Positions 1 to 37,415 of a stretch of 37,415 bases of DNA are shown here, piece by piece. Position numbers and translations under genes: made by a program. The notes under the pieces are model-generated. The model did not search any database. It was not told the DNA's origin and was given only the letters and a program-made list of their open reading frames with translations. Source of the stretch: Pseudomonadota bacterium (GTDB lineage Bacteria > Pseudomonadota > Gammaproteobacteria > Burkholderiales > Thiobacillaceae). How positions within the stretch are numbered: position 1 is the first letter of the stretch; each line of letters opens with the position of its first letter. The stretch lies in assembly GCA_021783275.1 (NCBI GenBank), contig JAJXUA010000010.1, forward strand, positions 1 through 37,415, written 5' to 3'.

Positions 1-2
1 TC

Positions 3-440
3 ACCCTGGAACGCCTGATGGATCAGACCGCGATCACCTACCCCGCGACCACCCTCAACGAAATGACGGGCGCAACCATCAAGACCATCATGGAAGATGT
101 GGCCGACAACCTCTTCAACGAAGACCCCTATTACCAGCAGGGCGGCGACATGGTGCGGGTGGGGGGCATTGAATACACCATCAATCCGACAAAAAAAATC
201 GGCGAGCGCATCAGCAACATGACGCTCAAGGGCAAGCCGGTCAATCCGGGCACGGTGTACAAGGTTGCGGGCTGGGCACCGGTGGCAGAGGGCGCAACCG
301 GCGAACCGGTCTGGGACGTGGTCGCCACCTACCTGCGTGACAAGAAAGTCATCAAGGGCGTCAAACTCAATACCCCGACCATCGTCGGGATCGGCAAGAA
401 AAACCCCGGGATTGCAGCCTACGACGGCACGTATTCCTGA
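3..440 (+). CDS. soxB: SoxB thiosulfohydrolase, C-terminal part (partial at left edge)
   Basis: Frame open from the window edge; C-terminal motifs GKPVNPGTVYKVAGWAPVAEGATGEPVWDVVATYLRDKKVIKGVKLNTP are typical of SoxB. Confidence 0.85.
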   Translation, partial: TLERLMDQTAITYPATTLNEMTGATIKTIMEDVADNLFNEDPYYQQGGDMVRVGGIEYTINPTKKIGERISNMTLKGKPVNPGTVYKVAGWAPVAEGATGEPVWDVVATYLRDKKVIKGVKLNTPTIVGIGKKNPGIAAYDGTYS

Positions 441-446
441 GCGGAA

Positions 447-989
447 CTACGCATCGCCCCACAGCGTACACCATGCTGACGGGCTCAGGCCTTCCAGCGT
501 TTCGATATTGCGCACGTAGAGCGTTTCTGCCTCCGGAAACGCCGCCACGGCGCGCGTGATACTCGCCTCGCGCAGCAGGTGCAGCGTGGGGAACGGCGCA
601 CGGTTGGTGTAGTTGCTGCGCGCGTCAGCCGCCGTGCCTTCGAACTGGAACTGCGGATGGAAGCTGGCAATCTGGATCACCCCCTCCAGACCGTGTTCAT
701 CAATCGCGGCGTCGGCGAGCTGGAGAAAATCATTGAAATCCAGAAAATCCGGCAGCAGTGTGGGGTGGATCAACAGCGTGGTCTCGACCGATTCCGGGTC
801 GGCCGCCGCCAGAAAATCGAGTTCCCGGTCGAGGTCCTCCAGCAGGCCATCCAGATGCCGGGCGCTGCTCACCACCATGCGCACCTGATTCCGGACGGTT
901 ACCGCTTTGGCGAACGGACACAGGTTCAAGCCGATCACCACCTTCTCCAGCCAGTCCCGGGTGGCTGCCATCACTGCCTGTTCATCCAT
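447..989 (-). CDS. DUF1415 family protein
   Basis: ORF 447..1013; likely start MDEQAVMAATRDWLEKVVIGLNLCPFAKAV at 989; family-typical GLNLCPFAK motif. Confidence 0.8.
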   Translation of the reverse strand: MDEQAVMAATRDWLEKVVIGLNLCPFAKAVTVRNQVRMVVSSARHLDGLLEDLDRELDFLAAADPESVETTLLIHPTLLPDFLDFNDFLQLADAAIDEHGLEGVIQIASFHPQFQFEGTAADARSNYTNRAPFPTLHLLREASITRAVAAFPEAETLYVRNIETLEGLSPSAWCTLWGDA

Positions 990-1079
990 GTTTGACGCCT
1001 TTGCCGCCTGCAAGAGGCGAACTTTAGCGGATACAATGGCTTATTGTCAGACGTTGATGCATTCCGCCCCTACTGAATC

Positions 1080-3920
1080 ATGATCAGCAGCGCCATCCGC
1101 CAGAGTTTTCTCGATTTTTTCGCCTCCAAGGGACACACCGTCGTCGCCTCCAGTCCGCTCGTTCCCGGCAACGATCCGACGCTGCTCTTCACCAATGCGG
1201 GCATGGTGCAGTTCAAGGACGTATTCACCGGCCAGGACAAGCGCAGCTATACCCGCGCAGTATCGTCGCAGCGCTGCGTGCGCGCGGGCGGCAAGCACAA
1301 CGACCTGGAAAACGTCGGCTATACGGCACGGCATCACACGTTTTTCGAAATGCTCGGCAATTTCAGCTTCGGCGATTACTTCAAGCACGACGCGATTCGC
1401 TATGCGTGGGAATACCTCACCACCGTACTGAATCTGCCGACCGAGAAACTCTGGGTCACGGTCTATGCCGAAGACGACGAGGCGTACGCAATATGGAACA
1501 AGGACATCGGCGTGCCCGCCGAGCGCATCGTGCGGATTGGAGACAACAAGGGCGCGCGCTACGCCAGTGATAATTTCTGGGCGATGGGCGACACCGGGCC
1601 GTGCGGGCCGTGTACCGAAATTTTCTACGACCACGGCGAAGGCATTTATGGCGGCCCGCCGGGCAGTCCGGAAGAAGACGGCGACCGCTACATCGAGATC
1701 TGGAACAACGTCTTCATGCAGTTCAACCGTGACGACAAGGGCGTGATGCATCCGCTGCCCAAGCCGTCGGTGGACACCGGCATGGGGCTGGAGCGGATCT
1801 CGGCGGTGATGCAGCACGTGCATTCCAATTACGAGATTGACCTTTTCCAGGCGCTGATTGCCGCCGCCGCGCGCGAAACTGCCACCGCAGACCTGACCAA
1901 CAACTCGCTCAAAGTCATCGCCGACCACATCCGCGCGTGCAGTTTTCTCATCGTCGATGGTGTCATCCCCGGCAACGAGGGGCGCGGCTACGTGCTGCGC
2001 CGCATCGTCCGCCGCGCGATTCGTCACGGCTACAAGCTCGGCGCGCGTGCGGCGTTTTTCTATCGCATCGTTCCCGAACTCGTCGCGCAAATGGGCGAGG
2101 CCTACCCCGAACTCGTACGCGCGCAAGGCCGCGTGATGGAGATTTTGAAGCAGGAAGAAGAACGCTTTTTCGAAACCATCGAAAATGGCATGCAATTACT
2201 TGAGGCCGGGCTCGATGCTGAACAGGTAAAACATGATTCACCTAACTTAGAGATTAGTGGGTTCATTTTTCTCAAGGAAGGCCTAACCCGCTTCCACTGC
2301 AACGAAATCAGTTCAAATTTAGGTGGTCGTTTAACTCGCTCTATTTTTGTACACAATGGCTTAGCAGAAGCAGAGCTTGTTGAAATAGGTAAAAAAACCC
2401 TTTCATCTGGTGAAAATGAGGCTCGGTTTATCAGGCGTAACTGGGCTGGCCTAACACTAGCTGGCGAGTTGGCGTTCAAATTGCACGACACCTATGGTTT
2501 TCCGCTCGACCTTACCGCCGACGTCTGCCGCGAGGCCGGCGTGACTGTCGACACCGAAGCCTTCGACACAGCGATGGCGCGACAAAAATCCCAAGCGCGC
2601 GCCGCCGGCAAATTCAAGCTTGCCGGGACGCTCGATTACGCGGGGACGGCGACCACGTTCCACGGCTACGACACGCTCGTGCACAACGGCAACATCCTCG
2701 CGCTCTACCGCGACGGCGCGGCGGTCGACGAACTGGTCGAGGGCGAGATCGGCGTCGTCGTGCTCGACCACACGCCGTTTTACGCCGAATCCGGCGGCCA
2801 GGCCGGCGACCGGGGCGTGCTCACGGGTGCGACCGGGGTGTTCGAAGTCGAAGACACGCTCAAAATCCAGGCGCAGGTCTTTGGTCATCACGGCGTCGTC
2901 AAAACCGGCGTGCTGCGCGTCGGCGTGCCGATGCAAGCGCAGGTCGACGCGCAAAACCGTGCCGCGACCGCGCGCAACCACTCGGTCACGCACCTGATGC
3001 ACAAGGCGCTGCGCGAAGTCTTGGGCGAACACGTCCAGCAAAAAGGCTCGCTGGTCGACGCGGACAAAACCCGTTTCGACTTCGTGCAGCCGGGGCCGAT
3101 GACTGTAAACCAAGTCATGGAGGTCGAGCGCCGCGTCAACGCTGAAATCCTCGCCAACACGGCAACGAGTGCGCGAATCATGGACATCGAATCGGCGCAG
3201 AAAACCGGCGCGATGATGTTGTTCGGCGAAAAGTACGGCGACGAAGTGCGCGTGCTCGACATCGGCAGTTCGCGCGAGCTGTGCGGCGGCACGCACGTCG
3301 CGCGCACCGGCGACATCGGCATGTTCAAAATTGTTTCTGAATCGGGTGTAGCCGCCGGCATACGCCGAGTCGAAGCCGTCACTGGTATGGAAACCCTTAG
3401 CCGCATGACATACCAGGATTTCCAGATCAATGGCGCTGCAATGCAGCTCAAGTCACATCCAGATGAGATTCAAGAGAGAATTTCAGCAGTCCTTGAGCAC
3501 AGCCGCGCACTCGAAAAGGAACTCGATCGACTGAAATCCCGCCTCGCCAGTGCACAGGGCGACGAACTCCTGAACCAGGCGGTGACGATCAAGCATTCGA
3601 AAGTACTTGCCGCCCGGCTCGACGGAGTCGATGCCAAGGGCTTACGCGAAGCGGCCGATAAATTGCGTGACAAGCTCGGCTCGTGCGCACTGGTGCTCGC
3701 GAGCGTGGCCGACGGCAAGGTCAGCCTGATTGCCGCGGTGACCGCTGACCTGACCAAAAAACTGAAAGCGGGCGACTTGGTCAACCACGTCGCCCGGCAG
3801 GTGGGTGGCAAGGGCGGGGGCAAACCCGATCTGGCCATGGCGGGCGGGACGGAACCCGACCGCCTGCCGGAGGCGCTGAAATCGGTCGCCGCCTGGGCCG
3901 AGCAGCACCTGCTGGTGTAG
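1080..3920 (+). CDS. alaS: Alanine--tRNA ligase with ~73-aa extra insert
   Basis: [42 protein letters not shown]; editing-domain HxxxH (NHSVTHLMH) and CGGTH; 946 aa, against about 875 aa usual for the family. Confidence 0.97.
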
Positions 3921-3999
3921 ATTGCACGCAAACGGGTACAGTATTTGCTCAAACCATCCGTAAAGTGTTCAATCTGACAGCTACGCTTCGCTTGAAAAC

Positions 4000-5697
4000 A
4001 TGAATTCACTGACCGGTAAACTCGCTTCGGGTGTTGCACGCCTGACCGCGCTGGGCAAGCGGACAGACGACCCCTTGACCAGCACCAAGGCGGTGACCAA
4101 GTGGTTTGACGCCCTGCCGGGCGGCGACGCATTCAAATGTCAGGAAGCCATCCTCGGCGAATTCAAGCGTTTTAACGAAACTTCGACGCAATACACGAAA
4201 GACCGTCTCGCCGTCCTCATGCTGCTGGACGAGCGCTCGCGCGACGTACAGGACACACTGGTGCGCCAGTACCTGCGCAATCCGCGCATGTCACGCCAGG
4301 TTGAAAGCCAGCTCTGGCACGCGATCTACGGCCTGTACTGGGAAGTGGCGCGCGGCTACCATAGTTTTGTCCTGCATTTTTCGCGCGGGGCCGGGCAGAC
4401 TCCACACGAAAACCAGATTCCCATCGCCACCCTGCGTGCCCTCCAGGCGTTTGGCCAGTTGCTGAAATGGCGCGCCATCCGTTATCTGCCCAGTGGCGAC
4501 AAACTCTGGCTGCGCCTGCACAACCTCTACAAAATTGCTGAAAGCGAACGCTTCAACAACCGCAGCCTGCGGGCATACGCCGCAGATGCCAGCGAAACCA
4601 CCTGTGAAGCCGCCTATCTGCATGTCCTGATGCTGCACCTGGCCAATTCGGGCACGCTGTATCCAAAACAGCTGGAACTGGTCGATAGCTGGCTGCTGTC
4701 CTGGCAGAAGCTGGTTCAGATCAGCAACCGTTACGATGCCGAATCCCACAGTTTTTCCGTCGATCTGGCGGCGGATCACGGCCCGCGCCGGGTACGCAAA
4801 CCCGATGCCGACAAACCCTTCCGCTTCTGGGCCACCGGCAATCTGGTTCACGCCCTGGGCGAGCTACAGACCGCACTGCGAGAAGGAGCCAGCCCGGCCC
4901 AGCTCGGGCTGACCGACAACACCCGCACCGCCGAATGTCTCGAACTGATCGACCACCTGAAACGGCAATGGTCGCCGCTGTCGTCGCGTGAGCAACGGCG
5001 GTCTGTGCGATCCGCAGTCAAGCGCCTGATCGATGTGGCACATGGCATGAACGCGGTCGTCACCCAGCTCAAGGAAATTTCCGCGCCTGCCACCAGTGCC
5101 TCGCTATACAAAAGCACTCTCAGCTATAAGGAAGCCGATGACATGCGGGTGTACGGCTTCGTCACCGAGCGCACGCACAATAACGAATCGCTCATGCGCG
5201 CGCCCACCCCCTCAGGCAATGCCGATGTCGAGCGCTGGGTCATGCAGGATGAAAGCACCTGCGGCTACGGTGCCGTGGTCGAATCGCGTGACAAGGACTG
5301 GCTGCGGGTCGGTGCGCTGCTGTCGCTGCGCAGCATCGAAGGCGAAACCTGCCGTCTCGGCATCATTCGCCGCCTGGCACGACTGAACGACGAAACCAGT
5401 TCGGTCGGCATCGAAACGCTCAACGAACCCCCGGTACTCGCCATGCTGTATGACACCACGTCATCGGGCTATACCGTTGATGGCCTCGACAACAGCAATG
5501 CCAAACTGCCCCATGCCGGAATCTGGCTCACAAGTGCCGACAAGGGCGACAGCGTGATCATCGACCCGGTGCACTTTGCTCCTGGCAAGGTTGTGCAGGT
5601 GCATGGTATCGAAGGCATCCAGCATATTTCGCTTGGTCACCCGATGGAGCGTAGCGAAGGCTGGATCCGGGTCAAAGCTGACATTGTCGAAAGCTGA
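4000..5697 (+). CDS. Conserved hypothetical protein (possibly PilZ-like C-terminal region)
   Basis: 565-aa ORF with uniform GC-rich coding pattern; C-terminal WLRVGALLSLRSIEGETCRLGIIRRLARLNDETSSVGIETL resembles PilZ-type regulators only weakly. Confidence 0.7.
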   Translation: MNSLTGKLASGVARLTALGKRTDDPLTSTKAVTKWFDALPGGDAFKCQEAILGEFKRFNETSTQYTKDRLAVLMLLDERSRDVQDTLVRQYLRNPRMSRQVESQLWHAIYGLYWEVARGYHSFVLHFSRGAGQTPHENQIPIATLRALQAFGQLLKWRAIRYLPSGDKLWLRLHNLYKIAESERFNNRSLRAYAADASETTCEAAYLHVLMLHLANSGTLYPKQLELVDSWLLSWQKLVQISNRYDAESHSFSVDLAADHGPRRVRKPDADKPFRFWATGNLVHALGELQTALREGASPAQLGLTDNTRTAECLELIDHLKRQWSPLSSREQRRSVRSAVKRLIDVAHGMNAVVTQLKEISAPATSASLYKSTLSYKEADDMRVYGFVTERTHNNESLMRAPTPSGNADVERWVMQDESTCGYGAVVESRDKDWLRVGALLSLRSIEGETCRLGIIRRLARLNDETSSVGIETLNEPPVLAMLYDTTSSGYTVDGLDNSNAKLPHAGIWLTSADKGDSVIIDPVHFAPGKVVQVHGIEGIQHISLGHPMERSEGWIRVKADIVES

Positions 5698-5859
5698 CCC
5701 GCCGCGTTGTCAGCCGCATCATTTCTGGCGTGCCCCGTTATTCCGGTTTAACTTTGGCCGGGTCTCTGGCACAATCGTCGAAAATCCGACACATGCACAA
5801 AATGACCCGACCAAAGCGCGGTGTTTTGGCTGTGTTGCCCCCTGCGACCCGGAGGACAC

Positions 5860-7290
5860 GTGGCTCAAACCAACAAGCCTAGCCTGCTGATCGTCGATGA
5901 CGATCCGCTGATTTCCGACACCCTCACCTACGTTCTGAGCAAGGATTTTGAAATCTCTGCGGCTGAATCACGCGCCCAGGTCAAAAGTCTGATGATGCAG
6001 CTGGACGAGCCGCCGCAACTGGCGCTGGTCGATCTGGGCCTGCCGCCGCAACCGCACAAACCCGACGAAGGCTTTGCGCTGATCGCCGACCTGCTCGGTA
6101 TTTCGCCCAGCATCAAGATCCTGGTGCTGTCGGGCCAGAGTGACGAAGCCAATGCCCGCCATGCGCGCGCGCTCGGTGCCATCGATTTCATCGCCAAGCC
6201 CTGCGAACCGGAACGCCTCAAGTCGCTGCTGTTCAACGCCCTGCTGGTGCAGGATGCCGAGCGTACCGCCGACAAGGCCCCCGCGCCGGTCAAGGATTCG
6301 GGCATCGTCGGCACCAGCCCGGCGATGGACAAGCTGCGCGAGCAGATCAAGCAATACGCGGCGGCACCGTTTCCCGTGCTGATCGAAGGTGAATCCGGCA
6401 GCGGCAAGGAACGGGTGGCGTCGAGCCTGCACCAGTTATCGCCGCGTGCCCAAAAACCCTACCTCGCGCTTAACTGCGCGGCGATCTCGCCGACCCTCGT
6501 CGAGCCCACCCTGTTCGGCTACGCCAAGGGCGCGTTTACCGGTGCCACCAGTGCGCGCGCCGGATATTTTGAAGAAGCCGAAAACGGCACCCTGTTCCTC
6601 GACGAAATCGGCGAACTGCCGCTGGAATTGCAGGCCAAGCTCTTGCGTGTGCTGGAAAACGGCGAATACCAGCGTGTCGGTGAAACCCAGCCGCGCTTTT
6701 CCAACGCCCGCGTCGTCACCGCCACCAACCGCGACCTGCGCGCCGAGATCAAGGCCGGGCGTTTTCGTGCCGATCTCTACCACCGGCTGTCGGTGTTCTC
6801 GATTGCGGTGCCGCCGCTGCGCGAAATGGGCCAGGACAAGCTCACCCTGCTGACGCACTTCCGCGATTTTTATGCGCGCGAAGCCAAAACCCAGCCCTTC
6901 ACCCTCGACAACCGCGCGCAGCAAGCCTGGGAGGAATACCACTTCCCCGGCAACGTGCGCGAACTGCGCAACATCGCCATCCGCCTGACCACCAAGTATC
7001 CTGGCATACCGGTAAATACCCAGCAGCTGGAAGCCGAACTCGACACCGACCAGGCGTACCCGCAGGAAATCCCCCTCGCCAGCGACGGCAAGGCGCTGAT
7101 CGAACTGGCGCGCAAGCAGTTGCAGACCATGGCCAATTTCAATCTCGACGTGACCCTGCGGCAGTGGGAAAAAGCCTATGTCGAGGCGGCGCTCAACATG
7201 ACCCACGGCAATCTTTCGCAGGCGGCCAAGTTGCTGGGCATCAACCGCACCACGCTGTACAGCCGCATGCAAACCTACGGGACGGAATAA
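5860..7290 (+). CDS. Sigma-54-dependent response regulator, PrsR-like
   Basis: REC domain ([33 protein letters not shown]), AAA+ with GESGSGKE and GAFTGA, Fis-type C-terminus [23 protein letters not shown] start at 5860 preceded by GGAGG at 5851-5855. Confidence 0.88.
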
Positions 7291-7299
7291 GCCACTTTC

Positions 7300-8598
7300 G
7301 TGTATTTCGATTATTTCGGTCTGAAGGAAGCACCCTTCCGCATCACGCCGAATACCGAGTACTGGTATGCCGGTGGCCAGCGCGGCGAAATGCTCGCCGC
7401 CCTCCTCTACGCCATCGACCAAGGCGAAGGCATCATCAAGGTCGTCGGCGAAGTTGGCAGCGGCAAAACCATGCTATGCCGCAAGCTGGTCGCCCAACTG
7501 CCCGACAGAGTCGATAGCGTCTACCTCGGCAACCCCACGCTGTCGCCCGACGACATGCTCGCGGCCATCCTCGCCGATCTGGGCATCGACACCCCCGAAC
7601 CCACACGCCAGGCGCGTCTCGCCCAGCTCAATGCGGCGCTGCTGGCGCGCCACGAAAGCGGGCGTCGCGTGGTGGTGTTTGTTGAAGAAGCCCAGGGGAT
7701 CGCGCTCGATCATCTGGAATTCCTGCGCCTGCTGACCAATCTGGAAACCGCTACCGACAAGCTTCTGCAGATTGTGCTGTTTGGCCAGCCCGAACTCGAT
7801 GCGCAGCTTGCCGACCCGCGCATCCGCCAGCTCAAGGACCGGATTACGGTCAGCCTCCGGCTTGCACCGCTCAGCGAAGCCGAAGTCTCCGATTACCTGC
7901 GCTCGCGCCTTGCCGTAGCGGGCTATCGTGGCCCCGACCTGTTTACGCCCATGCTGGTCGCGCGCATCACCCGCCTGTCTGGCGGCCTGTCTCGCCGCAT
8001 CAACGTACTGGCCGACAAAACCCTGCTGGCGGCCTATGCCGAGCAGACCCATACCCTGACTGCCGCCCACCTGGATGCTGCGGCGCGTGATGCCGACACC
8101 CCGGATGCAACGCGCCGCCCCACCCCACCGCGCTGGATCGCAATCAGCGCGGGTCTGGTCGCCGCACTTGGCCTGCTGGGCTGGCTGGCCTGGCAAGGCC
8201 TGGGCGATACAGCACCGAGCACGACACCGACTCTGGCCGCCCCGCCTGCTGCACCGCCCGCCGCACCCCGCATCATCGACATGGCCCACGAAGCCCGCCA
8301 GACCCAGCGCTGGCTGGCCAGCGCCCCGCCCGGCACCCATGTCATCCAGCTCGCATCGGCTAAAGAAGCCGCCGCCGCAGCCGTATTACTGGGGAGCCTG
8401 AGCCCGGGCATCCCGCAGCCGGTGCGGGTGTTGCACGGACTCAGCCGGGGCAAACCGGCCTGGATGATCCTGGCCGGGGAGTTTTCCGGACGCGAAGCGG
8501 CGCTGGCGGCCTTGCGTGCCCTGCCGCCTTCGCCCGCTGGCACGCCCTTTCTGCGCAGCGTCGGCAAAATGCGGACTGTAGTGTTACCGACAGGATAG
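7300..8598 (+). CDS. mshM: ExeA/MshM-type AAA ATPase with C-terminal SPOR-like region
   Basis: MYFDYFGLKEAPFRITPNTEYWYAGGQRGEMLAALLYAI, Walker A GEVGSGKT, VVVFVEEAQ; GTG start. Confidence 0.8.
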   Translation: MYFDYFGLKEAPFRITPNTEYWYAGGQRGEMLAALLYAIDQGEGIIKVVGEVGSGKTMLCRKLVAQLPDRVDSVYLGNPTLSPDDMLAAILADLGIDTPEPTRQARLAQLNAALLARHESGRRVVVFVEEAQGIALDHLEFLRLLTNLETATDKLLQIVLFGQPELDAQLADPRIRQLKDRITVSLRLAPLSEAEVSDYLRSRLAVAGYRGPDLFTPMLVARITRLSGGLSRRINVLADKTLLAAYAEQTHTLTAAHLDAAARDADTPDATRRPTPPRWIAISAGLVAALGLLGWLAWQGLGDTAPSTTPTLAAPPAAPPAAPRIIDMAHEARQTQRWLASAPPGTHVIQLASAKEAAAAAVLLGSLSPGIPQPVRVLHGLSRGKPAWMILAGEFSGREAALAALRALPPSPAGTPFLRSVGKMRTVVLPTG

Positions 8599-8600
8599 TG

Positions 8601-10367
8601 ATGAACGCTGAGTTGCAACGCCCCTCGATCGCCCTCGCCCTGCTCGGCCTGATGCTGGCGGGTTGCGTGCCGCCCAAGGCCTTCGACACCTCGCCCGGCC
8701 ACATCTCGCAACCCGCGCCCACGGCCGCGCCAGTCACCGCACCGCCCGCGCCCGTCAAGGCCGCGCCCCTGCTGAGCGCACCCCGCGCCAGCGCACCCGT
8801 GCCCACCTACACCGTCGTCGTCAACGACGTGCCGGTCAAGGAACTGCTGTTTTCCATCGCCCGCGACACCCAGTACAACATCGACCTGCACCCCGGCATC
8901 AGCGGCACGGTCTCGCTCAACGCGGTGCAGGAACCCCTGCCCGCCATCCTCGAACGCATCGCCCGGCAAGCCAACCTGCGTTACGAAATGCATGGCCGCA
9001 CCGTGTCGGTGATGCCGGACACGCCTTACGTCAAGACCTACACCGTCAACTACGTGAACGTCGCCCGCAACACCACCTCCAGCGTCGGCGTCGCCGCGCA
9101 GATCGCCAGCACCGGCGGCGGGAGCATCGGCAGCAGCGGTACCGCCAGCGAGAACAGCAGCAGCACCGGCAACTCGTCCACCACCACGGTGGCGAGCCAG
9201 TCCAACAGCGACCTGTGGACCGTGCTGGCAGACAACATCCGTACCCTGCTGGCCGGTACCCGCGCGGTCACGCAAAGCAACGAAGAACGCGCCGCACGGC
9301 TGGATGCCGAAAAGACCGCGCGCGCCGAACGCGTGTCGCAGGCCGAAGCCGCGAGCAAGGCCGGTGCGGGGGCAGCCAGCCTGTTCACCGCCGCGTTTGC
9401 CAATCAGCCGCTGGGCGACGGCAAATACGATGTCGCCGTCAACCCGGTCGCCGGGACGGTGTCGGTACTGGGGACCGCCAAGCAGCAGGAACTGGTGCAG
9501 CAGTATCTGGATCGGGTCATGCAGTCGGCGCAGCGTCAGGTTCTGATCGAAGCGACCATCGTCGAGATCACATTGAAAGACCAGTATCGGGCCGGGATCG
9601 ACTGGTCGAAAGCCCTCCAGGGTGCCACCGGCTGGAGCATCAACACGCTGGGCGGCGGCACCAACGCGCTGGCCGGAACGCTCACCCCGTTCATCCAGGC
9701 GACCTACACCCACGCCGGTGATAACGGCTTCACAGCGGCCATCGACCTGCTCGAATCCTATGGCAACGCCAAGGTGCTTTCCAGCCCGAAACTGATGGCG
9801 CTGAACAATCAGACCGCCCTGCTGAAGGTGGTGAACAACCTGGTGTATTTCACCATCACGGCCGATACCACCACGGCGGCCAACGTTGCCCAGACCACCA
9901 CGTTCACCTCAACACCGCAGACCGTGCCGGTCGGCGTCGTCATGTCGGTGCTGCCGCAGATCAACGAAAACGGCATGGTGTCGCTGACCGTGCGCCCGAC
10001 GATTTCGCGCCAGGTCGGCACCGTCGAAGACCCCAACCCCGAACTCAAGCGCGGCGATCTCGATATCAGCAACCGCATCCCCGTCATCCAGATCCGCGAA
10101 ATGGAATCCCTACTGCAAGTGCGCAGCGGGCAGACCGTGGTGCTGGGCGGTCTGATCCAGGACGACATCAACAACGCACGCGATGGCATCCCCGGCCTGT
10201 CGCGCCCCGAAGGCATCGGCGCGGTGTTCGGCCAGCACGAGCGCGTCAACAGCCAGACCGAGCTGGTGATCTTCCTGCGCCCCATCGTCGTCACCAACCC
10301 CACGCTGGAAAGCGACGAACTGCGCCAGTTCCAGCGTTTGCTGCCCAGCGCACGGAGTGCGCCGTGA
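8601..10367 (+). CDS. mshL: MSHA/type II-like secretin lipoprotein
   Basis: Lipobox LMLAGC; C-terminal secretin signature VRSGQTVVLGGLIQDD...ELVIFLRPIVV. Confidence 0.88.
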   Translation: MNAELQRPSIALALLGLMLAGCVPPKAFDTSPGHISQPAPTAAPVTAPPAPVKAAPLLSAPRASAPVPTYTVVVNDVPVKELLFSIARDTQYNIDLHPGISGTVSLNAVQEPLPAILERIARQANLRYEMHGRTVSVMPDTPYVKTYTVNYVNVARNTTSSVGVAAQIASTGGGSIGSSGTASENSSSTGNSSTTTVASQSNSDLWTVLADNIRTLLAGTRAVTQSNEERAARLDAEKTARAERVSQAEAASKAGAGAASLFTAAFANQPLGDGKYDVAVNPVAGTVSVLGTAKQQELVQQYLDRVMQSAQRQVLIEATIVEITLKDQYRAGIDWSKALQGATGWSINTLGGGTNALAGTLTPFIQATYTHAGDNGFTAAIDLLESYGNAKVLSSPKLMALNNQTALLKVVNNLVYFTITADTTTAANVAQTTTFTSTPQTVPVGVVMSVLPQINENGMVSLTVRPTISRQVGTVEDPNPELKRGDLDISNRIPVIQIREMESLLQVRSGQTVVLGGLIQDDINNARDGIPGLSRPEGIGAVFGQHERVNSQTELVIFLRPIVVTNPTLESDELRQFQRLLPSARSAP

Positions 10368-10392
10368 TGCAGCCCGGCATGCGGAGCACCCC

Positions 10393-11511
10393 TTGAGTCT
10401 GCTGCTCAAAGCGCTGAAGCAGGCCGAAACCGCCAACGCGACCAAACCTGCTGCGGGCTCGCCTGGCGCGCTCGAACTCGAACCGCTCACCGAAACCGGC
10501 ATCGACGACGTCAGCGAGTGGACTGCGCCGCCCCCTTTGGCCTACGGCGGAACGCCGGAGACCCCGCCGCGCTCGCCCCGCTTCCGCCTGCCCCGGCTTT
10601 CGCTGGTACCGCTCACGGCGCTGATTGCCGCGCTGGTGGCCGCAGGCTATGGCATGTATCTTTATTTCGCGCTGCAACCGCCCGCACCGCCCCCCGCAGT
10701 CGCCAGTACGCCGTCGTTGCCTGCGGCATCGGCCCCCACTGTTGTGGTGGTGCCCTCGCCCGCGCCAGCGGATCTTCCGTATGCTGAATCCCAATCCGTC
10801 GCGGTACTGTCCGACGATTTGCCTCCCGATCTGGGCGACGCCGCAGCCACTGCGTCGCTGACCACAGATGCACCCGCCCTGCCTGAACCCGCCCGCCGCA
10901 CGCGCACGCCGACAGCCACGCCCGCCAGTGCCCCCCAGTTCCAGCCCGACGTCAACCCGGCACTGCTGGATCGCGCCTATCTCGCCTACCAGCGCGGCGC
11001 GCTCAACGAAGCGCAGGCGCTCTATACCCAGGCTGCCGCACGCGACGGCAATGTCGATGCCCTGCTCGGGCTCGCCGCGATTGCCAGCCTGCAGAACCGC
11101 GACGACGACGCGCAGCGCCATTACCGCGACGTGCTCGACCTCGATCCGCGCAACGCAACCGCGCAGGCCGCACTGCTCGACCTGCTCGGCACGTCCGACA
11201 GCCAGGCCGGAGAAAGTCGCCTCAAGCTCCTGATCGAACGCGACCCCAGCCCACAGCTATATCAGGCGCTGGGCAACCTGTACGCTGACCAGAAACGCTG
11301 GAACGATGCGCAGGTCGCCTACTTTGAAGCGTATCGCGGCGCGCCCGACAACGCCGATTACGCCTACAACCTCGCGGTCAGCCTCGACCAGCTCCAGCAA
11401 TATCCCGCCGCGCTGACGTATTACGAGCGTGCCCTGGCCGCAGGCGGCACGCATCGCTTCGACCGCACCCAGGCGGGTACGCGGGTGCAGCAGCTGAAAT
11501 CACTGCGATGA
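10393..11511 (+). CDS. mshN: TPR-repeat protein, MshN-like
   Basis: Likely TTG start giving MSLLLKALKQAE; one TM segment then TPR-like repeats; position between secretin and ATPase. Confidence 0.65.
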   Translation: MSLLLKALKQAETANATKPAAGSPGALELEPLTETGIDDVSEWTAPPPLAYGGTPETPPRSPRFRLPRLSLVPLTALIAALVAAGYGMYLYFALQPPAPPPAVASTPSLPAASAPTVVVVPSPAPADLPYAESQSVAVLSDDLPPDLGDAAATASLTTDAPALPEPARRTRTPTATPASAPQFQPDVNPALLDRAYLAYQRGALNEAQALYTQAAARDGNVDALLGLAAIASLQNRDDDAQRHYRDVLDLDPRNATAQAALLDLLGTSDSQAGESRLKLLIERDPSPQLYQALGNLYADQKRWNDAQVAYFEAYRGAPDNADYAYNLAVSLDQLQQYPAALTYYERALAAGGTHRFDRTQAGTRVQQLKSLR

Positions 11512-11604
11512 AAACCGCGCACCACAGAGACACGGAGACACAGAGAAAACCCACCCGATCAGGATTTTCTCCCTGCCTCTGTGCCTCTGTGGTTAAGGGT
11601 TTTT
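11511..11604. repeat. Inverted-repeat element copy 1 (MITE-like, ~94 bp)
   Basis: AAAACCGCGCACCACAGAGACACGGAGACACAGAGAAAA ... TTTTCTCCCTGCCTCTGTGCCTCTGTGGTTAAGGGTTTT. Confidence 0.85.
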
Positions 11605-11609
11605 AACCC

Positions 11610-13304
11610 ATGGAACGCCGCAAGAAACTCCGCATGGGTGAAACCCTGGTCTCGCAGGGACTCATCACCGTCGATCAGCTGCGTATCGGCCTGACCGAAC
11701 AGAAAACCAGCGGCCTGCCCATCGGCCGCCAGCTGGTGGCGCTGGGATTCATGACCGAGGCGGTGCTGCGCGACCAGCTCGCCAATGCCCTGGGCAGTCA
11801 GGGCATCGACCTCGCGCAGGTTGTCGCCGACCCCGAAGCCCTGCAACTCGTGCCCGAGGAATTTGCGCGCCGCCATCACCTGCTACCGATTGCGCACGAC
11901 GCCGCGCAGAATCTGCTCACACTCGCCGCCACCGATATGTTCAACGTGGTCGCGCTCGATCAGCTCAAAGCCGCGCTGGGCGGACAGATCGAGATCAGCA
12001 CCCAGCTCGCGGGCGAAGCGCAGTTGCTGGAGTGCATCGACAAGTTTTACGGCTTCGATCTGTCGCTCGACGGCATCCTGCGCGAAATCGAAACCGGCGA
12101 AGTCGATTACGCCAGCCTCAATCCCGAAACCGAGGAATACACCCAGCCGGTGGTGCGGCTGGTCGGCGCGCTGCTCACCGACGCGGTCAAGCGCGAGTCG
12201 TCCGACATCCACTTCGAACCCGAACACGCCTTCCTGCGAATTCGCTACCGGGTCGACGGCGTGCTGGAACAGATCCGCAGCCTGCACAAAACCTACTGGC
12301 CCGGCATCCTGGTGCGCCTGAAAGTGCTGTCGGGCATGAACATCGCCGAGACGCGCGCGCCGCAGGATGGCCGCATGTCGCTGACACTGAACGGCCGCCC
12401 GATCGATTTTCGTGTATCGAGCCAGCCTGGCATCCACGGCGAAAACCTGGTGCTGCGCATCCTCGACCGCGAAAAATCCATCATGCCGCTGGAGCAGATG
12501 GGCTTCACTACCGACGCGCTGCGCGAACTGCAACTGATGATGGCGCGCCCCGAAGGCATCCTCGTCGTCACCGGGCCGACGGGCTCCGGCAAAACCACCA
12601 CGCTGTACTCGATGCTCTCGCATCTGAACAACGAGACGGTCAACATCATGACGCTGGAAGACCCGGTCGAATACCCGGTCACGCTCATGCGCCAGAGCTC
12701 GGTCAACGAAACGCTCAAGCTCGACTTCGCCAACGGCATCCGCTCGATCATGCGCCAGGACCCGGACATCATCCTGGTCGGCGAAATCCGCGACAAGGAC
12801 ACCGCCGAAATGGCCTTCCGCGCGGCGATGACCGGCCATCAGGTGTTCACCACGCTCCACACGAATTCCGCGCTCGGCGTGTTTCCGCGCCTGATGGACA
12901 TCGGCATCCAGCCCGGCATCCTCTCGGGCAACATCATCGGCGTCGTCGCCCAGCGCCTGGTGCGCAAGCTCTGCCCGCATTGCCGCGAGGCCTATGCCCC
13001 GGACGAGGACGAGGCGCGCATCCTCGGCTGGCAAACCGGCGACGCGCCCGTCTACCGCGCCGTCGGTTGCCCCGCGTGCAGCCACAAAGGCTATCGCGGC
13101 CGCCTCGCGCTGATCGAACTGCTGCGCATGGACCCCCGGCTCGACGAGCTCGTCGCCAACCATGCGCCGCTGCACGACATCCGCCGCACCGCCTTCGAAC
13201 TCGGCTACCGCCCGCTCGCAGAGGATGGGGTTGCCCGGGTGAAAGACGGCATCACCTCGCTGGCGGAAGTGGCGCGGGTGGTGGATTTGACGGGGCGGGT
13301 CTAG
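11610..13304 (+). CDS. mshE: PilB/GspE/MshE-type secretion/assembly ATPase
   Basis: N-terminal MshEN-like region, Walker [16 protein letters not shown], Asp/His boxes, CPHCREAY...[12 protein letters not shown] zinc tetracysteine. Confidence 0.92.
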
Positions 13305-13306
13305 CG

Positions 13307-13714
13307 ATGAATACAGAAACCCTTCACCACAGAGACACAGAGACACAGAGAAATGCGTTGACCGACAGGGTCATCGGCGCAGCGATCGAGGTTCATCGTG
13401 CGCTCGGACCAGGACTGCTCGAGTCTGCCTATGAAACCTGCCTTTGCCATGAACTCGGGCTTCGACAGATTCACTTTCAGCGGCAGCTGGAACTGCCGGT
13501 TGTTTACAAGGAAATGCCACTCGACGCCGGTTATCGGCTCGATATCGTCGTGGAAAAACAACTGGTGCTCGAACTCAAAGCCGTAGAGAAACTCCAGCCA
13601 GTACATGAAGCACAATTGCTGACCTATCTGAAATTGTCCCAACTGCGCACCGGATTGTTGCTCAATTTCAATGTGCCCGTGATGAAAAGCGGTATCAGGA
13701 GAATCTCTTTATGA
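13307..13714 (+). CDS. GxxExxY family protein (PD-(D/E)XK nuclease-like) carried within an inverted-repeat element
   Basis: [10 protein letters not shown] (GxxExxY) motif; [15 protein letters not shown] resembles PD-(D/E)XK D..ExK; N-terminus HHRDTETQR is translated repeat arm. Confidence 0.88.
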
Positions 13715-13779
13715 TTTCCCGGAAACCAGCGCGTTCAGGTCATTCTCTGTGTCTCTGTGCCTCTGTGGTGAGCGGTTTC
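13316..13779. mobile_element. Inverted-repeat element copy 2 carrying the GxxExxY gene (~464 bp)
   Basis: Left arm GAAACCCTTCACCACAGAGACACAGAGACACAGAGAA (13316-13352); right arm TTCTCTGTGTCTCTGTGCCTCTGTGGTGAGCGGTTTC (13743-13779); 3 mismatches over 37 positions. Confidence 0.8.
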
Positions 13780-13812
13780 ATTCTCCGCGTACGTCACTGC
13801 GGATAACAACCC

Positions 13813-15018
13813 ATGCCTTTCTTCGACTACCGCGCCATCGACCAGACCGGACGCTCCGCGCGCGGCACGCTGTCCGCGACCAACGACGTCGATCTCGAAC
13901 TGCGTCTGAAGCGCATGGGGCTCGACCTCATCACGCTGTCGGAGCTGTCACGGCAATATGCGCCGAGCGGGCGCGAGCGGGTGACGCGGCGCGATCTGGT
14001 GACTTTCTGCATCCACATGCGCTACATCACGCGCGCCGGGATTCCGCTGCTGGAAGGCTTGCGCGACCTGCGCGACACCATGGACAAGCGCGGCTTCCGC
14101 GATGTGCTGACGGCGCTGCTGGAAGACCTGGAAGGCGGGAAGGTGCTGTCGCAGGCGCTGGCCGCGCACCCCGCTGTGTTCGGTGCGGTGTTCGTGCACA
14201 GCATCAAGGCAGGCGAGCAGACCGGACTGCTCGACGCGGTGTTCGACCGGCTCGCCGAATCGCTCAAATGGCAGGAAGAAGTCGCCACCAAAACCAAGCG
14301 GCTGATGATCTATCCCGCGCTGGTGCTGGCGGTGGTCGGCGTGGCCATTTTGTTCCTGCTGATCTACCTGGTGCCGCAGGTGCTCACGCTGGTGGAAACC
14401 ATGGGCGTGGCGCTGCCGTGGCCGACGCTGGTGCTGATGGCGATTTCCAACGCGCTGCGGTCTTACTGGATCGTCGGCCTGGTGCTGTTCGTGCTGCTGG
14501 TGACCGTGCTGCCGTGGTGGATACGCAAGACCGAATCGGGGCAGGCCTGGTGGGATCGCGCGCAACTGCGCCTGCCGATCATCGGCCCGATCATGCAGAA
14601 GATCGTGCTGTCGCGCTTCGCCAATACGCTGTCGATGATGTATCGCTCGGGCGTCACCGTGCTCGATGCCTTGAAAGCGGGCGAGATGGTCGCCGGCAAC
14701 CGTGTCATCGCCGGCGGCATCCGTCGCGCCGCGCAGCAGATCGCCGACGGTCGCGGCCTGTCCGAAAGCTTCCAGTCGATGGCGCTGTTTCCGCCGCTGG
14801 TGATCCGTATGCTGCGTGTCGGTGAAACCACCGGCGCGCTCGACGAAGCGCTCGACAACGTAACGTTTTTCTATAACCGCGAAGTGCTCGATTCCATCGA
14901 AAACGGCCTGCGTGTGCTGGAACCGATGCTCACCGCCATCCTCGGCCTACTGCTCGGCGGCATCCTGGTGTCGGTGCTGCTGCCGATTTACGACCTGATC
15001 GGGAATCTGCCGCTGTGA
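13813..15018 (+). CDS. mshG: PilC/GspF/MshG-type inner-membrane assembly protein
   Basis: MPFFDYRAIDQTGRSARGTLSA, LVTFCIHMRYITRAGIPLLEGL, two repeated T2SSF domains. Confidence 0.9.
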   Translation: MPFFDYRAIDQTGRSARGTLSATNDVDLELRLKRMGLDLITLSELSRQYAPSGRERVTRRDLVTFCIHMRYITRAGIPLLEGLRDLRDTMDKRGFRDVLTALLEDLEGGKVLSQALAAHPAVFGAVFVHSIKAGEQTGLLDAVFDRLAESLKWQEEVATKTKRLMIYPALVLAVVGVAILFLLIYLVPQVLTLVETMGVALPWPTLVLMAISNALRSYWIVGLVLFVLLVTVLPWWIRKTESGQAWWDRAQLRLPIIGPIMQKIVLSRFANTLSMMYRSGVTVLDALKAGEMVAGNRVIAGGIRRAAQQIADGRGLSESFQSMALFPPLVIRMLRVGETTGALDEALDNVTFFYNREVLDSIENGLRVLEPMLTAILGLLLGGILVSVLLPIYDLIGNLPL

Positions 15019-15294
15019 TGTCAGCCTGTGCACAAAACCACTCACCACAGAGGCACAGAGGCACTGAGAAAAGCCTTGCCGGAACCGCGCCCTATTGTGG
15101 TCAAAACTCGATAGGGTTTTCTCCCCGTCTCCGTGCCCGGGAACCTGCCGCTGCGATGTCAACCTGCGCACAAAACCACTCACCACAGAGACACAGAAGC
15201 ACTGAGAAAAGCCTTGCCGGAACCGCGCCCTATTGTGGTCAAAACTCGATAGGGTTTTCTCCCCGTCTCTGTGCCTCTGTGGTGAATGGTTTTA
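15001..15294. repeat. 138-bp-period tandem duplication containing two element copies (copy 3a truncated at right, 3b complete)
   Basis: GGGAATCTGCCGCTGTGATGTCAGCC... at 15001 and GGGAACCTGCCGCTGCGATGTCAACC... at 15139; shared core AAAGCCTTGCCGGAACCGCGCCCTATTGTGGTCAAAACTCGATAGGGTTTTCTCCCCGTCT. Confidence 0.88.
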
Positions 15295-15301
15295 TCCAAT
15301 C

Positions 15302-16783
15302 ATGATGTTCGCCCACCGCCTCCTCTTGCTCGCCACCCCACGCCAGATCGGCGTGCTCGACTGGCGTCCGGGTCATCTGCACTGGCTGGGGGAATTCAGC
15401 ACCAGCGCCGAGGGCATCGCGGGTTTCCGCCAGGTGGTGCTGCGCCACCGGCATTTGCCCGCGCTGGTGGTGGCCGATACGGTGGACGAGGATTACCGCA
15501 GCGAAATCCTGCCGCATGTGCAGGGCCGCGCACGCGACGCCCTGCTCACCCGCAAGCTGAAACAGGTGTTCCGCAACGCCCGCTTCACCGGGGCCTGGCG
15601 GCAGGCGCGCGAACACACCGGGCGGCGCGACGACCGCTATCTGCTCGCCGCGATGACCGATGCCGAATGGCTGATGCCCTGGATCAGCGTGCTGCTGCAG
15701 GAAAACGCGCCGCTCATCGGCGTCACCCCGCTCGCCATGGCCAGCCAGTATCTGCTGCCGCGCCTGCACGTGAGCGAACCGCATGTGCTGCTGGCGTGCC
15801 GCTTCAACAACGGCCTGCGCCTGTCGTATTACCAGGACGGCCAGCTGCGTTTTTCGCGCCTGATCGGGTCGGATACGCCCACCCAGTTCAGCGGCAACGC
15901 GGCCGAAGAAATCGCCAAGACCCAGCTCTATCTCACCGGCCAGCGCATCCTGCCGCGCGAGGCCCGACTGCATGTACTGCTGCTCGACCCCGCCGGTCGG
16001 CTCGACAGCGCACAGGCGCAGCTCAACGCCGATCCCGCATTCAGTACGCGGCTGGTGGATATGGTCAGCCTCGCGCGATCGCTGCATATCCCCGAAGACT
16101 TTCTCGCCACCACGCCCGACATGGCGATGCTGGCGGCTGTCGGCGGCGAAACACCGTCGCTTAATCTGGCCCCCGCCGACCTGCTGAAACGGCATCTCGA
16201 ATTCCAGTGGCGGCGCGGCCTGCATCTCGCCGCCGCCAGCGTCGCCGTGGTCGGCATTGCTGGCAGCGTCGCCTACAGCCTGCACGCCCAGGCGTTGCGC
16301 GACGAGGCACGCGTGATCCAGACCCAGAGCTTGCGCGCCGACCAGCAGCACCGTGCCATCGTGAGCCGCTTTCCTGCGCTGGCAACGCGCCCCGATCAGC
16401 TTGGCCAGACCCTCACCCTCGCCACGCGCCTCAACGCCGCGCCACTCGACATCGCGGCCCTGTTTGTGCCGCTGGGCCAGGCGCTGTCGGCGCATCCCGA
16501 CGTGGTGTTAAAGCAGGTCGCCTTCAACGACCTGGGCCAGGGCAGCGCCAGCCTGCGCATCGACGCCCACCTCGCCCGTTTCGACGGCAACTACCGCGCC
16601 GCGATGGCGCGCATCGACCGCTTCGCTGCGCGGCTCGCCTCCACCCCCGGCGTCACCGGCGTCGAGCGCCTCGACAATCCGGTGAACACCGCCCCCACCG
16701 CCACGCTCACCGGCACCACCACCGGCGAAACCTCGCCCGACGAAACCCGCTTCAGTCTCAGCGTGCAGGTGCGCCCGTCATGA
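15302..16783 (+). CDS. mshI: MshI-like (PilM/GspL-like) pilus biogenesis protein
   Basis: MMFAHRLLLLATPRQIGVLDWRPGHLHWLGEF; PilM-like region then TM helix and PilN-like periplasmic part; between mshG and mshJ. Confidence 0.65.
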   Translation: MMFAHRLLLLATPRQIGVLDWRPGHLHWLGEFSTSAEGIAGFRQVVLRHRHLPALVVADTVDEDYRSEILPHVQGRARDALLTRKLKQVFRNARFTGAWRQAREHTGRRDDRYLLAAMTDAEWLMPWISVLLQENAPLIGVTPLAMASQYLLPRLHVSEPHVLLACRFNNGLRLSYYQDGQLRFSRLIGSDTPTQFSGNAAEEIAKTQLYLTGQRILPREARLHVLLLDPAGRLDSAQAQLNADPAFSTRLVDMVSLARSLHIPEDFLATTPDMAMLAAVGGETPSLNLAPADLLKRHLEFQWRRGLHLAAASVAVVGIAGSVAYSLHAQALRDEARVIQTQSLRADQQHRAIVSRFPALATRPDQLGQTLTLATRLNAAPLDIAALFVPLGQALSAHPDVVLKQVAFNDLGQGSASLRIDAHLARFDGNYRAAMARIDRFAARLASTPGVTGVERLDNPVNTAPTATLTGTTTGETSPDETRFSLSVQVRPS

Positions 16784-17373
16784 TGCGCCCGCCCATCGCC
16801 TCGCTCAAAACCGCACTCGCGCTGCTGCTCGCCGCGCTGCTGCTGAGCGCCGCCGGGCTGCTGTGGAGTCGCGGCGAAGCGCAGACGGCGCAACAGGCCC
16901 TGGACACCCAGCAAGCCACCCTGCGCGCCGCCCAGGGCCGGCAACAGCAGGGCGAATCCGAAGCCCGTCTGATCCGCCAGCACCTCGACGCCTATCAAAG
17001 CCTGGCGGCACGCGGCTTCATCGGCGCGGAAAACCGCCTCGCCTGGATCGAGGCCGTGCAGCTCGCCAACCGCGACGCGCGCCTGTATGGCCTGACCTAC
17101 ACTCTGTCACCGCGCGCCGCAGCCACCGCCGATTTATCTGGCGGCCTGCCTTTGCAGCAAACCCGCATGACCGTGAAACTGCCGCTGCTGGTGGAAACCG
17201 ACCTGCCGCGCTTTCTCGCCGCCGTTCGCGCCCGCGCGCCTGGCATCTTCCGCGTCGCCAGTTGTCAAGTGCAGCGCGTGTCCGACGTCCGCACCCAGGC
17301 GCTCGACCGTCCCGAACTCGATGCTGAATGCGAACTGCTGTGGTTCACCATTGCGACTGGGGAGGGATCGTGA
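16780..17373 (+). CDS. mshJ: MshJ/PilO-like pilus biogenesis protein
   Basis: N-terminal TM segment plus coiled-coil; start overlaps mshI stop (ATGA). Confidence 0.6.
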   Translation: MMRPPIASLKTALALLLAALLLSAAGLLWSRGEAQTAQQALDTQQATLRAAQGRQQQGESEARLIRQHLDAYQSLAARGFIGAENRLAWIEAVQLANRDARLYGLTYTLSPRAAATADLSGGLPLQQTRMTVKLPLLVETDLPRFLAAVRARAPGIFRVASCQVQRVSDVRTQALDRPELDAECELLWFTIATGEGS

Positions 17374-17455
17374 AAACCTGTTCACCACAGAGACACAGAG
17401 ACGGGGAGAAAAGCAGGGGTACGTCTATCCATCCTGATTTCGTCATTGCGAGCCC

Positions 17456-17506
17456 AGCGAAGCAATCTAGCGTAGCGAAGCAATCTAGCGTAGCGAAGCA
17501 ATCCAG
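17456..17506. repeat. 18-bp tandem repeat, ~3 units (AGCGAAGCAATCTAGCGT)
   Basis: Two identical units at 17456 and 17474 plus a partial variant from 17492. Confidence 0.9.
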
Positions 17507-17678
17507 TAGCGTCGTATCCAGCCCGGCGCGGATCAATCCGAAAACCGTCTCACCACAGAGACACAGAGGCACGGAGAAGAACTGCGGATCGAACGGCATT
17601 CAGCAAGCATTCGGGCTGAAATTTTCATTTGGGCTAAAACATTTGTTCAGACAAAAACATCCGCTCAGTCTGAACTAT

Positions 17679-17766
17679 CCGTTCGGGCTGAGCTTGTCGA
17701 AGCCCCCAGGCACCAGGCTCGCTTCAGCCACCCTGCCCTGCCCTTCGACAGGCTCAGGGCGAACGG
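17679..17766. repeat. Imperfect inverted repeat CCGTTCGGGCTGAGCTTGTCGAAG ... CTTCGACAGGCTCAGGGCGAACGG
   Basis: Direct reading of both arms. Confidence 0.85.
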
Positions 17767-17774
17767 TGCACAGA

Positions 17775-18158
17775 ATGCTGTCTCTTTGCGCCATTGGGGT
17801 TTTCTCTTTGTCTCTGTGCCTCTGTGGTTCAGGGTTTGCTGCCAGCCCCGACCCCGGTCGCCTGTTCTACACCCCCGCCGAACGCGCCCGTCTCGAAGCC
17901 GCCCGCGTCCGCACCGTCACCCGCCCCGGCGCAGCAGACAGCGAATACAGCGCGCCCGCGCCCATCCATTACGACGGCATCGTCACCCGCTCGGACGGCC
18001 AGACCACGCGCTGGGTCGATGGCCGCGCACAGGCCGGCGACGCCCGCGTCCTCGGCCTCAAGCCCGGCCAGATCCGTGCCGATGGCAAGGTGTACGAACC
18101 CTATCAAATCCTGCGCGACGCGCCGCCGGACGCGCCCGCCAAGGAGCCCACGCCATGA
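17775..18158 (+). CDS. mshK: MshK-like small periplasmic protein with repeat-derived signal peptide
   Basis: MLSLCAIGVFSLSLCLCGSGFAASPDPGRLFYTPAERARLEAARV..YDGIVTRSDGQTTRWVDGRA..VLGLKPGQIRADGKVYEPYQI; position downstream of mshJ. Confidence 0.6.
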   Translation: MLSLCAIGVFSLSLCLCGSGFAASPDPGRLFYTPAERARLEAARVRTVTRPGAADSEYSAPAPIHYDGIVTRSDGQTTRWVDGRAQAGDARVLGLKPGQIRADGKVYEPYQILRDAPPDAPAKEPTP

Positions 18159-19027
18159 CCCGACCACACGGCTTCACCCTCATCGAGCTCGCCATCGTGC
18201 TGGTGATTATCACCATCCTGGTGGGGGGATTGGCGGTGCCGCTGTCGGCGCAGATTCAGGCTCGGCGAGTGGCGGAGACGCGCGCAAGCATGCAGGCCAT
18301 ACAGGATGCGATCTTGGGGTATGCCATGAGCCATACGAAATCGTGTAGTTGTAGTTATGACCCTGACATGGATTCTGACGGCGATGGCGATCTGTCATCG
18401 ACCAACCCATCCACAGGGTGCTCCGATATGTGCCCTCTCGAAGGTGCTCCATCAAATACTCTGAGTTTTACGCGGCATTATTTGCCATGCCCCGATGACG
18501 GAACCGGAATCGAAGCTGCCCGAAGTGCGTCAGGGCGATGTACTACGGCCCGTGGACGACTCGCTTGGAAAACACTTGGGGTCGGGGAAGCAGATGCCTG
18601 GGGTCAACGATTTACCTATGCCGTAACACCGGGTTTCACCGACAACGATAACGGCTTCATTTCTACTTCAACTCCATTTCCAACAGCAAGTCCTGCTACC
18701 ACGCCTACCAACGGGACGCTGGATATCTACAACAGTGCAAGCTGTTCAGGTGCAGGCCCGGCCAGTGATGCCGCCGTGATCATCATTTCGCATGGACCGA
18801 ACGGACGCGGGGCGCAAAACGTCAGTGGCGGAACGCCGCTTCCCCCTGCGTCGGTCCCGGCAGACGAGCGGCAAAACCTGCCTACTTACACCTCAGTTGC
18901 GCCATGCAATGTAGCCAATACCGACTTTGTCAGCCGCACAGCCGATACGAATTTCGACGATATCGTCGTCTGGATGTCGCCCAATATGCTTTTCAGCCGG
19001 GTGTGTCCGTCGGGCGGCTGTCTGTAG
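18155..19027 (+). CDS. Type IV pilin-like / pseudopilin protein, Cys-rich with DxDxDGD motif
   Basis: Prepilin signal GFTLIELAIVLVIITILVGGLAVPL; starts overlapping the mshK-like stop; ends VVWMSPNMLFSRVCPSGGCL. Confidence 0.9.
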   Translation: MTRPHGFTLIELAIVLVIITILVGGLAVPLSAQIQARRVAETRASMQAIQDAILGYAMSHTKSCSCSYDPDMDSDGDGDLSSTNPSTGCSDMCPLEGAPSNTLSFTRHYLPCPDDGTGIEAARSASGRCTTARGRLAWKTLGVGEADAWGQRFTYAVTPGFTDNDNGFISTSTPFPTASPATTPTNGTLDIYNSASCSGAGPASDAAVIIISHGPNGRGAQNVSGGTPLPPASVPADERQNLPTYTSVAPCNVANTDFVSRTADTNFDDIVVWMSPNMLFSRVCPSGGCL

Positions 19028-20738
19028 CCTGTAACCGGAACATCACCCGTCCCGCTGCATTCTCCGGCAACTCCAGCCGATACCCCACGCGCGCGGCCTG
19101 CCGCGCGGCCTGATACAGCCCCACGCCCAGCCCGAAATCCGACGCCACCGGACTCTGGAACAGGTTGCGAGCGACATGGTCGGGCGCGGCGGCGCCACTG
19201 TCGGTGACGGTCAAACTCACCAGTGGGCGCAGCACCAGCCGCACTTCAACTGCGAGATTAACCTCGCTCTGGCGTTTGCGCAGGGCGTTGGTGAGCAGGT
19301 TATCGACCACGCTATCGAACAGGTCCTGCGGTAGTGGGGTCTCGTCGAGGCCGTCGGCAAAGAACTGCACGTCGTCGTGTTCGTAGCGGATTTCCAGGGC
19401 GTCCCACCAGGCCTGCGCAGCGATGCGGGTAACGTTGTCTTCCACCGGCTGCTTGAGTTTGTCCACCGTCTGCGACAGGCGGTTGGCGAGTTGCGGCAGT
19501 TGCCGCTTGATCAGTTCGAGCAGGCGATCACTGTCTTCAGGCGCGGTCATGTCGGCGGCGGCGAGCAGGGTTTTCATCGACTGCAGGATGTTCTTCACGT
19601 CGTGGGTGAGGCGCGCGCCGGTGTCGTGGATGGCCTGGCTGTAGGCCTGTTCGCGCAGCGTCTGTTCGCGCACTTTGGCGGCGTAGAAATAGCCGAGTAA
19701 CTGCGACAGCAGACGCACATGCAGCGCCAGCGCCGGGGTGAGCGGGCGCGGCGACTGCCAGGTGAGCGTCAGGCCATGAAACTGGTGTTCGAGGCTGTGT
19801 GCGGCGGGTTCGCCAAAGCGGCCTTCACCGCGCGCGGCCTGCCAGTGGCCACCGCGTATCCAGGTCAGTTCGTCGAGATTGGCGAGCGCGTCACGTACGA
19901 AAGACTCGGGATCGCGCTCGCGTTCGGCCAGGGTGGCGAGCCGCTGCGCCCAGCCTTCGAACGGCAGGCCAACCGACAAGAGATAGCGCGAGGTGACCTG
20001 CCCCAGGCCGGTAAACCCGGCGCGCGGATTCCACAGCCACGACAGCACCAGCAGCAGCGCGGCCATGCCGAGCAGCGTTTGCACCAGCGCCCAGGCGTAG
20101 CTCACCTTGGCCACCGCCACCACGGCAAACACGCCCAGCGCCATCACCATGATCAGCAGCGACAGCAGCAGGCCGTAAATGAAATCGAGCGTGGACGAGG
20201 TGCCGCGCTGACGCGCGGCGGGGACAAACAGAATAATCAGCGGCAGCAGCGGCAGGCCCCAGCGCACGCCCTGCACCAGCGCCTGCGGCGGATCGCTCTC
20301 GCCCAGGGTTTGCGGCAGCACCCAGGTGAGCAGCAGCGCCAGCAGGTAGCCCAGCGCCAGCAGATAACTGACGCGCTGCGCGGACTGGTTTTGCGAGGTG
20401 GCAACCGCGCCCACCAGCCCGGCCAGAATCGCCAGCCACAGCGCCACCACCCAGGTGCTGTCCACCAGTACCAAGAGCGCGGCCATGGCAAACACCGGCA
20501 GCGCGAGGCGGGGCTCGATGCGCGCCTCGCTACGTACCAGCGGCTGCCACAGCAGAAAGAAGCCGTAATGCGCCAGCAGAAAAGCGCGAGTGATCGCCGG
20601 ATCGGCGTCGAGCACCACCGCCGGATGCAGCGCCAGCAGCATCAGCGCCAGCCAGCGGCCGGGGGCCACCTCGGTGAGCGCCCGGGCGAGGCGACTCAGC
20701 CCGCCGGAAGCAGCGGTGGCGGCAAGCGGCGTATTCAT
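18993..20738 (-). CDS. Membrane sensor histidine kinase, PrsK-like
   Basis: Multiple TM helices, GAF-like middle, H-box RLTHDVKNILQS, N-box DSVVDNLLTNALRKR, ATPase G-box FGLGVGLYQAA. Confidence 0.85.
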   Translation of the reverse strand: MNTPLAATAASGGLSRLARALTEVAPGRWLALMLLALHPAVVLDADPAITRAFLLAHYGFFLLWQPLVRSEARIEPRLALPVFAMAALLVLVDSTWVVALWLAILAGLVGAVATSQNQSAQRVSYLLALGYLLALLLTWVLPQTLGESDPPQALVQGVRWGLPLLPLIILFVPAARQRGTSSTLDFIYGLLLSLLIMVMALGVFAVVAVAKVSYAWALVQTLLGMAALLLVLSWLWNPRAGFTGLGQVTSRYLLSVGLPFEGWAQRLATLAERERDPESFVRDALANLDELTWIRGGHWQAARGEGRFGEPAAHSLEHQFHGLTLTWQSPRPLTPALALHVRLLSQLLGYFYAAKVREQTLREQAYSQAIHDTGARLTHDVKNILQSMKTLLAAADMTAPEDSDRLLELIKRQLPQLANRLSQTVDKLKQPVEDNVTRIAAQAWWDALEIRYEHDDVQFFADGLDETPLPQDLFDSVVDNLLTNALRKRQSEVNLAVEVRLVLRPLVSLTVTDSGAAAPDHVARNLFQSPVASDFGLGVGLYQAARQAARVGYRLELPENAAGRVMFRLQATDSRPTDTPG

Positions 20739-20956
20739 GAATTAGGCTGCCATGAGAGCGGCCGCTGGATACGCGCGGGGAAGCAGATGAACGTGGGATC
20801 AGACTGCAGTTTCGACATGAGCATTGCTAACGGCAGACGCAGACGGAAATCCAGCCCGGCGCGGTGCCGGGCGATTGACGGAAAGCTGGCACGGCTGTTG
20901 TGATTTCATCAGTTCGCTCAGCTTTCCATTCAAAATTCATACACTTGTTGTTTATT

Positions 20957-20969
20957 TATCAAACACTTG
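20957..20969 (+). promoter_or_regulatory. IHF consensus match TATCAAACACTTG
   Basis: Exact match to WATCARNNNNTTR just upstream of a putative sigma-54 promoter. Confidence 0.4.
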
Positions 20970-20984
20970 TGAAACATGTTCAGC

Positions 20985-21000
20985 TGGAATACATCTTGCG
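20985..21000 (+). promoter_or_regulatory. Putative sigma-54 (-24/-12) promoter for the prepilin gene
   Basis: TGGAAT-ACATC-TTGCG; GG and GC separated by 10 nt; 40 bp upstream of the prepilin ATG. Confidence 0.6.
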
Positions 21001-21040
21001 AATCCGCGTGTGGCACATATCAATTACGGAGCGTTCAACC

Positions 21041-21694
21041 ATGCCTTTGAATTCTTTGCCGCGTCGCCAGGCCGGCTTTACCCTGATCGAGATCGCCATC
21101 GTACTGGTGATCATCGGTCTGCTGCTCGGCGGTATTCTCAAAGGCCAGGAGCTGATCAACAGCGCGCGGGTGAAGAATCTTGCCACTGATTTCCGTAATG
21201 TACCGGTCTTCATTTACGGCTATCAGGACAAATTTCGCTCCCTGCCAGGCGACGACCCCGCTGTCGTTGCTCACTTGGGCGCAACTGCGGTCTCGGCACC
21301 AGCAGGCCCCACTCTCGGCAACGGCGTCCTGAATGGTGCTTGGGACAGCACGACCAATACCGACGACACCTTCCTGTTCTGGCAACACGTTCGGCTTGCC
21401 GGGTTGGCTCCTGGCCCCACAGCAATTGCCGCCGCTGACTACCCTCCACTGAATGCGGTGGGCGGTCGTGTTGGGGTCCAGAGTACTGCTCCTTTAACCA
21501 CCATGAACAGCGGTACGTATTTCATTTGTTCAGCCGGAATTTCAGGCAAGTTTGCAAAACAACTGGATACCCAGCTGGATGATGGCGACACCGATGCAGG
21601 GACCGTACAGGCAGGTGCAGTTGCAAACGGTACAGCCGCCGCAAATGGCGCATTGGTAGACACAGACAACTATACGGTTTGTATGGGCGTCTGA
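21041..21694 (+). CDS. Prepilin (candidate major pilin)
   Basis: RRQAGFTLIEIAIVLVIIGLLLGGILKGQELINSARVKNLATDF; own promoter and terminator; C-terminal Cys pair. Confidence 0.9.
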   Translation: MPLNSLPRRQAGFTLIEIAIVLVIIGLLLGGILKGQELINSARVKNLATDFRNVPVFIYGYQDKFRSLPGDDPAVVAHLGATAVSAPAGPTLGNGVLNGAWDSTTNTDDTFLFWQHVRLAGLAPGPTAIAAADYPPLNAVGGRVGVQSTAPLTTMNSGTYFICSAGISGKFAKQLDTQLDDGDTDAGTVQAGAVANGTAAANGALVDTDNYTVCMGV

Positions 21695-21711
21695 TTGCTG
21701 CAATTTTCGAC

Positions 21712-21742
21712 AATGAAGCCCGCTCTGCGGGCTTCATTGTTT
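21712..21742. terminator. Rho-independent, possibly bidirectional terminator
   Basis: AATGAAGCCCGC-TCT-GCGGGCTTCATT followed by GTTTTC, between convergent genes. Confidence 0.8.
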
Positions 21743-23713
21743 TCAGCCCTGCAACACCCGAAACTCCGCCGCCGCCAGCCCGTCTGCCGCGCCGCGCAGC
21801 ACCAGCACATCACTCACCTGGATGCGCGCGTCGGGCTGGGGATCGACGCCGGTGATGCCCTGGCGGCGGATGGCCACGACTTCAACCAGCAGATCGTCGA
21901 GCGCCAGCTCATTCAGCGTGTGCCCGGCAGCGGCCGCGCCCTGGGTGATGAGCACGGTGTGCAGGCGTGGCTGGGCGTGCTGGTCGAGTTCGTCGTCGGC
22001 GTCAGACGCGCCGCGAAAGAATCCGCGCATCATGGCGTAGCGGGTTTCGCGCACGTCGCGGATGCGTTTCAGCACCTGGGTCAGCGGCACGCCCAGCAGC
22101 ATCAGCGCGTGCGAGGCCAGCATCAGTGAGCCTTCCATCACTTCGGACACGACTTCGGCGGCACCGGCGGCCTTGAGCGCGTCGATGTGGGTGTCGTCGA
22201 TGGTGCGTACCACCACGGGTAAATCGGGGCGCAGTTCGCGCACGTGGCGCAGGATCGCCATGCTCGACGCCAAATCGGAATAGGTGACGACAACGGCCTG
22301 GGCGCGGCTGAGTCCGGCAGCCACCAGCACTTCGCGGCGGCTGGCGTCGCCGTAGACCACGCTGGCGCCGGACGCGACCACGGCCCGGATCCGCTCGGGG
22401 TCGGCGTCGAGCGCGACGAAGGTGATGCCTTCGGCTTCGAGCAGGCGGGCGAGGTTCTGTCCGCTGCGACCATAGCCGCAGACGATGACGTGCTTGGTCT
22501 TGCCAAAGGTCTTGAGCGCGATGTCGTGCACTTCCTTGGCCTTGCCCGCCCATTCGCTGCCCGCCAGCAGACGCGTCAGCACGTCCAGGCGGTTGATGAT
22601 CAGCGGGGCGATCAGCATCGACAGCACCATCGCCGCCAGCACTGGCTGGGTAATTTCCGCGCCCAGCACTTTGAGGTCGGCGGCCTGCGCCAGCAGCACG
22701 AAACCGAATTCGCCGGCCTGCGCCAGCCCCAGCGCGGTACGTACGGCGGTGGGGCGGGCATTGCGGAAGGCCAGTGCAATGCCCGCCACCAGCAGCCCCT
22801 TGCCCACCACAATCGCGAGCAGCAGCAACAGTACGTTGTGCCACTGCACCACCACCAGCATCGGGTCGAGCCGCATGCCGATGGTGACGAAGAACAGGCC
22901 GAGCAGCACATCGCGGAACGGCTTGATGTCGTCTTCCACCTGATAGCGGTATTCGGTTTCCGAAATCAGCATCCCGGCGAGAAACGCGCCCAGCGCCAGC
23001 GACAGCCCGGCGCTTTCGGTGAGAAACGCCAGCCCCAGGGTAAACAGCAGCAGATTGAGCGTAAACAGCTCGGGCGACTTGCGCCCGGCCACCCACTGGA
23101 ACCAGGGCCGCATGATGCGCTGGCCGACGAACAGCAGGAAACCCAGCACCACCACCGCCTTCAGCATGGCGAAGGACAGATCCGCCGCCATGGAATCGGA
23201 TTCCCGGGCAAACGCCGGGATCAGGATCAGGAGCGGCACCACCGCCAGATCCTGGAACAGCAGCGCACCGAAGATGTGGCGGCCATGCGGGGTCTGGATT
23301 TCAAGCCGCTCGGCGAACATCTTCGAGACAATCGCGGTGGACGACATCGACATGATGCCGCCCAGCGCCAGCGCGGTGAGGAAACTCAGATCGAGCAGCC
23401 AGGCGATCAGCACGGTGATCGCAATGGTCAGCAGCACCTGCGCGCCGCCGAAGCCGAACACCGTCATGCGCATGGTCATCAGGCGCGCCAGACTGAACTC
23501 CAGACCAATCGAGAACATCAGGAAGACGACGCCGAATTCGGCCAGATAACGCGCTTCTTCGCTGTCCGGAATCCAGCCCAGCGCGAACGGCCCGATGGCA
23601 ATGCCCGTGACCAGATAGCCCAGCATCGTCGGCAGCCGCAGCGCACGCGCCACCGCCGCCACCAGCACGGCCACGGCAAGCAGGATCAGGACGAGTTGCA
23701 GGCTGGAATGCAT
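21743..23713 (-). CDS. CPA2 family monovalent cation:H+ antiporter with TrkA-N and TrkA-C (KefB/YbaL-like)
   Basis: N-terminal Na/H exchanger fold, HVIVCGYGRSGQNLARLLEAEGI TrkA-N Rossmann, C-terminal TrkA-C-like region. Confidence 0.9.
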   Translation of the reverse strand: MHSSLQLVLILLAVAVLVAAVARALRLPTMLGYLVTGIAIGPFALGWIPDSEEARYLAEFGVVFLMFSIGLEFSLARLMTMRMTVFGFGGAQVLLTIAITVLIAWLLDLSFLTALALGGIMSMSSTAIVSKMFAERLEIQTPHGRHIFGALLFQDLAVVPLLILIPAFARESDSMAADLSFAMLKAVVVLGFLLFVGQRIMRPWFQWVAGRKSPELFTLNLLLFTLGLAFLTESAGLSLALGAFLAGMLISETEYRYQVEDDIKPFRDVLLGLFFVTIGMRLDPMLVVVQWHNVLLLLLAIVVGKGLLVAGIALAFRNARPTAVRTALGLAQAGEFGFVLLAQAADLKVLGAEITQPVLAAMVLSMLIAPLIINRLDVLTRLLAGSEWAGKAKEVHDIALKTFGKTKHVIVCGYGRSGQNLARLLEAEGITFVALDADPERIRAVVASGASVVYGDASRREVLVAAGLSRAQAVVVTYSDLASSMAILRHVRELRPDLPVVVRTIDDTHIDALKAAGAAEVVSEVMEGSLMLASHALMLLGVPLTQVLKRIRDVRETRYAMMRGFFRGASDADDELDQHAQPRLHTVLITQGAAAAGHTLNELALDDLLVEVVAIRRQGITGVDPQPDARIQVSDVLVLRGAADGLAAAEFRVLQG

Positions 23714-23980
23714 GAGGAAACCGGGCGGGACGGGCAGGCTAACCTAGAAACCGCAGTTGGACGCGCCCGAGGGTGCGTCGGATCGGGTGACTGCCGCGAA
23801 GCAACGACGTGGCAGGCCGGGGCCTGCAAGGAGGCGCGACAAAGGCAGGCGCACGAGCAGGCGCGCCATCGGGTGCGTAGCGGTCTCATCCGGTGGGTGA
23901 GCGTGGCCGAAAGCAGAAATATCAGCGTTCATGGGCAATCATCAAGATGGCAAGCGGTCAACTACGGTTTCCAGGTTTAG

Positions 23981-23986
23981 TATACT
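23981..23986 (+). promoter_or_regulatory. Putative -10 box (TATACT) directly upstream of kdsD
   Basis: TTTAGTATACTTGCGGCCCATG; -10 ends 8 nt before the start codon. Confidence 0.4.
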
Positions 23987-23994
23987 TGCGGCCC

Positions 23995-24981
23995 ATGCTC
24001 TCCCACGCTTTCTCCCCCGAAGATTCCCTCGCGCTGGCGCGCCGCGTGCTCGACATCGAAGCCGATGCGCTGCGCACGATGGCGAGCCGCATCGATCACG
24101 AATTCGCCGACGCCGTCCGTCTCATTCTCGCCTGCTCCGGTCGCGTCGTCGTCTCGGGCATGGGCAAGTCCGGCCACGTCGGCGGCAAAATCGCAGCGAC
24201 GCTGGCATCGACCGGCACCCCGGCCTTCTTCATGCATCCTGGCGAAGCCAGCCACGGCGACCTCGGCATGATCACCGCCGACGACGTGGTGCTGGCGCTG
24301 TCGAATTCCGGCGAAAGCAGCGAAATCGTCAGCATCGTGCCTCTCATCAAGCGGCGCGGGGCCAAGCTGGTGGCGATGACCGGCAACCCGGACTCCACCC
24401 TGGCGCGCGAGGCCGACGCCCACCTCAACGCCGGGGTGGACAAGGAAGCCTGCCCGCTCAATCTCGCCCCCACCGCCAGCACCACTGCCGCGCTGGCGAT
24501 GGGCGACGCGCTGGCCGTGGCCCTGCTCGATGCCCGGGGATTTTCCGCTGACGACTTTGCCCGCACCCATCCCGGCGGCAGCCTCGGCCGCAAGTTGCTG
24601 GTGCACGTACGCGACATCATGCACAGCGGCGATGCGCTGCCGCGCGTGCCGCAAGACGCCACGCTCAAGACTGCGCTGGTAGAGATGACGCAGAAAGGGC
24701 TGGGCATGACTGCCGTGGTCGATGCGACCGGTCAGGTTGCGGGGCTCTTTACCGACGGCGACCTGCGCCGCGCGCTGGAACACGCCCTCGACCTGCAGCA
24801 GGCACGCATCGCCGAACTGATGACACCCAGCCCCAAAACCATACGTGAAGACGCCCTCGCCGTGGCGGCGGTCGAAAAAATGGACAGCCTCAAGATCAAC
24901 GGCCTGCTGGTAGTCGATGCCAACGGCCTGCTCGTCGGAGCGCTCAACATGCACGATTTGCTGAAGGCGGGGGTGGTGTGA
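23995..24981 (+). CDS. kdsD: D-arabinose 5-phosphate isomerase
   Basis: SIS domain (RVVVSGMGKSGHVGGKIAATLASTGTPAFFMHPGEASHGDLGMI) plus two CBS domains. Confidence 0.95.
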   Translation: MLSHAFSPEDSLALARRVLDIEADALRTMASRIDHEFADAVRLILACSGRVVVSGMGKSGHVGGKIAATLASTGTPAFFMHPGEASHGDLGMITADDVVLALSNSGESSEIVSIVPLIKRRGAKLVAMTGNPDSTLAREADAHLNAGVDKEACPLNLAPTASTTAALAMGDALAVALLDARGFSADDFARTHPGGSLGRKLLVHVRDIMHSGDALPRVPQDATLKTALVEMTQKGLGMTAVVDATGQVAGLFTDGDLRRALEHALDLQQARIAELMTPSPKTIREDALAVAAVEKMDSLKINGLLVVDANGLLVGALNMHDLLKAGVV

Positions 24982-25389
24982 TGGTGCAGATCACAACACC
25001 TCTCACCACAGAGACACAGAGGCACAGAGACTCATACTGTCTGAGTGGTGGCACTCGTGATAACCCTGTCTGTTTTTCTCCCCGTCTCCGTGCCTCTGTG
25101 GTGAAAGGTTTCAGGGATCTGCTGATTTATTCAGGCTTGGTCATTGCGAGCAAAGCGAAGCAATCCAGAATGTCAGCACAATTAACCGCTCCTGGATCGC
25201 CACGTCACTTCGTTCCTCGCGATGACCGAACAATGCAGCGTTTCCTTGGCGGTGTGATGGTGCGGATCACAGCACCTCTCACCACAGAGACACAGAGACA
25301 CAGAGACTCATACTGTCTGAGTGGTGGCACTCGTGATAACCCTGTCTGTTTTTCTCCCCGTCTCCGTGCCTCTGTGGTGAAAGGTTTTA
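24979..25389. repeat. 276-bp-period tandem duplication containing two element copies (5 and 6)
   Basis: TGATGGTGC(A/G)GATCACA(A/G)CACCTCTCACCACAGAGACACAGAG at 24979 and 25255; identical cores CTCATACTGTCTGAGTGGTGGCACTCGTGATAACCCTGTCTG. Confidence 0.88.
25142..25225. repeat. REP/MITE-like inverted repeat
   Basis: CATTGCGAGCAAAGCGAAGCAATCCAG ... CTGGATCGCCACGTCACTTCGTTCCTCGCGATG. Confidence 0.85.
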
Positions 25390-25390
25390 A

Positions 25391-25918
25391 ATGAATCCCG
25401 CCCTCTTAGAACGCGCGCAGAAAATCCGCCTGATGGCCTTTGATGTCGATGGTGTGATGACAGATGGCACCTTGTTTCTGGCCGATGACGGACAGGAATA
25501 CAAGGGCTTCCATTCGCTCGACGGCCACGGCCTGAAAATGCTCAAGAGTACGGGCGTGCAGCTGGCCATCATCACCGGCCGCACCTCACGCGTGGTCGAG
25601 CACCGCGCGAAAAATCTCGGCATCGACATCATCCACCAGGGTGCGCACGACAAGCGCGTGGTCTACGAAGCGCTGTGTCGCGACCTTGGCCTCGCCTGCG
25701 ACGCCACCGCCTACATGGGCGACGACGTGGTCGATCTGCCGGTGATGCGGCGCGCCGGGCTGGCGATCACCGTGCCGGCCGCGCCGGAACTGGTCAAGGC
25801 GCACAGCCATTACACCACGGTGCGGGAAGCAGGACACGGTGCCGTACGCGAAGCCTGCGAACTGCTGATGCGCGCACAGGGCACGCTCGACGCGGCGCTT
25901 GCGCCCTACCTCGCATGA
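25391..25918 (+). CDS. kdsC: KDO-8-phosphate phosphatase
   Basis: HAD motif FDVDGVMTDGTLF, YMGDDVVDLPVM. Confidence 0.95.
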   Translation: MNPALLERAQKIRLMAFDVDGVMTDGTLFLADDGQEYKGFHSLDGHGLKMLKSTGVQLAIITGRTSRVVEHRAKNLGIDIIHQGAHDKRVVYEALCRDLGLACDATAYMGDDVVDLPVMRRAGLAITVPAAPELVKAHSHYTTVREAGHGAVREACELLMRAQGTLDAALAPYLA

Positions 25919-25967
25919 CGCCTGCGCGCGCGCCCTACAGCCTGATACGCCCCATGCGTCCCGCCGC

Positions 25968-26564
25968 ATGAGCGTACGCGGATCGCTGTGGCTGCCGCTG
26001 GCGCTGTTGCTGCTGCTGGCCGGGCTCAGTTTCTGGATCGAGCGTGCGGTGCAGCTCCCCGCCAGCCGTGGGCAAGCGGCTGCAACCGATCCCGAAGGCA
26101 TTATCGAAAATTTCGACGCGCTGCGGGCAGACCTGAATGGCAACCCGCTCTATCGTCTGTCCGCCCGACGTCTGATGCATTATTCCGGCAACCAGCTCAC
26201 CCGCATGGACGCGCCGCGTTTTGAACGTCTGGACGCGGCAGTCGGCGCGGTGAGCGCCAGCGCGCAGCACGGGCTGGTATCGGAAGACGGCAGCTCGGTC
26301 GATCTGACCGGCAACGTCCAATTGGCGCGTGCCGCAGTGACGGCTGAATCCGCCTTGACCCTGGATACCGCGCGCCTGATCCTCTACCCCGACCGCAACC
26401 TGTTGCGTGCGCCGGGTGCCGTCACCCTGCGCGACAGCGGGCTGGATTTGCGCGCGGGGGCAATGGAATACGACACCGCCCGCCGCATCATCAAGCTGAC
26501 AGGACGGGTGAAAGCCCGCTATATTGCAGGCGGCAATTCAGGCAAGATTCCGGGCAACTCATGA
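25968..26564 (+). CDS. lptC: LPS export protein LptC
   Basis: N-terminal TM helix and LptC-like beta-jellyroll sequence; between kdsC and lptA. Confidence 0.85.
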   Translation: MSVRGSLWLPLALLLLLAGLSFWIERAVQLPASRGQAAATDPEGIIENFDALRADLNGNPLYRLSARRLMHYSGNQLTRMDAPRFERLDAAVGAVSASAQHGLVSEDGSSVDLTGNVQLARAAVTAESALTLDTARLILYPDRNLLRAPGAVTLRDSGLDLRAGAMEYDTARRIIKLTGRVKARYIAGGNSGKIPGNS

Positions 26565-26577
26565 GCACCCTCCTACG

Positions 26578-27111
26578 ATGAAAAGATACTCACTCCTGCT
26601 GCTGCTGGCGCTGGCCGCGCCCGCCCACGCCGAACGTGCCGACCGCAGCAAGCCGGTCAACCTGGAAGCCGACAGTGTCACGCTCGACGACATCAGCAAG
26701 GTCAGCGTGTATCAGGGCAATGTCATTCTCAGCCAGGGCACGCTGATGCTGCGTGCCGACCGGGTACAGGTCACGCAGAACGCCGCCGGCTTGGACCGTA
26801 TTCATGCCACCGGCCGACCGGTGGCGTTTCGCCAGAAGCTCGACAACAGCGAAGAATTCATTGAAGGCTTTGCCAGCCGGATCGAATACAACAGCGGCAG
26901 CAGTGAACTCGAACTGATCGGCCAGGCGCAATTACGGCGCGGCACGGACGAGCTACGCGGCGCGCAGATTTCCTACAACGCCAACACCGAGTTTTACAAA
27001 GTCACCGGCCAGGTGGGCACACAGAAAACGGGAGGCCGCGTACGCGCAGTCATCCGTCCGAAAACCCCCGCCGCCCCGGTGGCCCCGGTCACCCCACCCG
27101 CCGCCCCATGA
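26578..27111 (+). CDS. lptA: LPS transport periplasmic protein LptA
   Basis: Signal peptide; KPVNLEADSVTLDDISKVSVYQGNVILSQGTLMLRADRV. Confidence 0.93.
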   Translation: MKRYSLLLLLALAAPAHAERADRSKPVNLEADSVTLDDISKVSVYQGNVILSQGTLMLRADRVQVTQNAAGLDRIHATGRPVAFRQKLDNSEEFIEGFASRIEYNSGSSELELIGQAQLRRGTDELRGAQISYNANTEFYKVTGQVGTQKTGGRVRAVIRPKTPAAPVAPVTPPAAP

Positions 27112-27830
27112 GCCTGATTGCCGCCCAGGGCCTGCGCAAGACGTATGGCAAGCGCACGGTGGTGCACGACGTTTCGTTCGAGGTTAACAGCGGCGAAGTG
27201 GTGGGCCTGCTGGGCCCCAACGGCGCGGGTAAAACCACCTGTTTCTACATGGTGGTGGGGCTGGTGGCCGCCGATGGCGGCAGCGTGCGGATGGACGACC
27301 GCGATCTGACGCACATGCCTATCCACCAGCGTGCGCGCATGGGACTGTCCTACCTGCCGCAGGAACCCTCGATTTTTCGCAAGATGACGGTGGAAGAAAA
27401 CATCCGCGCCATCCTCGAACTGAAGCCCTATTCGAAAGACGAATGTAACGAACACCTGAACAATCTGCTCGAAGATTTGCACATCGAACACCTGCGTGAT
27501 GCTTCAGCGGTCAGCCTGTCGGGCGGCGAGCGGCGGCGTGTGGAAATCGCCCGCACCCTGGCAATCAATCCGCGTTTTGTGCTGCTGGACGAGCCGTTTG
27601 CCGGGGTGGATCCGATCGCCGTCATCGACATCCAGAAACTGGTGCATTTCCTGATCGAACGTGACATCGGCGTGCTGATTACCGACCACAATGTGCGCGA
27701 AACCCTGGGCATCTGTGATCGCGCCTACATCATCAATGACGGCCGCGTGCTAACCACTGGTAGCCCCGACCTGATCATTCAGGACGACAACGCCCGCAAG
27801 GTCTATCTGGGCGAAAATTTCCGCCTCTGA
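27108..27830 (+). CDS. lptB: LPS export ABC transporter ATPase LptB
   Basis: GLLGPNGAGKTTCFYM, LSGGERRRVEIARTL, DEPFAGVDPIAV. Confidence 0.96.
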   Translation: MSLIAAQGLRKTYGKRTVVHDVSFEVNSGEVVGLLGPNGAGKTTCFYMVVGLVAADGGSVRMDDRDLTHMPIHQRARMGLSYLPQEPSIFRKMTVEENIRAILELKPYSKDECNEHLNNLLEDLHIEHLRDASAVSLSGGERRRVEIARTLAINPRFVLLDEPFAGVDPIAVIDIQKLVHFLIERDIGVLITDHNVRETLGICDRAYIINDGRVLTTGSPDLIIQDDNARKVYLGENFRL

Positions 27831-27902
27831 TCCCGCCTGAGGCGGAACGAATCAGGCTACACTTGACTCAAGTCGGCATGATTATTGCCGTAGTCAGAAC
27901 AC

Positions 27903-29339
27903 ATGAAGCACAGCCTCCAACTCAAGATCGGTCAGCACCTTACGCTGACCCCGCAACTGCAGCAGTCCATCCGGCTTTTGCAACTGTCCACGCTCGAACT
28001 CAACCAGGAACTGGAGCAGATGCTCCAGGACAATCCCCTGCTTGAGCGTGAAGAAGAAGACGAAGCCGCGTTTGCTGCAACCGAAGTCCCCGCACACACC
28101 GCCGAAGCCGAAGCACAAAGCACCGAAGCGCCGCAACAGGCCGACAACAGCGAAAGCGAAGCCATCACCACGCTGGATGATTCCGACTGGAACGACTACA
28201 GCGCGGCGGGGAGCGATGACGACGATGGGGAATTCACCCAGGGCTCGGTCGCCGGAGGCAGCCTGCGCGAGCATCTGATCAGCCAGCTGATCGTCAGCCC
28301 GCTGACCCCGCGTGACCGCATCCTGGTCGCTGCGCTGATCGACGACCTGGACGAGTCCGGTTTCCTGACCCAGCCACTCGAAGACATTACTGCCAGCCTC
28401 CAGGCCGAGCTCGAAGAACTCGAGCACGAAGAGCTGGAAACGGCACTCAAGCACCTGCAAAACATGGAGCCGACCGGGGTCGGTTCACGTAATCTGGCGG
28501 AATGCCTGACCCTGCAGCTGCGCGCCCTGCCCGCCGACACTCCGGCCCGCGATGACGCCATGCGGCTAACTTCGCACTACCTGGATTTGCTGGCCGCCCG
28601 CGATGTGGGCAAGCTGAAAAAGATGCTGGGGATCGACGATTTTGCACTGCGCGCTGCCCGTACGCTGATCCTGTCACTGAACCCCCGCCCCGGCGCGGCG
28701 TTCGGCGTTGATGAAACCCACTACGTCATCCCCGATGTCTACATCCGCAAGGTCAAGGGCATGTGGATCGCCAGCCTGAACGTCGATGCCATGCCGAAAC
28801 TGCGGGTCAACCGCGTCTATGCCGACATTCTGTCGCGCCATCGCGAATCGGGCGGCAGCCAGCTCGCCAGCCAGCTGCAGGAAGCCCGCTGGCTGATCAA
28901 GAATGTGCAGCAGCGTTTCGACACCATCCTGCGGGTTTCACAAGCCATCGTGGACCGGCAGAAGCACTTTTTCGAACATGGCGAAGTTGCCATGCGGCCA
29001 CTGGTGCTGCGGGAAATTGCCGATGCGGTGGAACTGCACGAATCGACCATCTCGCGCGTGACCACGCAGAAATTCATGATGACGCCGCGCGGGCTGTACG
29101 AGCTCAAATATTTTTTTGGCAGCCACGTTTCCACCGACAGCGGCGGCTCCTGTTCCTCCACCGCCATCCGTGCGCTCATCAAACAACTGATCGCCGCCGA
29201 AAGCCCGAAAAAACCGCTGTCAGACGGCCAGCTGGCCGAAGTCCTCGGCCAGCAGGGCATCGTGGTGGCGCGACGCACTGTCGCCAAATACCGTGAATCG
29301 ATGCAGATTGCGCCCGCCAACATGCGCAAGACACTTTGA
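27903..29339 (+). CDS. rpoN: RNA polymerase sigma-54 factor
   Basis: MKHSLQLKIGQHLTLTPQLQQSIRLLQLSTLEL; RpoN box ARRTVAKYRE. Confidence 0.97.
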   Translation: MKHSLQLKIGQHLTLTPQLQQSIRLLQLSTLELNQELEQMLQDNPLLEREEEDEAAFAATEVPAHTAEAEAQSTEAPQQADNSESEAITTLDDSDWNDYSAAGSDDDDGEFTQGSVAGGSLREHLISQLIVSPLTPRDRILVAALIDDLDESGFLTQPLEDITASLQAELEELEHEELETALKHLQNMEPTGVGSRNLAECLTLQLRALPADTPARDDAMRLTSHYLDLLAARDVGKLKKMLGIDDFALRAARTLILSLNPRPGAAFGVDETHYVIPDVYIRKVKGMWIASLNVDAMPKLRVNRVYADILSRHRESGGSQLASQLQEARWLIKNVQQRFDTILRVSQAIVDRQKHFFEHGEVAMRPLVLREIADAVELHESTISRVTTQKFMMTPRGLYELKYFFGSHVSTDSGGSCSSTAIRALIKQLIAAESPKKPLSDGQLAEVLGQQGIVVARRTVAKYRESMQIAPANMRKTL

Positions 29340-29495
29340 TTGCCAAGGCTTTTTGCTGCACGCGCCGGAAAACATCCCGTCCGCCTTGAATGTCCCCCGC
29401 TTTCGTCCCACAATGAAACCGGGTGCTGACAGCACCCGGGGTAAAGAAAGTGCAACTCTCGACCCGTTTATTCAAGCAGACCCCCAGGAGGCTTT

Positions 29496-29837
29496 ATGAA
29501 CTTGACGATTTCCGGTCATCATCTGGAAGTGACCCCCGCGATCCGTGACTATGTTTCCGACAAACTTGATCGCGTCAAACGACACTTCGATCACGTCATC
29601 AACGTCACCGTCATCATGCAGGTCGAAAAACTGGTCCACAAAGTGGAAGCCACCCTGCATGTGCGGGGCCATGATTTTCATGCCCACAGCGAAGACGGCA
29701 ACATGTATGCCGCCATCGACCTGCTGGCCGACAAACTCGACCGCCAGATCGTCCGCCACAAGGAAAAATCCGGCGACGTGCATCAGGGCGAAGGCGGCCT
29801 GAAACGACAGCCGACCGAAAGTCCGGCTGAAGCCTGA
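29496..29837 (+). CDS. hpf: Ribosome hibernation promoting factor
   Basis: MNLTISGHHLEVTPAIRDYVSDKLDRVKRHFDHV; downstream of rpoN; CAGGAGG Shine-Dalgarno. Confidence 0.93.
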   Translation: MNLTISGHHLEVTPAIRDYVSDKLDRVKRHFDHVINVTVIMQVEKLVHKVEATLHVRGHDFHAHSEDGNMYAAIDLLADKLDRQIVRHKEKSGDVHQGEGGLKRQPTESPAEA

Positions 29838-29860
29838 TCAAACCTTTTTATGACGCCACG

Positions 29861-29900
29861 ACGCCCGGACGCAGCCCTGCCTCCGGGCGTATAATTTTTC
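29861..29900 (+). terminator. Stem-loop plus T-tract between hpf and ptsN, overlapping a TATAAT box
   Basis: ACGCCCGGA-12 nt-TCCGGGCGT then ATAATTTTTC. Confidence 0.5.
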
Positions 29901-29934
29901 CGCACCGGCATTTGTGTCCGGTAGCCCCAATGGC

Positions 29935-30390
29935 ATGAACCTGATCGCCCCGCTCATTACTGCTGATACCGCCTTGCTGGACCTGAGTTTCACCAGCAAG
30001 AAAAAACTGTTTGAACACGCCGCCGAGCTGTTTTCCAGGACGCATGGTCTCAAATCTCCGGATGTCTTTACCAGCCTGTTCGAACGTGAGCGGCTGGGTT
30101 CCACCGCGCTGGGATTCGGCATTGCCATCCCGCATGGCCGCATCAAGGGTTTGAAGGACGCCGCCGGTGCACTGTACCGCCTGAAAACCCCGCTTGAATT
30201 CGACGCGCCCGACAACCAGCCGGTCGTCCTGTGCTTCATCCTGCTGGTTCCCAAGGATGCCAACGAAAAGCATCTGCAAATCCTCGGAGAACTGGCGCAG
30301 TTTTTTGGTGACGAAACCCTGCGCGACAAAATGCGCGACGCCACCACCCCCGCCGACCTGCTTGACCTGCTGAACAGCTGGACCAGCTAG
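29935..30390 (+). CDS. ptsN: PTS IIA-like nitrogen regulatory protein
   Basis: TSKKKLFEHAAELF, LGFGIAIPHGRIKGL. Confidence 0.93.
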   Translation: MNLIAPLITADTALLDLSFTSKKKLFEHAAELFSRTHGLKSPDVFTSLFERERLGSTALGFGIAIPHGRIKGLKDAAGALYRLKTPLEFDAPDNQPVVLCFILLVPKDANEKHLQILGELAQFFGDETLRDKMRDATTPADLLDLLNSWTS

Positions 30391-30403
30391 GCACGCCAGC
30401 GGC

Positions 30404-31369
30404 ATGGATCAGCCCATCGAGGTGTCTCCTGCTCACGTAACGGTCGCAACGCTGTTTCGCGACATGGGGGAGCAGCTCAACCTGAAATGGGTGGCCGGGC
30501 GCCGGGGGGGCTTGCGCACCCTGACCTCCGAAACCATCCAGAAGCCGACGCTGGCGCTGATTGGTCATCTCAACTTTGTCCACCCCAACCGGGTGCAGGT
30601 GCTGGGCTGTGCCGAAATGGACTATCTGCGCAGCCTGCCTGCGCAGAACCTGAAAGACGCGCTCGATCACCTGTTCTCGTCCGAACTCGCGGCCATCGTG
30701 ATTTCCAATGGCGAAGCCGTTCCCGACGCCCTGTTTGCCTGCGCCGAGGAGACTGGTACCCCGCTGCTCACATCCAGCCTGGCGAGCCCGGTCCTGATGC
30801 TGCATCTGGGGCATTACCTCACCCAGTGCCTGGCTGAAACCACGTCGCTGCACGGGGTGTTTCTGGAAGTGCTGGGCACTGGCGTGATGATCAAGGGCGA
30901 TGCCGGCGTGGGAAAAAGCGAGCTGGCGCTGGAACTGATTACGCGGGGACACCGGCTGGTGGCGGATGATGTGGTCGAGCTTCGCCACGTGGCACCGGAA
31001 ACACTGGAAGGCACCTGCCCGGCGCTGATCCGCGACTTTCTCGAAGTACGCGGGCTGGGCATACTGAACATCCGCTATCTGTTTGGCGAAACCGCAGTCA
31101 AATTGCAGAAGAATCTCAAGCTCATCGTCGAGCTGGTTCATCCGCAGGAAATCGGCGAAGTGGGGCTCAACCGTCTCGACATGGTGGCGTCGGCCGAGAC
31201 CATCCTCGGCGTGGCAATTCCGAAAGTGCGCGTGCCGGTGGCGGCAGGGCGCAACCTCGCCGTGCTGGTCGAAGTCGCCGTGCGCAACCATATCCTCAAA
31301 AGCCGTGGCATCAACCCGGTGGAGCAGTTCATCCTGCGCCAGCAGGCCGCAATCGACGGGAGCACCTGA
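30404..31369 (+). CDS. hprK: HPr kinase/phosphorylase
   Basis: [34 protein letters not shown]. Confidence 0.96.
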
Positions 31370-32205
31370 TGCAGATTGTTCTGGTTTCCGGCCTGTCGGG
31401 GTCGGGCAAAAGTATCGCCATCGCCGTGCTGGAAGACATCGGCTATTACTGCGTTGATAACCTGCCGCTGGCGATGCTGATGCCACTGGTGGCGCATCTG
31501 AAACACGAGGGCCATGGCCGCATCGCGATAGCCATCGACGCGCGCAGCAGTGCCAGTTTTGCGCAGCTGCCCGAGATAGCCGACACGCTGCGGGCGCAGG
31601 GGGCCGATCTGCGGGTGGTTTTTCTCGAAGCCAAAACCCTGTCGCTGGTGAAACGCTTTTCCGAAACCCGCCGTCGCCATCCACTGTCGAGCGACCGTGT
31701 ATCGCTGCAGGAAGCCATTCAGCTCGAACGCGAAATGCTCGCCGAGATTGCGCCGCTGGCGCACCGCATCGATACCAGCGACCTCTCGCCGTCTGCGCTG
31801 CGGCTGTGGATCAAGGACATGATCGGGCAGGACCGTTCGCGCATTACGCTCTTGTTCGAGTCCTTCGGTTTCAAGCACGGCATACCACTCGACGCTGATC
31901 TGGTATTTGACGTGCGCTGTCTGCCCAACCCGCATTACGTGGCCGAACTGCGTCCGCTTACCGGCTGCGACCAGGCCGTCGTGCAATACCTCGAAGCCAG
32001 CCCCGACGCGATGGCGCTGCTGACCGATATACGCGGCTTTGTCGAAAACTGGCTGCCGTGTTTCATTCGCGACCATCGCGCCTATCTCACCGTGGCCATC
32101 GGCTGCACCGGCGGCCAGCATCGCAGCGTGTATTTTGCCGAAACCCTGGCCACCGCCTTCCGCGAGCGTGAGCAGGTGCTGGTGCGGCACCGCGAATTGT
32201 CCTGA
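31369..32205 (+). CDS. rapZ: RNase adapter protein RapZ
   Basis: [47 protein letters not shown]. Confidence 0.97.
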
Positions 32206-32570
32206 TGACGGTCTGGCGCACGGGTGATGCCGGGGTCGTGCTGGCCGGACTGGCGGCCGTGATTGCGCTGGGCGCACACGCCTGGAGCCGGGGTCCGGCC
32301 GAACGCGCCATCGTCCGTGCCGCCGGCAGCATCGTCGAAACCCCTGCCTTGACGCGCGCGCACACCGTGTCGGTGAAGGGCCCGCTGGGCATGACCCTGA
32401 TCGAGATCGAGCCGGGACGCGCCCGCATTGCGCGTGACCCCTCACCCCGCCAGCTCTGTGTACGACAGGGCTGGCTCAGCCAGGCGGGCGATACGGCGCT
32501 GTGCCTGCCCAATCAGGTCAGCCTCGAAATTCGCGGCCGCGACACCCTGCATGACACCCTCGCCTATTGA
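32205..32570 (+). CDS. NusG domain II-containing protein
   Basis: TM anchor plus NusG_II-type ...RDPSPRQLCVRQGWLSQAGDTALCLPNQVSLEI. Confidence 0.8.
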   Translation: MTVWRTGDAGVVLAGLAAVIALGAHAWSRGPAERAIVRAAGSIVETPALTRAHTVSVKGPLGMTLIEIEPGRARIARDPSPRQLCVRQGWLSQAGDTALCLPNQVSLEIRGRDTLHDTLAY

Positions 32571-33117
32571 ACTGCAGGTCACCGCAGACGACCGGCGCAT
32601 CGCCCGCTATGCTGCGCTGGCGCTTGGTCTGACGCTGGCCGAAGCCGCCCTGCCCAGCCCCGTTCCCGGAATCAAGCCGGGGCTGGCCAATATCGTGATC
32701 CTGATGGTGCTGCTGCAATACGGCTGGCGCACCGCTGCCTGGGTATCCGGCTTGCGCGTGGTGGCGGGCGGACTGCTGTTCGGCACGCTGTTTGCGCCCG
32801 GCTTCTGGCTGGCGAGTGCGGGCGCGACGGCGAGTCTGGCGGTGCTGGCGCTGGCGCAGTTTCTCCCTGCGCGTTATTTCGGCCCGGTCAGCCTGTCGGT
32901 GCTGGCGGCGTTTGCGCATATCGGCGGCCAGCTGGCTTTGGCTGGCGTATGGCTGTTGCCGGGTGCGGCCCTGCTCAATCTGCTGCCGGTGTTTGGCGCG
33001 GCGGCGCTGGTCTTTGGCACGGTCAACGGCGTCATCGTGGCGCGCCTGCTGCAACGCACGGCGCTTGCCGCACCCATCGCCGACAGGCGACAATCCACGC
33101 CATGTCCCCATCCCTGA
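32551..33117 (+). CDS. Gx transporter family / heptaprenyl diphosphate synthase component I-like membrane protein
   Basis: LTLAEAALPSPVPGIKPGLANIVILMVLLQYGW...GLRVVAGGLLFGTLF. Confidence 0.85.
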   Translation: MTPSPIELQVTADDRRIARYAALALGLTLAEAALPSPVPGIKPGLANIVILMVLLQYGWRTAAWVSGLRVVAGGLLFGTLFAPGFWLASAGATASLAVLALAQFLPARYFGPVSLSVLAAFAHIGGQLALAGVWLLPGAALLNLLPVFGAAALVFGTVNGVIVARLLQRTALAAPIADRRQSTPCPHP

Positions 33118-33716
33118 ATTCTGTCACCCTGGCCCTGTCGGGCGCGTCCGGCATGGCCTATGGCCTGCGTTTGCTGGAGTGCCTGCTGGCGGCGAATATC
33201 GAAGTTAATCTGCTGGTAACCCAGGCCGCGCATATTGTCGCCAAGCAGGAGCTGGGGATTGCGCTGCCCGCCCGGGCCAGTGACCTGGAGCGCCAGCTGA
33301 GTGAGAGCATGCAGGCCGAAGCAGGCCAGCTGCGCGTTTATGGCCGCGACGACTGGTATGCGCCGGTGGCCTCCGGCTCCAATCCGGCCGACGCGATGGT
33401 GGTATGCCCGTGTTCCATGGGCACGCTGGCAGCGATTGCCCATGGCCTGTCCGACAATCTCATCGAGCGCGCCGCCGACGTGATGCTGAAGGAGCAGCGC
33501 AAACTGATCCTGGTGCCACGCGAAGCACCGTTCTCGACGCTGCATCTGGAAAACATGCTCAAGCTGTCACGCATGAACGCGGTGATCCTGCCTGCCAACC
33601 CGGGGTTTTATCATCGCCCCCAGACCATCGAGGCGGTCATCGATTTCGTCGTCGCCCGCATCCTCGACCAGCTTGGCATTGATCATGCCCTGATGACACC
33701 CTGGGGCGAAGATTGA
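33102..33716 (+). CDS. ubiX: Flavin prenyltransferase UbiX
   Basis: LALSGASGMAYGLRLLECLL, PCSMGTLAAIAHGLSDNLIERAADVMLKE. Confidence 0.94.
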   Translation: MSPSLNSVTLALSGASGMAYGLRLLECLLAANIEVNLLVTQAAHIVAKQELGIALPARASDLERQLSESMQAEAGQLRVYGRDDWYAPVASGSNPADAMVVCPCSMGTLAAIAHGLSDNLIERAADVMLKEQRKLILVPREAPFSTLHLENMLKLSRMNAVILPANPGFYHRPQTIEAVIDFVVARILDQLGIDHALMTPWGED

Positions 33717-34306
33717 TCAAATCGCAGCGCCGCACCCTGCCGCTGTTTCCGCTCAATACCGTGGTGTTTCCCGGAGGGCGTCTGCCGCTGCGGGTGTTTG
33801 AACAGCGCTATCTGGACATGGTGAAACAGGCGATTGCCGATCAGTCGGCTTTTGGCATCTGTGCCATCCGCGAAGGGTCGGAAGCCGGTGCACCCGCCCT
33901 GCCCCACGCCGTCGGTACGCAGGTGCAGATCATCGACTGGGACATGCCGGAAACCGGCATCCTGCAAATCGAAACCCAGGCGCTGGATCGTTTCGTGATC
34001 CGCGACCTGCATACCGAATCCAGTGGGCTGATCGTGGGCCAGGTCGAAGCGATCAGCCAGGAACCCGCGATTGCCGTTCCAGAGGAACTCGAAATCGCCG
34101 TCGAAATCCTGCGCCAGATCATCAGCGAATACGGCATCACCCGTTTCCCCGAACCGCATGATTTCAACGATGCGGTATGGGTCGGCTACCGCCTGTCCGA
34201 AGTGCTGCCGCTCAAGCTTTCGGTACGGCAGAACCTGCTGGAAATGAACGACAGCGTCACCCGGCTGCGGCTGCTGACCGAATTTCTCAAGAAGCACATG
34301 AACTGA
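33713..34306 (+). CDS. LON N-terminal (substrate-binding) domain protein
   Basis: RTLPLFPLNTVVFPGGRLPLRVFEQRYLDMV. Confidence 0.88.
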   Translation: MIKSQRRTLPLFPLNTVVFPGGRLPLRVFEQRYLDMVKQAIADQSAFGICAIREGSEAGAPALPHAVGTQVQIIDWDMPETGILQIETQALDRFVIRDLHTESSGLIVGQVEAISQEPAIAVPEELEIAVEILRQIISEYGITRFPEPHDFNDAVWVGYRLSEVLPLKLSVRQNLLEMNDSVTRLRLLTEFLKKHMN

Positions 34307-34323
34307 GTCACACCTGGACTGAC

Positions 34324-34875
34324 ATGGCCCGCTTCTATCCCGCGCTCGAAGACAAGCACCACGACTTCATCGCCGCGCAGAAGATATTTTTCACCGCCAG
34401 CGGCACCGCCACCAGCCGGCTCAATCTCTCGCCCAAGGGCATGGACAGTCTGCGCGTGCTCAGCCCCAGCCGCGTCGCGTATCTCGACCTCACCGGCAGC
34501 GGCAACGAAACCGCCGCGCATCTCCAGCACGACGGCCGCCTCACCCTGATGTGGACGAGCTTCGACGCCGATCCGCTCACCCTCAGATTGTATGGACGCG
34601 GCCGCGCTGTGCGCCGACAGGACGCCGACTGGGCCGCCCTGCGCGCGCATTTCCCCGCGCTGCCCGGCGAACGCCAGCTCATCGTCCTCGACATCGACTC
34701 GGTGCAAACCTCGTGCGGCTACGCCGTGCCGATGTACACCTACCGCGGCGAACGCGACACACTCGCGCGCTGGGCCGAGAAAAAAGGCCCCATCGGTTTG
34801 CTCGATTACTGGCGTGAAAAAAACCAGGTCAGCATCGACGGCCTGCCCACTCATCTGCTGGAGGATCAAACATGA
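34324..34875 (+). CDS. Pyridoxamine 5'-phosphate oxidase family protein
   Basis: MARFYPALEDKHHDFIAAQKIFFTASGTATSRLNLSPKGMDSLRVLSPSRVAYLDLTGSGNETAAHL. Confidence 0.85.
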   Translation: MARFYPALEDKHHDFIAAQKIFFTASGTATSRLNLSPKGMDSLRVLSPSRVAYLDLTGSGNETAAHLQHDGRLTLMWTSFDADPLTLRLYGRGRAVRRQDADWAALRAHFPALPGERQLIVLDIDSVQTSCGYAVPMYTYRGERDTLARWAEKKGPIGLLDYWREKNQVSIDGLPTHLLEDQT

Positions 34876-35078
34876 AACGTCTGCTCATTATCCCGTGTGT
34901 ATGCCTGCTCGCCGCCTGCGACGCCAGCCCGCCGCCGCAACCGCAAACCGGGGAACGCCAACCCAACCCCGTGTTCGAGACGCAGATTCAGGCGGTGGAA
35001 AAGGCGCGCGCGGTGGGAGGTCAGGTGATGGACGCGGCAGAGGCGCAGAAGAAGCAGATAGATGAGGCGGCGCAGTGA
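34872..35078 (+). CDS. Small lipoprotein
   Basis: 68 aa with lipobox CLLAAC; start overlaps the upstream stop. Confidence 0.65.
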   Translation: MKRLLIIPCVCLLAACDASPPPQPQTGERQPNPVFETQIQAVEKARAVGGQVMDAAEAQKKQIDEAAQ

Positions 35079-35172
35079 ACCGGCCCCAGAGTGCGCGCAG
35101 CCTGATGGTGTACGTCAGACCAATCCAATAGAATGCACACATCGCACGCGACATTTGCGCAAGGAGACCGGC

Positions 35173-35394
35173 ATGGACTACCGTGACAGAATCACCGTAG
35201 AGCCCGACAAGCGCGGCGGAAAGCCCTGCATACGCGGCCTGCGCATCACCGTTTACGACGTGCTGGACATGCTGGCAAGCGGCATGAGTGCCGACGACAT
35301 CGTGGCGGATTTTCCCGAACTGGAACCGGCTGACATTCAGGCGTGCCTCGCCTTTGCGGCCGACCGCGAGCGTCGTCTCCTCATCGTCCATTGA
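35173..35394 (+). CDS. DUF433 family antitoxin
   Basis: ITVEPDKRGGKPCIRGLRITVYDVLDMLASGMSADDIVADFPELEPADIQACLAFAADRE. Confidence 0.92.
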   Translation: MDYRDRITVEPDKRGGKPCIRGLRITVYDVLDMLASGMSADDIVADFPELEPADIQACLAFAADRERRLLIVH

Positions 35395-35726
35395 TGAAAC
35401 TGCTGCTGGACGAAAATCTGTCCCGGCGTCTGGTTCCCTTTTTGCAGTCGGTGTATCCCGGCAGCACCCAGGTCGCACTGGAAGGACTGGAGCGCGCAAG
35501 CGACCGCGATATCTGGCAATACGCCAAGGATCGCGATTTCGTCATCGTCACCAAAGACGCGGATTACTACGACCTCAGCCTGCTGCTCAATGCCCCACCT
35601 TTCGTGATCTGGCTGCAAACCGGAAACACCGACAAAACTGCCGTGCTGACCTGTTTGATCGACAGTCATGCCGAAATTCAGGCCGGGTTCGAGAGCGGGC
35701 AGCATTGTGTCGAGGTGTTTGCGTAA
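35394..35726 (+). CDS. DUF5615 family PIN-like toxin
   Basis: MKLLLDENLSRRLVPFL...ASDRDIWQYAKDRDFVIVTKDADY; start overlaps antitoxin stop (TGATG). Confidence 0.92.
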   Translation: MKLLLDENLSRRLVPFLQSVYPGSTQVALEGLERASDRDIWQYAKDRDFVIVTKDADYYDLSLLLNAPPFVIWLQTGNTDKTAVLTCLIDSHAEIQAGFESGQHCVEVFA

Positions 35727-35845
35727 TCAACCGTTGGGCGCTTGAACACCATTCAGACACCGCAGCGCTGAAACCGTGGTCTGTCGCTTGTCAGCAATCA
35801 AGACAGGAGAACTATGGTTTCAGGGCCTTCTATACATTCAAACTT

Positions 35846-35981
35846 CATCGTTGCGAGCGAAGCAACGCAGAAACGCAGACGCATCAACGCGACTTCTGGA
35901 TCGCCCCACAAGGGGACTCCGACTTGCTATGGGCTCAAGCCCATGCAAAATCGCAGCCACGTCGCTTTGCGCCTCGCGATG
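35846..35981. repeat. Second, diverged copy of the CATTGCGAGC...GCTCGCGATG inverted-repeat family
   Basis: CATCGTTGCGAGCGAAGCAACGCAG ... CTTCTGGATCGCCCC...CACGTCGCTTTGCGCCTCGCGATG. Confidence 0.75.
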
Positions 35982-36024
35982 CCAATATATGGCAGTGTCG
36001 TACAGACCCCGGCCAGTCCATCCT

Positions 36025-36438
36025 TCACCCAAACAGTTTGCCCTTCAACATCTCCAGCCCCTGCGCCATCAAATCATCGCCCTGCGGCATCTGCCCGTTC
36101 GGTGTGAGCTTGTCGATCACCTGCGGCAGCAGGTCGGCGAGCCCGCCCGCAGCCTGTGATTCGTTCATGCCGAGCTGACCGGCGATCTGGCCGAGCTGGC
36201 CGCTGCCGAGTGCGGCCTTGATCTGCTCGGGGGAGATCGGCAGGTTCTGGCCGGTGCTGATCCACGAATTCATCTGCTCGCCCAGGCCATTTTTCTGGAA
36301 GGCTTGCACCAGTCCGGCGAGACCGCCGCTTTCGCCCTTGTTCGCGAGCATCTGCATCACCACGTTGATCATGGCGTTGTTGCCGCCGTTGCCACCTGTG
36401 CCGCCGAGTGCACCCATCACGCTGTCCAAGAGTCCCAT
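36025..36438 (-). CDS. YidB family (DUF937) protein
   Basis: MGLLDSVMGALGG...NSWISTGQNLPISPEQIKAALGSGQLGQIAGQLGM; GAGGAG spaced from the ATG at 36438. Confidence 0.88.
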   Translation of the reverse strand: MGLLDSVMGALGGTGGNGGNNAMINVVMQMLANKGESGGLAGLVQAFQKNGLGEQMNSWISTGQNLPISPEQIKAALGSGQLGQIAGQLGMNESQAAGGLADLLPQVIDKLTPNGQMPQGDDLMAQGLEMLKGKLFG

Positions 36439-36510
36439 CGTCATCTCCTCTGATTTGAAATTGTCAGCTTGGCACAGGTGCATGAAGCGCACGCGACAGC
36501 CGGTGAAAAT

Positions 36511-37245
36511 TTACATTTCTTCGATCAGGCGCTGCACCACAGCCCCTGCCAGCATCAATCCAAACAACGGCGGCATGTAGCTGATGGTGCCGTTGACCGC
36601 CCGCGCACGGCCACGCCCTTCGACCGGCTGCGGCGGCAAGGGCGCACGACCGGCCTCGTCGGAAAACACGGTGAGCACGCCCTTGGCGATGCCGCGTTTG
36701 CGCAGCCGTTTGCGCATCACCGAGGCCAGCGGGCACATGCAGGTTTTTGCAATGTCGGCGATCTGGATGCGCGTGGGATCGAGCTTGTTGCCGGCACCCA
36801 TGCTGGACGCGACCTTGAGGCCGCGTTCGATACTGCTCACCACCAGCGCGACCTTGCAGTTGAGCGAGTCGATGCAGTCGATGACGAAATCGACATCGCC
36901 TGGCACGATGTCGGCGACGGTTTCGGGAACCAGAAATTCGCGCAGCACGGTCAGCTCACAGGCCGGATTGATATCGCGTATGCGCGCTGCCATCAGCTCG
37001 GCCTTGGACTGTCCGACGCTGGACAGCATGGCGGGCAGCTGGCGGTTGATATTGGAAGCGGCGACGACATCATGGTCGATCAGCGTCAGGCGCCCCACGC
37101 CTGCGCGCGCCAGCGCTTCGGCACAATACGATCCGACGCCGCCCAGCCCGGCTACCAGCACATGAGCGCGCACCAGCCGGGCCTGTTCGTCAGATGTGAG
37201 CAGGATACGGGTACGTTCGAATTGCGGCGGCAGGGCGGTGTCCAT
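36511..37245 (-). CDS. tcdA: tRNA threonylcarbamoyladenosine dehydratase (TcdA/CsdL)
   Basis: VLVAGLGGVGSYCAEALARAGVGRLTLIDHDVVAASNINRQLPA. Confidence 0.93.
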   Translation of the reverse strand: MDTALPPQFERTRILLTSDEQARLVRAHVLVAGLGGVGSYCAEALARAGVGRLTLIDHDVVAASNINRQLPAMLSSVGQSKAELMAARIRDINPACELTVLREFLVPETVADIVPGDVDFVIDCIDSLNCKVALVVSSIERGLKVASSMGAGNKLDPTRIQIADIAKTCMCPLASVMRKRLRKRGIAKGVLTVFSDEAGRAPLPPQPVEGRGRARAVNGTISYMPPLFGLMLAGAVVQRLIEEM

Positions 37246-37261
37246 CGGCTAGAATCGGTTC

Positions 37262-37415
37262 ATGTTGAAATGGCTGGCAACGCTGGTATTGGCACTTCTG
37301 TTGATGGGGCTCTTCACGCCCTGGCTCCAGCGTCTGGGCTGGGGCAGGCTGCCGGGCGACTTAAACATCAAACTGGGCAGCCGGGAAAAGCGCCGCCTAT
37401 TTTACTTCCCCTTGA
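37262..37415 (+). CDS. DUF2905 family protein (partial at right edge)
   Basis: MLKWLATLVLALLLMGLFTPWLQRLGWGRLPGDLNIKLGSREKRRLFYFPL. Confidence 0.75.
   Translation, partial: MLKWLATLVLALLLMGLFTPWLQRLGWGRLPGDLNIKLGSREKRRLFYFPL

Follow-up and report, generated by a model that had tools for sequence, protein, structure and literature searches.

Sequence comparisons point to a dispersed inverted repeat as the source of a proposed MshK-like signal peptide in some Thiobacillus species

The window, the whole 37,415-nt stretch of DNA analyzed here, carries an MSHA-type pilus operon with the gene order MshL-type secretin, TPR protein, MshE-type ATPase, GspF-type protein, mshI, mshJ, MshK-like gene and prepilin. 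The score behind the secretin assignment (TIGR02519) fell just below the curated cut-off; the ATPase was recognized by its MshEN domain, and the platform protein is of the GspF/PilC type. The mshI-like gene (15299..16783, + strand), which had no match of its own in Pfam or NCBIfam, was named from its position downstream of MshL, MshE and the platform protein. It is followed by the mshJ-like open reading frame (16783..17373, +), with a TGA stop at 17371-17373 that overlaps a GTG at 17370. The mature MshK-like protein and its stop (17841..18158, +; stop codon 18156-18158) begin with ASPDPGRLFYTPAER. No family in Pfam or NCBIfam matched this protein at E <= 1, and the name MshK-like is used because its identification rests on operon position. 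Named homologs suggest that the window belongs to Thiobacillus. Homologs of the mature protein were present in 52 of 56 Thiobacillus genomes, and the motif GRLFYTPAERA showed no variation among 11 aligned homologs. An AlphaFold model of the protein, too low in confidence to support a fold search (mean pLDDT 67.5), placed a helix across the hydrophobic core of its N-terminus.

This N-terminus coincides with one arm of an inverted repeat. The ATG at 17775-17777 opens the MshK-like ORF, which reads MLSLCAIGVFSLSLCLCGSGFAASPDPGRLFYTPAER with the N-terminus MLSLCAIGVFSLSLCLCGSGFAA. The initial annotation had proposed that the right arm of a repeat element lies in frame with the ORF and supplies its export signal, and both the DNA and the reading that it gave were exact. 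The right arm (17800..17837, +; DNA TTTTCTCTTTGTCTCTGTGCCTCTGTGGTTCAGGGTTT), which is supported by its membership of a dispersed repeat and by the purifying selection described below, encodes the hydrophobic core FSLSLCLCGSGF and directly precedes FAA/SPDPGRLFYTPAER in the same frame. The proposed signal peptide, MLSLCAIGVFSLSLCLCGSGFA (17775..17840, +), was delimited by hydropathy and a G-x-A motif, with predicted cleavage at GFA|A. The left arm (17372..17412, +), recognized as an inverted repeat with 17800-17828, reads KTCSPQRHRDGEKS. Between the arms lie later insertions (17413..17770, +) comprising a GCGAAGCAATC tandem, a second left arm (17540-17578) and a TTCGGGCTGAGCTTGTCGAAGCCC palindrome; the tandem and the TTCGGGCTGAGCTTGTCGAAGCCC/CCCTTCGACAGGCTCAGGGCGAAC palindrome are two other repeat types, nested within the split element at 17440-17770. 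The right arm pairs with the left arms at 17384-17412 and 17552-17578, and the arms are 86% complementary over 29 nt.

The arm belongs to an abundant family. With up to three mismatches allowed, TCTCTGTGCCTCTGTGGT had 63 matches in the 2.53-Mb source assembly against 16 for a reversed-pattern control; at 17811-17828 the match is perfect. A 27-nt version of the arm gave 33 matches and the control none. Dispersed elements are built as GAAAACCnnTTCACCACAGAGACACAGAG..., a variable loop and then ...TTTTCTCTGTGTCTCTGTGCCTCTGTGGTnnnnGGTTTT, with copies starting GAAAACC..CACCACAGAG, and both arms were found in 17 of 21 among the arm clusters listed for the source genome. Across the 56 genomes the number of copies ranged from 0 to 123 per genome (control 0-1). 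The element thus resembles MITE-type small palindromic mobile repeats in being short, with inverted arms and many dispersed copies whose number varies between related genomes. The family had no match in Rfam, and no description of it was found in the literature, including a search by sequence letters. A RAYT was considered as mobility partner and rejected, as Y1_Tnp is absent from the source genome and bears no relation to copy number.

To place the locus in context, we compared the 51 MshK loci with a readable N-terminus among the 56 genomes of the genus. A repeat-made N-terminus was present at 12 of them, about a quarter (G000, the source genome, and G002, G007, G013, G014, G022, G023, G030, G032, G034, G061 and G063; apparently mostly draft or metagenome assemblies), and at the other 39 the signal peptides are of the ordinary kind and unrelated to it (for example MNRHPAWLKRFAHLPILLLAMLGTWGESLAA), being diverse among themselves. 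In ten carriers, G022 among them, a single frame runs through the entire element from the ATGA that overlaps mshJ, so that the left arm gives the hydrophilic, Arg-rich MKTCSPQRHRD and the right arm the hydrophobic core, followed by G/S/V-x-A. The overlap of the mshJ stop with the mshK start is present in carriers and in most relatives. The distance from the start codon to GRLF is a multiple of three in 11 of 11 relatives, inserts of 30 nt (a second short repeat, in G013, G030 and G032) and 18 nt (in G007) included, and no in-frame stop lies between the start and the mature part in these 11. Translation in G030, G032 and G061 must begin in or before the left arm, because the internal ATG is missing there. 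In G002 and in the source genome later insertions have pushed the arms apart, by about 300 and 360 nt respectively. The stretch at 17413..17770 is absent in 10 of the other 11 carriers, and G002 has a different one. Both genomes have kept the right arm with an upstream Met at equal distance, and since stop codons lie between the arms of G002, its protein must start downstream of them. A second match in G061 (C132) proved to be a further mshK copy, truncated by the end of its contig. The second short dispersed repeat, TATGTCCCGCAGGGACGGTATCCCTTGGG (also L186, L185), has inserted into the left arm at mshK of G002, G013, G030 and G032 and is absent from G061, the sister of G030.

When the interval from the mshJ stop to GRLFYTP was compared with that of close relatives lacking the element, none of the 12 carriers retained any remnant of the old signal, which therefore appears to have been replaced rather than merely interrupted. 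Replacement, which the initial annotation had also suggested, has the best support: exactly here, relatives lacking the element carry signals that are ordinary and unrelated, the homologs that share the repeat-made N-terminus all have the repeat, and the arm evolves as a protein segment. The earlier proposal needed revision on three points. The whole element was captured and not the right arm alone; the event is older than the source genome and common to 12 species, the initial annotation having missed the 11 others with this N-terminus; and in the source genome a later insertion has split the element.

Read in frame, the element looks like a Sec signal. The mean hydropathy of the 12-residue core was 2.31 in the source genome, 1.65-2.38 among carriers and 1.45-3.14 in ordinary MshK signals, carriers being on average slightly less hydrophobic than ordinary relatives (p = 0.013). 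Small residues occupy positions -3 and -1 (GFA|A in the source genome, G/S/V-x-A in 12 of 12 carriers), placed as in ordinary relatives, and the net charge of the N-terminus read from the left-arm ATG is mostly positive in carriers (0 to +5), although the source genome read from ATG 17775 has no Lys or Arg ahead of the core. We infer that the repeat-derived N-terminus is a Sec signal peptide cleaved by signal peptidase I. All three forward frames of the right arm encode hydrophobic peptides, whereas the three reverse frames are hydrophilic, with many Arg, Lys and His residues. Because the arms are complementary, one would supply a hydrophilic n-region and the other a hydrophobic h-region, and an element with such frames would by itself encode an n-region and then an h-region, predisposing it to act as a signal peptide. 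The same property means that any forward insertion would look signal-like, and together with the ambiguous start in the source genome it raises the possibility that the arm overlaps an open frame by chance, without working as a signal, while MshK starts elsewhere or is dispensable. We regard this as distinctly unlikely, given that a signal peptide is always present at this place in relatives, that coding-type constraint and frame are retained in the 11 other carriers, and that the mshK arm persists where every other recognizable copy has been lost.

That constraint was estimated from all pairs of the 11 relatives. The pN/pS of the right arm was 0.24 (codon bootstrap 0.10-0.50), compared with 0.79 (0.43-1.82) for the left arm and 0.76 (0.58-1.09) for the loop; these estimates are coarse, since the arm spans only 23 codons. 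As a control for the mutational habits of the repeat itself, 135 dispersed arms from G002, G013 and G022 were read in the mshK frame. Relative to the consensus, these differed by 64 synonymous and 135 non-synonymous changes, while the 11 mshK arms had 15 synonymous and 6 non-synonymous changes and none at second codon positions. The difference was significant at p = 5.6e-4, or p = 0.041 when each kind of change was counted once, although both values serve as a guide because the counted changes are not independent events. In G063, G023 and G034 the mshK arm is the sole recognizable arm in the genome (up to 3 mismatches in 27). Being single there, it would have been kept after the family vanished, and in these genomes its conservation cannot be due to repair from other copies. 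The right arm thus appears to be under purifying selection at the protein level.

Alternatively, the element could have been kept for a DNA or RNA hairpin, acting in translational coupling or mRNA control of mshK, with the peptide incidental. The arms are still able to pair in most carriers. However, no pair is altered on both sides, and an RNA hairpin as the selected feature was rejected for this absence of compensatory changes. Furthermore, the left arm decays, its pairs turning into G-U or mismatches, while the right arm retains its amino acids, and it does so even in G002 and the source genome, where the arms are about 300-400 nt apart. We therefore consider a hairpin role highly improbable, and favor selection on the encoded peptide.

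In the source genome, the splitting of the element by about 360 nt of further repeats leaves two candidate starts. The initial annotation took the ATG at 17775 as the start; the ORF is as it described, but it overlooked the in-frame GTG (17370..17372, +), which overlaps the mshJ stop as GTGA. This GTG occupies the likely ancestral mshK start position, with an orthologous ATG in 10 other carriers, and is preceded at 4-5 nt by a ribosome-site-like GGGAGG (17360-17365). From it the frame runs straight into the left arm and through 135 open codons of repeats up to ATG 17775, and on to the mature protein. The ribosome site is better at the GTG than at the ATG, where no clear Shine-Dalgarno sequence is seen and no Lys or Arg stands ahead of the core. 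A start at the GTG would place the hydrophobic core about 145 residues from the N-terminus. The strong ribosome-site-like sequence, the stop-to-start overlap and the long open frame could thus mean, for the source genome alone, that mshK is on its way to being lost or yields a long non-exported fusion. This is a minority possibility that keeps some weight. It contrasts with the parallel case of G002, which must start downstream, and with the mature MshK-like part of the source genome, which is intact and 52-66% identical to its relatives. We favor translation from ATG 17775 by analogy with G002, whose counterpart equals the proposed signal peptide in length and register; only the right arm would then still serve.

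The distribution of carriers does not follow the genes around the element. A tree built from mshI, mshJ, prepilin and mature mshK requires nine changes of carrier state, eight of them forced by well-supported branches, and mature mshK alone also rejects a carrier clade; a vertical single-clade origin was rejected by these trees. The G022 loop was found at mshK of G007, G013, G014 and G030 (84-90% identity) and nowhere else in the 56 genomes. Across the six species of loop group A, dS was 0.17 for the loop, 0.92 for mshJ and 0.61 for mature mshK, and since the loop looks neutral, its low value indicates a segment younger than the surrounding genes. Conversely, the close set G002/G022/G023/G063 shows 62% identity in the loop and 91% in mshJ. 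Loop distances did not correlate with mshJ distances (r = 0.00, p = 0.48), whereas those of mature mshK did (r = 0.70). The exchanged stretch appears to include the end of mshJ. G007 and G034 have the same tail after the conserved LLWFTV codons (27 of 27 nt), although identity between their mshJ genes is 66%, and the tails of G014 and G030 are 93% identical. In 11 carriers out of 12 the nearest mshJ tail is that of another carrier; the tail of the source genome had no close match. Distant carriers resemble one another more closely in loop and mshJ tail than in the flanking genes, which points to horizontal exchange of this segment. The sequences are most simply explained if the element was captured once and the mshJ-end/mshK-start segment was then exchanged through homologous recombination.

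Two other histories were weighed against this account. In the first, the element would have inserted several times independently, always at one mshK site and always yielding an in-frame signal, with no horizontal transfer of the segment; this would fit the scatter of carriers on the tree and the abundance of the element in several of them. Such a history is very unlikely, as the loop common to distant carriers occurs only at mshK, the mshJ tail that carriers have in common lies outside the element, and a simple insertion would leave the old signal beside it, an arrangement seen in 0 of 12. A single ancient insertion in the genus ancestor, inherited vertically and followed by at least eight losses to new ordinary signals, would explain why position and mshJ overlap are the same in all carriers. 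It too is unlikely, since it conflicts with the low loop dS of group A and with the diverged loops of the close set.

Together, the data suggest that, in a Thiobacillus ancestor, an inverted-repeat element probably displaced the 5' end of mshK and came to encode the Sec signal peptide of its product. An element of about 110-130 nt would have taken the place of the mshK start, with the left arm as n-region (MKTCSPQRHRD) and the right arm as h-region ending before an A-x-A-like site, a near ready-made signal peptide. The segment would then have spread between species by recombination in the conserved flanks encoding LLWFTV of mshJ and GRLFYTP of mshK, and later repeats would have split the element in the source genome, where the right arm alone may still serve. 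With little better than even confidence, we further propose that the element is an intrinsically portable signal peptide, captured once by mshK and then spread among Thiobacillus as an exchangeable segment bounded by these mshJ and mshK motifs.

Related cases have been described in other bacteria. The RU-2 (Yersinia palindromic sequence) in YPO1552 forms residues 1-30 of a 41-residue signal predicted in silico, at one locus common to Y. pestis and Y. pseudotuberculosis (Delihas, 2007, PMC2759123; PMC2229807). In Thiobacillus, by comparison, both arms are used, 12 species were compared, selection on the arm was measured, and the segment has apparently moved between species and lies in a pilus-assembly gene. 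Rickettsia palindromic elements (RPEs) are widespread in-frame insertions into many unrelated genes (PMC10969869). Like them, the Thiobacillus elements are palindromic repeats of about 100-150 nt read in frame within protein genes. Unlike RPE-type insertions, which leave the host protein otherwise intact, the mshK element substitutes for a functional N-terminal segment in a single gene and assumes its role, the old signal being absent from every carrier. Coxiella QMITEs are likewise short inverted-repeat elements with many copies and occasional in-frame fusions; the passages on intragenic QMITEs in PMC5896051 describe fusions that extend or interrupt ORFs, and do not describe a role as export signal. 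The mshK case is of the same kind as RU-2/YPO1552 and the RPEs, with the addition of whole-element capture, measured selection and a patchy, apparently horizontal distribution. In the literature searched it is, by sequence, the best-documented case of a small bacterial mobile repeat turned into a working protein part, with position, frame, selection and history all readable from 51 relatives. It illustrates how 'junk' repeats can turn into such parts, provides a simple rule by which inverted repeats whose arms are T-rich can generate export signals, and offers a natural replacement series in which ordinary and repeat-made signals stand on the same mature protein.

Copies of the element also lie at most msh operon junctions in the source genome (11512-11602, 13326-13769, 15044-15292 and 17370-17837) and again at 25005-25378, about 25 kb into the window, far denser than in the rest of the assembly. 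At the mshE/mshG junction, a PDDEXK_3 / GxxExxY gene (13355-13705; Pfam E 4e-44) is framed precisely by inverted arms belonging to this repeat family (13326-13769). This domain, PF13366, was found in 9 of the 56 Thiobacillus genomes, flanked in four by the same arms and in five by different inverted arms of similar size. The gene-bearing form may be the autonomous member of the family, and the MITE-like repeats its gene-less copies. At L079, L172 and L173, the right end of dispersed elements (GGTGAGG...) lies immediately 5' of the ATG of the next gene, and the repeat may thus also donate Shine-Dalgarno sequences.
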